A stretch of DNA of 64,000 nt from Neorhizobium galegae bv. orientalis str. HAMBI 540 (lineage in GTDB: Bacteria > Pseudomonadota > Alphaproteobacteria > Rhizobiales > Rhizobiaceae), in the NCBI RefSeq assembly GCF_000731315.1, contig NZ_HG938353.1:1922001-1986000 (forward strand). Reading direction: 5' to 3'. The notes below the pieces were generated by a model. It did no database searches. It was not told the origin of the DNA and saw only the letters and a program-made list of their open reading frames with translations. The position numbers were made by a program, and so were the translations under genes. Below, in pieces: positions 1-64,000 of the stretch (its first letter is position 1; each line of letters starts with the position of its first letter).

Positions 1-548
1 GCATATTCCCACTCCGCTTCGGTCGGCAGACGACGCCCGGCCCATTCGCAATAGGCAAGCGCATCGGCATGGCTGACATGCACGACCGGGTGTTCCATCA
101 GGTCTTCGATACCCGACAGCGGCCCGACCGGATGGCGCCAGTCCGCACCCCGCACGGTGAGCCACCAGGGCGCGCCGTGATATCCGAGAATATCCGGACG
201 GTCGGCTGCGACGGCTCGCCGGAAAACGCTCGAATCGCCGTAGCGCTCCGCCTCCGTCCGATATCCCGTCGCCCTTGCGAAGGCCGAAAACTGCTCGACC
301 GTCACGCATGTCGTGTCCATCGCGAACGGGCCGAGCGGCACCTCGTGGACAAGCTCCTCGCCATCCGGCGCATAACCTTCACCGAAAGGATCGCCCATCA
401 GGAAAGTACCGCCAGGTAGCTCCGCTTCCCGGTGGATCGGGCGCGCGCCGGACGTCTGCGGCTTTATCCCGACCGGCACGACCTCGCCTTCCCGCTCGCG
501 TGAAGCGGCGCAGCAGCAGGTGTTTCCGGCGAGAGCGGCATCGGTCAT
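1..548 (-). CDS. Formylglycine-generating enzyme family protein (partial, C-terminus off the window)
   Basis: The first 182 codons are visible and the gene runs off the left edge. After a short N-terminus with three adjacent cysteines, the protein shows the sulfatase-modifying-factor pattern: [14 protein letters not shown], then a His-Glu-Val segment, a conserved [25 protein letters not shown], and later [19 protein letters not shown]. Known family members oxidise a cysteine of sulfatases to formylglycine. The two catalytic cysteines lie in the missing C-terminal half, so activity cannot be judged. The ATG at 548 overlaps the stop of the upstream TetR gene in an ATGA arrangement and has an AGGAAAA ribosome site. 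This couples it to the importer operon. A sulfatase partner would lie outside the window. Confidence 0.85.
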
Positions 549-1195
549 CGGCGTTTTTCCTGGCTCGGCTCGTCCAGCGAAATGTGCATATCCGGGTCTC
601 GCATATAGGGGCGGAGGATGGTGAAGAACTGGATCATTGACGTTTCGCGGCTGACAGCCGTCGGATCCAGAAGCCACTGGAGCCGCACGCCGTCGGCTAC
701 CGCGATAATCCAGCGGGCGAATGCTTCGAGGGTCATTCCGGCTGGAAGCTTACTCTGATCGAAAACCGCCGCTAACTCACTGGTCATGGAAGCCGCCACC
801 TCTCGATACCGCTCGACAAACCAGTCGTGGGCCGGATGATCCTGAACGATGCTTTCGGCGGATAGAATCGCAAAAAGCTGTACAAGAATTGGTGTTCGTT
901 CGTTGGTATGAAGCGTCCGTAGAAATGTGCTTAAATAGTCGAAACCCCGCTCTAAACTTTCCGATTTGGCCTTCTGGTTTCGCTCCTCGCGTTCTTGAAG
1001 CACTGCCAGAAGCAATGCGGCCTTCGACGGAAAATGATGCAGCATGCCGGCCTGCGTCATGCCGACGTCGGCGGCAATATCGGCAATGCTGGCGGAGTTG
1101 AAGCCTCGCTCGGAGAAAAGCCGCAGCGCCGAATCCAGGATCGCCCGCCGCCTGCTGTCTCCCCTTGGGCTTTTGCGCGTCGCTTTCTTGTCCAT
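545..1195 (-). CDS. TetR/AcrR family transcriptional regulator
   Basis: A 216-residue TetR repressor. The N-terminal helix-turn-helix is clear ([20 protein letters not shown], then [20 protein letters not shown]), followed by an all-helical ligand domain. The ATG at 1195 has an AGG-type site at good spacing. An in-frame ATG at 1207 overlaps the previous stop as ATGA but its GGGGAG lies directly against the codon, so I prefer 1195. It sits between the ABC ATPase and the FGE gene in one leftward operon. A likely job is control of this operon through the palindrome at 6699-6708, which is inferred from context only. Confidence 0.85.
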
Positions 1196-1203
1196 GCTCG
1201 ACC

Positions 1204-3261
1204 TCATCTCCCCGTCCGGATCTGCAAAGGCGTGCCCGCAAAATGACAGGCAGCCTTCTGTCCGGTACCAGTTTCCTTGAGGCTTGGCGAACTGGTGGAA
1301 CAGATTTCCCGCTCCGGAAAATACGCCGGCCCGATCGGACAGCGGGTGCGGAAACGGCAGCCGCTCGGCGGATTGGCCGGGCTCGGCATATCGCCGGCGA
1401 GTACGATCTTCTCCTGTGGCGCATCGAGCACCGGTTCCGGCGTCGAGGAAATCAGCGCCGCCGTATAGGGATGCTGCGGAGAACCGTAGACCTGTTCGGC
1501 CGTGCCGATCTCGACGATCCTGCCGAGATACATCACCGCGACATTATCGCTGATATGGCGCACCACCGAAAGGTCATGGGCGATGAACAGGTAACCGAGC
1601 CCAAGGTTGTCGCGCAGTTCCTCCAGGAGATTGATGATCTGCGCCTGGATCGAGACGTCGAGCGCCGAGACCGGCTCGTCGCAGATCAGAAGCTTCGGTT
1701 CGGTGGCAAGCGCTCGCGCAATGCCGACGCGCTGACGCTGGCCGCCGGAAAGCTCGTAGGGATAACGTTCGAGGAAATCCTCGTTCAGTCCGACCCGCTG
1801 CAGCAATTCGACCGAGCGCTGCCGCGCTTTCTCGCCGTGGATGCCGGCGACCCGGAGTGCTTCGCTGAGCGACTGGGCGATGCTGCGGCGCGGATTGAGC
1901 GAGGCGAACGGGTCCTGGAACACATATTGGATGGTGCGGGTGATCGTGTCGCGATCCTCCTGATCCATCGCACTGACATCGCGGCCGGCGACAGTGATCC
2001 GGCCCTCGGCGACCGGATTGATGCCGACGATGGTGCGCGACAGCGTGGACTTGCCGCAACCGGATTCGCCGACAAGGCCCAGCGTTTCTCCGGGACGGAT
2101 CTCGAGCGATACGCCGTCCACCGCAAAGATCGGCTTGGCATTGGAAAAGAACGATCCCGAACCGCGATTGACGTCCGTCCTGAGGTCCTCGATCCTCAGG
2201 ACAGGCTCGCCCGAAAGGGTTCTCCGGGTCTTGCGCGCAAGACCTTCTTCTTCCGGTGCGACGGGCATGCCTGTGGCCGCGGTCACCCAGCAGGCGGCGG
2301 AATGGCCGGGGGCCAATGCCTCCAGTTTCGGCACGTCCGTGCGGCATCGATCGACCGCGAAGTGACAGCGCGGATGGAAGGCGCAGCCGGAGGGAAGCCG
2401 CGCTGGCGTCGGCGGCGAGCCGGGAATGGCGCGCAGCTGGCTGCCGGTATCGCTGTCGATGCGCGGCACGGAATGCAGCAGCGCCGCGGTGTAGGGATGG
2501 CGCGGCGCGGAAAAGACATCGGCTACCGTACCTCGCTCCACGACCCGGCCGCCATACATGACGACGAGATCGTCGCAAAGTTCGGCCACCACGCCCATGT
2601 CGTGGGTGATCATGATGATCGACAGGCCGAGCTCGTCCTTCAGGTCGCAGAGAAGCCGCAGGATCTGCGCTTGGATCGTCACGTCGAGCGCCGTGGTCGG
2701 TTCGTCGGCGATCAGCAACGAAGGCTTGTTGGCGAGCGCGATGGCGATCACCACACGCTGGCGCATGCCGCCGGAAAACTGGTGCGGATACTGGTCGAAA
2801 TTGTGCTCCACATCCGGAATACCGACCTGCCGCAGCAGGTCGAGGGCCCGCTCGCGCGCTGCTGTCCGGCCCGCGCCATGAACGACAAGCGCCTCGGCGA
2901 TCTGTTCGCCGACGGTCATCACCGGGTTCAGGGCCGCCTGTGGGTCCTGGAAGACCATGGCGATATCCTTGCCGCGGATCTTGCGCATCTCGGTTTCCGG
3001 CAGGCCGACGAGATTACGGCCGTTGAACATTACCTTGCCGGTATCGATCCGGCCGGGATGGCGCAGCATGCCGAGGACCGAGCGTACGGTGACCGACTTG
3101 CCGGAACCGGATTCGCCGACGATGCCGAGAACCCGTCGCGGTTTCACCTCGAAGGAGACGTTGTCGATGATGCGGATATTCGTATGCCGGCCGGCGAAGG
3201 AGGCAGACAGCCCCTCGACATTCAACAGCGGCGCAACGGACTGGACTGAAATGTCGGTCAT
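1204..3261 (-). CDS. Peptide-type ABC transporter, fused double ATP-binding protein
   Basis: 685 residues holding two complete OppD/OppF-type ATPase domains in one chain. The first has Walker A GESGSGKS near residue 49, signature SGGMRQR and Walker B LLIADEPT. The second has GESGCGKS, LSGGQRQR and LLICDEPVSALD. Each is followed by the oligopeptide C-terminal motif with two cysteines (GCAFHPRC and GCRFRTRC). The ATG at 3261 overlaps the permease stop as ATGA. The reading frame stays open upstream, but those extra residues are a shadow of the permease gene. It powers import through the two permeases. The substrate is unknown: peptides, glutathione or another small anionic compound are all possible for this family. 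Confidence 0.92.
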   Translation of the reverse strand: MTDISVQSVAPLLNVEGLSASFAGRHTNIRIIDNVSFEVKPRRVLGIVGESGSGKSVTVRSVLGMLRHPGRIDTGKVMFNGRNLVGLPETEMRKIRGKDIAMVFQDPQAALNPVMTVGEQIAEALVVHGAGRTAARERALDLLRQVGIPDVEHNFDQYPHQFSGGMRQRVVIAIALANKPSLLIADEPTTALDVTIQAQILRLLCDLKDELGLSIIMITHDMGVVAELCDDLVVMYGGRVVERGTVADVFSAPRHPYTAALLHSVPRIDSDTGSQLRAIPGSPPTPARLPSGCAFHPRCHFAVDRCRTDVPKLEALAPGHSAACWVTAATGMPVAPEEEGLARKTRRTLSGEPVLRIEDLRTDVNRGSGSFFSNAKPIFAVDGVSLEIRPGETLGLVGESGCGKSTLSRTIVGINPVAEGRITVAGRDVSAMDQEDRDTITRTIQYVFQDPFASLNPRRSIAQSLSEALRVAGIHGEKARQRSVELLQRVGLNEDFLERYPYELSGGQRQRVGIARALATEPKLLICDEPVSALDVSIQAQIINLLEELRDNLGLGYLFIAHDLSVVRHISDNVAVMYLGRIVEIGTAEQVYGSPQHPYTAALISSTPEPVLDAPQEKIVLAGDMPSPANPPSGCRFRTRCPIGPAYFPEREICSTSSPSLKETGTGQKAACHFAGTPLQIRTGR

Positions 3262-4127
3262 TTGCGGTTCACCGTAGCGTTCAAGGCATCGGCCAGCATG
3301 CTGAAGGCAAGCGCGACGAGGATGAGGATGACGGTCGGACCGAGCACATAAGTCGGCGCACGGCTGATATAGCGCATGCCGTTGTTGAGCAGCGTTCCGA
3401 GTGACGGTTCCGGCGGCTGCAATCCAAGCCCGACGATGCTGAGCGCCGCCTCGATGAAGATCGCCGAAACGACAAAGACGGCGCCCTGTACGATGATCGG
3501 GTCGATGGCGTTCGGCAAGATGTGGCGGACCATGATCTGCCATTTACCGACGCCCAGCGTGCGAGCCGCGATGACGTATTCCCGCTGTTGCTGGGCGAGC
3601 AGCGTAGCGCGGGCAAGGCGTCCGAAGCTTGGCAGACCGGAAATGACGATCGCCACCAACAGCGCCGTCCAGCCGGCGCCGAGCACCAGCACGACGCAGA
3701 TGCCGAGGATGAGGCCCGGGAAGCCGACGATGATATCGAGGCAACGCTGCACGAAATTGCCGAGTCTTGGCGAAACTGCCCCGATCAACCCAAGCAGCGT
3801 GCCGGCCACTATGCTGACAGGCACCGCACAATAAACAAGCGTCAGGTCCGACCTTAGCCCGTAGATGCTGCGCACGAAAAGATCGCGGCCGAGTTCGTCG
3901 GTGCCGAAGAAATGCACGAGCGACGGCGCCCGCAACGATTCCCGCGACTGGATGTCGTAGCCGCCGGGAAAGATAAGCGGAGCCAGAAAGGCAAGCGCCG
4001 AGATGAGAATGATCACCGTCAGCGCCGCAATGCCGCGCGTCGTGGTGAACGCCTCCAAGTAGCGGGCGATCGACGGATTGAACCAGTGGCGATGGATAGG
4101 CTTCGATTGCGGTGCGGCCATGGTCAA
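3258..4127 (-). CDS. Peptide-type ABC transporter permease (DppC/OppC class)
   Basis: 289 residues with a cytoplasmic N-terminus, a first membrane segment near residues 31-53 and a periplasmic stretch ending HFFGTDELGRDLFVR, which is typical of OppC-class permeases. The binding-protein-dependent transport domain follows, with the EAA loop visible as EYVIAARTLGVGKWQIMVRH. The start overlaps the stop of the upstream permease (ATGA), so translation is probably coupled. It forms the channel with the DppB-type partner. Confidence 0.92.
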   Translation of the reverse strand: MTMAAPQSKPIHRHWFNPSIARYLEAFTTTRGIAALTVIILISALAFLAPLIFPGGYDIQSRESLRAPSLVHFFGTDELGRDLFVRSIYGLRSDLTLVYCAVPVSIVAGTLLGLIGAVSPRLGNFVQRCLDIIVGFPGLILGICVVLVLGAGWTALLVAIVISGLPSFGRLARATLLAQQQREYVIAARTLGVGKWQIMVRHILPNAIDPIIVQGAVFVVSAIFIEAALSIVGLGLQPPEPSLGTLLNNGMRYISRAPTYVLGPTVILILVALAFSMLADALNATVNRK

Positions 4128-5071
4128 CTCTCCAGCCGGATGCGCGGATCGAGCGCGGCGATGGCGATCTCCGAAAGGAGCTGGATCAGGACGGCGATCA
4201 GTACCGCCCCCAATATCAACGCCTGCAGCACGAGATAGTCGCGGTTCTGGACACTTGAGACCGCAAGCTGGCCAAGCCCGTTACGGGCGAAGATCGCCTC
4301 GATGACGATCGCGCCGCCGAGCAGTTCACCGGCTCTAAGTCCGATCGCGACGATCGCCGGGCCAAGGCTGTTGCGCAAAAGATGGCGGCGCATCAGCCGG
4401 CCCGGGGGTACGCCCTTTGCCTTGGCAAGATCGATGAAGTCTTCACCGCGCACCGAATTGATCGCTGTGGTCAAAAGCCTGGCGACAACCGCCGCCTGCG
4501 GCAGCGCCAGCGCGAAGGCCGGCAGGATGAGGAACTGCAGCCCCTTCAACGGGTCGCGCAGCAGGCCGATCTCACCGCTGACGGGCAGAATCGGAAAGGC
4601 GATGCCGAGCAGCAGGATCAGCAGCAGACCGGTGAGGAAAGGCGGCGTCGCCAGACAGATGGTGTTGAGAATGTCGAGCCCTGCCCTGGCGGACTGATGG
4701 CGCAACGTTGCCGACAGGATGCCGAGCGTGAAGCCGATGATGATCATCAGCATCAGCGCCAGCGCCGCAAGCTCGACAGTGCTTTCCAGCCTGCTCATGA
4801 TCAGCGCCGAGACCGGGCGGCGCATGGCAAATGAGCGTCCGAGATCGCCATGCAGGAGGTTCCACATCCAATGGAAATACTGCTCGTGGAGTGGCCCGTT
4901 GAGGCCGATCTGTTCGCGCACCGCGGCGAGCTGTTCGGGGCTTGCATCCGATCCCGCCAGTGCCACGGCGGGATCGCCGGGCGCCATCCGCGGCAGAATA
5001 AAGGCGATGAGAGAACTCGCAATCGCCACCACCACCACCGACGGGAGTTTCTTGAGGAGGAAGTTCAGCAT
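4124..5071 (-). CDS. Peptide-type ABC transporter permease (DppB/OppB class)
   Basis: 315 residues. The N-terminal segment (PSVVVVAIASSLIAFILPRM) followed by APGDPAV and a periplasmic loop with LHEQYFHWMWNLLHGDLGRS is the usual OppB/DppB signature. Several membrane helices and an EAA loop (DFIDLAKAKGVPPGRLMRRH) follow. It starts one base after the stop of the binding-protein gene and overlaps the next permease, placing it inside a tight operon. Confidence 0.92.
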   Translation of the reverse strand: MLNFLLKKLPSVVVVAIASSLIAFILPRMAPGDPAVALAGSDASPEQLAAVREQIGLNGPLHEQYFHWMWNLLHGDLGRSFAMRRPVSALIMSRLESTVELAALALMLMIIIGFTLGILSATLRHQSARAGLDILNTICLATPPFLTGLLLILLLGIAFPILPVSGEIGLLRDPLKGLQFLILPAFALALPQAAVVARLLTTAINSVRGEDFIDLAKAKGVPPGRLMRRHLLRNSLGPAIVAIGLRAGELLGGAIVIEAIFARNGLGQLAVSSVQNRDYLVLQALILGAVLIAVLIQLLSEIAIAALDPRIRLES

Positions 5072-5072
5072 C

Positions 5073-6623
5073 TCACTCGGCCAGATAAGCTTCGCCGTAG
5101 AGCATCTGCGAGCGGAGCGTCGCCTTCACGCCCTTTAGCGTGTCGGAGAGGATGGTCTGGCCCGGTGTCTGCAACAGCGGCAGGCTGAAGGCCTCATCGA
5201 GCATGTAGTCGGAGAGCGCCTTGACTGCCTTGTCGGTTGCATCAGGCGAGTTGGCCGCCGTCACCGCGTTACGCAGCGTGACATACTGGTCGGACCAGAA
5301 GCCGGACGGGTTTCCCTGACGGAGCGACGGAAGCGAGGAAAGCAGCGTCGCCGTGCTGAAACCGACCTGGCCGTGGATCAGCAGGAAGGCGGGCCCGAGA
5401 TCGCCGGCAACCTGCCGTTTGTCGAAATCCGCAACGTCGAGGACCACTGCTTCCGGCGCAAGCCCGATTTCCTTGAGATTGTTCTGAACGATCTCGAAAA
5501 TGCTACGATTCGCCGGGATGGAGGGCACGATGATCGGCACCTTGGCACCCGTGGCGCCAGCCTTTTCGATCAGCGCCTTGGCTTTTTTTGAATCGTAGTT
5601 GTAGCGGTTTGCCTGCTCCTCGCCATAACCCGGCGAGCCGACACCCCAGAAGAGATCGGTCGGAGTACCGATACCGCCAAATACCTGTTCGTTGATACGC
5701 TGGCGGTCGATTGCATAACCGAGTGCCTGGCGCACCTCCTTCTTATCGAACGGCGCCTTGGTAACATTGACGCCAAACGGATAGATAGCACCGCCGGAAT
5801 TCAGGAATTGGTATTGCGGGTTGCCCTCGAACTCGACGAGGTCGTTCTGCGAAAGTCCCGTCGCCATGACGGAACGGCCGCTGCGTAACGCCGAAACCGA
5901 TGCTGTGCTATCGGTGATGATCGCGAATTCGATCGAGTCGAGATAAGGCAGGTTCTTGTCGCGGTAACCGGTATAGCGCTCTAGCATGATCAAGGCGCCC
6001 GGCGTCCATTTGGCGAACTTGAACGGGCCGGTGCCGATCACCTGGGAGCCGTCCTCGCGCTTGGCATAGGTTTCCTTGTCGATGACATTGGCTTCTTCGA
6101 ACAGGTCGAAGATGTTGGCGAGCGGCTTCTTGAACTTGATCGTCAGCGTCGTCGGACTGGTGACGTCGATGCTCTGGAATTCCTTTGCGATGAAGCCGAC
6201 CTGAGCGGCCGTTTCCGGCAGGGCCATGGTCTCCAGTGTGAATTTCACATCGTCGGACGTCATCTTGCGGCCGGTATGGAATGTCACGTCGTCGCGCAGC
6301 ACGATATCCATCGAAAGTCCGTCGGCGGCCACTTTCCAGGACTTGGCGAGCAGAGGTTTGACTTCGAAGGTCTTAGGGTCGGTCTGAGTTAGCGTTTCGA
6401 AGACGTTCTTCACCCAAGGCGAATTGCCGGCACGCAGTGTCAGGATGTTGCGTGGCTGGGCGTCCGCCGTCTGCGAAACCGTAATTGAACCGCCACGAAC
6501 CGGCTTGCTATCCTGGGCTTTCGCAGGAACAGCGGCACAGAGACCAAAGGCCAGAACGGCCGAGAAAATCATCCCGCCGATGGGGCGGGCATGGCGAATT
6601 GCAGGCAAAATCCTGTTGGTCAT
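5073..6623 (-). CDS. ABC transporter substrate-binding protein, family 5 (peptide type)
   Basis: 516 residues. A signal peptide is visible (arginine-rich start, hydrophobic core, cleavage near AKA-QD around residue 37). The mature part opens with GGSITVSQTADAQPRNILTL and shows family-5 features such as SWKVAADGLSMDIVLRDDVTFH and FDKKEVRQALGYAIDRQRI. The ATG at 6623 follows GGGAGGA; an upstream ATG gives an implausible arginine-rich extension. It is the first gene of the importer operon and so decides the substrate, which cannot be read from sequence alone. The FGE gene at the operon's end makes a sulfated compound a possibility. Confidence 0.9.
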   Translation of the reverse strand: MTNRILPAIRHARPIGGMIFSAVLAFGLCAAVPAKAQDSKPVRGGSITVSQTADAQPRNILTLRAGNSPWVKNVFETLTQTDPKTFEVKPLLAKSWKVAADGLSMDIVLRDDVTFHTGRKMTSDDVKFTLETMALPETAAQVGFIAKEFQSIDVTSPTTLTIKFKKPLANIFDLFEEANVIDKETYAKREDGSQVIGTGPFKFAKWTPGALIMLERYTGYRDKNLPYLDSIEFAIITDSTASVSALRSGRSVMATGLSQNDLVEFEGNPQYQFLNSGGAIYPFGVNVTKAPFDKKEVRQALGYAIDRQRINEQVFGGIGTPTDLFWGVGSPGYGEEQANRYNYDSKKAKALIEKAGATGAKVPIIVPSIPANRSIFEIVQNNLKEIGLAPEAVVLDVADFDKRQVAGDLGPAFLLIHGQVGFSTATLLSSLPSLRQGNPSGFWSDQYVTLRNAVTAANSPDATDKAVKALSDYMLDEAFSLPLLQTPGQTILSDTLKGVKATLRSQMLYGEAYLAE

Positions 6624-6690
6624 CAATCGTCCTCCCGAGTGCGACCGAACAGGCGCGACGCGCCTGCCTCCTCCGGTCATCGAGCGCCTA

Positions 6691-6708
6691 ATTATACCGA
6701 GCGCTCGC
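6691..6708 (-). promoter_or_regulatory. Candidate promoter and TetR-type operator of the importer operon
   Basis: On the minus strand a perfect TATAAT lies at 6696-6691, about 68 bases upstream of the binding-protein ATG. Directly upstream, 6699-6708 is the perfect 10-bp palindrome CGAGCGCTCG, placed in the -10/-35 spacer. No good -35 hexamer is visible. A repressor bound here would block polymerase. The TetR gene of the same operon is the obvious candidate. Confidence 0.5.
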
Positions 6709-7053
6709 TAGATTTAGCGTCGCTGGGTTTTCCCCGTTTGTCAAGCTCGCCATGTGCCCCATTTAAGCGGCCTCAGAACGTCTCCAGTGTGAAACAGCAC
6801 CGAAGGTTGGCCCCGTTTGAAAAGGCGGTAAGCGCCTGACTTTACTTGCAAACTCGCGACGAGGGCGGGATCATCATCGGTGGCGACCGTGACCCTACCC
6901 GATCCGCATTTCATCTCGGTAGATCAAGGCCTTACGGGACCGGTTATAGGGGGTCAACCTTCGACGCTGATTCACAACCCATTTTACGACGTCGCAAAAT
7001 GGGGGCTTTTGCGATTTCCGAAATCTCCCCAGAATGGAGAGAGCACGAGGCTC
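6709..7053. other. Intergenic stretch between importer operon and reductase gene
   Basis: No gene is supported here. Open frames in it lack ribosome sites and family resemblance. The only structure seen is the hairpin listed at 6978-7003. Confidence 0.6.
6978..7003 (-). terminator. Weak hairpin downstream of the reductase gene
   Basis: CCCATTTT and AAAATGGG form a perfect 8-bp stem around a 10-base loop about 50 bases past the reductase stop on the minus strand. There is no U-tract, so termination is only a possibility. Confidence 0.3.
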
Positions 7054-7914
7054 TTAGCCCATTTCCGAGGCGAAGTCGCGATATCGGCGGAGCGGGCGGC
7101 CAAGGAGTGCCGTCAGGCGCTCGACGTCGCCGGCCTCGGGCAACATGCCGTCGGTCAGGAAACGCTCGCCCATCAGGCGCATGTCGTAGGCCATCCAGGC
7201 GGGCACGAACTGCTTGAGGTTCTGCTCAAAGCCCTCGGTATTGTCGCCGCCGTAGCTGATCGGGCGGGCGAGCACGTCTGACCAGATGGCGGCGATGTCC
7301 GTTCCGGTCAGCGTCTCGGGGCCGACGAGGTTGATCCGGTCGAGCGCGAGCGGCTCTGCAGCCTGGTCGCGGCGCAGCAGTTCAAGGGCGGCGATTTCAG
7401 CGATATCACGGGTGTCGATCATGGCGAGACCCTTGGCGCCGACCGGCATTGTGTAGGCGCCGTAGCCGGTGATGACGTCTTTGACCATCAGATCGTTCTG
7501 CATGAAATAGGCCGGCCGCAAGATCGTAGCCTTGAAACCCATCTGCTCGATCATCCGCTCGACACCGAACTTGCCCGCGAAATGCGGCACGTTCACGTAA
7601 ACGTCGGCGTGGATCACCGACAGATAGACGATGCGTTCGATGCCAGCCGAACGGGCGACGTTGAGCGCGATCAAAGCCTGGGTGAATTCGTCCGGCACCA
7701 CAGCGTTGAGGAGGAACAGGGTAGACACGCCGGACATGGCGTTGCGCAATGAGTCGATGTCGAGGAAGTCGCCCTGCACGACGCTGACGCCCGCCGGGAA
7801 AACCGCTTTCGATGGGTCGCGGACAAGAGCACGGACATCAGCGCCGCGCTCGACGAGGTGTTCGACGACTTGGCGGCCAACATTGCCTGTGGCGCCGGTA
7901 ACAAGAATGGTCAT
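7054..7914 (-). CDS. NmrA-like NAD(P)-binding oxidoreductase
   Basis: 286 residues. It opens with the Rossmann motif TILVTGATGNVGRQV of atypical short-chain dehydrogenases of the NmrA/HSCARG group. Family members are NAD(P)H sensors or quinone/azo reductases. The ATG at 7914 follows GGAGA; an upstream start would add an unlike extension. It is divergent from the LysR gene at 8022, which probably regulates it. The substrate is unknown. Confidence 0.85.
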   Translation of the reverse strand: MTILVTGATGNVGRQVVEHLVERGADVRALVRDPSKAVFPAGVSVVQGDFLDIDSLRNAMSGVSTLFLLNAVVPDEFTQALIALNVARSAGIERIVYLSVIHADVYVNVPHFAGKFGVERMIEQMGFKATILRPAYFMQNDLMVKDVITGYGAYTMPVGAKGLAMIDTRDIAEIAALELLRRDQAAEPLALDRINLVGPETLTGTDIAAIWSDVLARPISYGGDNTEGFEQNLKQFVPAWMAYDMRLMGERFLTDGMLPEAGDVERLTALLGRPLRRYRDFASEMG

Positions 7915-8021
7915 GGGATTTATCTCCGGGTTGGTATTACTTGACACCCCGAGTATGTGTGGTTCATTGATGACCCGATAGACAGGTAATTTGGACACAC
8001 CGTCTCATAGGTGGAACAACA

Positions 8022-8912
8022 ATGGATCTCGTCGCGCTTGCCGATTTTAATCTCGTTGCCCGCCATGGCGGTTTCGGCAAAGCGGCAAGGGCCACCGGCC
8101 GGCCGAAGGCGACCCTCTCGCGGCGTGTCGCCGAGCTGGAAAGCGGTCTCGATCTGCGGTTGTTTGAACGGGGTGCGCGTAACCTGAAGCTCACCGAAGA
8201 AGGACGGGCGCTTTTCGAGCGGACCGGGGCGTTGCTCGCAGAACTGGACGAGACGGCTTCGGCGATTGCCTCGGGCGGTCAGAGACCCAAAGGGAGATTG
8301 CGGATCAGCGCACCTTTACATTTTTCGCAAACCGCAATGGGGAGGATTGCTGCTGGGTTTGTCCTTAAGTATCCGGAGGTGAGGCTTGAGGTGACGAGCG
8401 AGGACCGGCCTGTGGACATGATCGAGGAGGGCTACGATCTGGTCATCCGGGTCAATCCAGATCCGGATGAAAGCCTGGTCGGACGAGCGTTTCTCCGCGA
8501 CCGTCTGGTGGTGGTGGCGAGCCCCGCTCTTCCCCGCCCGAACGGAGACCACCCTGCTCCCGGCGTTGCGCGCGGGTTGGGCGAACCGCAAACATGGCAC
8601 GTGAAGACACCCGGTGGCCGGTCAACGATTAGAATCGAGCCGGTCCTCACTTTGTCTACGCTCATCACGATCCGGGACGCGGTGCGAGCCGGCGTCGGTG
8701 CAGCACGTCTTCCCATTTCATTGGTAAGCCACGACCTGGCTGACGGCACCCTGGTACATTGGGGGGATATCGACGGTCCCGAGATCGCTCTATGGACTCT
8801 CTACCCGTCTCGGCGCCTGCTCAGTGCGCGAGTGTCGGCGTTCTTGGACTTTCTAAAACAGGTCTTTCCAAATGGGACGCCGGACGAACTGGCCGCCTAT
8901 ATCGGAAGGTGA
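8022..8912 (+). CDS. LysR family transcriptional regulator
   Basis: 296 residues. The N-terminal winged helix (DFNLVARHGGFGKAARATGR, then PKATLSRRVAELE) is followed by a substrate-binding domain starting near GRLRISAPLHFSQ. Its full length is normal for LysR proteins. It is transcribed away from the NmrA-like gene across a 107-bp shared promoter region, the classic arrangement for a regulator and its target. Confidence 0.9.
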   Translation: MDLVALADFNLVARHGGFGKAARATGRPKATLSRRVAELESGLDLRLFERGARNLKLTEEGRALFERTGALLAELDETASAIASGGQRPKGRLRISAPLHFSQTAMGRIAAGFVLKYPEVRLEVTSEDRPVDMIEEGYDLVIRVNPDPDESLVGRAFLRDRLVVVASPALPRPNGDHPAPGVARGLGEPQTWHVKTPGGRSTIRIEPVLTLSTLITIRDAVRAGVGAARLPISLVSHDLADGTLVHWGDIDGPEIALWTLYPSRRLLSARVSAFLDFLKQVFPNGTPDELAAYIGR

Positions 8913-9122
8913 CGACAAAACACGCTTTCGGGCCTGAAGTGATTGGCGTTGGGGACGACCCTGGCCGGATGCCAGCGATGTGGAGGATCCGCCGTTTTGG
9001 GCTTGAATTCGGTACAGACAAGGCGCCGACGGCATAGCGGGAGAGTTTGGCAAAGGCGGGCCCGAAGGACCTCCGGCTGCCGGTTTAGCCCCGATGTACG
9101 ACACCCGATTCTGCGTTCTTTG

Positions 9123-9548
9123 TCAGTGCGCATGAGCGCCGCCCGGACGGGAAACCTTCTTCAATCCGGCTCCCGCGGCGGCGGTGTCCGCCAGGGCGGC
9201 ATCACCGAGCGAAATGACGCCCGTCAGGCGTTTGTCGCGGTTGACGACGGGAAGACGGCGGACCTGGACCTTGCCCATGTTGCGCGCCACGTCGTCGACA
9301 TCATCGTCTTCGAAACAGTACTTTACGTCACGCGTCATCACTTCCCGGATCTTCGCATCGCCTCCAAGCCCGTCGGCAAGCCCGCGGATGACCAAATCGC
9401 GATCCGTGACCGTTCCGACGAGCTTGTCGTTGTCACCGACGGGCAAAAAGCCGATTTTCCTGTCGGCCATGCACCTGGCAATTTCGGCGACGGTCTGGTG
9501 GGGACTGGCGATTTCTACATCGCGCGACATGATCTCTGAGACTTTCAT
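9123..9548 (-). CDS. CBS domain protein
   Basis: 141 residues made almost only of two CBS motifs: VSEIMSRDVEIASPHQTVAE to residue 60 or so, and IREVMTRDVKYCFEDDDVDD to about 125. A short Ala/Gly-rich tail ends in HAH. CBS pairs bind adenine nucleotides and act as energy or redox sensors. The ATG at 9548 follows GGAGGA. Stand-alone CBS-pair proteins are common in rhizobia. It lies 17 bases after the DUF2267/PEBP chimera gene, so the two may be co-transcribed. Confidence 0.88.
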   Translation of the reverse strand: MKVSEIMSRDVEIASPHQTVAEIARCMADRKIGFLPVGDNDKLVGTVTDRDLVIRGLADGLGGDAKIREVMTRDVKYCFEDDDVDDVARNMGKVQVRRLPVVNRDKRLTGVISLGDAALADTAAAGAGLKKVSRPGGAHAH

Positions 9549-9565
9549 GATCTTTCCTCCTGCGT

Positions 9566-9904
9566 TTAGTGGACGTCGAATGTTCCGGTGAGCGTGGTCT
9601 CCGAGAGGATGTGGCTGCGAGCCTCCTTCCACATGGCCTCGATCCCCGCTCTGTCCGGCACCTTGATGTTTGGGACATCGAGGGCTGCGAGACGGAACTG
9701 ATAATGGTGCAGGCCGTGGCCTTTCGGCGGCTGCGGGCCGTCGTAACGGGCGTTGCCGAAGTCGTTCTCCGAGACGTGAAGAACCGCCCCTAGCACATGC
9801 CAGGCAAGCTGCCGGTCAAGCCCTTGATCGGCCATCAGATCGTCCAGCCATGTATGGGTGGTTTGCAGCGTCTTGTCGAAGACGGCGATACCCGAAGCAC
9901 TCAT
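9566..9904 (-). CDS. Chimeric DUF2267 / PEBP (YbhB) fusion protein
   Basis: 112 residues from two unrelated parts. Residues 1-43 (SGIAVFDKTLQTTHTWLDDL, then DRQLAWHVLGAVLH) are the start of DUF2267 proteins. Residues 44-112 (NDFGNARYDGPQPPKGHG, then HHYQFRLAALDV, ending in HILSETTLTGTFDVH) are the C-terminal half of YbhB/YbcL, the bacterial phosphatidylethanolamine-binding fold. The join lies near base 9776. Each parent is incomplete: the N-terminal part of YbhB and the C-terminal part of DUF2267 are missing. The frame is intact and a GGAGGTG site precedes the ATG. The likely origin is an in-frame deletion joining two neighbouring genes. It may be non-functional. Confidence 0.75.
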   Translation of the reverse strand: MSASGIAVFDKTLQTTHTWLDDLMADQGLDRQLAWHVLGAVLHVSENDFGNARYDGPQPPKGHGLHHYQFRLAALDVPNIKVPDRAGIEAMWKEARSHILSETTLTGTFDVH

Positions 9905-10005
9905 GGTTTCACCTCCATGATGATGGTTCGAATCCCCCCAACCGGTCGGCGAGACGGAAGTTCCGAAGCCAATCCTAAAAATGCACGGACAGCTCATCGC
10001 CTTCA

Positions 10006-11055
10006 TCAGGCGTCCGATGTGCCTTCTTCCTCGACGAATATTCCCCATGCGGCAATGAAGAGGGCGGCAACCAGCGGTCCGATGACGAAACCGTTGATGC
10101 CCACAAGCGAGATGCCGCCGATAGTGGAAATCAAGACCACATAGTCGGGAAGCTTGGTCTCTCTGCCGACCAGGGGCGGCCTCAGAAGATTGTCGACAAG
10201 GCCGATGACCAGGGCGCCGACAGCAACCAGCACGATGGCCTTCAGCCAAAAGCCGGCAAGCACCAGGTAGACGGCCGCGGGCATCCAGATCAAAGCGGCG
10301 CCGACCGCCGGCAGCAGCGACAGGAAGCTCATCAGGACGCCCCACAACAGGGCCGGCTCCACGCCGAGGAACCAGAACGCAACGCCGCCGATTGAACCCT
10401 GGATGATGGCGATGATGATATTGCCCCGCACGGTCGCATGGATGACCGCGGTGAATTTGGAGGCGAAGCGAAGGGTATGCGCGTCGCTGAGAGGGAGCGC
10501 CCTTCTGACGGTGCGGGCAAGCAACTGGCCGTCCCGGAACACGAAGAACAGCAGATAGAGCATCACGCCGAAGGTGACGAAGAACTGCAAGGTGTTCTGG
10601 CCAAGGCTCAAGGCGCGCCCCGCAAAGAAACCTCCGCCCTGCATCAGCGCCGGGGAGATGCGATCCTGCAACGCACCGAAGCTATCCAGCTCGATCCGTT
10701 CGAGCCAACTGCGGACGAATAAGGGGAGCGCTTCCTGGAGCTCCTGGAAAAACCTCCGCACATCGATCTCGCCGTTGTCGATACGTTGGTAGAGGAGGTT
10801 ACCCTGTTGGACGAGCGAGCTGAGGACGACCAGCCCCGGAATGATGACGACGCAAAGGCAGATCAGCACGGAGAGCGCTGCAGCGGCATTTTTCCGCCTG
10901 CCCAGCAGCGCTTCCATACGCAGGTGAAGAGGAAAGAAGATGATGGCGAGGACGACGGCCCATAATATCGCCGAGTAGAACGGCAGGACGACGGCGACGA
11001 ACGCGATGGTCACAAGGACCAGAAGCACATAGAAACTGACGCGCTGAAGGGGCAT
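10006..11055 (-). CDS. AI-2E family transporter (TqsA/PerM-like membrane protein)
   Basis: 349 residues with about eight membrane helices: a pair at the N-terminus (VSFYVLLVLVTIAFVAVVLP), one near 65-85, then a soluble stretch and a block of five or more helices. The conserved segment FWLGVEPALLWG-like (FWFLGVEPALLWGVL) and GLVDNLLRPPLVG are typical of the PF01594 family. Members export autoinducer-2 in a few species or act as Na+/H+ antiporters; the role here is not determined. AAAGG precedes the ATG. It is followed by the chimera gene on the same strand. Confidence 0.88.
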   Translation of the reverse strand: MPLQRVSFYVLLVLVTIAFVAVVLPFYSAILWAVVLAIIFFPLHLRMEALLGRRKNAAAALSVLICLCVVIIPGLVVLSSLVQQGNLLYQRIDNGEIDVRRFFQELQEALPLFVRSWLERIELDSFGALQDRISPALMQGGGFFAGRALSLGQNTLQFFVTFGVMLYLLFFVFRDGQLLARTVRRALPLSDAHTLRFASKFTAVIHATVRGNIIIAIIQGSIGGVAFWFLGVEPALLWGVLMSFLSLLPAVGAALIWMPAAVYLVLAGFWLKAIVLVAVGALVIGLVDNLLRPPLVGRETKLPDYVVLISTIGGISLVGINGFVIGPLVAALFIAAWGIFVEEEGTSDA

Positions 11056-11206
11056 TCGACCTTTCCGCTTCGAGACTGCGTCGATGGTAACACAGATGCG
11101 GCCGCAGCGCTCGGCTCCCGGTTCTTACCCTCCTGTCGAATTTGCGTCCACGGTTTCACGACCGCCGCATAAGCGGCAGCCGTCGTCTGAAGCCGTGCAA
11201 TACCCG

Positions 11207-11734
11207 CTACTTGTTCAAGTCCTTGGCCATCTGCAGATGATGTTCGAGCGCCGGGGCAGTCTTTGCCGCCCATGCCTTCAGGTCGGCATTCTCACCTTCC
11301 TTGCCATATCGCTTGAACAAGTCGACGGCATCCTCATGGGCGTCTTCCTGATCCGAATGATACTGCTTGGTGAACTTTGCGCCTTGGAGGCCCTTGAGCT
11401 TGTTGAGCGACTTCGTTTGCGCGTTGGTCATCGCGGTAGGCAGTTTGGCTTTCACCTTGCCGCCGTCGACAAGCTGTTTCAGTTCCGTCGTCGTCTTCTG
11501 GTGGTCCTGAATCATCTGCTGCGCAAACGTCTTCGTCGGCGCATCGGCCCGTTCAGCGGCCAGCTTGCTGGACTCGATCTCGAACATGTCGCTGGTTGCA
11601 GCTTCCGTCACGAAATCCTGGGTCTTCGGAGCAACGCCCACGAGCGAATTGACACCTGATTTCTCTGCCGCGGACTGTGCGAACGCCGAAGTCGTTACCA
11701 TCGCCATGGCAGCCATGAGTGCGATCTTCTTCAT
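11207..11734 (-). CDS. Periplasmic DUF4142 domain protein
   Basis: 175 residues. A signal peptide (KKIALMAAMAMVTTSAFAQS) precedes a helical domain of the DUF4142 type (FVTEAATSDMFEIESSKLAA, then FAQQMIQDHQKTTTELKQLV and HLQMAKDLNK at the end). Such proteins are ferritin-like in fold prediction and often linked to stress loci, but no biochemical role is known. The ATG at 11734 follows AAAGGAGA. Just upstream the ribosome-site segment is duplicated (separate entry). Confidence 0.85.
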   Translation of the reverse strand: MKKIALMAAMAMVTTSAFAQSAAEKSGVNSLVGVAPKTQDFVTEAATSDMFEIESSKLAAERADAPTKTFAQQMIQDHQKTTTELKQLVDGGKVKAKLPTAMTNAQTKSLNKLKGLQGAKFTKQYHSDQEDAHEDAVDLFKRYGKEGENADLKAWAAKTAPALEHHLQMAKDLNK

Positions 11735-11775
11735 GAAATTCTCCTTTCGCATCAAGGAATTCTCTTTTGCATCAA
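11735..11775 (-). repeat. Tandem duplication of the ribosome-site segment
   Basis: Two adjacent near-copies of about 20 bp (11735-11755 and 11756-11775) lie before the DUF4142 gene. On the minus strand both read TTGATGC-AAAG(G)AGAATT. The copy next to the ATG has the stronger AAAGGAGA; the distal copy has AAAAGAGA and the start ends in an in-frame ATG of the proximal copy. Confidence 0.6.
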
Positions 11776-11990
11776 CGCGAACAACGCATTCCTCCTGTTG
11801 TTCCAACACCTACGGAAAATCTCGTTTCGATCCCGGAAAGGCTGAAGGCCATGGCACAAAACGGCCTCTTGAGTGTTTGGATGCTCAATGGAGGCTGAAA
11901 TGAGCACTGAAAAGCAGACGACCGGCTTGAACGACAGGCCCAAGAACGCGCCGATCGGCCAGACCGCCGAAGGCTTGCCACGATCCGGCA

Positions 11991-12281
11991 TTGGAGAGCG
12001 GCGATGCGACGCACGGGCGGCTGGTATTTACGGCAGGCAGCTGCGCCGCTTGCCACGCAACGCCGGGCCAGCCGGACCCACTGAAACTGGGCGGCGGTCT
12101 GGCGCTCGCCTCTCTCTTCGGAACCTTCAGGGTTCCCAATATTTCCCCTGATGCCACCGACGGAATCGGCTCGTGGTCGGTCGCCGACCTGGCGAACACG
12201 CTGATCGCCGGCGTCTCTCCGGCAGGTCGACACTATTATCCGGCCTTCCGCATCCCTGATAATCACTGTTCGTTGAGATAA
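11991..12281 (+). pseudogene. Cytochrome c fragment (N- and C-terminally truncated)
   Basis: A frame starting at a TTG encodes about 85 residues of a class I cytochrome c: heme site SCAACH preceded by DATHGRLVFTAG, followed by LGGGLALASLFGTFRVPNIS and ADLANTLIAGVSPAGRHYYP. This pattern belongs to membrane dehydrogenase cytochrome subunits. Similarity stops after PAF near 12246 and the frame ends in unrelated residues. No signal peptide or ribosome site is present upstream. The usual three-domain protein is about 400 residues, so this is a remnant. Confidence 0.7.
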
Positions 12282-12448
12282 GCCGCCAGATGTCGCGCCT
12301 CGGCTTCGGAAATGCCGGTCGTCGGCATCGCCGTCCTTGGCGAGAACCGTTGCGGGGATACGATCCACTGGACGAGGTTGTCAGGCGTATTGTTGATCAC
12401 GCCGCCGATATAGACGCGCTGCCGCAGACCGGTAAGCGTAAGGGCCAC
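12263..12448 (-). pseudogene. C-terminal fragment of a second cytochrome c
   Basis: On the opposite strand, about 60 residues read VYIGGVINNTPDNLVQWIVS, then PRTAMPTTGISEAEARHLAA and a normal C-terminal end. This is the methionine-ligand part of a cytochrome c of the oxidase-linked kind. The heme CxxCH site is absent, and an in-frame stop lies a few codons upstream of the GTG at 12448. It meets the plus-strand fragment head-on within about 20 bases. This is gene debris from deletion or inversion. Confidence 0.65.
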
Positions 12449-12657
12449 TTGGGAAACCTAAACGAGGTGTCTTGTTCGGTTCTGATGTCATTGTGAAACG
12501 CGGTTGGACTGGGCTAGCTAATAACTTGGCTCCGCCGCCGTAGTTCCATGCCGCGGGAACTTAGTTCGACAAGGGCCTCGGCCCCCTATCAGAGCCACTT
12601 CCGAGCCTTGCGACTGGGGGCCTCGCTGCGGCGGCCAGCACCAAAGCGGGCTCCACC

Positions 12658-12990
12658 TCAACCAAACGCGATGTCTTCGGCCGAACGTTCCATATCCTGC
12701 CGACGATGCTTTTTGGGACGTCCCTTCCCGGCCAGCATGAAATCAAGCTCCGTTGCGAACGGTCCGAACCGGTCGATGAGCCGCTGGGCCTCCTGGGCAC
12801 TCAAGCCATAGTTTTTTACCAGATCCTCCTGCGTATATTTCGCTCTGGCGTCGTTTTCGTGCGGGTGGGAATTTGTCGCCTTCTCCGGCAGACGATCAGA
12901 TGGCGCTTCGAAGGTCGGCGTGACAGGACTGGCTGCGGACGGCACTGCAGGATGTGAGGCGGAAACGGGGTCTTTCGGTGGCTGCTGCAT
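12658..12990 (-). CDS. Small hypothetical protein (DUF3606-like)
   Basis: 110 residues. The N-terminal half is rich in Pro, Ala and Ser and looks disordered. The C-terminal half (YTQEDLVKNYGLSAQEAQRL, IDRFGPFATELDFMLAGKGR) forms a short helical unit reminiscent of DUF3606 proteins. A basic tail GRPKKHRRQ follows. AGAGAAG precedes the ATG. No enzyme motif is visible. Similar small proteins are frequent in rhizobial accessory regions; function unknown. Confidence 0.55.
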   Translation of the reverse strand: MQQPPKDPVSASHPAVPSAASPVTPTFEAPSDRLPEKATNSHPHENDARAKYTQEDLVKNYGLSAQEAQRLIDRFGPFATELDFMLAGKGRPKKHRRQDMERSAEDIAFG

Positions 12991-13164
12991 GACTTTCTTC
13001 TCTTTCGAAAGTCAACAAGACAGAGCCGAGATAGTTCCAGACCGATATTCACCGGGCTCGATCGCAGAGCGGCGCAGCCATCGGTGCGCAATGCCGATGG
13101 CGACAGCAAATTGTCGGTACGTGACGCTGGAAGGCGGCCGGATATGCCCTCCCCATATCTCGGC

Positions 13165-13467
13165 TCACTTTACGCAGCCGGCCGATGCATTGTTTTGATT
13201 TGGCCTGGAATTGTCCTTGGCTGCCTGTGCGGGGTCGCACTTGTTCGGCGGCTGGCGTGTATCGCTATTGGTGCTGCCTGTTTGAGTCTGGTCGAGACTT
13301 CCGCCTGTGCCAACGGTCGGTCCGCCTGCGTCTCCCGTATTGCCCGGTCCGTCGACGGCTCCCGTGGCGCCACCTGCGGCATTGCCGGGGCTCGGTGTCG
13401 TTTGAGCGGTCGCGCTGCCGGCCATGAAAAGAGTGACGATGATGGCTGTGGCTATGAGCTTGGTCAT
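13165..13467 (-). CDS. Secreted low-complexity hypothetical protein
   Basis: 100 residues. A clear signal peptide (TKLIATAIIVTLFMAGSATA) is followed by a Gly, Thr, Asn and Asp-rich stretch without predicted fold, and two cysteines near the C-terminus (KCDPAQAAKD and AGCVK), which could form one disulfide in the periplasm. A GAGAG-type site precedes the ATG. I do not recognise a family. Confidence 0.6.
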   Translation of the reverse strand: MTKLIATAIIVTLFMAGSATAQTTPSPGNAAGGATGAVDGPGNTGDAGGPTVGTGGSLDQTQTGSTNSDTRQPPNKCDPAQAAKDNSRPNQNNASAGCVK

Positions 13468-13572
13468 GTGAGGTCTCTCGGTTGCTGCTCGAACCGAACA
13501 AAGACCTTGGCTTCCGGTTCCAGCAACGACAGCCAGCCTTCCGGAAGCAGGACGGATTTTATCGATAACGAA

Positions 13573-13618
13573 GCCGAGGCCGGATCGCGAAAAATCCTCG
13601 ACGAGATCCGGCCTCGGC
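13573..13618 (-). terminator. Strong hairpin after the SRPBCC gene
   Basis: A 14-bp perfect stem (GCCGAGGCCGGATC paired with its complement) around an 18-base loop lies 22 bases past the SRPBCC stop. It lacks a U-run. It probably ends or stabilises the SRPBCC transcript before the secreted-protein gene. Confidence 0.5.
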
Positions 13619-13639
13619 CGGTTATTCGATCCCGATGCC

Positions 13640-14083
13640 TTATTCGTTGATCTCGGGCTCGACGACCTTTGCGAGGTTCCGCAGCGACTCCTGCCAACCG
13701 AGATAACAAGCCTCGGGCGGGATGACGTCCGGTACGCCTGCCTGGGTAATATTGACCTCGGTGCCAACGGAAACCTTCTTCAGCGTCACCGTGACTTCCA
13801 TTTCGCCGGGCAAGTTGGGGTCATCGAATTTGTCGATGTAGCGGAGGCGTTCGCCTGGAACGAGTTCCAGATATTCGCCGCCAAAGGCATGGGTATTGCC
13901 CGTCGTAAAGTTCCTGAAAGACATTTTGAACTTTCCGCCGACAGTCGGTTCAAAGTGATGGACAGTGCACAAAAAGCCGTTGGGCGGAAGCCATTTGGCG
14001 AGTGCGTCAGCCTCGATGAACGCCCGATAGACCTTCTCCGGGCTGGTCGCCAGGACGCGATGCAGGCTTATGGTATTCGGCAT
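13640..14083 (-). CDS. SRPBCC/AHSA1-type domain protein
   Basis: 147 residues covering one START/Bet v1-like domain: RVLATSPEKVYRAFIEADAL, KWLPPNGF, then GGKFKMSFRNF and the C-terminal helix ACYLGWQESLRNLAKVVEPE. This is the activator-of-Hsp90-ATPase-1-like family, which binds hydrophobic ligands. Many rhizobial members occur beside ArsR regulators, but none is adjacent here. Function unknown. Confidence 0.8.
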   Translation of the reverse strand: MPNTISLHRVLATSPEKVYRAFIEADALAKWLPPNGFLCTVHHFEPTVGGKFKMSFRNFTTGNTHAFGGEYLELVPGERLRYIDKFDDPNLPGEMEVTVTLKKVSVGTEVNITQAGVPDVIPPEACYLGWQESLRNLAKVVEPEINE

Positions 14084-14251
14084 AGTCGTGATCCTTTATG
14101 AATTGCCGTGGACGACTCTAAGGACGAACGGGATTTTGCCAATCCGACATCGGATCGATTTTTTTTGGCGCAGGAATTACCCGGGTGTTCCGGCTGCAGG
14201 GCTGGGCCAAGCTCGCCTGCCAAGGCAGGTTATCGCCGCAAGGGCAGACTG

Positions 14252-15142
14252 TCACCTGAATGCTTCGAAGATCAATCCTCGCAGCCAGCGATGGGCAGGG
14301 TCCGCGTCCATGCGGGGATGCCAGGTCTGCGCGATCGAAAAGCCAGGCGTCGACACTGGCAATTCGAACATCTGGGTCTGGTCTGCACCCCCCGCCTGGC
14401 AATACGAGCGCGGCACCAGCCCGACAAGATCAGATGCCGCCGCAACGGCAAGCACCGCCGGATAGCTCGGCACCACGAGATGGACCTTTCGTGAGAGGCC
14501 CAGTTCGGCAAGCGCTTCATCGACCGGCCCCGCGAAATGTCCTCGTCTGGAGGAGATCACATGTCCGCACGCCGCATATCGCTCGGCGGTTATCGGCGTA
14601 GCTTTGAAAAGAGGGTGACCTAGCCTCGCCACGCCGACAAAGATGTCCTCAAACAGGGTTTGGCCGCGCAGCTCCGCGCCATCACCGGAAATAACGCCGA
14701 TGTCCAGGTCAATCGCAGCATCTCTCAGAGGCTGAATTTCCTTGTTCGGCTTCGGCACGAAGCGCAGCCGTATCCCCGGCGCGGCATCCGTCACGGCAAC
14801 GCTGAGGCGCGCGGCGTGCAGGAGCACGAATGCTTCGTTGGCACGGATCGTAAAGTCGCGTCGGAACTCCCGGATTTCGATGTCTTGTTGCGGACTCAAC
14901 ACGGTCTGGACCGCCGTCGTCAGCGACCGCACTTGCTCGGCGATCGCTTCGGCATGCGGCGTCGCGACCATTGCCCGCCCCGCCGGGACAAGAATGGGAT
15001 CACGCAATGCCGTCCTCAACCTCGACAGTGTCCGGCTCATCGCCGACGTGCTCAGCCCCAGCCTGCGCGCAGCACCCGACACGCTCCGCTCGCGAAGCAA
15101 TCCATCCAGAGCCAATAGCAGGTTGAGGTCGAGATCAGGCAT
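14252..15142 (-). CDS. LysR family transcriptional regulator
   Basis: 296 residues. The DNA-binding domain reads DLNLLLALDGLLRERSVSGA, then ARRLGLSTSAMSRTLSRLR, the NodD/SyrM-like style of LysR start. The effector domain follows to the C-terminus. The ATG at 15142 is chosen since residues further up resemble no family. It is divergent from the MFS exporter with 119 bp between starts and a LysR-type box at 15195-15209, so it probably controls that exporter. Confidence 0.88.
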   Translation of the reverse strand: MPDLDLNLLLALDGLLRERSVSGAARRLGLSTSAMSRTLSRLRTALRDPILVPAGRAMVATPHAEAIAEQVRSLTTAVQTVLSPQQDIEIREFRRDFTIRANEAFVLLHAARLSVAVTDAAPGIRLRFVPKPNKEIQPLRDAAIDLDIGVISGDGAELRGQTLFEDIFVGVARLGHPLFKATPITAERYAACGHVISSRRGHFAGPVDEALAELGLSRKVHLVVPSYPAVLAVAAASDLVGLVPRSYCQAGGADQTQMFELPVSTPGFSIAQTWHPRMDADPAHRWLRGLIFEAFR

Positions 15143-15194
15143 GATGTCGAACCTAGCGAGGTATGGCGTATGGCGCAAGAGTGAGTTGCATGTG

Positions 15195-15209
15195 TTGCGT
15201 CTGGCGCAA
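15195..15209. promoter_or_regulatory. LysR-type binding site between regulator and MFS gene
   Basis: TTGCG-TCTGG-CGCAA is a perfect inverted repeat that contains a T-N11-A core at 15196-15208, the usual LysR box. A related half-site TGGCGCAA lies about 30 bp away at 15171-15178, closer to the regulator gene. Confidence 0.55.
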
Positions 15210-15261
15210 ATGTAAGCCTGCGGATATCGATGGGGAAGCTCAACGAACCGGTGTTTCTCCC

Positions 15262-16635
15262 ATGTCCGTAACGTCACCCGCAAACCTTGCCCACGATGGC
15301 TTGACGTCACCCCGAAGGTACCTGGCGGTCGCAGTGCTTTTGACGACGCTCGTCCTCGTCGTGCTGGATGGAGCGATCGCCAATGTCGCGCTGCCATCGA
15401 TCGCCGCCTCGCTCGGGGCCGATGCCAGCGACACTGTCTGGGTCGTATCAAGTTATCAGCTTGCCGTGCTTGTCGCACTTCTGCCCTGCGGCGCGTTGGG
15501 CGAAATCCATGGCCCGCGGCGCGTATTCCTGATCGGCGTCGCTCTCTTCACGGTGGCTTCGGCAGCATGTGCCCTCGCCGGAAATCTTCCCGTTCTCGTG
15601 GCTTCCCGATTTGCGCAAGGGCTGGGTGCAGGCGCGATCATGGCCCTGGGCATGATGAACCTGCGCTTTGCCGTGCCGCACCGGCTGTTCGGAACCATTA
15701 TCGGCCTCAATGCGATGATCATCGCGATTTCTTCCGCCGCAGGGCCAGGTGTTGCCGGAGCAATCCTTTCCGTCGCCGATTGGCCCTGGTTATTTGCCGT
15801 CAATGTGCCGCTGGGCCTCATCGTCCTTTTGTGTGGCGGCTTTCTGGGTCACCTGCCAGGGGTGAAGCGGCACCTGAATGCTGCCGTATTGGTCGCCAAC
15901 ACGCTGATGTTCATATTGTTCTTCTCCGGTGCGGACCGGATAGCCAGCGAACCGATCAGCGGCTCGATCCTGATCGTCGGTTCCATCCTGTGCCTTCGCG
16001 TGCTGCTGCGCCTTGAGCGCAAGAACGAGACGCCGATTGTTCCGACCGACCTTTTGGCCAGGCCAGCCTTCCGGCTTGCGATCATCGCATCGGTATCGTG
16101 TTTTACCGGTCAGATGCTCAGCTATGTCGCGCTGCCGTTCTACCTTCAGCACACCCTGCATATGTCACCGGTTCTGGCGGGACTTTACATGGTGCCCTGG
16201 CCCGCCGCGACGATGGTCGCGGCGCCGATTTCAGGGTGGCTGGCCAATCGCGTCAAGACGGCGTGGCTTTGCGCTTCCGGGGGCGGGTTGCTGGCCGCAG
16301 GCCTCCTCGTCGCGGGCCTCTCTCCTTCCGATCCAAGAGGAATTGCCTTTTTGGCCGGCACTGTCCTCGCTGGAATCGGTTTTGGCCTGTTCCAGACGCC
16401 GAATAACCGAACTCTACTTCTGTCCGCGCCGAAAGCACGCAGCGGTGCTGCGGGAGCCATGCAAGGCACGGCACGCCTCCTTGGTCAAACCTTTGGCGGT
16501 ATCTCCATGTCAATCATTTTCCAGACCATGCCCCTATCGAGCGCACCGAATATCGCGCTCGTTCTGGCCGGCATCTGCGCGATTGTCTCCGGCCTGGTCA
16601 GCTTGAGCCGCGTCCGCTTCGAGGTGGTTGAATAA
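15262..16635 (+). CDS. MFS transporter, DHA2 (14-helix drug efflux) family
   Basis: 457 residues with about 14 membrane helices. The first helix carries LVLVVLDGAIANVALPSIAA, the motif of EmrB/QacA/SmvA exporters with the D-x-x-I-x-N-V-A-L-P pattern. The A-motif-like loop is GALGEIHGPRRVF. It likely exports a toxic organic compound by proton antiport. The ATG at 15262 is preferred; longer starts add cysteine-rich residues unlike the family. The ribosome site is poor. Divergent LysR control is inferred. Confidence 0.88.
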   Translation: MSVTSPANLAHDGLTSPRRYLAVAVLLTTLVLVVLDGAIANVALPSIAASLGADASDTVWVVSSYQLAVLVALLPCGALGEIHGPRRVFLIGVALFTVASAACALAGNLPVLVASRFAQGLGAGAIMALGMMNLRFAVPHRLFGTIIGLNAMIIAISSAAGPGVAGAILSVADWPWLFAVNVPLGLIVLLCGGFLGHLPGVKRHLNAAVLVANTLMFILFFSGADRIASEPISGSILIVGSILCLRVLLRLERKNETPIVPTDLLARPAFRLAIIASVSCFTGQMLSYVALPFYLQHTLHMSPVLAGLYMVPWPAATMVAAPISGWLANRVKTAWLCASGGGLLAAGLLVAGLSPSDPRGIAFLAGTVLAGIGFGLFQTPNNRTLLLSAPKARSGAAGAMQGTARLLGQTFGGISMSIIFQTMPLSSAPNIALVLAGICAIVSGLVSLSRVRFEVVE

Positions 16636-16826
16636 GGCACCGAGTGCTTACAAAAGGAGAATGCCGCGTTGAACGGTGAGCGACCGCAATGGGTCGCAGG
16701 CAGAAGATCGCCCGCCTTCGGAATGTGCCAGGAACAGGCTTAGTCGGGCAGTCCCGCAGGGCGGCGGCCCCCGGCCGGTCAAACAGCCAGATCAGAGCCT
16801 TGAAAAAGCAATAGAATCCGGCGACT

Positions 16827-16844
16827 ATATTAGCTGGCTAATAT
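16827..16844. promoter_or_regulatory. Perfect palindrome upstream of the Na/Pi cotransporter gene
   Basis: ATATTAGC-TG-GCTAATAT is a perfect 8-2-8 dyad about 51 bp before the cotransporter start, AT-rich in a GC-rich gap. It does not match a Pho box. It may be an operator; the regulator is unknown. Confidence 0.4.
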
Positions 16845-16894
16845 CTTGCGGCACTTGTCCGGCTTTCCCATCCGACTGTTTTTACGAGAATGCC

Positions 16895-18574
16895 ATGCCC
16901 TTCATCATTGCGATCGTTACCCTTGCCGGACACATAGCGCTTCTTCTCTGGGGGACGCGGATGGTGCAGACGGGCATCCAGCGTGCTTTCGGGCCGAGCC
17001 TCCGGTCGTTTCTCGGTCGCGCACTGAACAATCGGATGAAAGCCTTTTTGTCCGGAATGGGCGTCACGGCAATTCTCCAGAGCAGCACGGCGACCGGACT
17101 GATGGCGTCGGGGTTCGCAGCCGAGGGGCTGGTTGCTCTTGTCCCCGCGCTTGCCGTCATGCTGGGCGCCAATGTCGGCAGCACGCTCATCGTCCAGGTT
17201 CTGTCCTTTGACGTCGCCGCCGCGTCGCCGGCTCTGATATTGCTCGGCGTCCTGATGTTCCGCCGCACGCAAAATCCGCAGGTCCATGATCTCGGCCGCG
17301 TGTTTATCGGCCTCGGCTTCATGCTGCTTGCCCTGCATCAACTGCTCGAAGTACTGACGCAATATGCCGGCACACCGGCCTTCTCTGCGGTTCTTTCGGC
17401 CATATCGACCACCCCCCTCCTCAGCCTCCTGCTCGCTGCCGCACTGACCTGGGCAGCCCATTCGAGCGTTGCGGTGGTCCTGCTCGTCATGTCGCTTTCG
17501 GCCCAAGGGCTGATCGATCCCTATCAGGCTTTCGCGCTCACCCTCGGCGCCAATCTCGGGACGGCGATCAATCCGGTCGTCGAGGGACAGTCCGGCAACG
17601 ATCTTTCGGCCAAGCGGCTTCCGATCGGCAATCTGATCACCCGGATCATCGGCGTTCTGGCAGCGCTTGCGCTCCTCTCCCCGATTACCTCTCTGATGAT
17701 GCAGATCGAGAGCGACGGCGCTCGGTTGGTCGCCAATTTCCACACGGCCTTCAATCTCGTGGTCGCAGTCGTCTTCATGCCGCTCCTCACGCCCTTTGCA
17801 AACGCTCTCGTTCGGCTGATGCCGCAGCGGATCGACGAGAGCGATCCCGGCCAGCCGCGATATCTCGATCCGTCCGCCAAGGAAACGCCGGTCGTGGCGC
17901 TGCAGGCGGCGGCGCGGGAAGTCCTGCGTCTGGTCGACGTGCTGGAGGAGATGCTGGCGGGAACAAAGTCTGCGTTGACGAGCACCGATCGCCGCGCCCT
18001 GTCGGAATTGCGACAGAAGGACAATGTCCTCGACCGCCTGAACACGGCAGTCAAACGGTATCTCACATCCATCGATCCCGAAGAGTTCAGCGACAGCGAC
18101 CGGAGACGACTCGACGAAATTCTGCTGTTTTCGACCGGTCTGGAACACGCAGGCGACGTCCTCGACCAGAACGTGCTTCCCCATCTTGCCAAAAGGTTGC
18201 GCCGAGGCATGACCTTTTCGAAGGAGGGGCAGCTTGAGCTCAACGGCCTGCTGGACCGCCTCTCCACCAATCTGCGCACCGCCGCCGCCCTTTTCATGTC
18301 GCAGGACGAGCGCGTCGCGCGCATGCTCGCCGACGAAAAGATCGTCTTCCGGCGGGCGGAACGCGATGGCACCAACGCTCATTTCAAGCGGCTGCGTAAC
18401 GGCGATGTCGACACGGCGGAGAGCACCTCCCTGCACCTGGACCTGTTGCGGGATTTCAAGCAGATCAATTCGCATCTCGTTGCAGCCACGGCCTATCCGG
18501 TCCTGGAACGGCAAGGCGAACTGCTGCAGAGCAGGACCATCCACCAGAGCGCCGCCGACCCGGTTCAGAATTAA
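16895..18574 (+). CDS. Na/Pi cotransporter family protein with PhoU-like C-terminus
   Basis: 559 residues. The N-terminal two thirds is the sodium/phosphate cotransporter type II repeat: SGMGVTAILQSSTATGLMAS near residues 49-68 and a second copy with AALTWAAHSSVAVVLLVMS near 185-203, both having the QSS/HSS core. The C-terminal region from about residue 350 is helical and PhoU-like (AAREVLRLVDVLEEMLAG, FSTGLEHAGDVLDQN). This matches YjbB-class phosphate exporters. ATG 16895 is chosen because the preceding frame is not family-like. The gene end overlaps the convergent Nudix stop by four bases. Confidence 0.88.
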   Translation: MPFIIAIVTLAGHIALLLWGTRMVQTGIQRAFGPSLRSFLGRALNNRMKAFLSGMGVTAILQSSTATGLMASGFAAEGLVALVPALAVMLGANVGSTLIVQVLSFDVAAASPALILLGVLMFRRTQNPQVHDLGRVFIGLGFMLLALHQLLEVLTQYAGTPAFSAVLSAISTTPLLSLLLAAALTWAAHSSVAVVLLVMSLSAQGLIDPYQAFALTLGANLGTAINPVVEGQSGNDLSAKRLPIGNLITRIIGVLAALALLSPITSLMMQIESDGARLVANFHTAFNLVVAVVFMPLLTPFANALVRLMPQRIDESDPGQPRYLDPSAKETPVVALQAAAREVLRLVDVLEEMLAGTKSALTSTDRRALSELRQKDNVLDRLNTAVKRYLTSIDPEEFSDSDRRRLDEILLFSTGLEHAGDVLDQNVLPHLAKRLRRGMTFSKEGQLELNGLLDRLSTNLRTAAALFMSQDERVARMLADEKIVFRRAERDGTNAHFKRLRNGDVDTAESTSLHLDLLRDFKQINSHLVAATAYPVLERQGELLQSRTIHQSAADPVQN

Positions 18575-19104
18575 CCGCGATTGCGCTTCTTGCGGCCCTG
18601 CGGCTTAAATTCCACGAGCAGCGACTTCAATTCGATCTCGCGAACGCGTCGTGCCGCTTCGTCGGGGCTGACCCATTCGAGAACGCGCTGCCCCTGTTCC
18701 TTGAAGCCACTTCGGACCTCCGTGACTTCGATCTGGAACACGTCCACAATACACGGAGCCACATTGCCGTCGTCGAGTTCTTTCAGATAGGTATAGTGGC
18801 CGACCGGCTTCTTTTTCGCCGCCCCGCTCACGCCTGCTTCTTCCCAGGCTTCGGTCGCCGCCGCTTCGAAGGGCTTTTTCCCCTTCATCGGCCATCCTTT
18901 GGGGATAACCCAGCGTCCAGCCTCACGCGACGTGATCACCAGGACTTCGATACCAGGTCCGTCTTTCCGATACCGAAAGCACAAGGCGCCATATTGTTGG
19001 CGAAACGCCCCGGCGAACAGCCTGTCCGGAACGACCGCAAGCTGCTTGAGCAGCGTCTGTGACTTGTCCGGCCGAGGCTTCGTGGTCTTCTTCGCAGATT
19101 TCAT
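18571..19104 (-). CDS. Nudix hydrolase (diphosphoinositol/dinucleotide polyphosphate type)
   Basis: 177 residues. The Nudix box is GWPMKGKKPFEAAATEAWEE followed by AGV. The catalytic EE pair is kept; the first Glu of the canonical box is Lys and the Arg is Thr, as is common in DIPP-like bacterial members. The sequence RWVIPKGWPMKG places it with polyphosphate-cleaving enzymes. The ATG at 19104 is preferred over 19164, since the longer version would begin inside the Pho box. It is divergent from the DUF47-pit operon, and a link to phosphate metabolism is plausible from context. Confidence 0.85.
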   Translation of the reverse strand: MKSAKKTTKPRPDKSQTLLKQLAVVPDRLFAGAFRQQYGALCFRYRKDGPGIEVLVITSREAGRWVIPKGWPMKGKKPFEAAATEAWEEAGVSGAAKKKPVGHYTYLKELDDGNVAPCIVDVFQIEVTEVRSGFKEQGQRVLEWVSPDEAARRVREIELKSLLVEFKPQGRKKRNRG

Positions 19105-19151
19105 GTCGATCAAACTGTCGATTTTGCTTGTTGCTTCAATTGCCTGAGCGT

Positions 19152-19173
19152 GTTTATGACACATTTATGACAG
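19152..19173 (-). promoter_or_regulatory. Pho box (PhoB binding site)
   Basis: On the minus strand two 11-bp direct repeats read CTGTCATAAAT and GTGTCATAAAC, the standard PhoB box spacing with TGTCAT cores. It lies 27 bp before the DUF47 start and between it and the Nudix gene. In S. meliloti PhoB is known to repress the orfA-pit operon under phosphate starvation, and a box in this position fits such repression. Confidence 0.8.
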
Positions 19174-19199
19174 TCAGCCGCATGGGAAGGTCGCATGGC

Positions 19200-19844
19200 A
19201 TGATGAGTATTTTTCGTAAGCTGATGCCACGAGAAGACAAATTCTTCGAAATGTTTTCAACTCATTCGAAGACCGTCGTCGCAGCGGCCCACGCGCTTGA
19301 TCAGCTCCTCAAGGGCAACGAGGTCGAGAAAAACTGCGAACTGATCGTCACATTGGAAAATGAGGCCGACGATATCACTCGGGACGTTCTTCTTGCCGTC
19401 CGGCGGAGCTTCATCACCCCCTTCGATCGCGGCGACATCAAGGATCTCATCCAGTCGATGGATGATGCGATCGACATGATGCACAAGACGGTCAAGACGA
19501 TCCGGTTGTTCGAGCAGTCCGGCTTCGATCCGCTGATGCAGCAGATGGGCAGCGAAATCGTCAAGGCGGCGAACCTCATTTCGGAAGCAATCCCCCTTCT
19601 CGACAAGGTCGGCACCAACGCCCAACGTCTTGCAGCGATCGCCGAGGAGGTTACCCGCGTTGAAGGCCGTTCGGACGACCTTCATGATCAGGGCCTGAAA
19701 GACCTCTACCGACGTCACGGGGCGAGCGGCAATGCGATGGCCTACATGATCGGTAGCGAGATCTATGGCGAACTGGAAAAGGTCGTCGACCGTTTCGAGG
19801 ATGTCGCCAACGAGATCAGCGGCATTGTCATCGAGAACGTTTGA
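19200..19844 (+). CDS. DUF47 family PhoU-like protein, Pit accessory (orfA type)
   Basis: 214 residues, all helical, PhoU-like: REDKFFEMFSTHSKTVVAAA, LIVTLENEADDITRDVLLAV and IQSMDDAIDMMHKTVKTIRL carry the E-x-x-x-D and D-x-x-D metal-binding clusters of this family. It adjoins pit with a TGATG overlap, the same pair as orfA-pit of S. meliloti. It probably regulates or assists the Pit transporter. GGGAAGG sits nine bases before the chosen ATG at 19200; a second ATG follows at 19203. Confidence 0.9.
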   Translation: MMSIFRKLMPREDKFFEMFSTHSKTVVAAAHALDQLLKGNEVEKNCELIVTLENEADDITRDVLLAVRRSFITPFDRGDIKDLIQSMDDAIDMMHKTVKTIRLFEQSGFDPLMQQMGSEIVKAANLISEAIPLLDKVGTNAQRLAAIAEEVTRVEGRSDDLHDQGLKDLYRRHGASGNAMAYMIGSEIYGELEKVVDRFEDVANEISGIVIENV

Positions 19845-20848
19845 TGGATACCTCTCTCGCCTTGCCACTTCTCTTCGGCCTGATCGCCGTCGCTCTGTTC
19901 TTCGACTTCCTCAATGGCCTTCATGACGCGGCCAATTCGATCGCGACGATCGTCTCGACCCGTGTCCTGCGGCCGCAATATGCGGTTGCCTGGGCGGCCT
20001 TCTTCAATTTCATCGCTTTCCTTTTCTTCGGCCTGCATGTGGCGGAAACGCTCGGCACAGGCATTATCGATCCTGCGATCGTTTCGCCGCAGGTGATCTT
20101 TGCCGCCCTCATGGGAGCGATCATCTGGAATATTGTCACCTGGATCTTCGGAATTCCGTCCAGTTCGTCGCATGCGCTTGTCGGCGGGCTGGTGGGAGCC
20201 GGCCTGGCAAAGGTCGGCTTCAGCTCGATTGTCTGGAGTGGCCTGGGCAAGACGGTCGGAGCGATTTTCCTGTCGCCGGCCATCGGCTTCTTGCTCGCCC
20301 TGATGCTCGTGCTCCTGGTATCCTGGCTTTTCGTTCGGCAAACGCCATTCGCGGTGGACCGGACATTTCGCGTGATGCAGTTCATCTCCGCGTCGCTTTA
20401 CTCCCTCGGCCACGGCGGCAATGACGCGCAGAAAACGATGGGCATCATCGCGGTGCTGTTGTTCAGCCAGGGATATCTCGGCTCGACGTTCTACGTGCCC
20501 TTCTGGGTGGTGATCTCCTGCCAATCGGCAATGGCTCTCGGCACGCTCTTCGGTGGGTGGCGGATCGTCCATACCATGGGCTCGAAGATCACGAGGCTCA
20601 ACCCGATGCAGGGTTTCTGCGCCGAGACGGGCGGAGCGCTGACACTGTTCGGAGCGACCTGGCTCGGCATTCCCGTCTCGACAACGCACACGATCACCGG
20701 AGCGATCGTTGGCGTCGGCGCGGCACGGCGGGTCTCAGCGGTACGTTGGGGGCTCGCCGGCAACATCGTGATTGCCTGGATTGTGACGATGCCGGCAACT
20801 GCAGCGATATCGGCGGCGTTCTACAGCCTCGCGAACCTGCTGCAATAA
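19844..20848 (+). CDS. pit: Low-affinity inorganic phosphate transporter
   Basis: 334 residues with about ten membrane helices. Two signature repeats of the Pit family are present: FLNGLHDAANSIATIVSTRV near residue 20 and SLGHGGNDAQKTMGIIAVLL near 185; GIPVSTTHTITGAIVGVGAA follows near the C-terminus. It imports metal-phosphate by proton symport. The start ATG shares the TGATG overlap with the DUF47 stop, so the two proteins are translationally coupled. Confidence 0.93.
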   Translation: MDTSLALPLLFGLIAVALFFDFLNGLHDAANSIATIVSTRVLRPQYAVAWAAFFNFIAFLFFGLHVAETLGTGIIDPAIVSPQVIFAALMGAIIWNIVTWIFGIPSSSSHALVGGLVGAGLAKVGFSSIVWSGLGKTVGAIFLSPAIGFLLALMLVLLVSWLFVRQTPFAVDRTFRVMQFISASLYSLGHGGNDAQKTMGIIAVLLFSQGYLGSTFYVPFWVVISCQSAMALGTLFGGWRIVHTMGSKITRLNPMQGFCAETGGALTLFGATWLGIPVSTTHTITGAIVGVGAARRVSAVRWGLAGNIVIAWIVTMPATAAISAAFYSLANLLQ

Positions 20849-20864
20849 TCGCACCTGGCCCGCG

Positions 20865-23800
20865 TCATTCGCGGGCATCCGGGATCGTTGCCCGAAGAGC
20901 CTCCGAAAGCTGCCGCAGACTGTAGGGTTTTGGCAAAATCTCCACGCCTTCCGCGGTCGCAGCGCTCTTGAGCACGTCCGCATAACCCGACGTGAGCAGG
21001 ATCGGCAGTCTTGGATGTCTTTGCTTGACCTCCCTGGCGAGATCCACGCCATTGATGCCGCCGGGCATCATGATGTCGGAAAACATCAAGTCCGGCTCGG
21101 CATCGGACGCGAGCACGCTCAGCGCAGCGGCTGCCCCATCGACGCGGGTTACGGAATAGCCAAGTTGGTCGAGCATGTCGTTGACCAGCATAGCGACGCT
21201 GTCGTCGTCTTCCACGACCAGGATTTTTCCGGCGACGCTCCTGTCGGCGTCCCCCTGGGCACGGGACGAATGGTTGCTGGTCGCCTCCAATGACGCTTCG
21301 ATCGACCGGGGAAGCCAGAGGTCTACAGCTGTCCCGACGCCCGGTTCGCTGTTGATCTCGACCGATCCGCCGGAAGCCTCGACGAAACCATAAACTTGCG
21401 CAAGACCCAGTCCCGATCCCTTGCCGATGTCCTTCGTGGTGAAGAACGGCTCGAACACCCGCTTGAGAACCTCGGGCTGCATTCCCATCCCGCTGTCGGC
21501 AACAGTGATCTTCACCACGTCGCCCCTTTGACCCGACGCATCGACGACGGAGTTGGACGCGCTGATGATGATCGTCCCGCCATCCGGCATCGCATCGCGC
21601 GCATTGACGCAAAGGTTCAGGAGGACGAGTTCGAGTTCGGCCGGATCGGCCTGTACCGGCCACACTCCCATATCGACGTCGACATCGATGCTGATGTCTC
21701 CGCTTAGGGTCCGGTCGAGAAGTTCGCGCATCTCGGAAATCTGGTGGCGAAGATCGATCGGCTGCGGTTTCAATGGCTGCCGCCGGGCAAAGGTCAGCAA
21801 TTGCCTGGTGAGCGACGCTCCGCGATTGACCGCCTGCAGCATGCCGCTTTTGATGCGCTCACGCCGCGCCGGATCGTCGCGTTTGTCGAGGACATCCAGT
21901 CCACCGGAGATCACCATCAGCAGGTTGTTGAAATCATGCGCGACCCCGCCGGTGAGCTGACCGATCACCTCCATCTTCTGGGCCTGGCGCAGCGTTTCCT
22001 GTGTTTTCCTCAGCTCGTCGTCGCGTCTTCTCTGCTCGGTGACGTCACGGGCGCTGGAATAGAGTTTGTCATCGACGACGACAGCCACCCAGGAGAGCCA
22101 GCGATGGTCGCCTTCGCGGGTCCGGCATCGGTTTTCGAAGTGAAGCACGGGCACGCCGGTTTGCGCCGCCTGAAACGCAGTTTCGCTGGCGACGACGTCG
22201 TCGGGATGAAGGAGCGCCCGCAAAGGCGTGCCCAGCAGCAGCTCCTCTTGCAAACCAAGGGTCTTCTCCCAGGCGGGATTGGTCTTTTCGAATAGGCCGG
22301 TCTGACAATCGATCACCGACAACAGGTCCGGGCTATATTTCCACGTCCGTCCCCGCTCGCGCGAATGTTCCAGAACGCGGCGCTCCAGATCCGCATTAAG
22401 CTCTTCCAGGCGCGCAGCGTTTTCCTTCAGAAGCGCCTCGCGCCGATCGCGCGACAGCCTGATGGACGCCGAAATGCGCCCGACCAGTTCTCGAGCTGAA
22501 AAGGGCTTCACAAGATAATCATCGGCACCGGCCCGAATCCCCTCCAGCCTTGCCTCTTCTCCGGCTCGGGCGGAAAGGAGGATGAGGGGCAGATCTCGGA
22601 GATCGTCGTCGGCCCGTATCCTCGACAGCAGGCCAAATCCGTCGAGTCCTGGCATCATGACGTCGGAAACGATGAGGTCCGGCCGTCTGAGGCGTGCGGC
22701 GTTAAGCGCCGCCTCGCCATCAGCCGCCGTCTCGACCGTGAAGCCGGATGTCGACAGCAGCCGCTCCACATAGGCACGCATATCGGCATTGTCGTCCGCC
22801 AGAAGGACATGCCCCGTCGGAGCGAGCGTTTCGGCCATCTCCGTGCTCCCGGCTGGCGATATCAAAGCGGCGCCGGCAGCAGCGCTTGTCGTCAGCCATG
22901 ACATCGCTTCATCGACGAAAGCCCGGCGTCTGCCGGTATTATTCTCGACCGGCTGGGACATTCGCATTTGTTCCGGAGGGATGTGCCCCTTTCCGAACGA
23001 CATCGAGATCGAGAAGGACGTGCCTTCGCCAAGCCGGCTTTCGGCTCGGATTTCCCCGCCCTGAAGATGCACCAGTTCCTGCACCAGGGCGAGCCCGATG
23101 CCGGAGCCCTCGAATGATCTGCCTTTCGCACCCTCGATGCGGTGAAAACGCTCGAACAGGCGCGGCAACTCCTCGGCCGCAATCCCCGTGCCGGTGTCGC
23201 GTATTTCGATTTCGGCCCGTTCCCCGTCGTCCGACGGCCTCACGCTGATGCGTATCTCGCCCTGGAATGTGAATTTGAACGCGTTGGACAGCAGGTTCAG
23301 GACGATCTTTTCCCAGAGATCCCGATCGAGATAGACCGGCTGGGGCAAGTCCGCGACATCGATAACCAGCCTCAGCCCGGCCTGTTCGATCGCGGATCGG
23401 AAATTCGATGCCAGTTCTGCGGTCAGGCTGCCGATATCGACCGGTTCGAAGGAGGCCTGCACGCGCTGCGCCTCGATCCTCGAAAAGTCCAACAGAGTGT
23501 TGACCAGTTTCAACAGCCGTTGGCCATTGCGCTGGGCAACAACAATCCGCTGCCTGTCATCGACAGAAAGCCCGTCCGGCTGCTGAAGCACGTCGGCGAG
23601 CGGCCCCAGCATCAGCGTCAACGGCGTACGGAACTCATGGCTGACGTTCGAAAAGAACATGGTCTTGCTGCGATCGATTTCAGCCAGCGCTTCGGCCCGC
23701 CGCCGCTCGTCGCTACGCGCCCGCACTGCGCTGACGGCGGCGGAGATCGCGGTCGCAAGCAGTTCGTAGAAGCCCATATAGGTGTCGTCGAAAGGCAGGC

Positions 23801-24698
23801 GTGGCGAGGCGCCAGCCACCACGAAGACCGGAGGCAGGTCCAGGCCGGGGACGGCGATGGGAAGAAGGAGCGCCCGATCGGAAGGCTCATCATAAGGCCC
23901 CGCACCCTCGAAGAATTCGGAAAGACCGTTGACCCCAAGAGGGCCGCCTGTCGCCAGTGCCCTCTTCATCGGCCATGGGGCATTCGAGTGCGCATCGATT
24001 GTGGCCATGGATGCGAGGCGTCGAGACGGCAGACCATACTGCGCTGCAAGCCCATAACTGCTCCCGTCCGGAGACAGATGATAAAGAAGAAGAAGCGGCA
24101 GATCGAATTCGAACTGGGCAAGGACTTCAACTATGCGCTGCGACAGGTCGTCCATGTCTTCCGCCAAAGCCAGACTGGCGTTCAAATCCCGGAGTGCGCG
24201 CGTCCGTCGTTCCGACAGCATGGTGGCCGTCGTCTCCGTCACCGGATGGAACAGGCCGCCGATCTCACCGGTCTCGTCTCGGATCGGGGAAAGCGAGAAG
24301 GTGAAAAACGTCTCCTCCAGATAACCGTTGCGGGTCAGAAACATCCGCTGGTTTTCGAGGAATGACGTATTGCCTTGGCGCGCCTGACGAAAAGGTTCGC
24401 CGATCGCCGGCCAGGCGCTCGACCACGTGACGCTGTAATCCTCCCCGAGAGCCCGTGGATGGGCCTCGCCGCAGACGGTGCGATAGCCGTCATTGTAGAT
24501 CTGGATGTTTTCGTCGCCCCAGATCACGTTGATCGGAAAATTCGAGGCGAGACAAAGACTGACGGTTGTCTTGAGGCTTTGGGGCCATTGATCGATCGGC
24601 CCCAGCGGTGTGTGGCTCCAGTCCTTTGTTCGGACGAGCTCGGCCATTTCGCCACCGCCCGCCAGGAAATCGCCGGTGAGTATCTGCTGTGTCGACAA
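20865..24698 (-). CDS. Large hybrid sensor histidine kinase with two kinase cores and two receivers
   Basis: 1277 residues. In order: PAS-like sensor (about 20-150), GAF-like region (165-325), HisKA with His354 ([17 protein letters not shown]), ATPase domain with [16 protein letters not shown] and [11 protein letters not shown], receiver with Asp679 ([15 protein letters not shown]), coiled linker, PAS domain (795-890), second HisKA with His921 ([15 protein letters not shown]), second ATPase with [20 protein letters not shown], and a C-terminal receiver with Asp1208 ([15 protein letters not shown]). No membrane segments are seen, so it is cytoplasmic. The TTG at 24698 is kept because the [10 protein letters not shown] segment is conserved in relatives; an ATG lies at 24647. 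No response regulator gene is adjacent. The signal is unknown. Confidence 0.9.
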
Positions 24699-25050
24699 CC
24701 AGGTAGCCCCATTCTGGCACCGGCTCGGGAACCTGACGCTCGATACAATGAGCCCCGCAGCTCAGCCGTTGTAATATCCAACTGTGTTCGTGAGGCCGCC
24801 TCAATGCCGCGGATCGGTGGCACTATTGACGAGAGTGGCCGCCGAATGCCCTGCCCGGCTTATTCAACGAATCACTGAAATAACCTAGCATGAACTATCA
24901 AGGGTTGAAATTGAACTCGACGAAACCTTCCGCAGCGGAGTGCAAGCTTTCCTCGGCTCTTGAAAAAGTGCTAGGATTAATCGGCGAATTGAGAGACAAA
25001 GGGCACCGTCTTTATTGACCCGTGCCCACAGTTTTCCCAGGATGTCTTCC
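24699..25050. other. Intergenic stretch between kinase and FAH gene
   Basis: No recognised gene. On the plus strand 24890-25018 is a 42-codon open frame with protein-like composition (AECKLSSALEKVLGLIGELR) ending 32 bases before the FAH start. It has no good ribosome site and I do not recognise it; it may be a small protein, a leader or chance. Confidence 0.4.
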
Positions 25051-25737
25051 ATGCTCGCGACCGTGATCCCCATGCCCGAAACCGTTCTTTTGCCGGTCGA
25101 GGGAGTGGCGGAGCGCTTTCCGGTGCGCCGGGTCTATTGCGTCGGCCGCAACTATGCCGAACACGCGATCGAGATGGGCGGCGATCCGACCCGCGAGCCG
25201 CCGTTCTTTTTCCAGAAGAATGCCGACAACATCTATAACGGCGAGACCTTCCCCTATCCGCCGCTCTCCTCCAGCGTCCACCACGAAGTGGAACTGGTCG
25301 TGGCGCTCTCCGGCGGCGGCGCCGATATTTCGGTGGAGGACGCGCTGACCAAGGTCTATGGATACGCCGTCGGCATCGATTTCACCCGCCGCGACCTGCA
25401 GGATGTCGCCAAGAAGATGAGCCGTCCGTGGGAAGCCGCCAAGGCTTTCGAGAAATCGGCCCCCGTCTCCGCTCTTGTCCCGGCCGAAAAGATCGGTCAT
25501 CCGCAGACAGGCGCGGTCTGGCTCGACGTCAACGGCGCACGAAAACAGTCCGGCGACCTCAATCAGCTGATCTGGAAACTGCCGGAGATCATCGCCGAAC
25601 TGTCGAAACTGTTCGTCCTCGCTCCGGGCGATGTGATCATGACGGGCACGCCGGCCGGCGTCGGCGCCGTGGCGCGCGGCGACAAGGTCACCTGCGGCAT
25701 CGACGGCGTCGGAACGCTGTCGCTGACGGTCGCCTGA
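25051..25737 (+). CDS. Fumarylacetoacetate hydrolase family protein
   Basis: 228 residues. The FAH fold is marked by YCVGRNYAEHAIEMG, PPFFFQKNADNIYNG, the metal-binding VHHEVELVVALSG and VYGYAVGIDFTRRDLQ, and the ending GDVIMTGTPAGVGAV. Close relatives are annotated as fumarylpyruvate or acylpyruvate hydrolases, so cleavage of an acylpyruvate C-C bond is expected; the exact substrate is open. ATG 25051 has AGGA eight bases upstream; 25042 is possible. The carbonic anhydrase gene follows after 26 bases. Confidence 0.88.
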   Translation: MLATVIPMPETVLLPVEGVAERFPVRRVYCVGRNYAEHAIEMGGDPTREPPFFFQKNADNIYNGETFPYPPLSSSVHHEVELVVALSGGGADISVEDALTKVYGYAVGIDFTRRDLQDVAKKMSRPWEAAKAFEKSAPVSALVPAEKIGHPQTGAVWLDVNGARKQSGDLNQLIWKLPEIIAELSKLFVLAPGDVIMTGTPAGVGAVARGDKVTCGIDGVGTLSLTVA

Positions 25738-25763
25738 CGAAACCGCGACAGGGAGGAAAAACC

Positions 25764-26291
25764 ATGCCGATCTATGCACTCGGAGAATTCGAGCCGAAAA
25801 CGCCCGGCGCCGACCGTTTCTGGCTGGCGCCGGATGCAACCATCATCGGCAAGGTCGAACTCGGCGAGGATGTCGGCATCTGGTTCGGCTCGGTGCTGCG
25901 CGGCGACAACGAGCCGATCGTCGTCGGCAAGGGTTCGAACATCCAGGAAGGCGTGATGATCCATACCGATCCGCGCTATCCGGTAACGATCGGCGAAAAC
26001 TGCACGATCGGCCACCACGCGATCATCCATGGCTGCTCGATCGACGACAATTCATTGGTTGGTATGGGTGCGACGATCCTGAACGGCGCAAAAATCGGCA
26101 GGAACTGTCTGGTCGGCGCCAATGCGTTGGTCACCGAAGGCAAGGAATATCCCGACAACTCCCTGATCGTCGGCTCGCCGGCGAAAGTTATGCGGGTGCT
26201 TGACGACGAGGCTGCCGAGAAGCTGAAACAGTCGGCCATCCGCTATGTTGCCAACTGGAAGCGGTTCGCCCGCGACCTTCGGCTTCTTTAG
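25764..26291 (+). CDS. Gamma carbonic anhydrase family protein
   Basis: 175 residues forming a left-handed beta helix of hexapeptide repeats (ATIIGKVELGEDVGIWFGSV onward). The zinc-ligand histidines of the gamma class are present in GVMIHTD and IGHHAIIHG. It resembles the PaaY/YrdA subgroup. GGGAGG precedes the ATG. It is probably co-transcribed with the FAH gene. Its end overlaps the convergent zur stop by four bases. Confidence 0.9.
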   Translation: MPIYALGEFEPKTPGADRFWLAPDATIIGKVELGEDVGIWFGSVLRGDNEPIVVGKGSNIQEGVMIHTDPRYPVTIGENCTIGHHAIIHGCSIDDNSLVGMGATILNGAKIGRNCLVGANALVTEGKEYPDNSLIVGSPAKVMRVLDDEAAEKLKQSAIRYVANWKRFARDLRLL

Positions 26292-26728
26292 GCGGCGCAG
26301 GCACCGCACAGGCCGCGGATTTCGATCGTCGTCTTGGCAGGCTTGAAGTTTTTGCTCTTTGCCCAGTCGCTCAGGCGATGATCGACCTCATGGTCATGAA
26401 ATTCCGAGACATGGCCGCAGCTTTCGCAGATCGCAAATGCCACGGTGCCATGCCCGTGGCCGTGCCCCTTGCCGCAGCATTCGCTTTCCGGATGTGCGCA
26501 GGCAACGAAGGCGTTGAGGCTTTCGAGCCGATGAACCATGCCAAATTCGAGCAGCTTGTCGAGCGCGCGGTAAACTTGCAGCGGCGCACGAAAACCGTGG
26601 TCGCGCAGCCGGTCGAGGATCGTATAGGCGCTCACAGGCGCATCGGCGCGGTCGAGAACGTCGAAGACGAGCGACTGGTTTTTGGTCAGCGCCGGAGCGG
26701 ATGTCGGTGTTGAAACTGGTGCGTTCAT
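26288..26728 (-). CDS. zur: Zinc uptake regulator, Fur family
   Basis: 146 residues. The winged helix (SLVFDVLDRADAPVSAYTIL, YRALDKLLEFGMVHRLESLN) is followed by a metal-rich dimer domain: HPESECCGKGHGHGHG, CESCGHVSEFHDHEVDHRL and the C-terminal CGAC zinc site. The location directly after znuB, with stop and start overlapping by one base (TAATG), identifies it as Zur rather than Fur or Mur. With zinc bound it represses the two znu transcription units through the boxes at 28490-28524. Confidence 0.92.
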   Translation of the reverse strand: MNAPVSTPTSAPALTKNQSLVFDVLDRADAPVSAYTILDRLRDHGFRAPLQVYRALDKLLEFGMVHRLESLNAFVACAHPESECCGKGHGHGHGTVAFAICESCGHVSEFHDHEVDHRLSDWAKSKNFKPAKTTIEIRGLCGACAA

Positions 26729-27552
26729 TATCGCACTCCTTGGTTGCCAGCCTTTTCGGCCGTGTTTTTACCCGCAGCGGGAAGCAGGCTTAAAATGAAA
26801 AGTAAGAGCGCCGCGACCACAATGGAAGGGCCGGACGGCGTATCGTAGTGTAGCGAGCCGAACAGGCCGCCGACCACGGCGAGCGCGCCGATCAGCGAGG
26901 CGAGCACCGCCATCAGCTCCGGGCTTGCTGAAAACCGCCGGGCCGTCGCCGCAGGGATGATCAAAAGCGCTGTGATCAGCATGATGCCGACGATCTTCAT
27001 CGCGATGGCGATAACCAGCGCCATCAGCAGCATGAAGAGCAGCCGCGTTTGCGCCGGCTTCATACCCTCGGCTTCGGCCACATCCTCGCTGACCGTGGAC
27101 GCGATCAGCGGTCGCCAGAGCCAGACGAGCGCCGCCAGCACCAACACGCCACCGCCCCAGATCAGTGCGATATCGGTGCGCGTCACCGCGAGGATATCGC
27201 CGAACAGGAAGGCGATGAGGTCGATCCGCACCCAGGTCATGAACGCGACGAGCACGAGGCCGATCGCCAAAGCCGAATGGGAGAGAATGCCGAGCAGCGC
27301 ATCCGCCGACAGCGATTGCCGCCGCTGCAGTGCCAGAAGCAGCAGCGAGACGATAACCGCGACGCCGAAGACCGCGACCAGCAGGTTGATCTGGAAGAAC
27401 AGCGACAGCGCCACCCCGAGCAGCGCCGAATGCGCCATCGTGTCGCCGAAATAGGCCATCCGCCGCCAGACGACGAAACAGCCGAGCGGCCCGGCCGTCA
27501 ATGCGACGCCGATGCCGGCGACGAGCGCGCGGGTGAAGAAGTCGTCAAGCAC
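26728..27552 (-). CDS. znuB: Zinc ABC transporter permease
   Basis: 274 residues of the ABC-3 metal permease family with about eight helices: LVAGIGVALTAGPLGCFVVW, MAYFGDTMAHSALLGVALSL and IVGIMLITALLIIPAATARR are characteristic. The start is the GTG at 27552, preceded by GGGAGAGG, overlapping the znuC stop by eight bases. The frame stays open upstream, but there it shadows the His-rich tail of znuC. Confidence 0.93.
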   Translation of the reverse strand: MLDDFFTRALVAGIGVALTAGPLGCFVVWRRMAYFGDTMAHSALLGVALSLFFQINLLVAVFGVAVIVSLLLLALQRRQSLSADALLGILSHSALAIGLVLVAFMTWVRIDLIAFLFGDILAVTRTDIALIWGGGVLVLAALVWLWRPLIASTVSEDVAEAEGMKPAQTRLLFMLLMALVIAIAMKIVGIMLITALLIIPAATARRFSASPELMAVLASLIGALAVVGGLFGSLHYDTPSGPSIVVAALLLFILSLLPAAGKNTAEKAGNQGVR

Positions 27553-28450
27553 GGCCCTCTCCCTTCGCCTCGGCATGATCGCCTTGGTGGTGGTGATGCG
27601 AATGGTCGTGATCATGCGCATGGTCGTGCCCATCCTGATCATGATGCCCGTCATCGGGATGGCAGTGATCGGTGACCGAACCGTCGCCATGCATCACCCG
27701 GCCGTCTGGCAGATGGGTGTGATCGTGATGGTGGCTGTAGACTGCCAGCGAACGTGAATTGCCGAACAATTTCAGGTAGTAGGCGCTCTGGCTCACCACT
27801 TCCGGCGTGCCGCGGCAGCAGATATGGCCGTTGAGGCAGATGACCGTGTCGGTGCCGGCCATGACCATATGCAGATCATGCGAGATCATCAGGATACCGC
27901 AGCCGGTCGCGGTGCGGATCGAGCGGATCAGGTCGTAAAGCGCGCTCTCGCCGGCAAAATCGACGCCCTGGACCGGTTCGTCGAGCACCATCAGGTCCGG
28001 CTTGCGGGCGATCGCCCGGGCCAGCAGCGCCCGCTGGAACTCGCCGCCGGACAGATGCCGGACCTCGGCGTCGATGAGATGGGAGATGCCGGTCGAGGCC
28101 AGCGCCGCCAGAAGATCGGTGTCATTAAGCGGGCCGGTCAGCCGCATCAGCCGACGCACGGAAAGCGGCATGGTCCAGTCGATCGCCAGTTTCTGCGGGA
28201 CATAACCGACGCGCAGGCCGGGCAATCTTGCGACCGATCCTTCGTCCGGGCGCAACACGCCAATCGCCAGTTTCGCTGTCGTCGACTTGCCGGCACCATT
28301 CGGACCGATCAGCGTTACGACCTCGCCGCGCCGGATCGAGAAATCGACGCCTCGCACCAACCAACGGCCATCCCGGCGAATGCCGGCATTGGCAAGCGAT
28401 ACCAATTGGCTTTCGGTTTTGGGGGCACGAGCCCGATTGGACATCAGCAT
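27545..28450 (-). CDS. znuC: Zinc ABC transporter ATP-binding protein with His-rich tail
   Basis: 301 residues. ATPase core with Walker A GPNGAGKS, signature LSGGEFQRALLARA, Walker B DLMVLDEPVQGVD and switch histidine ISHD. From about residue 240 a tail of some 60 residues holds over 20 histidines mixed with aspartates (YSHHHDHTHLPDGR, DGHDHAHDHDHSHHHH). This tail is absent from E. coli ZnuC and probably binds zinc in the cytoplasm. The gene is divergent from znuA, with two Zur boxes between. Confidence 0.93.
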   Translation of the reverse strand: MLMSNRARAPKTESQLVSLANAGIRRDGRWLVRGVDFSIRRGEVVTLIGPNGAGKSTTAKLAIGVLRPDEGSVARLPGLRVGYVPQKLAIDWTMPLSVRRLMRLTGPLNDTDLLAALASTGISHLIDAEVRHLSGGEFQRALLARAIARKPDLMVLDEPVQGVDFAGESALYDLIRSIRTATGCGILMISHDLHMVMAGTDTVICLNGHICCRGTPEVVSQSAYYLKLFGNSRSLAVYSHHHDHTHLPDGRVMHGDGSVTDHCHPDDGHHDQDGHDHAHDHDHSHHHHQGDHAEAKGEGRA

Positions 28451-28489
28451 GCTTTTCCGGATTCCCTGTTGTCAGTGGCTATGACACAC

Positions 28490-28502
28490 GTTATAGCATA
28501 AC
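28490..28502. promoter_or_regulatory. Zur box 1
   Basis: GTTAT-AGC-ATAAC, a perfect inverted repeat in the znuC-znuA divergent region, matching the alphaproteobacterial Zur operator style. It is the box nearer znuC. Confidence 0.75.
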
Positions 28503-28511
28503 GCAATTGAT

Positions 28512-28524
28512 GTAATAACATTAC
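28512..28524. promoter_or_regulatory. Zur box 2
   Basis: GTAAT-AAC-ATTAC, a second perfect inverted repeat, 22 bp centre-to-centre from box 1 and 21 bp before the znuA ATG. The pair would allow Zur to block both divergent promoters. Confidence 0.75.
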
Positions 28525-28545
28525 TATGGAATACAAGGACGCAGC

Positions 28546-29547
28546 ATGAAACGGGCTTCGATCTCCCTCCTCTCCGCCGCGACATTTTTCGTGGGTGCAG
28601 GCCAAGGCTTGGCGGCGCCGGACGTGGTGGTTTCGATCAAGCCGATCCATTCGCTCGTCGCCTCGATCATGAAGGGTGTCGGCGAGCCGAAACTGATCGT
28701 CGATGGCGCCGCCTCGCCCCATACATTCTCGCTGAAACCCTCCAATGCCGCGGCGATCGAAAGCGCCGACGTGATCTTCTGGATCGGCCCCGGTATCGAG
28801 GCCTTCCTCGAAAAGCCGCTGGATGCGCTGGCGGCCTCGGCAACGGTGATCGAGCTGGAGGATGCACCCGGATTGCAAAAACTGCCCTTCCGCGAGAGCG
28901 GCGCCTTCGAGGCACACGATCACGGACATGAGGCCGAGGACGCACATGAACATGGCGACCATGAGCACGGTGATCACGACCACGCCGCCGAAAATCATGC
29001 CGAGCACGACCACGATGGGCATGGCGGCTTCGACACGCATCTCTGGCTCGACCCGATGAATGCCAAGGCGATGGCTGAGGAAATCGAAAAGACGCTGGTC
29101 GGCGCCGACCCGGCGAATGCCGCCGCTTATCAGGCGAATGGTGCCGCGCTGATGAAGGATCTCGACACGCTTGATACGGAGCTCAAGGCAACGGTCGCGC
29201 CGGTCAAAGACAAGCCCTTCATCGTCTTCCACGATGCCTATCAATATTTCGAGAATCGTTATGGGGTGAGCGTCGCGGGTTCGATCACCGTCAGCCCCGA
29301 GACAATGCCCGGCGCCGAACGTGTCGGTCAGATCCAGAAGAAGGTGAAGGAACTGGGTGCCACCTGCGTCTTCGCAGAACCGCAGTTCGAGCCGAAGCTG
29401 GTGGCGGTGGTGACGGAAGGCACGCCTGCCCGTTCAGGCACGCTCGACCCCGAAGCCGCGACGCTGAAGCCCGGTCCCGGCCTTTATTTCGAGCTGATGC
29501 GTGGGCTTGCGAGCTCCATGAAGAATTGCCTGTCGCAGGGGACGTAA
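28546..29547 (+). CDS. znuA: Zinc ABC transporter periplasmic binding protein
   Basis: 333 residues. A signal peptide (to about residue 23, GLAAPD) is followed by a cluster A-I binding protein: VVSIKPIHSLVASIMKGVGE, SPHTFSLKPSNAAAI with a ligand His, an acidic and His-rich loop at about 125-162 (HDHGHEAEDAHEHGDHEHGD), THLWLDPMNAKAMAE, and FHDAYQYFENRYGVS with further ligands. Two cysteines (TCVFAEP and KNCLSQGT) may form the disulfide known in ZnuA. It delivers zinc to ZnuBC. Confidence 0.94.
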   Translation: MKRASISLLSAATFFVGAGQGLAAPDVVVSIKPIHSLVASIMKGVGEPKLIVDGAASPHTFSLKPSNAAAIESADVIFWIGPGIEAFLEKPLDALAASATVIELEDAPGLQKLPFRESGAFEAHDHGHEAEDAHEHGDHEHGDHDHAAENHAEHDHDGHGGFDTHLWLDPMNAKAMAEEIEKTLVGADPANAAAYQANGAALMKDLDTLDTELKATVAPVKDKPFIVFHDAYQYFENRYGVSVAGSITVSPETMPGAERVGQIQKKVKELGATCVFAEPQFEPKLVAVVTEGTPARSGTLDPEAATLKPGPGLYFELMRGLASSMKNCLSQGT

Positions 29548-29599
29548 GGTCGGGCAACGAAAAGTGCGGCGGCCGGTACGCATAGCGGCGAACGTGCGA

Positions 29600-29635
29600 G
29601 GCCTGCGGGAGGGAAGGCAAATACCCCCGCAGGCC
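29600..29635. terminator. Bidirectional terminator hairpin between znuA and the RcnB-like gene
   Basis: GGCCTGCGGG pairs perfectly with CCCGCAGGCC around 16 bases, lying 52 bases after znuA and 8 bases before the convergent gene's stop. No long T-run is present. Confidence 0.6.
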
Positions 29636-29643
29636 GATCCTTC

Positions 29644-29976
29644 TCAGCGAGCCACGATGAAACTCGAGATCACACCGCTCGCGATGCCGACCAGCAGGAA
29701 ATCATTGTCGACCTTGACCCAGTGGTAACCGCGTGGCGGAGCCGACAGGCGGTAACGGCGATAGTCTCGGACCTCCGCCATGCGGCGACGTTCGGCAGCC
29801 GTCATGCGATGACCCTTGGACCAGCGCGGCTTTACGACCACGACCTTCTTCTGAACCGTCACCGTGCGGGTCACGGTCCTGGTCCGTTCCGGAGGCGAAT
29901 GATGATCCTGCGCCTGGGCCGCAAGCGGAGCGGCAAGCACGGTTGCGGAAAGAAGGATTGCAAAGAACTTTTTCAT
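29644..29976 (-). CDS. RcnB family periplasmic protein
   Basis: 110 residues. The signal peptide (KKFFAILLSATVLAAPLAAQ) is followed by basic residues (RTVTRTVTVQKKVVVVKPRW) and the RcnB signature: RRYRLSAPPRGYHWVKVDND, then FLLVGIASGVISSFIV. In E. coli RcnB takes part in nickel/cobalt balance; rhizobial paralogues are numerous and mostly unstudied. GAGGAGA precedes the ATG at 29976. Confidence 0.8.
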   Translation of the reverse strand: MKKFFAILLSATVLAAPLAAQAQDHHSPPERTRTVTRTVTVQKKVVVVKPRWSKGHRMTAAERRRMAEVRDYRRYRLSAPPRGYHWVKVDNDFLLVGIASGVISSFIVAR

Positions 29977-30046
29977 TGGGTGTCTCCTCGTGTTGACCAC
30001 ACTCGGAAACTAGGACCCGAACGATGAACCGTATCTGAACTATCGC

Positions 30047-30062
30047 ATTACATTTCTGTAAT
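30047..30062. promoter_or_regulatory. AT-rich dyad upstream of the RcnB-like gene
   Basis: ATTACA-TTTC-TGTAAT is a perfect inverted repeat about 70 bp upstream of the RcnB-like start, inside an unusually AT-rich gap. It could be an operator of that gene. Confidence 0.35.
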
Positions 30063-30091
30063 GAAATTATATACTTCCGGTAATATCCTAA

Positions 30092-30126
30092 GATTTTGAA
30101 TTTACTGCATTAGCAAATTCAAAATC
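30092..30126. terminator. Perfect 12-bp AT-rich hairpin past the GH43 gene
   Basis: GATTTTGAATTT and AAATTCAAAATC form a perfect 12-bp stem with an 11-base loop. It lies 68 bases downstream of the GH43 stop, at the end of the carbohydrate gene cluster. It may end that transcript, or be an operator for the RcnB-like gene. Confidence 0.4.
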
Positions 30127-30193
30127 GAAAACGCATAATCTCAGCTCACAAGATCGAACTGACGATCGTCAGATTTTCGATCCGGCGGCATAA

Positions 30194-31801
30194 CTACAGC
30201 GCCTCATAAACAAAGTAATCGAAATCGGCAGTCTTCGCCCGCCCCGACGTATCGAAGGCGAAGAGGCCAACAAATGCGCCGGTGAAGGAGCCGTGTTCGC
30301 CGCGGCCGCCCTCGTCGGAGATGACGCCGGCATCGAGCACCGGACCAAGTTCCTGCCAATCGTTGGAGCCGCCGGCGCGCCAGAAGAATTGCAGGTCGTT
30401 GTCGCGGATCTCCATGGCGAGATGTACCGGGCCGTCGGGTATGGAAACGCCGCTCCCTGCCGGAAAGCTCATGCGCCCATGCGGAAAATCACCCGGGCAG
30501 GATAAGACCGTCACCACGCGGCCAAGCTTTTCGTGCAGGGTCACCACCAGCGAGTGGAACTTGTGGCGATTGTAATAGTGCGTCAGGCCGGCGACCTGCT
30601 GGTAGGTCTCGGGCGAGAAATCGACCACCGTCTCGGCGCGGAAGGAATGATGCTCCTGACGGCGGGCGACCAGCGATTGTTCGAACCAGGAACCGATGCT
30701 TTCGCGGCCGAAAAGGCGCAAGCGACCGGGACGCTCGGTCAGGCTGAACAGCCGTTCCGGATGAGGCGTGCGCAGCCATTGGAATTCCGGCGGCAGGACC
30801 TTGTCGTCAAATGAGCGCTCGATGTGGGCAGGCTGCTCGATACGTCTGGCATCGCTCGGTGCCGGTACGTCGACATCCGGAACGACGCCGCCCTGGGCGA
30901 GATAGAGCCAATCGTCCTCCCAGATGCATTTCTGGATCGCGGTCTCGCGGCCGAGCGTGCAGCGGCGTTGCGGGGCGAGCGGCCGGCCGCAGAGATGGGT
31001 GTGGTACGCTTCGCCTTCAGGCGTTTCGACGTACTGGCCATGGCCGGCTCGCTGCAGAACGGCTTTCGGATGGTCCTTCGAGGTGATCAGATGTGTCTGC
31101 GGATGCATCTCATACGGCCCGTCGAGCGAGCGAGCGCGCGCCATGGTGACGGCATGGTCGTACCCTGTGCCACCCTCGGCAGTCGTCAGGTAATACCAGC
31201 CGTTGCGCTTGAACACATGCGGCCCCTCGACCAGGCCGAGCGAGCTGCCGGCGAATATGTTTTTGATCGGGCCCTTGAGTGCCCTCGTCTCGAAATCCCA
31301 CTCCTGCAGCAGGATGCCGTCAAAGGCCGGATGTTTCGGCGCCCCGCCGTAACTCTCGGTGCGGTGGTTCCATTGCATGTTGAGGAACCACTTTCGGCCG
31401 TCGTCGTCGTGGAAGAGCGTCGGATCGAACCCGGAGGAGTTCACATAGATCGGATCGGACCATTCGCCCTCGATCGTCGGCGAAGTGACGATGTAGTTAT
31501 GCGCGTCCTTGAAATTGCCGTCGAAGCGTTTGACGTCGGTATAGACCAGGAAAAACAGCCCGTCGGAATAAGAGAGGCACGGCGCCCAGATGCCGCAGCT
31601 GTCGGGATTGCCGCGCATATCGAGCTGGCCTGCCCGCTCCAGCGGCCGGCGCTTGAGCGTCCAGTTCACCAGGTCGCGAGAATGATGGATCTGCACACCC
31701 GGGTACCATTCGAAGGTCGAGGTAGCGATGTAATAATCCTCGCCAACGCGGCAGATGGACGGATCGGGATTGAAGCCCGGCAAGATCGGGTTGTGGATCA
31801 T
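30194..31801 (-). CDS. Glycoside hydrolase family 43 beta-xylosidase
   Basis: 535 residues: a five-bladed beta-propeller (1-310) plus a C-terminal beta-sandwich (about 330-535), the layout of GH43 subfamily 11 xylosidases. Expected catalytic residues are visible: base Asp13 in NPDPSIC, pKa-setting Asp126 in SSGFDPTLFHD and acid Glu192 in GLVEGPHVF. No signal peptide, so it acts in the cytoplasm on imported xylo-oligosaccharides or arabinosides. It is the last gene of the carbohydrate cluster, separated from the aldo-keto reductase by a 190-bp gap filled by a RIME-like repeat. Confidence 0.9.
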   Translation of the reverse strand: MIHNPILPGFNPDPSICRVGEDYYIATSTFEWYPGVQIHHSRDLVNWTLKRRPLERAGQLDMRGNPDSCGIWAPCLSYSDGLFFLVYTDVKRFDGNFKDAHNYIVTSPTIEGEWSDPIYVNSSGFDPTLFHDDDGRKWFLNMQWNHRTESYGGAPKHPAFDGILLQEWDFETRALKGPIKNIFAGSSLGLVEGPHVFKRNGWYYLTTAEGGTGYDHAVTMARARSLDGPYEMHPQTHLITSKDHPKAVLQRAGHGQYVETPEGEAYHTHLCGRPLAPQRRCTLGRETAIQKCIWEDDWLYLAQGGVVPDVDVPAPSDARRIEQPAHIERSFDDKVLPPEFQWLRTPHPERLFSLTERPGRLRLFGRESIGSWFEQSLVARRQEHHSFRAETVVDFSPETYQQVAGLTHYYNRHKFHSLVVTLHEKLGRVVTVLSCPGDFPHGRMSFPAGSGVSIPDGPVHLAMEIRDNDLQFFWRAGGSNDWQELGPVLDAGVISDEGGRGEHGSFTGAFVGLFAFDTSGRAKTADFDYFVYEAL

Positions 31802-31832
31802 GTTCTCCTCCCAAAATAGAAACTGAGTCCTT

Positions 31833-31958
31833 GCCCCTCATCCGGCTGCCGCCACCTTCTCCCCGCTTGCGGGGAGAAGGACTTCGGAGCGCGGCCGTGC
31901 CACATCTCCCTTCTCCCCGTCAGAACGGGGAGAAGGTCCTGGCAGGGGGATGAGGGGC
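31833..31958. repeat. RIME1-like palindromic intergenic repeat
   Basis: About 126 bp built of nested inverted repeats. The outer arms read GCCCCTCATCC and, inverted, GGGGATGAGGGGC. Inside are two hairpins with the same arm, CCTTCTCCCCG paired with CGGGGAGAAGG. This is the look of the Rhizobium-specific intergenic mosaic elements known from many rhizobial genomes. Confidence 0.75.
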
Positions 31959-31991
31959 AGCTCGAAGCCGCCCTTCCCTTACCGCGCCCCC

Positions 31992-33035
31992 TTACCGCGC
32001 CGGCCCTGCCCGCTCGGCCGATTTGGCCCAGAGGTTGATGTCGGCATCTTTGGCGTAGGTGTCGATCTCGGCGAGTTCGGCCGCCGTGAACTCCAGATTG
32101 TCGAGCGACCTGACGCAGTCCTCGACCTGTTCCGGGCGGCTGGCGCCGATCAGTGCCGTGGTCACGCGGCCGCCGCGCAGGACCCATGCGAGCGCCATCT
32201 GCGCCAGCGTCTGGCCACGCTTTTCCGCAATTGCGTTAAGCGCCTTAAGGTTGGCGATGTTCCGGTCGTTCAGGAAGGCCGGCCGCAGCGACTTGCCCTG
32301 CGCGGCACGGCTGTCTTCCGGAATGCCGCCGAGATATTTCGAGGTCAGCATGCCTTGCGCCAGTGGCGAAAAGACGATCGAACCGAGGCCGAGATCTTCC
32401 AGCGTATCGAGCAGGCCATCCTCCTCGACCCAGCGGTTGATCATCGAGTAGCTCGGCTGGTGGATAAGGATCGGCGTGCCGAGTTCCTTCAGGATCGCCG
32501 TCGCTTCCTGGGTGCGCTTCGAATTGTAGGACGAGATGCCGACGTAGAGCGCCCTGCCCGAGCGGACGATGTGATCGAGCGCGCCGCACGTCTCTTCGAG
32601 AGGCGTATCCGGGTCGAAGCGGTGCGAATAGAAGATGTCGACATAGTCGAGACCCATCCGCTTCAGGCTCTGGTCGCAGGAGGAGATCAGGTATTTGCGG
32701 CTGCCCCATTCGCCATAGGGACCGGGCCACATGTTGTAGCCGGCCTTCGACGAGATGATCAGTTCGTCGCGATATCCCTTGAAGTCTTCGCGCAGGATTT
32801 GGCCGAAGGCGGTCTCGGCGCTGCCCGGCAAGGGACCATAATTGTTGGCGAGGTCGAAATGGGTGATGCCAAGATCGAAGGCCTTGCGGGTGATCGCGAC
32901 CTTGCGTTCATGCGGCGTGTCGTCGCCGAAATTGTGCCAGAGGCCAAGCGAGATCGCCGGGAGCTTCAGTCCCGAACGGCCGCAGCGGTTGTACTTCATG
33001 GTTTCGTAGCGGTTGGACGCTGGTTGCCAGGTCAT
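31992..33035 (-). CDS. Aldo/keto reductase (YghZ/Gpr-like)
   Basis: 347 residues, TIM-barrel AKR. It shows LGLWHNFGDDTPHERKVAIT, FDLANNYGPLPGSAE with the catalytic Asp and Tyr, the Lys in IISSKAGYNMWPGP and the His in FYSHRFDPDTPLEET. This is closest to the L-glyceraldehyde-3-phosphate reductase/voltage-channel beta-subunit group. It probably reduces a sugar-derived aldehyde or keto-sugar with NADPH in the catabolic route encoded around it. It follows the Gfo/Idh/MocA gene by about 70 bases. Confidence 0.88.
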   Translation of the reverse strand: MTWQPASNRYETMKYNRCGRSGLKLPAISLGLWHNFGDDTPHERKVAITRKAFDLGITHFDLANNYGPLPGSAETAFGQILREDFKGYRDELIISSKAGYNMWPGPYGEWGSRKYLISSCDQSLKRMGLDYVDIFYSHRFDPDTPLEETCGALDHIVRSGRALYVGISSYNSKRTQEATAILKELGTPILIHQPSYSMINRWVEEDGLLDTLEDLGLGSIVFSPLAQGMLTSKYLGGIPEDSRAAQGKSLRPAFLNDRNIANLKALNAIAEKRGQTLAQMALAWVLRGGRVTTALIGASRPEQVEDCVRSLDNLEFTAAELAEIDTYAKDADINLWAKSAERAGPAR

Positions 33036-33104
33036 GATCGAAATCCTCCGAATGAAATGCGGCGCGCCGGTGTCTCAGGCGGTGCGCGCCGCATTCATAG
33101 CCGA

Positions 33105-34241
33105 TCAGCGCAGAAGCGCCAGCGCCTCGTCGATGCCAAGCGCCGCCGGCTGGGTGCAGGTGGTCGAAAGCTCGATGAACCGCCCTTCCTCGCCGGATTT
33201 CAGGATCGAGGTCATGACGTCGACGCCGTGGAGCGTGCGCTCCAGCGAGCACCGGGCATCGCGACCCTCGATCAGCGCTATCGCCATGTCCGCAAGACCG
33301 GCCGTGCGATAGTTGGCGCGCGGCCCCTGCGGATGTTCCTGGTTGTCGATGCCGAACGGGTGACCCCAGGGCTCCAGCGGCTGGATATCCTTGTTGCGGC
33401 CGCTTGCCTCGACCGTGCCGCCGAAGAAGTTCGGGTCGGGCACGAAGATCGAGCCCTCGGTGCCGTAGAGTTCCATGTTGGCGTGGCGGTGCGACCAGAC
33501 ATCCCAGCTGGCCGACAGCGTGATGGTCGCGCCGTTGACGAATTCGAGCAGCGCGTGGATGTTGGTGGGCGTCTCTACCGGGATCGATTGTCCTTTAAAC
33601 GGTCCCTCACTGGTGACATTGCGCGTCGGGCTCGCCATGGAGGTGAGTGCGCCGACCCGCTTCACCGGACCGATCAGGTTGATCAGGTTGGCGATGTAAT
33701 AGGGGCCGAGATCGAGGATAGGCCCTCCGCCTTCAAGGAAGAAGAAGCCGGGGTTCGGATGCCACATTTCCATGCCCGGGCTCATTACGTGGCAGGTGCC
33801 TGACGTGATGCGCCCGACACCGCCCTCGTCGATATATTTGCGCGCGAGCTGATGCGCGCCGCCAAGGAAGGTGTCCGGCGCGCAGCCGACCGACAGGCCC
33901 TTCTCCTTGGCAAGCGCCTGCAGCGCCTTGCCCTCCTCCAGCGTGATGACGAGGGGCTTTTCCGAGTAGACGTGCTTGCCGGCTTCGAGAATTGCTTTCG
34001 AGACCGCGAAATGCGCCGCCGGGATGGTCAGGTTGACGATCACGTCGAGCTCGTCATTGGCAAGCATCTGCACGATCGACTGTGCCTTGACGCCGTATTC
34101 CTCGGCGCGCATTTGGGCTGCCTGCGCGTTGAGATCCGCGCAGGCGAGAACCTTCAGGCCTTTGAAGAGCGGCGACAGCTTGAAGTAGGTCGTGGAAATA
34201 TTGCCGCATCCCATGATGCCGACGCCAAGTTCCTTGGGCAT
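33105..34241 (-). CDS. Gfo/Idh/MocA family sugar dehydrogenase
   Basis: 378 residues. N-terminal Rossmann fold (LGVGIMGCGNISTTYFKLSP), the EKPLVITLEEGK segment with the catalytic-lysine EKP motif, and the C-terminal alpha/beta domain containing GGGPILDLGPYYIANLINLI. Members oxidise or reduce sugars and inositols with NAD(P). The ATG at 34241 follows GGAG; an ATG at 34268 would overlap the upstream gene. It stands between the sugar isomerase and the aldo-keto reductase in one operon. Confidence 0.88.
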   Translation of the reverse strand: MPKELGVGIMGCGNISTTYFKLSPLFKGLKVLACADLNAQAAQMRAEEYGVKAQSIVQMLANDELDVIVNLTIPAAHFAVSKAILEAGKHVYSEKPLVITLEEGKALQALAKEKGLSVGCAPDTFLGGAHQLARKYIDEGGVGRITSGTCHVMSPGMEMWHPNPGFFFLEGGGPILDLGPYYIANLINLIGPVKRVGALTSMASPTRNVTSEGPFKGQSIPVETPTNIHALLEFVNGATITLSASWDVWSHRHANMELYGTEGSIFVPDPNFFGGTVEASGRNKDIQPLEPWGHPFGIDNQEHPQGPRANYRTAGLADMAIALIEGRDARCSLERTLHGVDVMTSILKSGEEGRFIELSTTCTQPAALGIDEALALLR

Positions 34242-34264
34242 GGAAAACTCCGAAAAATCTGTGA

Positions 34265-35026
34265 TCAATAGGTCTTGAAGGAAGCGATCGAGCGCGTCAG
34301 CAGCCGGTCGAGGTCCTTCGGGTTATCGTGTTCGAGGACGTAATGTTTTGCGGACGTCTTCTTCAGCGCCGCCATCAGGTCCTTCCACGGAACGGTGCCG
34401 TGGCCGACATCGGCCCAGCCATCCTCGTCCGCGTTTTCGCCGGCCGGCGCGATGTCCTTGACGTGAACGGCGGTGATCCGCTTGGCGTAGCTCTCGATCC
34501 AGGCGAACGGATCGGCGCCGCCGCGGATGACCCAGGCGATATCCGCTTCCCAGGCAAGGTCAGGACCGCCGGCAAGGAGCTGTTCCTGCGGCGTCGAGCC
34601 GTCCGACAAAGTCTTGAACTCGAAGTCATGGTTATGCCAGCCGAACGTGTAGCCGGCATCCCAATAGCGTTTGCCGACATTTTGCAGCCGCTGGCCGAAG
34701 GCGAACCATCCGGCGGCATCGGTCGGGCGCTGGTCGGCAAGCAGATGCGGGCAATAGATCGCCTCGACGCCGAGCGTCCTGGCGATCAGCAGCGCCTGTT
34801 CCGGCTCCTTTTCGAGAAGGTCGATGCCGAAATGACCGGTCGGCATGGTCAGGCCGTTGGCATCGAGATCACCTTTGAGCGTCTTCAGCGACAACTCGTC
34901 GAGATTGGCATAAATTCCGCCATATCCTTCCACCTCGGTATAACCCGCCTGCGCGACCTTCTTCAGGACATCTGCGAGCGGCGGAAAGTTGCGTGCGCAA
35001 TAAAGCTGAAAACCGAGTTTCGTCAT
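34265..35026 (-). CDS. Sugar phosphate isomerase/epimerase family protein
   Basis: 253 residues, xylose-isomerase-like TIM barrel of the AP-endonuclease-2 family. Metal ligands are expected in EVEGYGG, FGWHNHDFEF, EADIAWVIRGGAD, HVKDIAP and LEHDNPKD, and all are present. Together with Gfo/Idh/MocA enzymes, such proteins often handle keto-sugars or inositols. Its ATG overlaps the end of the GH2 gene by four bases. Confidence 0.85.
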   Translation of the reverse strand: MTKLGFQLYCARNFPPLADVLKKVAQAGYTEVEGYGGIYANLDELSLKTLKGDLDANGLTMPTGHFGIDLLEKEPEQALLIARTLGVEAIYCPHLLADQRPTDAAGWFAFGQRLQNVGKRYWDAGYTFGWHNHDFEFKTLSDGSTPQEQLLAGGPDLAWEADIAWVIRGGADPFAWIESYAKRITAVHVKDIAPAGENADEDGWADVGHGTVPWKDLMAALKKTSAKHYVLEHDNPKDLDRLLTRSIASFKTY

Positions 35027-37482
35027 AGTGATCCTCCCTTGATAATACCCTCGCCTGCTGCGTGGCAGGAATAGAGGTCGTAGATGCGGAATTGCGGGAT
35101 CGCGTCCGTCGGCGCGGCGGGCGTGAAGCGGATGCTGCGGCTTTCGCCGCGGGCGAGATCGAAAGCATTTTCGGAATAACGGCCGTTCGTGCCGCTCTCG
35201 ATCAGCACGAAAAGCGCAAGGCCGTCAGCCTTGACGACGAGGTCAAAAGCTCCATCACCGGATGGAGACACGGCAAGCTCAAGCCCTGCCGGTTCGAGCT
35301 CCAGGGCCTTGTAGCTGCCCGGCACATGATGCCCCTCGCCAGCCATGCCGTTCGATGCGGAAAAGCTCCAGGAAAGGATCGACCCGTCGGGAATATCCGC
35401 GCTCGGCAAGGTGAGCACGGTGACGGCTGCATCGGGTGTGCAGACGGCTTCGATGCTCCGAAGCGAGCTGCGCTCGCCCCGGAGCGTCAGGAGCGACAGA
35501 TTGAGGGTCACCGCCACATCGACGGCTGTGTCATTGACGAGCGAGAAACGGATCTCCCGGCCGTCATCTGACGGGATCGCCGCAACCGTGACCGGCTGGA
35601 AGAAGCGCTTCGCCATATAGTGCAGCACTTTCCAGCTGCCGCCATAGTCGAGGCTCGACCACGAAGCCACCGGCCAGGTGTCGTTGAGCTGCCAGTAGAG
35701 CGCACCCATCGTATGCGGCTTCAGCGACCTCCAGAAATCGACGGCCGTCTTGATCGCCAATCCCTGCTGCACCTGGCTCAGATAGACGAAATTGGCGAAA
35801 TCGGTCGGAAAGCGGAAGTTGCGGAACATCGTGCCGGCGATACGCTCGTTGCCGCCGGCATTCTTCTGGTGATGCTCCATGACCGGCGAGGCAATGTTCA
35901 TATCCTTGGCCGCAGCATAGGTCTCGATGACGGGCAGCGACGTATAGGACTGGAAGCCGAATTCCGAGCAGAAGCGCGGGCGAACGGAGCGGTAGTCGGC
36001 GAACGGTTTGTTCTCATGCCAGACCGACCAGTAATGCATGTCGCCCGAACCGTCCGCATGCCAGGCATCGCCGTAATCGAGATAGCCGGATGCGGGGCTG
36101 GACGGCCACCAGGTGGCGTCGGGCGCGGCCCTTTCTAGCGCCTGCTCGATGACGCGGTTCAACCGGTCGTAGGAGACGAGGTATCGGTCGCGGTTCTCAC
36201 GGGATTCCGGAAACCATGTCAGCGCGCCGACCAGCTCGTTATCGCCGCACCAGAGCACGATCGAGGGATGCGAGATGAGCCTGCGGGCCTGGTACTCGAC
36301 TTCCGCCGAGACATTTTCCAGGAAATCCGAGGTCGAGGGATAGAGGTTGCAGGCGAACTGAAAATCCTGCCAGACCATCAGGCCGAGTTCGTCGCAGAGG
36401 TCGTAGAACCAGTCCGGCTCATAAAAACCGCCGCCCCAGACCCGGATCATGTTCATGTTGGCATCGACGGCGGAGCGCAGCAGGTCCTCGGTCTTTTCGG
36501 GGCCGGACAGAGAGAACAGCGCGTCCGCCGGAATCCAGTTGGCGCCGCGGCAGAAGATTTCGCGGCCGTTGACGCGGAAGGCGAAACGGCTGCCGGCTTC
36601 GTCCGGGTCGGTGAGCAACTCGACGGTGCGCAAACCAATCTGACGTGTCACGGTCTCTGTCGGGGTCTCGACCGTCAGCTTATAGAGCCCCTGTTCGCCA
36701 CTGCCGGAGGGCCACCAGAGTTTGGGGTCATCGATGTGGAAGACATGGGTCACCGTGGTCTCGCCGGCGCGCACGCCGCAATCGAGCCGGACACGTTCAC
36801 CGCCGAGCGAGAAGAAGACCGGCAGAACGCCCTGCCCTTCGGCATAAAACGTTACGGCGACGATGAGATCGACCGCATCGGCCTCATGTCTCTGGCTGGT
36901 GATGACATGTTCGACGCGGGCGGTTTCGAGCTTCTTCAGCGAAATCTCGCCGTAAAGCCCGAGGGGCGCGATCGCGATATTCCAGTCCCAGCCAAAATGG
37001 GATTGCGGCTTTCGCAGCATGTTGCCGTTGGGGATCGGCGAATTGTTCGTGGAATAGGGAATGTAAAACGGCTGGCGCCCCTGCCGCTCCGCGCCTTCGA
37101 CGATGCTGGAGCGGAAGAGGACACGGATCGTGTTCTCGCCGGCCTTGAGCGCCTTCGACACGTCCGGCCGGTAACGGCGGAAGCAGTTGTCCGCCTGGAG
37201 CACCGGGATATCGTTGACGAAGACGGTCGCGACCGTATCGAGATCGGTGATGTCGAGATACCAGGAGCCGGCCGGATCATCGAGCGTGAAGCGCCTCTCG
37301 ATCGTCCAGTCCTTGTTTGCGACCCATTGCACGTCGTTTTCGTTGCGCCCGTAATACGGGTCCGGGATAATGCCGGCCGTCTTCAGCGCAGTGTGGACGT
37401 CGCCCGGGATCGGCATCTCGGTGCGATGTGTTCCGTCGGCAGAGGCGAGCTGCCAAGGGCCGGAGAGGTCGATCATGGTCAT
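35023..37482 (-). CDS. Beta-mannosidase, glycoside hydrolase family 2
   Basis: 819 residues with the GH2 order: sugar-binding domain (1-180), immunoglobulin-like domain (185-290), TIM barrel (300-610) and C-terminal sandwich domains. Catalytic residues appear as acid/base Glu416 in WCGDNE and nucleophile Glu507 in FCSEFGFQS. The N-terminal PGDVHTALKTAGIIPDPYYG is typical of beta-mannosidases rather than galactosidases. It has no signal peptide and would release mannose from imported beta-mannosides in the cytoplasm. It is the first enzyme gene behind the ABC importer. Confidence 0.92.
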   Translation of the reverse strand: MTMIDLSGPWQLASADGTHRTEMPIPGDVHTALKTAGIIPDPYYGRNENDVQWVANKDWTIERRFTLDDPAGSWYLDITDLDTVATVFVNDIPVLQADNCFRRYRPDVSKALKAGENTIRVLFRSSIVEGAERQGRQPFYIPYSTNNSPIPNGNMLRKPQSHFGWDWNIAIAPLGLYGEISLKKLETARVEHVITSQRHEADAVDLIVAVTFYAEGQGVLPVFFSLGGERVRLDCGVRAGETTVTHVFHIDDPKLWWPSGSGEQGLYKLTVETPTETVTRQIGLRTVELLTDPDEAGSRFAFRVNGREIFCRGANWIPADALFSLSGPEKTEDLLRSAVDANMNMIRVWGGGFYEPDWFYDLCDELGLMVWQDFQFACNLYPSTSDFLENVSAEVEYQARRLISHPSIVLWCGDNELVGALTWFPESRENRDRYLVSYDRLNRVIEQALERAAPDATWWPSSPASGYLDYGDAWHADGSGDMHYWSVWHENKPFADYRSVRPRFCSEFGFQSYTSLPVIETYAAAKDMNIASPVMEHHQKNAGGNERIAGTMFRNFRFPTDFANFVYLSQVQQGLAIKTAVDFWRSLKPHTMGALYWQLNDTWPVASWSSLDYGGSWKVLHYMAKRFFQPVTVAAIPSDDGREIRFSLVNDTAVDVAVTLNLSLLTLRGERSSLRSIEAVCTPDAAVTVLTLPSADIPDGSILSWSFSASNGMAGEGHHVPGSYKALELEPAGLELAVSPSGDGAFDLVVKADGLALFVLIESGTNGRYSENAFDLARGESRSIRFTPAAPTDAIPQFRIYDLYSCHAAGEGIIKGGSL

Positions 37483-37518
37483 CGCGCCGGTCCGGAAAAA
37501 TTATGGCGTACCGGGCCA

Positions 37519-37676
37519 GCCCCCCTCTGCCCTGCCGGGCATCTCCCCCACGGGTGGGGAGATTGGCTAGGGACCTGCTCACCGGCCCCACTATAAGCGC
37601 CGGGGATGGCGAGACGTTGCAGCGAGTCGATCTCCCCCCTTGTGGGGGAGATGGCCGGCAGGCCAGAGGGGGGTGC
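37519..37676. repeat. Second palindromic intergenic repeat (RIME2/ABC-like)
   Basis: A 158-bp inverted repeat. The left arm 37519-37563 begins GCCCCCCTCTGCCCTGCCGG and contains the hairpin ATCTCCCCCACGGGTGGGGAGAT. The right arm 37630-37676 has the hairpin ATCTCCCCCCTTGTGGGGGA, then GCCGGCAGGCCAGAGGGGGG. It sits between the ABC ATPase and beta-mannosidase genes and may form a transcript-stabilising fold inside the operon. Confidence 0.7.
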
Positions 37677-37726
37677 CTCCTGGCTTAAAGCGAATAAGCC
37701 CCCGCGAAACTGGCTGCACGCAAACA

Positions 37727-38839
37727 TCAGATCCGCTCTTCCGTCTCGGCGTCGAACAGTGAGGCCATGGTCATGTCGAAGGCGAGGCGCACCTTGGCGC
37801 CGACGGCATAACGCCTTGCGCCGCCGATGCGAACCGACATCACATGGCCGGCATGCTTCAGCCAAAGCAGGTTGTCGGCGCCCATCGGCTCCTCGATATC
37901 GACGATCGCTTCATGCACTTCGCCGCCGGTTATGTCGCCGTCCACCTTGATATGTTCCGGACGGGCGCCGAGAGTGACCTTGCGCCCGGGCTTCAGCGGC
38001 TCGGAAGCGTCATAACCGTCGAGAGCGAAGCTGACCCCATTCGTCCTGAAGACGGCGCGGCCGCCCTCCTCCGCCAGTTCGCCGGTGAGAAAATTCATCG
38101 CCGGTGAGCCGATGAAGGCTGCCACGAAACGGTTCTTCGGCTTGTTGTAGATCGTCACCGGATCGTCGAGCTGCTGGATGACGCCGCTCTTCATGATGGC
38201 GATGCGGTCGGCAAGCGTCAGCGCCTCGATCTGGTCGTGGGTGACGTAGATCATCGTGTTCTTGAGCGCCTGGTGAAGGCGCTTGATTTCGACTCGCAGC
38301 TCCGAGCGGAGCTTCGCATCGAGGTTCGACAGCGGCTCGTCGAACAGGAAGACGTCGACATCACGCACCAGCGCTCGGCCGATCGCGACGCGCTGGCGCT
38401 GGCCGCCGGAGAGTTCCGAGGGTTTGCGCTTGAGAAGCGGTTCGATCTGCAGGATGCCGGAGGCGCGTGCCACGCGGCGATCGATCTCGGCTTTCGGGAT
38501 CTTGGCGACGCGCAGGCCGAACGAGAGGTTTTTTTCCACCGTCATCTGCGGGTAGAGCGCGTAGGACTGGAACACCATGCCGATGCCGCGATCCTTGGGC
38601 TCTTCCCAGGTGACGTTCTTGTCCTTGATGAAGATCTGGCCTTCGGTCGGTTCGAGAAGTCCGGCAATGCAGTTCAACAGCGTGGACTTGCCGCAGCCGG
38701 ACGAGCCGAGCAGGACCAGGAACTCGCCGTCATGGATGTCGAGGTTGAGATTTTCGAGCACCTTCACCGAGCCGAAGGACAGCGACAGTTCGCGGATGGA
38801 AACGCTGCTCTGCGCGCGCGCGGAAACATTGTTGAGCAT
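37727..38839 (-). CDS. Sugar ABC transporter ATP-binding protein (UgpC/MsmK type)
   Basis: 370 residues. ATPase domain with Walker A GSSGCGKS, Q-loop VFQSYALYPQM, signature LSGGQRQRVAIGRA, Walker B VDVFLFDEPLSNLD and switch HDQIEA; then a MalK-like regulatory OB domain (from about 240) with GARPEHIKVDGD. It energises the two permeases directly upstream (5-bp gap). A single MalK-type ATPase works as a homodimer in such systems. Confidence 0.92.
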   Translation of the reverse strand: MLNNVSARAQSSVSIRELSLSFGSVKVLENLNLDIHDGEFLVLLGSSGCGKSTLLNCIAGLLEPTEGQIFIKDKNVTWEEPKDRGIGMVFQSYALYPQMTVEKNLSFGLRVAKIPKAEIDRRVARASGILQIEPLLKRKPSELSGGQRQRVAIGRALVRDVDVFLFDEPLSNLDAKLRSELRVEIKRLHQALKNTMIYVTHDQIEALTLADRIAIMKSGVIQQLDDPVTIYNKPKNRFVAAFIGSPAMNFLTGELAEEGGRAVFRTNGVSFALDGYDASEPLKPGRKVTLGARPEHIKVDGDITGGEVHEAIVDIEEPMGADNLLWLKHAGHVMSVRIGGARRYAVGAKVRLAFDMTMASLFDAETEERI

Positions 38840-38844
38840 CAGGC

Positions 38845-39795
38845 TTATCCTTTGACTGCGCCGGCCGCGATGCCGCGGACGAAAAGCCGGCCGGAAACGA
38901 AATAGACGATCAGCGGAACCGCACCCGTCAGCAGCGTCGCCGCCATGTTGACGTTGTATTCCTTCACGCCCTGGACGGAATTGACGATGTTGTTGAGCTG
39001 AACGGTCATCGGATAGGTATCCGGCCGGGTGAACACCACGCCGAACAGGAAGTCGTTCCAGATGCCGGTGGTCTGCAGGATCATCGAGACGACGAAGATC
39101 GGCAGCGACATGGGCAGCATGATCCGGAAATAGATCTGCCAGAAACCCGCCCCGTCGATGCGGGCCGCCTTGAACAGTTCCTCAGGCAGCGAGACGAAAT
39201 AGTTGCGGAACAGCAGCGTCTGGATCGGCATGCCGAAGATCGAATGCACCAGGATGAGGCCGTAGAGCGAGCCGTAGAGGCCCATTTCGCGCAGCACGAT
39301 GACGATCGGGTAGATCATCACCTGATAGGGGATGAAGGCACCGACGATCAGGATCGTGAAGAAGATCTCCGAGCCCTTGAACCGCCAGTTGGCAAGCGCA
39401 TAACCGTTCACCGAAGCGATCGCGATCGACACGATCACCGATGGCACGGTGATCCGAACCGAGTTCCAGAAGCCGCGCGAAAGACCGTCGCAGTTCAAGC
39501 CCGTGCAGGCCTGCGCCCAGGCCTTCACCCAGGGCTCGAATGTGATCTCCATCGGCGGCGAAAAGATATTGCCGAGGCGGATTTCCGGCATGCCCTTCAA
39601 CGACGTGACGACCATCACGTAGAGCGGCACGAGATAATAGAGCGCCGCCAAACCGAGCGCGCCATAGACGATGATATTGCGCGACGAGAGCGTTTTGCGG
39701 GGGCGTTTGCCCTGCGGACCGGCTTTCAGCCGGGAGCCGGCCTGGCCGGAGCCCGCAGCCACGGAAATGGCGGGCATCGTGAGCGATTTATCCAC
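38845..39795 (-). CDS. Sugar ABC transporter permease (MalG class)
   Basis: 316 residues with six helices after a basic N-terminal extension of about 35 residues. MalG-type features: YYLVPLYVMVVTSLKGMPEI, the conserved EAA loop with EELFKAARIDGAGFWQIYFR, and QTTGIWNDFLFGVVFTRPDT. The start overlaps the upstream permease stop by eight bases. It pairs with the MalF-class partner. Confidence 0.92.
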   Translation of the reverse strand: MDKSLTMPAISVAAGSGQAGSRLKAGPQGKRPRKTLSSRNIIVYGALGLAALYYLVPLYVMVVTSLKGMPEIRLGNIFSPPMEITFEPWVKAWAQACTGLNCDGLSRGFWNSVRITVPSVIVSIAIASVNGYALANWRFKGSEIFFTILIVGAFIPYQVMIYPIVIVLREMGLYGSLYGLILVHSIFGMPIQTLLFRNYFVSLPEELFKAARIDGAGFWQIYFRIMLPMSLPIFVVSMILQTTGIWNDFLFGVVFTRPDTYPMTVQLNNIVNSVQGVKEYNVNMAATLLTGAVPLIVYFVSGRLFVRGIAAGAVKG

Positions 39796-40696
39796 GCTTG
39801 CGTCCTCCGAATTCGAGATAGGCCCAGGGAACGATGATGATGGCGACGGCGAGAAGCATCATGGTGGATGCAGCAAAACCCTGGCCGAGGTTCTGGGCGA
39901 AGAACATGTAGTCGTAGACGTATTTGGCAGGCACGTCGGAGGCGATGCCGGGGCCGCCGCTCGTCTGCGCCACGACAAGGTCGTAGATCCTGACGATGCC
40001 GCTGGCGATGATGACCAGCGTGGTGACGAAGACCGGCCGCATCATCGGGATGATGATGAAGAGATAGGTCTTCCACATCGGGATGCCGTCGACGCGCGCC
40101 GCCTTCCAGATGTCCTCGTCGATGCCGCGAAGCCCGGCGAGCATCAGGCACATGACGAGGCCCGTCCCCTGCCAGAGTGCGGCGATCAGGATGCCGTAGA
40201 TGACGATATCGGAATTGTAGAGCGGATCGAACGTGAAGCTCGTCCAGCCGAGCGAGCGGACGACCGATTGCACGCCGAATTCAGGATTGAGAATCCACTG
40301 CCAGACAAGGCCGGTGACGATGAAGGACAGCGCGAACGGATAGAGGAAGATCGTCCGGAACGTGTTTTCGAAACGGATCTTCTGGTCCATCAGCGCGGCC
40401 AGCAGGAAACCGATCGTCAGGCTGAAGATCAGCGACAGGCACCCGTAGGTCGCCAGATTCTGGATCGAGACGATCCAGCGCGGCGTATCCCAGAGCCGCT
40501 CATACTGTTCCAGACCGACGAAGGACAGGCGCGGCAGGAGTTTGGAATTGGTGAAGGAATAAACGACGGTCCAGATCGTGCCGCCGAGGAAGATCACCAC
40601 GGCTGTCAGCATCATCGGGATCGAGGCAATCTTCGAATTGAGATTGCGGAATAACTGATTGGGTCGGCCGGGCTGAGTGTGCGCCGCCATGGTCAA
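39788..40696 (-). CDS. Sugar ABC transporter permease (MalF class)
   Basis: 302 residues, six helices. MalF-type hallmarks are LSFVGLEQYERLWDTPRWIV, FTRTIFLYPFALSF-like segment (NTFRTIFLYPFALSFIVTGL), WQWILNPEFGVQSVV and the EAA loop IWKAARVDGIPMWKTYLFII. It lies about 90 bases after the binding-protein gene, with a GC-rich hairpin between them. Confidence 0.92.
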   Translation of the reverse strand: MTMAAHTQPGRPNQLFRNLNSKIASIPMMLTAVVIFLGGTIWTVVYSFTNSKLLPRLSFVGLEQYERLWDTPRWIVSIQNLATYGCLSLIFSLTIGFLLAALMDQKIRFENTFRTIFLYPFALSFIVTGLVWQWILNPEFGVQSVVRSLGWTSFTFDPLYNSDIVIYGILIAALWQGTGLVMCLMLAGLRGIDEDIWKAARVDGIPMWKTYLFIIIPMMRPVFVTTLVIIASGIVRIYDLVVAQTSGGPGIASDVPAKYVYDYMFFAQNLGQGFAASTMMLLAVAIIIVPWAYLEFGGRKRG

Positions 40697-40735
40697 CTCC
40701 TCTGGATAGCAAAGGCTGCAGGAAGCAAGCCACCA

Positions 40736-40766
40736 CCGGCCCCGCCCCTTTCGGACGCGGAGCCGG
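40736..40766 (-). terminator. Hairpin between binding-protein and permease genes
   Basis: CCGGC-CCCGC paired with GCGGA-GCCGG around a short loop, right after the binding-protein stop. Such hairpins in ABC operons usually keep the binding-protein message stable and reduce read-through to the permeases. Confidence 0.5.
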
Positions 40767-40789
40767 CTGTTGGATCGCTGTCTGTTGGA

Positions 40790-42025
40790 TCAACCGGCCT
40801 TGGAGAAAATAGCGACGAAGCGCTTCTGGGCCTCCTCGGCAGTGATCGACGTGTTGGCGAAGAACTGCGACATCAGGTCTTCCAGCTGCTTCTGCGTATC
40901 CTGCGTGATGAGCTGGTCGGTGCTGGTGACGACATTGCCCTTGGCGAGGATCTCGAGACCCTTCTTCATGCAGTCGTTGGCGGCCGCAAGATCGACGTCG
41001 CCGCGCACCGGCAGCGAGCCCTTCTTGAGGTTGAAGGCAACCTGTGTCTTGGCGTCGAGAAGCGACGAGGCAAGCGCTTCCTGTGCCTTCGTCTTCGCCG
41101 CGTCCTTGAGGACCGGGAAATAGAAGGCGTCGCCCGCCGTCGAGATGACCTCGTTCACGCCGAGGCCAGGCAGGCAGGTATAGTCGACGCCGGCCTTCTT
41201 GCCGGCAAGCTGGAATTCGCCCTGCGCCCAGTCACCCATGATCTGGCCCCCGGCTTTGCCGGTGATCACCATGTTGGTCGCCTGGTTCCAGTCCTGGACG
41301 TTGGTGCCCTTCGACATCTTCCGGGCATCGTCGGCTGCCTTGAAGACCTTGGCCATTTCCGGACCGGCCGCGACCTTTGCGTCCTTGTCGCCATAGACCT
41401 TCTGGTAGATCTCCTTGCCGCCGATCGCGACCGTCAGCACGCTGAACAGACCGGTCGACTGCCAAGCCTGACCGCCGACTGCGAGCGGCACGATGCCTGC
41501 CTTTTCAAGCGCCGGAGCCGCTGCGACATATTCGTCCCAGTTCTTCGGAACCGCAACGCCAGCCTTCTTGAAGGCATCGTTGGAAAGCCACAGCCATTGC
41601 CAGGAATGGATGTTGAGCGGCACGCAATAGATCTTGCCTTCGAAAGTGCAGGATTTCAGCAGGCCCGCAGGGCGGACGATCTTGTCCCAACCTTCCTTCT
41701 TGGCGAGATCGGTGAAGTCGCGCATCAGGCCGGCCTGGACCAGTTCCTCGGCTTGGCGGCCGTGGTTGAACTGGGTGGCCGCCATCGGATCGCCGCCGGT
41801 GATACGGCTGATCATGATCGGACGGGCGGTACCGCCGGAACCTGCAATCGCGCCATCAACCCATTTGTTGCCGGTTGCGTTGAAAGCCTTGGCGAGTTCC
41901 GCGACAGCGGCAGCCTCGCCCCCGGACGTCCACCAATGGGTGACTTCGAGATCGGTGGCGTGAGCCGCACCAAGCGGCAGCATCACGGTTGCGGCAAGAA
42001 CAGCCGCCATAGAACGAATATTCAT
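40790..42025 (-). CDS. Sugar ABC transporter substrate-binding protein
   Basis: 411 residues. Signal peptide NIRSMAAVLAATVMLPLGAA with cleavage near AHA-TD, then a family-1 extracellular solute-binding protein (DLEVTHWWTSGGEAAAVAEL, PLNIHSWQWLWLSNDAFKKA, GGQIMGDWAQGEFQLAGKKA). Aromatic residues (WW, WQW) suit binding of an oligosaccharide. The substrate is probably a beta-mannoside or xyloside given the enzymes downstream. It heads the leftward operon, divergent from the LacI gene. It has a GGAGGAGA ribosome site. Confidence 0.9.
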   Translation of the reverse strand: MNIRSMAAVLAATVMLPLGAAHATDLEVTHWWTSGGEAAAVAELAKAFNATGNKWVDGAIAGSGGTARPIMISRITGGDPMAATQFNHGRQAEELVQAGLMRDFTDLAKKEGWDKIVRPAGLLKSCTFEGKIYCVPLNIHSWQWLWLSNDAFKKAGVAVPKNWDEYVAAAPALEKAGIVPLAVGGQAWQSTGLFSVLTVAIGGKEIYQKVYGDKDAKVAAGPEMAKVFKAADDARKMSKGTNVQDWNQATNMVITGKAGGQIMGDWAQGEFQLAGKKAGVDYTCLPGLGVNEVISTAGDAFYFPVLKDAAKTKAQEALASSLLDAKTQVAFNLKKGSLPVRGDVDLAAANDCMKKGLEILAKGNVVTSTDQLITQDTQKQLEDLMSQFFANTSITAEEAQKRFVAIFSKAG

Positions 42026-42040
42026 GAGTCTCCTCCCTCA

Positions 42041-42054
42041 CTGAAACGTTGCCG
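42041..42054. promoter_or_regulatory. Candidate LacI-family operator 1
   Basis: CTGAAACGTTGCCG, an imperfect palindrome centred on CG, 15 bp before the binding-protein ATG. It shares TGAAACG with operator 2. LacI-family proteins read such CG-centred sites. Confidence 0.45.
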
Positions 42055-42325
42055 TAAAAACGTAGGGCAATCGCCGATATGACGCAACCGGTTTTGTCCG
42101 AAAAAATTCGCCAGTCGAGAAAATACAACCAAAAGAGGAATTTCGGAGGATTTTCCGGCTTGTTCATTCGTCCGAAACAAGGTTCAGAAACCAGAATTCG
42201 GGCGACTTATGGCCGATATCAGGAAGTCTGATTTTCGCAGGCGCAAAAAATCATTTCGCATCTGCGTTGTGCAACTCCGAGGAATGGGAGCTTTCCACTC
42301 GGCAAAATTCCTCTCGACATTTTAC

Positions 42326-42339
42326 CTGTATCGTTTCAG
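42326..42339. promoter_or_regulatory. Candidate LacI-family operator 2
   Basis: CTGTATCGTTTCAG, an imperfect palindrome centred on CG, about 100 bp before the LacI start and 285 bp from operator 1. Two distant sites would permit looping and autoregulation. Confidence 0.45.
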
Positions 42340-42441
42340 TTATTAAGTTCGTATCGGAGGACAGGGAGGTGTCGCGACGTTTCCGGGCAAGCTTCGGCCC
42401 TTTATAGTGGCCACCTGACTCGGGGGCAGCGACGGCAAATC

Positions 42442-43494
42442 ATGGATGACAGCGGAAGACCAAGAACGGGCGGAACGCAGACGGCGGTCCGTGAACGTCC
42501 TACCTTGAAAACGATCGCCTATATGACGGGCCTCGGCATCACCACCGTCTCGCGGGCGCTGAAGGATGCGCCGGATATCGGGGCCGACACCAAGGAGCGC
42601 GTCCGCCTCGTCGCCAACCAGCTCGGCTACCAGCCGAACCGCGCCGGCGTGCGCCTCAGAACCGGCAAGACCAACGTCATCGCCCTGGTGCTCAGCATCG
42701 ACGAGGAGCTGATGGGCTTCACCAGCCAGATGGTGCACGGCATTTCGGAAGTGCTGGGCGGCACGCAATATCACCTCGTGGTGACGCCGCATTCCTTCCA
42801 GAAGGACCCGATGGTGCCGGTACGCTATATCCTCGACACCGGCTCGGCGGACGGGGTGATCATCTCGCGTATCGAGCCGGACGACGCGCGGGTGCGGCTG
42901 ATGACGGAGCGGAACCTGCCTTTCGTCACCCACGGCCGCACCGACATGGGGATCGTCCATCCCTATCACGATTACGACAACGAGGCTTATGCCTATAAGG
43001 CCGTTCAGAAATTGGTGGGAAAAGGCCGCCGGAGGATCGCGTTCCTGTCGCCGGGAAGCCGCTTCTCGTTCTACGTCCACAGCCGCGTGGGCTTCGAACG
43101 CGGGCTCGCCGATTTCGGTGCTACCGAAGTGCCGATGGGCCGGTTGACCAGCGAGACGCCGCTTGAAGAAACCCGCGCCTATGCGGAACGGATGATGCGC
43201 GCGGCCGAGCCGCCGGATGGCATCATCTCGATCAGCGGATCGGCGACGATCGCACTGGTGGCCGGCCTCGAGGCTGCGGGTAAGAAACTAGGCCACGACG
43301 TCGACATGGTATCAAAGCAGTCGGCCGACTTCCTCAACTGGATTCGCCCGGAGATCTATACGGTCAGCGAGGATATCCGTCAGGCTGGGCGCGAGCTGGC
43401 CAAGGCCCTGATGGCCCGCATCGACGGCGTCGGCCCGGAACTGCTGCAGAGCGTCGCAAAGCCCGTCTGGTCGAAGATGGCGCCAAAGGACTGA
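42442..43494 (+). CDS. LacI family transcriptional regulator
   Basis: 350 residues. After a short unstructured start (1-18) comes the LacI helix-turn-helix: [20 protein letters not shown], then the hinge region with [16 protein letters not shown], and a periplasmic-binding-like effector domain. It resembles AglR-type regulators of rhizobial sugar operons. It is divergent from the binding-protein gene, so it probably represses the mannoside importer and enzymes. Confidence 0.9.
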
Positions 43495-43498
43495 AACG

Positions 43499-43527
43499 AA
43501 AACGCCCGCCGGATTGGCGGGCGTTTT
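43499..43527. terminator. Bidirectional rho-independent terminator
   Basis: AAAACGCCCGCC-GGATT-GGCGGGCGTTTT: a perfect GC-rich stem flanked by A- and T-runs. It serves the convergent LacI and gnd genes, which end on either side. Confidence 0.9.
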
Positions 43528-43546
43528 GCGTTGTGTGGGTCAATGA

Positions 43547-44980
43547 TCAGGCAAATTCGCTAAGTCCGCTGCCCCACGGGCCATGATGCTTGTCGACGCC
43601 GTCGAGGCGTTCGAAGCCATGGGCCCCGAAGAAGTCGCGTTGCGCCTGGATGAGGTTCGCCGTGCCACGGCCGCGACGGTAGGCGTCGAAATAGGAGAGC
43701 GCCGAGGCGAGCGCCGGAACCGGCAGGCCGGAGAGAGCGGCGTAGGAAACGACGCGACGCAGCGGGGCGTCGGTATCCTTGACCATCTGCGCGAAGGCCG
43801 GCGTGACGATCAGGTTCGGCACATGCGGATCCTTGGTGAAGGCCGAGGTGATCTCGTCGAGGAAGGCCGAGCGGATGATGCAGCCGGCGCGCCAGATCTT
43901 GGCGATCGTCGGCATCGGCAGGTTCCAGTTATATTCGGCGGACGCTGCCGACATCACGGCGAAGCCCTGCGCATAGGCGGCGATCTTGGCGGCGAGCAGT
44001 GCGCTTTCGAGGTCGGCGATGAAGGCGGCCTTATCCTTCGGCGCTTCCGCGACCTTCGGGAGGCCAAAAATCTTTTCGGCAGCCAGGCGTTCCGTTCTCT
44101 GGGACGAGAGGACACGGCCGGCGACGGCAGCTTCGATGGCGGTCGCGGCAACGCCCATGTTCTGGGCTTCGATAACCGACCACTTGCCGGTGCCCTTCTG
44201 GCCGGCGGCATCGACGATGACGTCGACCATCGGCTTGCCGGTAATCGGATCGGCTGCTTTCAGGACCGTCTGGCTGATCTCGATCAGGTAGGAATTGAGG
44301 CGACCCTCGTTCCACTTGCCGAACACGTCGCCGATTTCGGAGGCGCTCATGCCGAGGCCGTCGCGCAGGATGCCGTAGATTTCGGCGATCATCTGCATAT
44401 CGGCATATTCGATGCCGTTATGGATGGTCTTGACGAAATGGCCAGCGCCGTTTTCACCGAGCCAGGCAACGCATGGCTCGTTGTTGAACTTGGCGGAGAT
44501 CGAGGTCAGCACCTTCTCGACGCGCTTCCAGCTGTCCTCGGTACCGCCGACCATGATCGACGGACCGTGGCGCGCACCTTCTTCACCGCCGGAAACGCCC
44601 ATGCCGATGAAGGTCAGGCCGCTGTCCTTCAGATTGTCGAAGCGGCGCATCGTGTCGCGGAAATTCGCATTGCCGGCATCGATCATGATGTCGCCGGCCG
44701 AAAGGTAAGGCTTCAGAAGCTCCATCTGCTGATCGACCGGATCGCCGGCCTTGATCATGATGATGATCGGCCGCGGCGGGCGGATGGAGGCGACGAATTC
44801 CTCGAGCGTCTCGCAGGGGACAAGCTGGCCCTGCAGCTCGCCGGCCTCGGCGTAGAACTTGCGGGTCGCTTCCGGAGATCGGTTGAAGACGGCGATCTTA
44901 TTGCCTTTTTCGGCAATGTTGAGCGAGAGGTTAGAGCCCATGACGCCGAGCCCGATAAGGCCGATTTCTGCCTGTTCCAC
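43547..44980 (-). CDS. gnd: 6-phosphogluconate dehydrogenase, decarboxylating
   Basis: 477 residues, the usual length. NADP-binding start IGLIGLGVMGSNLSLNIAEK with the NRS motif after beta-2, the substrate-binding SGGEEGARHGPS, catalytic Lys in GHFVKTIHNGIEYADMQMIA near residue 184, and a C-terminal helical domain ending near the KHHGPWGSG motif. It converts 6-phosphogluconate to ribulose-5-phosphate with NADPH and CO2, the oxidative pentose phosphate step. It stands alone with its own terminator. Confidence 0.95.
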   Translation of the reverse strand: MEQAEIGLIGLGVMGSNLSLNIAEKGNKIAVFNRSPEATRKFYAEAGELQGQLVPCETLEEFVASIRPPRPIIIMIKAGDPVDQQMELLKPYLSAGDIMIDAGNANFRDTMRRFDNLKDSGLTFIGMGVSGGEEGARHGPSIMVGGTEDSWKRVEKVLTSISAKFNNEPCVAWLGENGAGHFVKTIHNGIEYADMQMIAEIYGILRDGLGMSASEIGDVFGKWNEGRLNSYLIEISQTVLKAADPITGKPMVDVIVDAAGQKGTGKWSVIEAQNMGVAATAIEAAVAGRVLSSQRTERLAAEKIFGLPKVAEAPKDKAAFIADLESALLAAKIAAYAQGFAVMSAASAEYNWNLPMPTIAKIWRAGCIIRSAFLDEITSAFTKDPHVPNLIVTPAFAQMVKDTDAPLRRVVSYAALSGLPVPALASALSYFDAYRRGRGTANLIQAQRDFFGAHGFERLDGVDKHHGPWGSGLSEFA

Positions 44981-45164
44981 GGATGTGCCTCCATATTGAG
45001 ATTCGAGGGTGTTGTCGCATTCATATGGGGAAACGGCAAGGCGATGGCGACGCTAAACGATTAAATTTCCATGACACTCTGTCTTCGTCGCGGCGACCCA
45101 GCGACCTGTTTCTCCGCGGCGGACGGCGTCTTGCGGCTGCCAAATTCGGATGCCACAAGGAAGT

Positions 45165-45929
45165 ATGAATACGGCCAAAGATACGCCGATACTGGCTATG
45201 CGCGCCGGCACTTACCGAGAGCGGCCGACGAACGGGCCGCTTTCGAGGCTGTTTTTCCGTGTCTGGTCGCACCGCCTACCGCAGGAATTCGAGGGTCAGA
45301 TTGCCGTCGTGCCGGACGGCTGCTCGGACCTGATCTGGGTTGGCGGTCAATTGATGGTGATTGGCCCCGACCGCACAGCTGCCTTCCCTGCCCTCGCCCC
45401 CGGTGAAACCATCCTCGGCCTGCGCTTCAGGGCGGGTGCCGCCCTGCGCTGGCTCGACGTTCCGCTCCACGAGCTGGTTGGACGAGCCGTGCCGCTCCGC
45501 GAGCTCCGGGACGATGTCCAGACGGTGGAGGAGCGGCTTGCCGAAGCAAACTGCGCTATCGAAAGGCGGCTGCTGTTCGAGGCTTGGGCGGCGGGAGAGG
45601 CATCACTGGCCAACGAGCCCCAAAGCGCGATGAAAACGCTCTTCGATGAGCTCGGCAGCGGGGTGCTGCATGGCTCGTCGGCGACGGAGGCACTCGGCGA
45701 GCGCACGTTGCGCCGTCGGAGCCACGATCACTTCGGATATGGGCCGAAAACTCTCGAGCGCATCCTCCGTTTGCAGCGCCTTCTTCGCATGGTCCGCCAG
45801 CCGGCATCGGGAAATCTCGCCATTCTCGCGCTTGAGGCCGGTTACGCTGATCAGGCGCATATGACGCGCGACGTAAAGGAGCTGACGACCTTTACGCCCT
45901 GGGAAATTCGCAGACAGCTTTGCGCCTGA
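45165..45929 (+). CDS. AraC family transcriptional regulator
   Basis: 254 residues. The N-terminal part (YRERPTNGPLSRLFFRVWSH, VVPDGCSDLIWVGG) is the DUF6597-like sensor domain; the C-terminal AraC domain has FGYGPKTLERILRLQRLLRM and AILALEAGYADQAHMTRDVK. The ATG at 45165 has AAGGAAGT directly upstream; the ATG at 45150 includes this site in its coding part. The neighbouring SRPBCC and VOC genes on the same strand may be its targets. Confidence 0.87.
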   Translation: MNTAKDTPILAMRAGTYRERPTNGPLSRLFFRVWSHRLPQEFEGQIAVVPDGCSDLIWVGGQLMVIGPDRTAAFPALAPGETILGLRFRAGAALRWLDVPLHELVGRAVPLRELRDDVQTVEERLAEANCAIERRLLFEAWAAGEASLANEPQSAMKTLFDELGSGVLHGSSATEALGERTLRRRSHDHFGYGPKTLERILRLQRLLRMVRQPASGNLAILALEAGYADQAHMTRDVKELTTFTPWEIRRQLCA

Positions 45930-45996
45930 TTGTCCGTTTTGTTCAAGAACCGCCGCTTCTCTTCGGATAGACCGCGGGGAAACTGAGGAGGCTACC

Positions 45997-46404
45997 ATGA
46001 CCACCCTGCCCGCCCGCATCATCCATATCGGCATCGAAAAAACCTGGACGGAGGTCTACGCCTTCGCGAGCCGTCCGGAAAACATGCCGCTCTGGGCATC
46101 CGGCCTTGCCGCCGGGTTGACCCGCGACGGCGACGACTGGATCGGCGACGGCGGACCGGTCGGCCTGGTGCGCGTGCGGTTCTCACCCGACAATCCATTC
46201 GGCATCCTCGACCACACCGTGACGATGGAAAACGGCCTTGTCGTCGAAAACCCGCTGCGCGTCGTGCCGAACGGCGATGGCGCGGAAGTCATGTTCACGC
46301 TGTTCCAGCGCCCGGACCTTGACGACGCGGCTTTCGAGGCAGATGCCGCCCATGTGCGGAAGGATCTCAGAGCGCTGAAAAAACTGCTGGAAGAAACCAA
46401 ATAA
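45997..46404 (+). CDS. SRPBCC family protein (polyketide cyclase/dehydrase-like)
   Basis: 135 residues with the START-like pattern: ARIIHIGIEKTWTEVYAFAS, RPENMPLWASGLA, then RFSPDNPFGILDHTV and a C-terminal helix with HVRKDLRALKKLLEE. The domain holds a hydrophobic cavity; no catalytic role can be read. GAGGAGG-like site (TGAGGAGGC) precedes the ATG. It is followed by the VOC gene after nine bases. Confidence 0.8.
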   Translation: MTTLPARIIHIGIEKTWTEVYAFASRPENMPLWASGLAAGLTRDGDDWIGDGGPVGLVRVRFSPDNPFGILDHTVTMENGLVVENPLRVVPNGDGAEVMFTLFQRPDLDDAAFEADAAHVRKDLRALKKLLEETK

Positions 46405-46413
46405 GAGAGTCCA

Positions 46414-46770
46414 ATGGAAACCAAGGGAGCGGATCGCAAGATCGACTATATCGAGTTCGCCGTGAAGGATGTCGAAGCCGCCAAGGCCTTCTATGGCTCG
46501 GCCTTCGGCTGGACGTTCACGGATTATGGACCGGATTACTGTGAATTCCAGGACGGAAGGCTGACGGGCGGTTTTGCGAAGTCGATGAACGTAACAGCCA
46601 AAGGCGGCCCACTCGTCATTCTCTTCGCGGAAAACCTGGAAAATGCCCTTGAGCGGGTCGGAAAAGCCGGCGGCCGGATCGTCAAGCCGATCTTCTCGTT
46701 CCCGGGCGGACGGCGATTCCATTTCGCTGATCCAGAAGGCTACGAGTTGGCCATCTGGTCGGACAAGTAA
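46414..46770 (+). CDS. VOC (glyoxalase/bleomycin-resistance) family protein
   Basis: 118 residues. One VOC domain: KIDYIEFAVKDVEAAKAFYG, AFGWTFTDYG, and the C-terminal FHFADPEGYELAIWS. The acidic residue of the last strand (YELAIW) is kept, while the first-strand histidine is Glu, so metal binding differs from glyoxalase I. Likely co-transcribed with the SRPBCC gene. Substrate unknown. Confidence 0.83.
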   Translation: METKGADRKIDYIEFAVKDVEAAKAFYGSAFGWTFTDYGPDYCEFQDGRLTGGFAKSMNVTAKGGPLVILFAENLENALERVGKAGGRIVKPIFSFPGGRRFHFADPEGYELAIWSDK

Positions 46771-46773
46771 AGG

Positions 46774-47487
46774 TCAGGCAGCGGGGCGCCGGCGGCGGTC
46801 GGCGGTTTCCTGCATCACCAGGAGCGCGCCGATCAGCTGTGACGAGCCCGAAACACAGGGCGACATGCGGCAGCGAATCACCACCGTCTGCCCGTCGATC
46901 TGATCCGCATAGGTCAGCGATATGCTCTCGCCCGCAAAGCAACGGTCGAGGCCCGGCTTGAACTCGTTCTTGAAACGGTGGAGGCCGACGAACTCCGCGA
47001 AATGCCGGCCGATCAGCGCGTCGCGATCGAGATCAAGCCGGCGTGCGTTGGTCTCGTTGGAGTAGAATATCCGATAGCCCGGCGCGACCACCACGATACG
47101 GTCGGAAATCCGGTTGAGCAGGGCATCGTCGAGAAAACCGTCTGCCGTCGCATCGGCGATCACACCGTGCTCGAACGATTCCGGCTCCGGACGACGATTG
47201 GCCGACAGACCGGTCTCCGGAACGACGTAGCGTTCCACAAGCATCTGCAGCAAATGTCCGTTGCGGCGGACGCAGCCGCGGTCATCGGCCTCCTCGTTGA
47301 GGAGGTCGAGCGCGAAGCGAAATTGCGCCTGGATGCTGGCTGGATCCTTGCTCTGGCTCGAAAAGACCGCGAGCAGAAGCGGATCAAGTTCACGATCGAG
47401 CGAAGCGGTTGCGCTATCGTCATTGCGTTCGACGGCCTGCCGTAGATCGGCATATTTTGACCAGAACAGATCGATCAACGCTTCCAA
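46774..47487 (-). CDS. PAS domain protein of unknown output
   Basis: 237 residues. An N-terminal helical part (LIDLFWSKYADLRQAVERND and on to about 110) precedes one PAS domain (RISDRIVVVAPGYRIFYSNE, IGRHFAEFVGLHRFKNEFKP, to about 225). There is no kinase, cyclase or DNA-binding domain. It may sense a ligand and act through a partner. The convergent VOC gene ends three bases away. Confidence 0.75.
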   Translation of the reverse strand: MEALIDLFWSKYADLRQAVERNDDSATASLDRELDPLLLAVFSSQSKDPASIQAQFRFALDLLNEEADDRGCVRRNGHLLQMLVERYVVPETGLSANRRPEPESFEHGVIADATADGFLDDALLNRISDRIVVVAPGYRIFYSNETNARRLDLDRDALIGRHFAEFVGLHRFKNEFKPGLDRCFAGESISLTYADQIDGQTVVIRCRMSPCVSGSSQLIGALLVMQETADRRRRPAA

Positions 47488-47657
47488 AATGCCCTCCCCC
47501 TCGTGCCGGAGATTATCGCCGATCGTTCCTCAGGATCGGCGCCTCCAATATCCAATGCGATTCAGATTAATTTATTCCTCAAAAGCAGACCCGATTTATA
47601 GCCGGTCACATAAAGTAAAAATTGCAGTAATGCGGCCCGGAGAAACACAAAACCTGA

Positions 47658-48587
47658 CTACAGATAGCGCTTGATATGCCACCGGTCGTGGTACCAGAGC
47701 CACTGTTCGGGATATTCGCGAACCCAGGTTTCCACCTTGTCGTTGAGCAACTGACCGGTGGCCTGGAGATCGAGTTTGCCGTTCGCGTCCCGCGGCAGTT
47801 CGATCTTCGGTTCGATCTCAAGCCGGAAGCGATTGCCCGGCAGCCGGATGCAGCGGGCCGGATAAACTTCCGCATCGAATTGCCGAACCAGCTTTGCAAG
47901 CAATGGGCTCGTCTGGACGGGCTGCCCGAAAAAGCTGGTCTTGAGGCCCTTGCGGAATTTCTGATCCACCAGAACGCCGACACCGCCGCCCGTTTCGAGC
48001 TTGCGCGCCAGAGCAAACGAAGAGCCGGCATGCGATGGCACCAGCTGTCCCATGCGGGCACTGCGGAAGGCGAAGACCTTGTCGGCGATATAAGGATTGT
48101 TCGGCGGCCGGAACAGCACCGTCACTTCGAGGCCGAAGGCATTGCCGGCGACCGGCAGCAGTTCGAAATTACCCGTGTGGGCCGTGAAGACGATGAACGG
48201 CCGCGGATTATCGCGAAGATCGACGAAGATCGGCACGCCGGAGACTTCCACTCTCCCCGGCTTGTCCTGTTCGGGATCGAAATCGAACAGCCGGTCGAGG
48301 AACACGTATTCGGCGGCGAGCCTGCCCATATGGCCCCAGCTCGCTATGGCGATCTCCTCAAGCTCCTCGTCGGTCTTTTCCGGATAGGCGTTGCGCAGGT
48401 TGACGAGCATCAGCTTGTGGCGGCCAAGCTTCGGCCCGATGCGCCGCGCCATCCGGTCGGCGAACCGGATGCCCGGATCCGCGGGAAAGATCTTCAGGAA
48501 ATTCAGGAGCCCGAACGCGCTCTGCGCCACCAGCCATTGCTGGAAGTGGAGTAACGCCAGAGCGATCCGGGTAAGGAACATCTTCAC
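47658..48587 (-). CDS. lpxXL: Lipid A very-long-chain (C28) acyltransferase
   Basis: 309 residues of the LpxL/HtrB family. The H-x4-E catalytic motif is HTGNFE at 137-142, followed by RPPNNPYIADKVF, GVLVDQKFRKG and the C-terminal YPEQWLWYHDRWHIKRY. In Rhizobium LpxXL transfers 27-hydroxyoctacosanoate from AcpXL to lipid A. I use the GTG at 48587, giving MKMFLTRI, which matches the known N-terminus style and has GAGG upstream; an ATG lies at 48581. It is the last gene of the acpXL operon, ten bases after the dehydrogenase. Confidence 0.92.
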   Translation of the reverse strand: MKMFLTRIALALLHFQQWLVAQSAFGLLNFLKIFPADPGIRFADRMARRIGPKLGRHKLMLVNLRNAYPEKTDEELEEIAIASWGHMGRLAAEYVFLDRLFDFDPEQDKPGRVEVSGVPIFVDLRDNPRPFIVFTAHTGNFELLPVAGNAFGLEVTVLFRPPNNPYIADKVFAFRSARMGQLVPSHAGSSFALARKLETGGGVGVLVDQKFRKGLKTSFFGQPVQTSPLLAKLVRQFDAEVYPARCIRLPGNRFRLEIEPKIELPRDANGKLDLQATGQLLNDKVETWVREYPEQWLWYHDRWHIKRYL

Positions 48588-48597
48588 GGGGGACGCC

Positions 48598-49626
48598 TCA
48601 GTCCATCCGGAGCACGATCTTGCCGAACACCTGGCGGGTTTCCATCCGCTCCAGCGCCTTGTCGATCTCGGCGAAGGTGACTTCCGTGTCAATCACCGGA
48701 TGAACGATGCCTTGAGCCATCTTCTGCATGGCATTGGCCATGTTCTCCATGCGGCAGCCGAACGAGCCGAACAGCTTCAGCTGCTGCTGGAAGAGCATCA
48801 TCAGGTTCATGTCGGTCGAGACGCCGGACGTGGAGCCGCAGGTGACGAGGCGGCCGCCGCGCTTCATGCACAGCATCGAGCCGGCCCAGGTATCCTTGCC
48901 GACATGTTCGAAGACTACGTCGACGCCCTTCTTCTTGGTGAGCTTGCGCACGACGCCCTCGAAACGATCAACGCGGTAGTTGATGACGTGATCTGCGCCG
49001 AGCGCTTTGGCTCGTTCGATCTTATCGTCCGAGCCGACCGTGGTGATCACCGTGCAACCGATCTTTTTCGCGAGCTGGATCGCCGCCGAGCCGATGCCCG
49101 AGCCGCCGGCATGGACCAGGATGGTTTCGCCCGGCTGCAGCTTGGCATTGTCGAACAACATGTGCTCGACAGTCCCGAAGGTGACCGGCGCCAGTGCTGC
49201 GGCAACCGCATCGACGCCCGGAGGCGCCGGCACCAGCAGGCGGGCCGGAAGGTTGGCCTTTTCCTGCGCAAAACCGTCAAGATGGAAACCGTGCACGCCG
49301 GAAACGTGTTCGCAGAGGTTGTCGCGCTTCTCGCGGCAGGGCTTACACAGGCCGCAGGTGCGCGCGCCGTAGATCGACACGAGCTGGCCCGGAAGGACGT
49401 TCGAAACGCCCGGCCCGATCGCCTCGACGACGCCGGAGGCTTCCGCTCCGATCGTCAGCGGCATCTTGCGCTTGGCGAACGCCATGCCGCGCCAGCCCCA
49501 GACGTCGATATGGTTGAGCGCGACGGCTTTGACCCGCAGCGTCACCTCGCCCGGCCCGGGGGCTTCCGGCTCGGGAATGTCCACCGCTTCGAGCTTCCGG
49601 TCATCGATCAGTTGCAGAGCGCGCAT
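48598..49626 (-). CDS. adh2XL: Zinc-binding dehydrogenase of the VLCFA cluster
   Basis: 342 residues, MDR superfamily. It has the structural zinc cysteines (CGLCKPCREKRDNLC), the Rossmann motif HAGGSGIGSAAIQLAKKIGC and SMLCMKRGGRLVTCGSTSG. The usual catalytic-zinc Cys is replaced by the LNHIDVW motif, as in this dehydrogenase subgroup. It could act as an enoyl reductase or as an enzyme of omega-1 hydroxyl handling for the C28 chain; its exact step is not settled in what I know. Position within the cluster is the evidence for its pathway. Confidence 0.85.
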   Translation of the reverse strand: MRALQLIDDRKLEAVDIPEPEAPGPGEVTLRVKAVALNHIDVWGWRGMAFAKRKMPLTIGAEASGVVEAIGPGVSNVLPGQLVSIYGARTCGLCKPCREKRDNLCEHVSGVHGFHLDGFAQEKANLPARLLVPAPPGVDAVAAALAPVTFGTVEHMLFDNAKLQPGETILVHAGGSGIGSAAIQLAKKIGCTVITTVGSDDKIERAKALGADHVINYRVDRFEGVVRKLTKKKGVDVVFEHVGKDTWAGSMLCMKRGGRLVTCGSTSGVSTDMNLMMLFQQQLKLFGSFGCRMENMANAMQKMAQGIVHPVIDTEVTFAEIDKALERMETRQVFGKIVLRMD

Positions 49627-49685
49627 AATAGGTCTTCCTTCGCCCGGAGGCGTCCCAATTCGTCAAACGTGATTGGCGACGGTCT

Positions 49686-50972
49686 CTAAGCTGGTTCCAG
49701 CGTCATGACAAGGCTGGCGTTCTGTCCGCCGAAGCCGAACGAGTTGGAAAGCACCGCCTTCGGCTGCCCATCCCGCTTCTTGTTCGGCACCACATCGAGC
49801 ACGATCGTCGGATCGGGGTTGGTGTAGTTGATGGTCGGCGGCAGCGTACCGGTCAGCATCGTCTGGATGGAGAAGACGGCTTCGACAGCGCCGGCCGCAG
49901 TCAGCGTATGGCCAATCATCGACTTGTTGGAGGAAACCGGAATTTCCTTCAACCGATCGCCGAAGACGGCGAGCATCGCGCCATACTCCATCTTGTCGTT
50001 TTCCGGCGTCGAGGTGCCATGGGCGTTGATATAGCCGATGCCGCTTTCGTCCATGCCGGCATCAGCAAGCGCTGCGCGGATCGTCGCAATCGCCGGGCCG
50101 CCGTCAGGCGAGGAACGGGTGCGGTGGAAATGGTCGGCCTTTTCGCCGCAGCCCTTCACGATGCCGAGCACCTTCGCACCGCGGGCGATTGCCGATTCGA
50201 GCGATTCGAGCACCAGCGTCGCCGCACCTTCGGCGATGACGAAACCGTCGCGATCCTTGCTGAACGGCTTTGACGCCTTTTCCGGCGGATCGTTCTGGGT
50301 GGACAAAGCAGACAGAAGCGAGAAGCGGATGAGTGCTTCGGCGCTGACCGAACCGTCGGTCGCCACCACCAGCGAGCGCTCGGTGCGGCCCTGACGGATC
50401 GCTTCGACGCCGAGCTGGATGGCGGTGACACCAGAGGCGCAGGCCGTCGAGAGGGTCACGGGCAGTCCGCGGGTGCCGAACTTGTCGGCAAGGCGTTCGG
50501 AGATCGAGCCGAACTGCACGGCTTCGAGGAAGACCGGGTCCGGACGTTCGCGCATGGCGGCGAGGAAACGGTCATAGGCGTCACCTTCGACCTTCGACGG
50601 CGGAGCGCGGTCGGCAAGCGCGAAACGATCGCTCCATTCCGGCTCGACCGGCGGTGCTGCAAGAAAGAGCGGCCCGTCGAAATCACCTGAAAGACCCGAC
50701 TGCGCAAGCGCTTCGACCGTCGTCTCGCGGGCAAAGGCGAAGGAACGTTCGACAGAGTTTTCAGCCGGAACGGCGATGAAATCCACCGTGCCAGCGATGC
50801 GGGTGGAAAGGCCCTCGGTCGGGAAGCGGGTCACCTTGTGGATGCCGGAGGTGCCGGAGGTCAGCGCCGCCCAGTTGTCGGCAAGGCCCTGGCCGAGCGA
50901 GGTGATGACGCCCATGCCGGTGATCGCGATGATCGGGCGGCCGAGATGATCCTTGAAGCGGTTGTCGCTCAT
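49686..50972 (-). CDS. fabF1XL: Beta-ketoacyl-ACP synthase II homologue (active copy) for VLCFA
   Basis: 428 residues with a full condensing-enzyme triad: Cys178 in STACASGVTAI, His318 in NAHGTSTPEND and His354 in KSMIGHTLTAAGAVEA, plus Lys350. It elongates acyl chains on AcpXL for the C28 acid. GGAG is five bases before the ATG at 50972; another ATG is at 50975. The gene follows fabF2XL after ten bases. Confidence 0.92.
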   Translation of the reverse strand: MSDNRFKDHLGRPIIAITGMGVITSLGQGLADNWAALTSGTSGIHKVTRFPTEGLSTRIAGTVDFIAVPAENSVERSFAFARETTVEALAQSGLSGDFDGPLFLAAPPVEPEWSDRFALADRAPPSKVEGDAYDRFLAAMRERPDPVFLEAVQFGSISERLADKFGTRGLPVTLSTACASGVTAIQLGVEAIRQGRTERSLVVATDGSVSAEALIRFSLLSALSTQNDPPEKASKPFSKDRDGFVIAEGAATLVLESLESAIARGAKVLGIVKGCGEKADHFHRTRSSPDGGPAIATIRAALADAGMDESGIGYINAHGTSTPENDKMEYGAMLAVFGDRLKEIPVSSNKSMIGHTLTAAGAVEAVFSIQTMLTGTLPPTINYTNPDPTIVLDVVPNKKRDGQPKAVLSNSFGFGGQNASLVMTLEPA

Positions 50973-50982
50973 CATAGCTCCT

Positions 50983-52182
50983 TTACGCGGCCGAGAGGAC
51001 TGCAAGGCCCTCGCCGCGCGTATAACCGACCGTCGTCACCACTGCGTGTTTCGCAGGCGCCGTCATCGGCTTTTCGTTCTGGGCATCGAATGTGGGAACT
51101 TTTGCCGCGCCATCCAAGGTCAATGCCGCAAGCGCCAGACCCAAGGGGAACTGCGCTTCCATGCCGTGGCCGGTGACGCCGCCAAATCCGCGGATCGCAG
51201 CGCCGGGGAATTCGGTCTCCAGCAGCGCCTTCTCCCGCGTCGCGAGATCGACGACGCCGCTCACGCCCGAAAACACGATCGTATCGGCCTTGGAAATGCC
51301 CGACGCATGGCCGGCGAGACGGGCGAGGCGCTTTTCGAGGCGCCCCTCGTCACGATTGCCACGATCGCCCTCGATCGCATCGATGACAGCGTAGATATGG
51401 GCGCCGCGCGCTTGTGCATGGGCGCGCGATTCGAGCACCAGGAAGGCCCCGACCGTGCCCATGATCATGCCGCCGCCATTGTCGGCCGAGCGCGACCAGA
51501 GCGGATGCCAGCCACCCGTCGCATGCGCACGAATACCCTCGACAAGAAGGATGATGTCGGCGCGTTCGGCGACGAAGGCGCCGCCGACCAGGCTGTGGGT
51601 GGATTGGCCCGCCTTGATACGGTGGAAGGCGGTCTCGACGGCGGAAATGCCGGCAGCCTCTTCGCCCATGAAGGTGCGCGACGAACCGGTGACCTTGTGG
51701 ACGATCGAGATATTGCCGGCGACCAGGTTGGAAAGCTGCGCCAGAAACAGCGTCGGGCGAAGCTCGGTCGTCAGCTTCTCGTTGAGCAGCATTTCGCGGT
51801 CGTTGCGCTTCAGCGCTTCGTCGACGATCAGCGAATCGACCTTGATGTCGCGCTCGCCGCCGCCGGCGGCCACGATCATGTCCATGGAAGCGCAGGCTTC
51901 CGCATCCGTCTTCAGGCCAGCGTCGTCGAGCGCAAGGCCTGCAGAAAACACGCCGAGCCGCTGCCAGTTCTCCATCTGGCGCTGGTCGCCACGCTTGGCG
52001 ATCTGCGCAGACCAGTCGATCTCGGGCATCGGATGCACCGGATACGGCGCGAAACGATCGGTCTCGACTTTCGGGGCGCCCGCTTCCGGCGACGACAGGA
52101 GCGCGATATGCGGCTCCTTGCCCACGCCCTGGCTGGTGACGATCCCGATACCAGTGATCACGACATCATTGTCAGACTTCAT
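50983..52182 (-). CDS. fabF2XL: Beta-ketoacyl-ACP synthase-like protein lacking catalytic Cys
   Basis: 399 residues with the overall condensing-enzyme fold (DVVITGIGIVTSQGVG, LAQLSNLVAGNISIVHKVTG, GFGGVTGHGMEAQ). Where active enzymes have TACASG, this protein reads GEEAAG (173-178), so the nucleophile is Glu175. The first catalytic His (HGTxTxxND) is missing too: the region near 305 reads FSGVSGVVDLA. The second His (His339, in TGHG) remains. It cannot do standard condensation by itself. A chain-length-factor-like partner of FabF1XL is the simplest reading. Confidence 0.9.
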   Translation of the reverse strand: MKSDNDVVITGIGIVTSQGVGKEPHIALLSSPEAGAPKVETDRFAPYPVHPMPEIDWSAQIAKRGDQRQMENWQRLGVFSAGLALDDAGLKTDAEACASMDMIVAAGGGERDIKVDSLIVDEALKRNDREMLLNEKLTTELRPTLFLAQLSNLVAGNISIVHKVTGSSRTFMGEEAAGISAVETAFHRIKAGQSTHSLVGGAFVAERADIILLVEGIRAHATGGWHPLWSRSADNGGGMIMGTVGAFLVLESRAHAQARGAHIYAVIDAIEGDRGNRDEGRLEKRLARLAGHASGISKADTIVFSGVSGVVDLATREKALLETEFPGAAIRGFGGVTGHGMEAQFPLGLALAALTLDGAAKVPTFDAQNEKPMTAPAKHAVVTTVGYTRGEGLAVLSAA

Positions 52183-52221
52183 AATGTCCTCTTTGACCCA
52201 CCGGACTGAACGGGCGGGTTT

Positions 52222-52695
52222 TTATGCGCTTGCGGCAATCGCATCCATCAGGCCGACCTCTTCCGCACGCTTGCGGATGACCGGCGCCAGCGGGATTTCG
52301 CTGAACGGCATGGTGCGCAGTTTGAGCTGTGCGTCGCAGACCTTCTTGCCGTTACACGTGATCTTTGCCTTGGTCACCGCGTAACCGGATCCCTCATGCT
52401 CCAGAAACGCCTCGATGTCGAGAACCGCGTCGGGCTCCACAAAGGCGCGCATCTTGGCGCCGTCGACCGACATCAGGAACGGCATCGCGGCGAAATCGGT
52501 GGCGGCAAGCACCAGGAAACCGGAGGCCTGCGCCATGGTCTCGATCAGGAGCACGCCCGGCACCAGCGGCATTCCGGGAAAATGGCCTTCGAAGACAGGG
52601 CTTTTGGAAGGCACGACAGACCGCGCCTTCAACACTTTGGCCCCAAGATCGACCGCTTCGACGCGGTCGATCATCTGGAAATATTCGAGCAGCAT
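52222..52695 (-). CDS. fabZXL: (3R)-hydroxyacyl-ACP dehydratase of the VLCFA cluster
   Basis: 157 residues, FabZ hot-dog fold. The catalytic pair is present: His38 in FEGHFPGMPLVPGVL and Glu52 in LIETMAQASGF. It removes water from hydroxyacyl-AcpXL during C28 synthesis. It is a little longer at the C-terminus than housekeeping FabZ. It lies 31 bases after acpXL and 39 before fabF2XL. Confidence 0.92.
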   Translation of the reverse strand: MLLEYFQMIDRVEAVDLGAKVLKARSVVPSKSPVFEGHFPGMPLVPGVLLIETMAQASGFLVLAATDFAAMPFLMSVDGAKMRAFVEPDAVLDIEAFLEHEGSGYAVTKAKITCNGKKVCDAQLKLRTMPFSEIPLAPVIRKRAEEVGLMDAIAASA

Positions 52696-52726
52696 GAGTT
52701 TGCCGGCCCGGGATGATCGGTGACGA

Positions 52727-53011
52727 TCAGCCCTTGGCCGCCTTCAGCTCGTCGATCTTGGCACACAGGTTCTTCAGGACGAAGTACTCTTCGGTCGAAA
52801 CCTTGCCCTCGTTGACTTCCTGGGTCCACTGTTCCAGCGGAATCTTGATCCCGAATTCCTTGTCGATGGCGAACACGATATCCAGGAAGTCCAGGCTATC
52901 GATGCCCAGGTCATCGATCGTGTGACTTTCCGGCGTGATCGTCTCGCGATCGATTTCGCTGGTCTCAGCGATGATGTCGGCAACTTTATCGAATGTAGCT
53001 GTCACGCCCAT
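52727..53011 (-). CDS. acpXL: Acyl carrier protein AcpXL for very-long-chain lipid A acyl group
   Basis: 94 residues, strongly acidic. The phosphopantetheine serine is Ser39 in [15 protein letters not shown]. The extra sequence [20 protein letters not shown] distinguishes AcpXL from the 78-residue housekeeping AcpP. It carries the growing 27-hydroxyoctacosanoyl chain until LpxXL transfers it. It is the first gene of the six-gene minus-strand cluster. No clear consensus promoter was found in the 117 bp upstream. Confidence 0.95.
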
Positions 53012-53128
53012 GTCCTTTGTCGAATATCCAAATCAAGGTTCCACATAGGGAAATCGATCACAAATGCCAATGGCCTCGTGTTCCCGCGTGAAAATTTGCA
53101 CCGGAACTGTTGCCTAAACAGCGATCGC

Positions 53129-54100
53129 CTAGGCACCGGAGGCCCGGCTCTCGACCAGCGCGGTGCGGATCACCTCGAGAACCTCGCCCGATCGGACGTC
53201 GGTGCACACCCACTGGCTCGGCTGGCCGTCCCAGGCCGTGCCGACGAACTTGCGGCCGCTGTCGGGGGCCTGGATCGTTTCGCCGTCGGCAATGCCGCCG
53301 CAGACGACCCTCACCGCGCCGCTGCGGAGAATGAAGAGGTCCGGTCGCACCAGATAGACGCAGGCCGTGCTGTCATGCACCGCCATGCCGGCGATGCCCA
53401 CCCGGCTCTTGTAGAATTCGATGTAATATTGCGACAGGTCGGAGAGCAATTGCACCGCCTTTTCGCCCGACTTGGCCATGTCGGCAAGATACTCCCCCGT
53501 CATGATCGTCTTCAGCGTCACATCGAGCCCGACGATGGTGACCTTCCAGGGCGTGGTGAAGATGATGTCGGCGGCTTCCGGATCGCCATGGATATTGGCT
53601 TCCGCTGCCGGCGTGACGTTGCCGTTCACATCGAAGGCGCCGCCCATGACGATGACTTCCTTGACGAGGCCGGCAAAATCCGGATCAGCCTGCAGCGCCA
53701 GCGCCAGGTTTGTCATGCGGCCGACGGCGATCAGCGTCACTTCGCCCGGATTGTCGCGGACGGTATCGATGATGAACTGGTAGGCGGGACGCGGATCGAG
53801 CGGCCAGTCGATCGTGTCCGGCAGGCCGATATTGCCAAGACCGTCGAGCCCGTGCACGACGGAAGCGGCGCGATCGTCGCTTCGCAGCGGATCGATCGTC
53901 CTGTCGGCGCCTCTGGCGATCGGCGCGGAAATTCCCCATTCCTGATGCAGAAACTGCGCATTGCGAGTGGTCAGATCAAGCGACACATTGCCGAAAACGG
54001 TCGTGACGCCAATCAGGTCGACTTCAGGATGCCGGTGCAGAAAGAGCAGCGCCATCGCATCGTCAACGCCGGGGTCCGTATCGAAAATGACCTTGTGCAT
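53129..54100 (-). CDS. Inosine-uridine preferring nucleoside hydrolase
   Basis: 323 residues. The calcium-binding aspartate cluster FDTDPGVDDAMALLF starts at residue 6 and the family pattern continues with GNVSLDLTTRNAQFL, VIVMGGAFDVNGNVTPAAEA with the Asn/Glu contacts, and HDSTACVYLVRPDLF with the C-terminal Asp. It cleaves the N-glycosidic bond of ribonucleosides for salvage. AGGAAAG precedes the ATG at 54100; the frame is open upstream but not family-like. No transporter partner is adjacent. Confidence 0.9.
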   Translation of the reverse strand: MHKVIFDTDPGVDDAMALLFLHRHPEVDLIGVTTVFGNVSLDLTTRNAQFLHQEWGISAPIARGADRTIDPLRSDDRAASVVHGLDGLGNIGLPDTIDWPLDPRPAYQFIIDTVRDNPGEVTLIAVGRMTNLALALQADPDFAGLVKEVIVMGGAFDVNGNVTPAAEANIHGDPEAADIIFTTPWKVTIVGLDVTLKTIMTGEYLADMAKSGEKAVQLLSDLSQYYIEFYKSRVGIAGMAVHDSTACVYLVRPDLFILRSGAVRVVCGGIADGETIQAPDSGRKFVGTAWDGQPSQWVCTDVRSGEVLEVIRTALVESRASGA

Positions 54101-54277
54101 GTGCTTTCCTCGTTCGGCTCTTCGAAAGCCGCGCACAATAACGCCAAACCAATGATGCGCAATCCCGGAAGCAACATGGCTGGAGTTCTGCTGGAGGCGG
54201 TTGCAGTCATCGCGGTTCGATGCGAGAAGCACGCCGCACCCGTCCGGATGCGCCTCCCCTGACAGAGTCTCCTCCCC

Positions 54278-55063
54278 TTGACCGACCTCGCATTCCAATT
54301 CCTCTTCCTGCTGTTTCTTGCCGCGATTTTTGCTGGTTTCGTCGATTCGATTGCCGGCGGTGGCGGGCTCATCACCATTCCGGTCATGCTGATCGCCGGC
54401 ATTCCGCCGCTCGAATCGCTCGCCACCAACAAGCTGCAATCGCAGTTCGGGTCGGCATCCGCGACGATTGCCTATGCGCGGCGGGGTCACGTGAACTTGA
54501 AAAGCCAGTTGCCGATGGCGCTGATGTCGCTGATCGGCGGGGCCGTCGGCGCCGCCCTCGCCTCGCTGGTGCCGGCCGGCTGGCTTGCCGCGGCAATCCC
54601 CTTCCTGCTGATCGCCATCGCGCTGTTCTTTACCATCAAGCCCAATCTCAACGATGCCGACAGTCACCGCCGGGTGACGCCTTTCGTGTTCGGCGTGACG
54701 ATCGTCCCGTTGGTCGGCCTCTACGACGGCATATTCGGACCTGGTGCCGGCTCATTCTACATGCTGGGTTTCGTGCTGCTCGCGGGCTTTGGCATGCTGA
54801 AGGCGACCGCCCATACCAAACTCATCAATCTCGGCTCGAATTTCGGCTCGTTCCTGGTCTTTGCGGCAACCGGGTCGGTGCTTTGGAAGATCGGCCTGAT
54901 CATGGGCGTCGGCCAGTTCCTCGGCGCCCAGGTGGGTTCGCGGCTTGCCATGAAGAACGGCGCGAAGCTAATCAAGCCGCTGCTCGTCATCTCCTGCCTG
55001 GCGCTCGCCCTGAAGCTGCTCGCCGATCCGACCCATCCGGTGCGCGTCTGGCTCGGCTTCTAA
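54278..55063 (+). CDS. TSUP (TauE/SafE) family membrane permease
   Basis: 261 residues with about eight helices. The family signature [20 protein letters not shown] is near the N-terminus and its repeat [20 protein letters not shown] near 150. Members move sulfite, sulfonates or other organic anions outward. The start is the TTG at 54278; no ATG or GTG fits better and the ribosome site is weak. The end overlaps cobP convergently by four bases. Confidence 0.87.
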
Positions 55064-55581
55064 CCCTTCATCCTCAGCGGCAGACCGGCGGCGACGAAGA
55101 AGACCTCGTCGGCGGATGCCGCGATCCGCTGATGCAGCCTTCCGGCATGGTCTCTGAATTCCCGCGCCATTTTGTTGTCCGGCACGATGCCAAGGCCGAC
55201 CTCGTTGGAGACCAGAACCAGTTTCGCTGAGAGGCTTTCGAACTGCCGCACGAATGCGGCGGCGGCAGTGTCGATATCACGCTCTTCCATCATCAGGTTA
55301 GTGAGCCAGAGCGTCAGGCAATCGACGAGGATGACCCTCCCCGGCGCATCGATGTCGGTCAGTCTCTCCATCAGATCGAGCGGCACTTCGTGCGTGGTCC
55401 AGTTGTCTCCGCGATCGGCGCGGTGGCAGGCGATGCGCTCGTGCATCTCGTCGTCATAGGCACGGCCGGTGGCGATATAGTGCCGTTCCAGGCCGCTCTC
55501 CTTGGCAAGCCTTTCGGAAAAGCCGGATTTGCCCGAACGTGCTCCACCGAGGACGAGGGTGATATGACCGTTGCGTATCAT
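55060..55581 (-). CDS. cobP: Bifunctional adenosylcobinamide kinase / cobinamide-phosphate guanylyltransferase
   Basis: 173 residues. P-loop [20 protein letters not shown], then [22 protein letters not shown] with the guanylylated His, and [20 protein letters not shown] near the C-terminus, all CobU/CobP hallmarks. It activates adenosylcobinamide for lower-ligand attachment in B12 synthesis. Other cob genes are not in the window. I looked for a cobalamin riboswitch upstream and did not find one. B12 supply is relevant to the nearby mttB-type enzyme. Confidence 0.93.
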
Positions 55582-56383
55582 GGAGAAAATGGCCTGAACC
55601 AGAGGGGACCGGACGATTCGTAGACAAGAGGCGTCCGGCCCTGTTGGTGATGATGTCTCTGGTTTAGCATTACCGGTAAATGGTGCCGCTAGAAAGCACG
55701 GGTGTCAACCGATACCCGCTTGCCGTATTCGAGCCTCACCGACGAAAGGCCTCGGCTGACCGGGTTCGGCCAGCCGATTTTGGCCGCAAATCCACGCAGG
55801 TGCCAAAAGGCCCACGGACAGTATGACAATCGCGAATTCTACAACAATCGGAAGATGAGGCGTCCGCGGGCCAATAAAGCAGGCCCGCCATCGGACAGCG
55901 AGGGCAACCGGTACGCACTACCTGATCCGGCGCCAGGCGCGAGCTAACCGCCCGCATTAAAAGCAATAACGCGACATTCTTACCGGATGGTTAGTGAACT
56001 CCAGAAGTCGCACGATTTTCTCATTTTCCGTCATGGTTCCTGAAATACGCGGTGAATAAGGGAGCTTGTCGTCCACAGGCAGCCTATTCGGGCGAAATTG
56101 CTTCGCTGCCGATACTAGGCTCTTCAATCGAAAATGAGGATTTTCCCGGGGCTCGAACAGATGACCCACCCAAGCAACGCCCATCCGAGAATGTTGATTT
56201 CCGACGAGGAAATCGTACCGTGATTTCGAGCTGACATATAAATGCGCGGTATCTGTGAAAAGCTGCCGCGACCGCGAAGAGAACAGTTGCGCCACGGACG
56301 ACAAAGGCTGCCTCCATCGGCTGACCACCCTCTTGCGCTCTGCTGAAGTCAACACTGAAAGGAAACGGCCGGGAGGTCTCAAA
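55582..56383. other. 802-bp stretch without a convincing gene
   Basis: Several short open frames exist on both strands, none with family resemblance. A palindrome TTACCGGTAA is at 55670-55679 and a 7-bp hairpin (GATTTCC/GGAAATC) at 56196-56214. It may hold a small RNA, regulatory DNA for the betaine-binding-protein gene, or the remains of lost genes. Confidence 0.5.
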
Positions 56384-57379
56384 ATGAAGAAAATCCTCGC
56401 TTCCATGGCCTTCGCCGGCGGTCTTTACGCCTTTGCAGGTTCCGCACATGCTGATTGCGGCTCGATCTCGATCGCCGAAATGAACTGGGCTTCAGCCGGC
56501 GTTGCCGCCAATCTCGACAAGATCATCCTGGAACAGGGTTTCGGCTGCACCGTCGAACTCGTCGCGGGCGACACGCTTCCGACTTTCACCTCCATGAACG
56601 AAAGGGGCCAGCCTGACCTCGCACCGGAGTTCTGGATCAACTCCGTCCGCACGTCCCTCGACAAGGCCGTTGCCGAAGGCCGCCTGGTGATCGGCGCCGA
56701 GATCCTGTCGGATGGAGCCGTCGAGGGCTGGTGGATCCCGAAATTCCTTGCCGACTCGCATCCGGACATCAAGACGGTCCCGCAGGCGCTCGCCCATCCG
56801 GATCTCTTTCCAGCTCCGCAGAAGTCCGCCAGAGGTGCCGTCTACAACTGTCCGTCCGGCTGGAGCTGTCAGATTTCGACCGCGAATCTCTTCACGGCTC
56901 TCGGCGGCAAAGAGAAGAATTTCGACCTGATCGACACCGGCACGGCGGCAGGCCTCGACCAATCGATCGCCGCCGCCTTCGAGAAGAAGACCGGCTGGCT
57001 CGGTTATTACTGGGCGCCGACCGCCTTCCTCGGCAAATACGAGATGGTGAAACTCTCCTTCGGCGTGCCGCATGACAAGGCCGATTGGGACGCCTGCACC
57101 GCTGTTCCCAACTGCCTGAACCCGAAGGTTAACTCTTATCCGACCTCGCAGGCCTTCACCCTGGTGACCAAGCAGTTTGCGCAAAAGGCCGAGGTGGCGA
57201 TGGACTATATCAAGAGGCGCAAGTGGAGCAATGCGACGGTCAACGGCGTGCTCGCCTGGCAGGAAGCCAACAAGAGCACCAACGAGGCTGCCGCCAAACA
57301 TTTCCTCGAAACCAGTCCGGATATCTGGACCAAGTGGCTGGCCCCCGACATCGCCGACAAGATCAAGGCGTCGCTCTGA
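56384..57379 (+). CDS. Glycine betaine/proline-type ABC substrate-binding protein (OpuAC family)
   Basis: 331 residues. Signal peptide KKILASMAFAGGLYAFAGSA, cleavage near AHA-DC. Mature part: SISIAEMNWASAGVAANLDK, EFWINSVRTSLDKAVAEGRL, GAVEGWWIPKFLADSHPDIK and YYWAPTAFLGKYEMVKLSFG. Tryptophans in EFWIN, GWW and YYW suit an aromatic cage for a quaternary amine. GGGAGG precedes the ATG at 56384. No permease or ATPase gene is adjacent, so the partner lies elsewhere or this protein works with another system. The methyltransferase gene for betaine follows. Confidence 0.85.
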   Translation: MKKILASMAFAGGLYAFAGSAHADCGSISIAEMNWASAGVAANLDKIILEQGFGCTVELVAGDTLPTFTSMNERGQPDLAPEFWINSVRTSLDKAVAEGRLVIGAEILSDGAVEGWWIPKFLADSHPDIKTVPQALAHPDLFPAPQKSARGAVYNCPSGWSCQISTANLFTALGGKEKNFDLIDTGTAAGLDQSIAAAFEKKTGWLGYYWAPTAFLGKYEMVKLSFGVPHDKADWDACTAVPNCLNPKVNSYPTSQAFTLVTKQFAQKAEVAMDYIKRRKWSNATVNGVLAWQEANKSTNEAAAKHFLETSPDIWTKWLAPDIADKIKASL

Positions 57380-57448
57380 GCCGGCCATTCGAACGGGCGC
57401 TGCTGGAGCCGCCGGCGTCGCGAAGAGGCGCGCGTGGCCGCGGCTTGA

Positions 57449-57476
57449 AATCATATAAAGATTTCTTTATATGATT
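57449..57476. promoter_or_regulatory. 28-bp palindrome upstream of bmt
   Basis: AATCATATAAAG-ATTT-CTTTATATGATT: perfect 12-bp arms with a 4-base centre, 23 bp before the bmt ATG. It resembles the operators of ArsR-type methionine-cycle regulators (SahR class) of Alphaproteobacteria. No such regulator gene is in the window. Confidence 0.65.
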
Positions 57477-57499
57477 GATCGCTATTGCAAGGAGCGCCC

Positions 57500-58513
57500 A
57501 TGCCGACCGCCAACGCACTGACCGAACTTCTGGCCGAGAAGGGCGTGCTTCTGGCCGACGGCGCGACCGGCACCAATCTCTTCGCCATGGGTCTGGAAGC
57601 CGGTGAAGCGCCAGAACTGTGGAACGAGGTGGCACCTGAGAAGATCGAGAAGCTGCATCAAGATTTCGTCGATGCAGGCGCCGACATCATCCTCACCAAT
57701 TCCTTTGGCGGCACGCGCCAGCGGCTGAAGCTGCACAAGGCGGAAGGCCGGGTGCACGAACTCAACCGGCTTGCCGCCAAGATTGCCCGTAAGGTGGCAG
57801 ACAGAGCAGGCCGCAAGGTGATCGTCGCCGGTTCGGTCGGCCCGACCGGCGAATTGTTCGTTCCGCTCGGAGCCCTGACCCATGAGGATGCGGTCGCCGC
57901 CTTCGCGGAGCAGATCGAGGGCCTGAAGGCCGGCGGCGCCGATATCGCCTGGATCGAGACCATGTCCGCGCCGGAGGAAATCCGCGCAGCGGCTGAAGCA
58001 GCCGTCAAGGTCGGCCTGCCCTATACCTATACCGGCTCCTTCGACACCGCCGGCAGAACGATGATGGGCCTCGATCCCAAGCAGATCCACAGCGTGGCAA
58101 AGGATGTCGGCGAAGGCCCGGTCGCGGCTGGCGCCAATTGCGGCGTCGGCGCCTCCGATATTCTGTCCAGCCTGCTCGACATGACCGCCGCCGATCCTGA
58201 CGCTGTCACCATCGTCAAGGGCAATTGCGGCATCCCGGAATTTCGCGGCTCGGAAATCTTCTATTCCGGCACGCCGCCGCTGATGGCCGAATATGCGCGG
58301 CTTGCCCGCGATGCCGGCGCAAGGATCATCGGCGGTTGCTGCGGCACGTCCTGCGAACACCTGGCCGCCATGCGCTCGGCACTCGACGATTATACCCCTC
58401 GGCCGCGGCCGACGATCGAGGAAATCGTCGACAAGATCGGCCCGCTGCGCAATAAGACCGCCAGCGAATCGGGCGGAGATTCCGGCCGGGAAAGGCGTCG
58501 CCGCCGCGGCTGA
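57500..58513 (+). CDS. bmt: Betaine-homocysteine S-methyltransferase family enzyme
   Basis: 337 residues, Pfam S-methyl_trans TIM barrel. Start LLADGATGTNLFAMGLEAGE, ILTNSFGGTRQRLKLH, and the zinc-ligand cysteines Cys214 (GANCGVG), Cys280 and Cys281 (GGCCGTSCEH). It methylates homocysteine to methionine, with betaine as likely donor in rhizobia. A basic tail (RERRRRRG) is unusual. AAGGAG precedes the ATG at 57500. The upstream palindrome suggests methionine-cycle control. Confidence 0.9.
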   Translation: MPTANALTELLAEKGVLLADGATGTNLFAMGLEAGEAPELWNEVAPEKIEKLHQDFVDAGADIILTNSFGGTRQRLKLHKAEGRVHELNRLAAKIARKVADRAGRKVIVAGSVGPTGELFVPLGALTHEDAVAAFAEQIEGLKAGGADIAWIETMSAPEEIRAAAEAAVKVGLPYTYTGSFDTAGRTMMGLDPKQIHSVAKDVGEGPVAAGANCGVGASDILSSLLDMTAADPDAVTIVKGNCGIPEFRGSEIFYSGTPPLMAEYARLARDAGARIIGGCCGTSCEHLAAMRSALDDYTPRPRPTIEEIVDKIGPLRNKTASESGGDSGRERRRRRG

Positions 58514-58537
58514 CGCGTGAGGCTGAAGGATAGAGAC

Positions 58538-58882
58538 ATGGCAAACATATCCCCGATCGGCAGCCGGGAAACGGTAGCGGAAAGCCTCGCGAGTTTCTCA
58601 ACCGAGAATCAATCCTGGCTGGCGCTGCTGATGGACAATCCGACGTCGGACGACCTGCTGCTCGACGGCCTGCATCTCTATCTCGACCAGGCTTCGGAAG
58701 CGAAGTTCCTGAACTCCCTGAAACTGCAGAAGTGCGGCGAGTGGATCGGCGGCACCGCCCCTACCCGGCTGCAGATCCGGCTGATGGAAGCGGCGAAATC
58801 GAGCCAGCATCCGGCCTATGCCGCCTTTCGCGACGGGTTAACCCGCTCCGGTGGGCTGGAGCGGGCCTATCCCAAGGTTTGA
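58538..58882 (+). CDS. Hypothetical protein downstream of bmt
   Basis: 114 residues, soluble and mostly helical (AESLASFSTENQSWLALLMD, LDGLHLYLDQASEAKFLNSL, LQIRLMEAAKSSQHPAYAAF). No cofactor or catalytic motif is apparent. The gap to bmt is 24 bases and AAGGA lies at a fair distance before the ATG, so it is probably co-transcribed. I do not recognise the family. Confidence 0.6.
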   Translation: MANISPIGSRETVAESLASFSTENQSWLALLMDNPTSDDLLLDGLHLYLDQASEAKFLNSLKLQKCGEWIGGTAPTRLQIRLMEAAKSSQHPAYAAFRDGLTRSGGLERAYPKV

Positions 58883-58892
58883 TTGAGACGGC

Positions 58893-60968
58893 CTAGCGGC
58901 GGTCGAGGGTCTCGGCAAGCCGCACCAGGTCGAGGAACCCGCCGCGATATCCGAACGCATCCTCGCCGCGGGCATTGCGCGCCATGTCGAGGATCAAGCG
59001 GTAGGGATAGGCGTCGAGCGCATCGGTGCCGCGCAGTTTTTGCCCAAAGGCTGCCACCGCTGTCGAGAACCGGACATCCTGAGGTGCTGAGGCGAAGTCG
59101 CGCACTGCATTCATCTCGGTGACCGGCGTGGTGATCAGCTTGCTGCTATCGCCATCCGGCTGCTTGTAGCGGATTTTGACGAAGGCCATTTCGTCGGAGA
59201 CCGCAACCGGCGTGGAGGGCGCGGCCGGGCCGTAGCGTAGCGGGTCGTTGAGCGCCGAGGCACTGCCCTTCGGCGTTACTTCGTAGATCGCCGTAACCGC
59301 ATGACCGGACCCGATATCGCCGGCATCCACCCGGTCATTGTTGAAATCCTCGCGCTTCAGCGCCCGAGTCTCGTAGCCGACCAAACGATACTCCGAGATC
59401 TGCTGCGGATTGAACTCGACCTGGATTTTGACGTCCTTGGCGATCGGGAAAAGCGTCGAACCGGCCTCCTCGACCAGCGCCTTCTGCGCCTCGGCAAGCG
59501 TGTCGATATAGGCCGCGGTGCCGTTACCGTTCTGGGCGAGCGTCTGCATCAGGCTGTCGTTGAGATTGCCTTCGCCGAAACCCAGAACCGACAGGAAGAT
59601 GCCGTCCTTGCGGCGCTGCTCGATAATGCGCTTGAGGTCTTCGTCGCTGGAAGCGCCGACATTGAAATCGCCGTCAGTCGCCAGCATCACCCGGTTGACA
59701 CCGCCCTGGATGAAGGCCTGGCGCGCCAGCCGATAGGCCGCATCGATGCCCTCCGCGCCCGCCGTCGAACCGCCGGGCCGCAGATTGTCGATCGCAGCAA
59801 GAATCTTGTCCCGTTCACGAGCGGACGTCGGCTCCAGCACCGTTCCGGCATTGCCGGCATAGGTGACGATCGACACTCTGTCCTCCGGCTTCAATTTGCC
59901 GACCAGCAGCCGGAAGGCGCTTTTCAAGAGCGGCAGCTTGTCCGGCGCGTTCATCGAGCCCGAGACGTCGATCAGGAAAACGAGATTGGCGGCAGGCTGC
60001 GAGGCCGGCGCGGTCTCGAAGCCCTTGATCGCCACATGCATCAGCCGCGTGCCGGTATTCCACGGAGTGGGCGTAACGGTGACGGTGGTGCGGAACGGCT
60101 CGTCCGCCGTCTGCGACCGAGGCCAGTCATAGGGGAAATAGTTGATCATCTCCTCGACCCGCACGCTATCGGGATTGGGCAGATGCCCCTCCATCAGCGA
60201 GCGCCGCACGAAGGCATAGGAGGCCGTATCGACGTCGACGGAGAAGGTCGAAACCGGATCGGTTGCGACGCTTTTGACCGGATTGGTGTCCGCGTTGGCG
60301 AAACGGTCGCGGCCTTCTTCGAGCGGCGGCAGGATTTCGCGCTCAGTTGGCGCATAACGGGGAGCAGCAGCCATCGGAGCCGCGCGCTCGGCCATGGCCG
60401 GGGGCGCGGGCATCGGAGCAACCGATGGGCTGGGCGCAGCGCTCCGCTTGGCCGCACCGCCATTTGCTTCCTGCTTATTCAGCTGGCGGGCAATATCTGC
60501 GGAGCTAAAATCCCTCTGCTTCGAGGATTGAACCGACGGTGCGGCATCGGCCTTCTGATCGGCTTCCTGCTGCGGTTCAGCCGGCTTCGCGACTGACGGT
60601 ACCGGCACTCTTTCGACCACGGGCTTCGGTGCGTCCATGACTTGCGGCAGCGCAACCTGTCCCGAGCTCGGCAGGTTGCCGCGCGTCAGTTCGAATGTCA
60701 GCAGGGCAGCCGTCGGAATGATCAGCATCGTCGCAAGTGCGGAGCCTGCGAGATAGCGGTGTTGGGTAACCATGCGGATGCTCCAGATCCTATTGAGAAC
60801 GGAGCTTTGACGCTGCCACCAGGAACTTCCTTTGCCGCGCGCTGCATTTTTTTCCGTCTCATCGAAGGCCTGCATGGCAGCGGCAAGCGCGCGGGCGCGT
60901 GCCGCATCGGAAACGCGAGGCGCCGGGGCCAAATTGCCGAGCTGGTGGAATTCGTCCGTCATGGTCAA
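58893..60968 (-). CDS. Membrane-anchored VWA domain protein, possible anti-sigma factor
   Basis: 691 residues. N-terminal cytoplasmic part (1-70, with DEFHQLGNLAPAPRVSDAAR), one membrane helix (about 72-93), a Pro/Ala-rich stretch to about 210, then a YfbK-type von Willebrand A domain with the complete MIDAS start DVSGS at 334-338, TATDGDFNVG-like ATDGDFN, and a C-terminal DUF3520 region. The start overlaps the ECF sigma gene stop (ATGA). The layout cytoplasmic helix, membrane span, periplasmic domain is that of an anti-sigma factor; this role is inferred. E. coli YfbK is a lipoprotein without the cytoplasmic part. Confidence 0.88.
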   Translation of the reverse strand: MTMTDEFHQLGNLAPAPRVSDAARARALAAAMQAFDETEKNAARGKGSSWWQRQSSVLNRIWSIRMVTQHRYLAGSALATMLIIPTAALLTFELTRGNLPSSGQVALPQVMDAPKPVVERVPVPSVAKPAEPQQEADQKADAAPSVQSSKQRDFSSADIARQLNKQEANGGAAKRSAAPSPSVAPMPAPPAMAERAAPMAAAPRYAPTEREILPPLEEGRDRFANADTNPVKSVATDPVSTFSVDVDTASYAFVRRSLMEGHLPNPDSVRVEEMINYFPYDWPRSQTADEPFRTTVTVTPTPWNTGTRLMHVAIKGFETAPASQPAANLVFLIDVSGSMNAPDKLPLLKSAFRLLVGKLKPEDRVSIVTYAGNAGTVLEPTSARERDKILAAIDNLRPGGSTAGAEGIDAAYRLARQAFIQGGVNRVMLATDGDFNVGASSDEDLKRIIEQRRKDGIFLSVLGFGEGNLNDSLMQTLAQNGNGTAAYIDTLAEAQKALVEEAGSTLFPIAKDVKIQVEFNPQQISEYRLVGYETRALKREDFNNDRVDAGDIGSGHAVTAIYEVTPKGSASALNDPLRYGPAAPSTPVAVSDEMAFVKIRYKQPDGDSSKLITTPVTEMNAVRDFASAPQDVRFSTAVAAFGQKLRGTDALDAYPYRLILDMARNARGEDAFGYRGGFLDLVRLAETLDRR

Positions 60969-61492
60969 ACCGCCTCCTTCTTCAGAAGGTCCTTCAATCG
61001 TTTACGCGCCTCGTGCAGATGCCAGGAGACCGTGTTTTCGCTACAGTCGAGAATGCCCGCCGCAGCCGCGTGTGAGAGCCCTTCGCTATGAACCAGCAGG
61101 ACCGCATCCCGCTGTTTTTCCGGCAGACGGCGCACCGCCGCCCATAGCCAGTCGCCGCGATCGTCCTCCTCCGGCTCCAGATGCGAAAAGAAGATCGGGT
61201 CGTTTGCAAGCCGGTCCTGGTCCCGTCGCCGGCGGGAGGACTGGCGCTGATGGTCGCGCACCGCGTTCAGTGTCAGCGTGTAGAGCCAGGTGCGGAACGC
61301 CGACTGTCCTTTGAAGCTGCGGATAGCCTTGCCCAGCCGGATGCAGACGTCCTGGGCGATGTCTTCCGCATCGCTTTCCGAGCCGCACCAGCGCCAAGCG
61401 ACGGCATGAATAAAATCGTAATGCGCCGCGACGAGCGCTGAAAACGCATTGCGGTCGCCCTGGCATGCCTTATCGAGGATTTCCGCGCTCAC
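60965..61492 (-). CDS. ECF-type RNA polymerase sigma factor
   Basis: 175 residues. Region 2: ALVAAHYDFIHAVAWRWCGS, DAEDIAQDVCIRLGKAIRSF, FRTWLYTLTLNAVRDHQR. Region 4: AVRRLPEKQRDAVLLVHSEG, LSHAAAAGILDCSENTVSWH. This is a standard two-region ECF sigma. It is coupled to the VWA protein by ATGA. Upstream at 61548-61527 (minus strand) GGAAT then CGTC could be its own promoter, but the 13-base spacing is short. Confidence 0.92.
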   Translation of the reverse strand: MSAEILDKACQGDRNAFSALVAAHYDFIHAVAWRWCGSESDAEDIAQDVCIRLGKAIRSFKGQSAFRTWLYTLTLNAVRDHQRQSSRRRRDQDRLANDPIFFSHLEPEEDDRGDWLWAAVRRLPEKQRDAVLLVHSEGLSHAAAAGILDCSENTVSWHLHEARKRLKDLLKKEAV

Positions 61493-61547
61493 TTGCCCGC
61501 CCGCTTTTCCGTCGCTTAAGAACTTAGACGTTTCGTTCAGGAAATTC

Positions 61548-61563
61548 CTTGGGGTATCCCAAG
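61548..61563. terminator. Short hairpin between Fe-S protein and sigma factor genes
   Basis: CTTGGG-GTAT-CCCAAG, perfect 6-bp arms, 15 bases past the Fe-S gene stop. On the minus strand it precedes the sigma gene. A run of A/T follows on the upstream side only. It may end the Fe-S transcript. Confidence 0.35.
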
Positions 61564-61577
61564 AAAAAATTTTAAGC

Positions 61578-62288
61578 TCACCGCACCAGCGCTTTCATAT
61601 GGAACCGGAGCTGCCCTGGCGGATAGCGATATTGCACGCCGACCGGACAGGACTTGCGGGCCGCACAGCCGGAAATCATGCAGGTCGCCTTGCCCGCGTC
61701 GCTCGCAAGATAGGCGTGACATCGGGGAATATCGAAGCCCGACAAGTCGACCGCGTTGACGGGACAGGCCGATAGGCAGGGCTTTTCTGCGCAGCTCTCG
61801 CAAGGGTGCTCGGCCTCATCAGGCGAATTCTCTATCGCAAACGGAAAACCGAGAGCGCCGCGATAACCGTGCCAGAGCCCGAACTGCGGATGGATGAGGA
61901 TGCCGGGCGGCGACGACTTCAGCCCTTCGGCTTTCATCGCCCATTGCTGGAACGGCTGCCAGGGCGGATCAGAGGGGAAATAGGCAGCGGCTCCGAGCTG
62001 CTCGGCGAGCGGCCGGATCAGCGTCTTCGACCACGCGTCGAGGGGATCTGGACCGTCATGGCGTTTTTGCCATTTCGCAAACGTCGGCCAGACCGAACCG
62101 CCGACATTGCCGAGCAATACGACGGCCTGCGCAAGGGAGCCGTCGCCCAATAACGGCCCCTCGCCCGGTCCGAAATTCACCACGCCGCGGATCAGAATGC
62201 CGTGCGGTTCGAGTGTCGCGGCAATCTCATCAAGTACTGGTGAAGGCGGCCTCACCGAGGCCCCTGGTATTTGTAGTGAGGGCGCCAA
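61578..62288 (-). CDS. 4Fe-4S protein, QueG/cobalamin-reductase-like
   Basis: Up to 236 residues. The N-terminal half resembles the DUF1730-like part of epoxyqueuosine reductase; the C-terminal half has a double cluster motif: CESCAEKPCLSACP near 170, then CHAYLASDAGKATCMISGCA and CP further on. The start is uncertain: TTG at 62288 or GTG at 62255. Relatives bind cobalamin or pass electrons to it. It lies 68 bases downstream of the MttB-family gene on the same strand, where a corrinoid reductase would be useful. It is shorter than QueG (about 350), so the tRNA-modifying role is unlikely. Confidence 0.75.
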   Translation of the reverse strand: MAPSLQIPGASVRPPSPVLDEIAATLEPHGILIRGVVNFGPGEGPLLGDGSLAQAVVLLGNVGGSVWPTFAKWQKRHDGPDPLDAWSKTLIRPLAEQLGAAAYFPSDPPWQPFQQWAMKAEGLKSSPPGILIHPQFGLWHGYRGALGFPFAIENSPDEAEHPCESCAEKPCLSACPVNAVDLSGFDIPRCHAYLASDAGKATCMISGCAARKSCPVGVQYRYPPGQLRFHMKALVR

Positions 62289-62356
62289 ACCCCTTCCTGG
62301 ACGAAATCCGCTACCAGTCTGGCACCGCCTTGCTCCCTGGCGGCATCGGGCTCTCT

Positions 62357-63931
62357 TCAGGTGAAGGCGTCGGGCATGGAATCCTTGCGGTCCTTGATGA
62401 ACGCGAGCAGCGCCTCGTCGATCGCGGGATCGAGCGGCGGTGCTTCGTAGCTATCGAGCCAGGAGCGGCAGAGTGCGTTGGCGCGTTGCTCGATCCGCTT
62501 CTCGCCCTCGATCTCCCACTGTTCGAACGAATTGTTGTCCATCAGCGCCGAGCGATAGAAGGCCGTCTGGAAATGCGCCTGGGTATGAGCGCAGCCGAGA
62601 TAATGGCTGCCGGGCCCGACTTCGCGGATCGCGTCGAGCGCCTGACCCTCCTCGGACAGATCGACGCCCTGCGCCATCTTCTGCATCATGCCGAGCTGGT
62701 CCTGGTCGATCATGAATTTCTCATAGGACGACACGAGGCCACCCTCCAGCCAGCCGGCAGCATGCAGCACGAAATTGGTGCCGGCGAGCAGTGTCGTGTT
62801 CAGCGTGTTGGCCGATTCGTGCGCCGCCTGGGCATCGGGCACTTTCGAGCCGCAGAGCGAACCGCCGGTACGGAACGGCAGGCCGAGGCGACGGGCGAGC
62901 TGCGCCGCACCGTAAGAGACCAGCGACGGCTCCGGGGTCCCGAAGGTCGGCGCGCCAGATTGCATCGAGATCGACGCCGCGAACGTTCCGAACAGCACCG
63001 GCGAGCCCTTGCGGATCAGCTGCGTCAGCGCAGCACCGGCCAGCACTTCGGCAAGGATCTGCGTCAGCGTGCCGGTGACCGTCACCGGGCTCATGGCGCC
63101 CGAGAGAATGAACGGCGACACGACGGAGGCCTGGTTATGCCGCGCATAGACCTTCAGCGCGCCGAGCATGGTGCCGTCGAATACCATCGGCGAGTTGGCG
63201 TTGATGAGGTTCAGGGTGACGCAATTGTTCTCGACGAATTCGTCGCCGAATACCAGTTTCGCCATGGCGACGGTGTCTTCGGCGCGCTCCGGCGCGGTGA
63301 CCGATCCCATGAACGGCTTGTCGGAATATTTGATATGGCTGTAGACCATATCGAGATGCCGCTTGTTGACCGGCACATCGACCGGCTCGCAGACCGTGCC
63401 ACCCGACGAATGCATCGATGGCGCCATGTAGGCGAGCTTCACGAAATTGCGGAAATCCTCGATCGTCGCATAACGGCGCTTGCCGTCGAGATCGCGCACG
63501 AAGGGAGGTCCGTAAACCGGTGCGAACACGGTCGCCTTACCGCCGATCTGGACGTTGCGTTCGGGATTGCGCGCATGCCAGGTAAATTCGCTCGGTGCTG
63601 TCTTCAGCAGTTCCCGGCAGAGGCCCTTGGGGAAATGCACCCGGTGGCCCCGGACGTCGGCACCCGCCTTCGCCCAGAGTTCGAGCGCTTCCTCATCCTC
63701 GCGGAATTCGATGCCGATCTCTTCGAGGATGAGATCCGCATTGCGCTCGATGAGAGCAAGGCCCTCCTCGTCCAGCACCTCATAGACGCCGATTTTGCGG
63801 GTGATATAGGGCAAGGAAAGACCGGGACCGTTACCTGCGCGGGCCGCGCGGCGGCCTGCCGCTCCCCGCTCGCCGCGGCCACGTCTGGCCCCGCTGCCTG
63901 CCGGTTCCGTCTCTGGGGTCAAATCGTCCAT
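62357..63931 (-). CDS. Trimethylamine methyltransferase family protein (MttB-like)
   Basis: 524 residues. After a Gly/Arg-rich start (12-40) comes the MttB fold: YEVLDEEGLALIERNADLIL, GIEFREDEEALELWAKAGAD, VHFPKGLCRELLKTAPSEFT and SGGTVCEPVDVPVNKRHLD. No in-frame amber codon occurs, so pyrrolysine is absent as in the betaine-type (MtgB) and other non-Pyl members. It probably transfers a methyl group from a quaternary amine such as glycine betaine to a corrinoid protein, which is not in the window. The start ATG at 63931 has a GAGGAA-type site. Confidence 0.88.
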   Translation of the reverse strand: MDDLTPETEPAGSGARRGRGERGAAGRRAARAGNGPGLSLPYITRKIGVYEVLDEEGLALIERNADLILEEIGIEFREDEEALELWAKAGADVRGHRVHFPKGLCRELLKTAPSEFTWHARNPERNVQIGGKATVFAPVYGPPFVRDLDGKRRYATIEDFRNFVKLAYMAPSMHSSGGTVCEPVDVPVNKRHLDMVYSHIKYSDKPFMGSVTAPERAEDTVAMAKLVFGDEFVENNCVTLNLINANSPMVFDGTMLGALKVYARHNQASVVSPFILSGAMSPVTVTGTLTQILAEVLAGAALTQLIRKGSPVLFGTFAASISMQSGAPTFGTPEPSLVSYGAAQLARRLGLPFRTGGSLCGSKVPDAQAAHESANTLNTTLLAGTNFVLHAAGWLEGGLVSSYEKFMIDQDQLGMMQKMAQGVDLSEEGQALDAIREVGPGSHYLGCAHTQAHFQTAFYRSALMDNNSFEQWEIEGEKRIEQRANALCRSWLDSYEAPPLDPAIDEALLAFIKDRKDSMPDAFT

Positions 63932-64000
63932 GATGTTCCTCGCCTCCGCTTTGAAAAGCGCCTCAAGCTTTTTTGATGCGCCATGCTAGGCTCAAGCGCA

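What the first reader, a model, noticed from the sequence alone, without database searches (positions are those of the whole stretch)
49686..52182. Active FabF1XL paired with a catalytically dead FabF2XL
FabF1XL keeps Cys178, His318 and His354. FabF2XL has Glu175 in place of the cysteine (GEEAAG instead of TACASG) and lost the first histidine, while keeping His339. This is the pattern of the ketosynthase/chain-length-factor pair of type II polyketide synthases. The pair may form a heterodimer that sets the unusual C28 length on AcpXL. I do not know of a description of this as a chain length factor.
Basis: partly seen in the sequence, partly recalled or inferred. Interest (0 to 1): 0.7.

Follow-up and report, generated by a model that had tools for sequence, protein, structure and literature searches.

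The report
Dead ketosynthase paired with live one
In rhizobia and related bacteria, one of the two 'synthases' that build the very long fatty acid of the outer membrane has lost its catalytic residues and most likely works as a fixed partner that shapes its active neighbour's pocket, much as chain-length factors do in antibiotic and omega-3 synthases.

Summary
FabF2XL (50983-52182, -) has Glu175 at the catalytic cysteine and also lacks the first histidine and the active-site lysine; FabF1XL (49686-50972, -) keeps Cys-His-Lys-His (second His is 355, not 354). It is a family trait: Glu in 265 of 266 FabF2XL rows, Asp in one; Cys in 260 of 261 FabF1XL rows, one unreadable. Of 397 genomes of the order, 111 have FabF2XL and 112 FabF1XL over the cut-offs; 290 of 295 FabF2XL genes lie directly before FabF1XL. 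Conservation is reciprocal: FabF1XL conserves catalysis but not the partner-facing segment, FabF2XL the reverse, FabF both. A fused model has pTM 0.94 and matches the PfaC KS-CLF didomain over its length. In print, a fabF2XL mutant lacks the fatty acid. Best reading: an obligate one-site, KS-CLF-like heterodimer. That FabF2XL sets C28 length is plausible but untested. Descent from polyketide CLFs is neither shown nor excluded. Coevolution and the AlphaFold negative control were uninformative.

The parts
50983..52182 (-). fabF2XL: catalytically dead ketosynthase homologue (399 aa), proposed chain-length-factor-like partner
   Evidence: NCBIfam NF005084, 602.6 bits against cut-off 320; Pfam N-terminal KS domain only
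49686..50972 (-). fabF1XL: active-type ketosynthase (428 aa from MSDN; an ATG one codon upstream is also possible)
   Evidence: NCBIfam NF005076, 753 bits against cut-off 629; Cys178, His318, Lys350, His355
51658..51660 (-). codon of FabF2XL Glu175, at the place of the catalytic Cys
   Evidence: E in 265 of 266, D in 1
51166..51168 (-). codon of FabF2XL His339 (second active-site His, kept in 226 of 266)
51694..51762 (-). FabF2XL residues 141-163: segment proposed to cap the partner's pocket, among the most conserved of the protein
   Evidence: 99th percentile of windows in FabF2XL, 10th for the same segment in FabF1XL
50439..50441 (-). codon of FabF1XL Cys178 (nucleophile)
   Evidence: C in 260 of 261, one unreadable
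50978..50982 (-). AGGAG, ribosome-binding-type sequence between the fabF2XL stop and the fabF1XL start (gap 7 or 10 nt); translational coupling is likely (inference)
   Evidence: sequence read, checked
52727..53011 (-). acpXL, the dedicated acyl carrier protein
   Evidence: NF005079, 190.5 bits; upstream of fabF2XL in 268 of 275 loci with enough flank
52222..52695 (-). fabZXL, 3-hydroxyacyl-ACP dehydratase
   Evidence: FabA-like Pfam domain; upstream in 255 of 275 loci
48598..49626 (-). adhXL, zinc-type dehydrogenase of the cluster
   Evidence: Pfam PF00107/PF08240; homologue on the same strand in 60 of 79 loci and 79 of 80
47658..48566 (-). lpxXL, acyltransferase for the very long chain on lipid A (start codon uncertain)
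   Evidence: NF005120, 472.6 bits

Best explanation
FabF1XL and FabF2XL form an obligate heterodimer with one working active site. FabF1XL supplies Cys-His-Lys-His and the gating loops and condenses malonyl units on the AcpXL-bound chain. FabF2XL, a ketosynthase fold without catalytic residues, packs across the dimer interface and supplies the wall and cap of FabF1XL's acyl tunnel, and perhaps part of the AcpXL docking surface. By holding the end of the tunnel it probably lets the chain grow to C26-C30 and sets where it stops, as a chain-length factor does. Shown here: loss of catalytic residues across the sampled family, near-absolute pairing, selection on both genes. Shown in print: requirement of fabF2XL for the very long fatty acid in Agrobacterium. 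Inferred: heterodimer, one-sided pocket. Hypothesis: length setting.
For: (1) Residues: Glu at the Cys site in 265/266 FabF2XL rows (Asp 1); no His at the first-His column and no Lys at the Lys column in the 263 rows with a letter there; FabF1XL Cys 260/261, first His and Lys 261/261. (2) Co-occurrence: 111/397 and 112/397 genomes over the cut-offs; the extra genome, G224, has FabF2XL in two contig pieces. Adjacent in 290/295. Six loci hold the pair twice; the second FabF2XL copy reads KGEE in all six, its FabF1XL keeps TACASG, and in three loci the C-terminal half of that FabF2XL copy is diverged or shortened. (3) Reciprocal conservation: segment 128-150 (E. coli FabF numbering) ranks at percentile 99 in FabF2XL, 10 in FabF1XL, 71 in FabF; four catalytic segments rank 94-99 in FabF1XL, 96-99 in FabF, 38-74 in FabF2XL. 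FabF residues ~140-180 lie in the FabF dimer interface (PMC5206705, passage). (4) AlphaFold model of a naturally in-frame FabF2XL-FabF1XL pair read through its stop: pLDDT 92.0, pTM 0.94 across a disordered linker; Foldseek matches PfaC KS-CLF 6riw over 950 columns, TMq 0.74, against about 0.45 for the single ketosynthase chains above it. (5) Agrobacterium fabF2XL mutant: no very long fatty acid, partly restored by a plasmid carrying fabF2XL (PMC11901934, section 2.2 read; construction in passages). (6) Polyketide CLFs also carry an acidic residue next to the replaced Cys: [ED]Q in five of five fetched (four annotated as CLF, one taken as CLF from its place after a KS), EE here.
Against: No physical data. 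AlphaFold has seen ketosynthase homodimers and would favour a dimer; my negative control (FabF1XL-Adh, 19 rows) gave pLDDT 63.7 and pTM 0.45 with FabF1XL itself poorly folded, so specificity is not shown. The segment in (3) was picked after a first profile had shown the contrast, not beforehand; ten segments were looked at. Direct coupling analysis was uninformative (Neff 91 at 80% for 815 columns). In five polyketide KS/CLF pairs the KS keeps a fairly conserved cap, so cap relaxation is not a general mark of KS-CLF pairs. Two of 295 FabF2XL genes have no FabF1XL beside them, though both genomes hold one elsewhere. Nothing tested links FabF2XL to chain length.
Confidence: 0.78

Rival explanations
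1. FabF2XL is a separate homodimer with another activity, for example a decarboxylase that primes the pathway or a hydrolase using the Glu pair.
For: The Glu pair is almost invariant (263 of 266), more than structural need alone would suggest.
Against: The first His and the Lys, which take part in decarboxylation in known ketosynthases (recalled), are absent in the 263 rows with a letter there; the other catalytic segments are relaxed while the partner-facing segment is among the most conserved; co-occurrence and adjacency with FabF1XL are near absolute.
Confidence: 0.08
2. FabF2XL is a structural or docking subunit only: it stabilises FabF1XL and recruits AcpXL, without setting chain length.
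For: FabF2XL has Arg at the column of FabF Arg68, a residue of the published AcpP docking site (PMC7138838, passages), in 17 of 17 aligned rows; FabF1XL has Arg there in 1 of 17 and a gap at 62-65 in 17 of 17 (alignment uncertain in that stretch). The mutant phenotype is total loss, not a changed length.
Against: The conserved segment is the one expected to line the partner's pocket (the pocket contact itself is recalled). Overlaps with the best explanation, which includes it in part.
Confidence: 0.3
3. FabF2XL is an active ketosynthase with an unusual nucleophile, as current annotation implies.
For: NCBIfam and papers name it beta-ketoacyl-ACP or 3-oxoacyl-ACP synthase (PMC11901934 and PMC7663294, passages).
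Against: Cys, first His and Lys are absent across the sampled family; Glu would not hold a thioester-linked chain (established chemistry).
Confidence: 0.02

Closest known systems
PUFA synthase KS-CLF didomain (PfaC, PDB 6riw)
   Same: Live KS next to a KS-like domain without active residues; used for long chains (the KS-CLF didomain elongates C10 and very long C20 substrates, review PMC9702510, passages); the fused model aligns over 950 columns, TMq 0.74.
   Different: Fused megasynthase domains in the order KS-CLF; here separate proteins in the order dead-live, a dedicated AcpXL, lipid A as acceptor.
Type II polyketide KS-alpha/KS-beta (chain-length factor)
   Same: Adjacent genes, dead partner, acidic residue beside the replaced Cys ([ED]Q in five fetched, EE here).
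   Different: Glu in place of Gln; three CLFs checked keep Lys and have Asp at the first His and Arg at the second, FabF2XL lost Lys and first His and mostly keeps the second; gene order reversed; common clade not resolved (76/25 and 88/59).
ApeO-ApeC of aryl polyene synthesis
   Same: KS-CLF heterodimer in a fatty-acid-like pathway of Gram-negative bacteria; ApeC has lost most of its second thiolase half (PMC8358021, passages), recalling the diverged or shortened C-terminal half of some FabF2XL duplicates.
   Different: FabF2XL of the main locus is full length; the product is a secondary metabolite there, lipid A here.
FabF (KASII) homodimer
   Same: Nearest by sequence among solved structures: E. 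coli FabF chains 104-106 bits, against 66 for 6smo_C (a CLF chain by recall) and 61 for the actinorhodin synthase 2 chain 1tqy_B.
   Different: Two identical live sites; here catalysis and the partner-facing segment are conserved in different genes.

Membership tests
NCBIfam NF005084 (PRK06519) | score over curated cut-off | tested here: met
   602.6 bits against 320
Active beta-ketoacyl-ACP synthase (as annotated) | Cys nucleophile with His, Lys, His | tested here: not met
   Cys 0 of 266; first His 0 and Lys 0 of 263 rows with a letter there; second His 226 of 266
KS-CLF pair (functional kind) | dead partner encoded next to a live KS | tested here: met
   290 of 295 adjacent
KS-CLF pair (functional kind) | heterodimer with the partner shaping the live pocket | tested here: inconclusive
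   pTM 0.94 and whole-length match to 6riw, reciprocal conservation; no valid negative control, no experiment
KS-CLF pair (functional kind) | partner sets product length | not testable with these tools
   needs mutants and lipid A analysis
Type II polyketide CLF | Gln at the Cys site | tested here: not met
   Glu 265 of 266, Asp 1; Gln in five of five fetched CLFs, one of which is not annotated as CLF
Type II polyketide CLF | other active-site changes as in fetched CLFs (first His to Asp, Lys kept, second His to Arg) | tested here: not met
   three CLFs against FabF2XL
Type II polyketide CLF | common descent with CLFs | tested here: inconclusive
   FabF2XL its own clade 100/100; joined to CLFs with 76/25 and 88/59, long branches

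The most novel reading that the evidence does not exclude
The very long chain of alphaproteobacterial lipid A is measured by an obligate one-site KS-CLF heterodimer in primary envelope metabolism, arisen separately from polyketide and PUFA CLFs, in which the FabF2XL cap and its nearly invariant Glu pair set C26, C28 or C30.
Probability: 0.4. Interest if true: 0.82.

Novelty: new variant of a known kind. Interest (0 to 1): 0.68.

Why it matters
How rhizobia, Agrobacterium and relatives make and stop a C28 chain on AcpXL is not explained in the passages read here, which list two ordinary condensing enzymes. If one is a dead partner, its name in databases and papers misleads, the loss of the fatty acid in a fabF2XL mutant has a mechanism, and chain length becomes testable with changes in one non-catalytic subunit. 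It would add an essential or near-essential envelope lipid to the known uses of KS-CLF pairs.

Tried and rejected
Coevolution: mean-field direct coupling on 259 paired rows (815 columns, 571 used) gave no interpretable inter-protein signal; Neff was 91 at 80% and the residue numbering in that printout is only approximate. Not used.

AlphaFold negative control: fused FabF1XL-Adh, 19 rows, gave pLDDT 63.7 and pTM 0.45 with FabF1XL itself poorly folded, probably because the alignment is shallow; it cannot serve as a control.

Tree: the idea that FabF2XL belongs to the polyketide CLFs is neither supported nor rejected; FabF1XL+FabF2XL as one clade was not rejected either (p-AU 0.158). The short APE CLF row was left out of the trees. 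L003's first ORF pick was a wrong frame and was dropped later.

Taxonomic reach: 18 of 385 genomes in the class draw, 15 of them outside the window's order; 28 of 299 in the phylum draw, none outside the class, but the output does not say how many of the 299 lay outside it.

Papers: one search listed 20 of 101 papers, 25 of 270, 12 of 83; unlisted ones were not looked at. A role of the Glu pair as decarboxylase or hydrolase was considered and ranked low (rival 1).

Second structural aligner: library not available.

Full report
What is there. The window is from a Neorhizobium-like genome: FabF2XL is 98% identical to that of Neorhizobium sp. SHOUNA12A. On the - strand lie acpXL, fabZXL, fabF2XL, fabF1XL, adhXL and lpxXL, the known cluster for the very long fatty acid of lipid A (PMC11901934, passages). 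fabF2XL ends 7 or 10 nt before the fabF1XL start, with AGGAG in the gap.

The residues. FabF2XL has Glu175 at the place of the nucleophilic Cys. Over 266 rows (window, 260 distinct pairs, 5 unpaired; 265 distinct sequences) the column is Glu in 265 and Asp in one. At the first-His column none has His, and at the Lys column none has Lys, in the 263 rows with a letter there; 38 rows have a His within four columns of the first-His column. The second His is kept in 226. In 261 FabF1XL the Cys is kept in 260 (one unreadable), the first His and Lys in 261, the second His in 260 (one gap). Both Glu of GEE are present in 263 of 266. The 15 sequences of the class-wide draw that come from outside the window's order all have Glu too. 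So the protein is a dead ketosynthase by inheritance, not by recent decay; dN/dS against six relatives is low.

Pairing. In an even draw of 397 genomes of the order, 111 exceed the curated cut-off for FabF2XL and 112 for FabF1XL. Adjacent pairs were seen in the 30 loci and in 79 of the 80 loci; the 80th, L099, is a second copy in a genome whose first copy is paired. In G128 the end of FabF2XL lies beside FabF1XL on one contig (rows); the 112th genome, G224, has FabF2XL in two contig pieces. In all held loci 290 of 295 FabF2XL genes are directly followed by FabF1XL. Of the five others, L225, L289 and L304 sit at a contig or locus end (L225 with a partial FabF1XL next to it), and L099 and L222 are separations; both genomes hold FabF1XL elsewhere. 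Some genomes were fetched by more than one call; identical pairs were removed before residue counts, not before this count. acpXL is found upstream in 268 and fabZXL in 255 of 275 loci with enough flank. Six loci carry the pair twice; the second FabF2XL reads KGEE in all six and its FabF1XL keeps TACASG. In three of these loci the C-terminal half of the second FabF2XL is diverged (L072) or short (L078, L071); the L071 copy could be a broken gene or an assembly fault.

Reciprocal conservation. I compared 261 FabF1XL, 261 FabF2XL and 30 FabF sequences (29 from the order, one E. coli) column by column. A first profile had shown the contrast, so the segment was not chosen blind; ten segments were then looked at. 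Four catalytic ones (E. coli FabF 161-172, 300-308, 332-345, 396-403) rank at percentiles 96-99 in FabF and 94-99 in FabF1XL but 38-74 in FabF2XL. Segment 128-150 ranks at 71 (its part 128-142 at 91) in FabF, 99 (97) in FabF2XL and 10 (6) in FabF1XL. Segment 104-127 is low in FabF1XL too (0, against 30 in FabF and 63 in FabF2XL). The strand before the Cys, 153-162, is high in FabF and FabF2XL (90, 95) and middling in FabF1XL (68). In Listeria FabF residues about 140-180 lie in the dimer interface (PMC5206705, passage), which covers only the later part of 128-150; that Phe133 and Val134 reach the partner's pocket is recalled. The simplest reading is that tasks which each FabF subunit does for itself and its twin are split here: FabF1XL catalyses, FabF2XL caps. 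The alignment of FabF1XL to FabF in this stretch is uncertain, but the low conservation is within the FabF1XL family. A caution: in five polyketide KS/CLF pairs the KS keeps a fairly conserved cap, so this split is not a general KS-CLF mark.

Structure. An in-frame natural neighbour pair (L031, same family as the window) was read through its stop and modelled with 57 like rows: mean pLDDT 92.0, pTM 0.94, linker 395-412 disordered. Foldseek against the PDB (50 rows shown) lists single ketosynthase chains first, TMq about 0.45, and at rank 50 the PfaC keto synthase-chain length factor 6riw with 950 alignment columns, TMq 0.74, TMt 0.67, rmsd 6.5: the two-subunit arrangement resembles a known KS-CLF didomain. 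AlphaFold's prior for ketosynthase dimers and the failed control limit this.

Genetics in print. In Agrobacterium fabrum a fabF2XL insertion removes the very long fatty acid from lipid A, and a plasmid with fabF2XL restores part of it (PMC11901934, section 2.2 read; constructs in passages). In Bradyrhizobium ORS278 fabF1XL, fabF2XL, acpXL and fabZXL could not be mutated (PMC5613085, passages). A protein without catalytic residues is thus required, which a CLF-like role explains. The insertion may also lower fabF1XL expression, which would fit the partial restoration (inference).

Comparison. Among solved structures the nearest by sequence are FabF chains; CLF chains score lower (6smo_C is a CLF by recall). 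The motif GEEAAG resembles the SEQAGG-type motif of the fetched CLFs, but FabF2XL differs in the residue itself and in the other losses, and trees do not settle descent. By function the PUFA synthase KS-CLF is the nearest, since that didomain handles C20 chains (PMC9702510, passages).

In print or not. One search listed four papers that name fabF2XL (20 of 101 matching papers were listed, those with more terms first); in these four (passages) neither 'chain length factor' nor 'heterodimer' occurs. One search found no paper with 'chain length factor', 'very long chain fatty' and 'lipid A'. In one search one of the 12 listed papers (of 83) holds 'chain length factor', a polyketide paper seen only in the listing. 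Subscription journals, where much early work on this cluster appeared (recalled), are mostly not held, so a statement there cannot be excluded.

Verdict. Dead partner: near certain. Obligate heterodimer with one live pocket: likely. Control of C28 length by FabF2XL: open, about even. New variant of the KS-CLF kind. The recount changed no count that the odds rest on.

Noticed in passing
L071, L072, L078 (second copies near 11422-12147, 3462-4598, 3088-4053): Duplicate FabF2XL copies that keep the interface half and the GEE motif while the C-terminal half is diverged (L072) or short (L071, L078), each beside a FabF1XL copy with TACASG; recalls the half-size CLF ApeC.
   Followed up: partly
L077, L083, L086: The fabF2XL-fabF1XL pair is duplicated in tandem as a unit; the second FabF2XL copy reads KGEE instead of MGEE.
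   Followed up: partly
L113 4498-5688: The only FabF2XL of 266 with Asp instead of Glu at the Cys site (GEDPGG).
   Followed up: no
L310 5691-6980 and L317 5700-6989: Streptomyces plasmid ketosynthases, near copies of each other in the tree; the L310 one has Ala at the Cys site (GTADSG) but keeps His, Lys and His. Their clusters hold two further ketosynthases and two dehydratases.
   Followed up: no
FabF1XL about 50475-50543 (-): This FabF1XL segment is far more variable than the same segment of FabF, and FabF1XL has a gap at the FabF 62-65 stretch beside the ACP-docking residues, where FabF2XL has residues.
   Followed up: partly
window 48391-49689 (+) and 50953-52209 (+): Long open frames of 432 and 418 aa opposite the cluster; probably mere mirror frames of GC-rich genes.
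   Followed up: no
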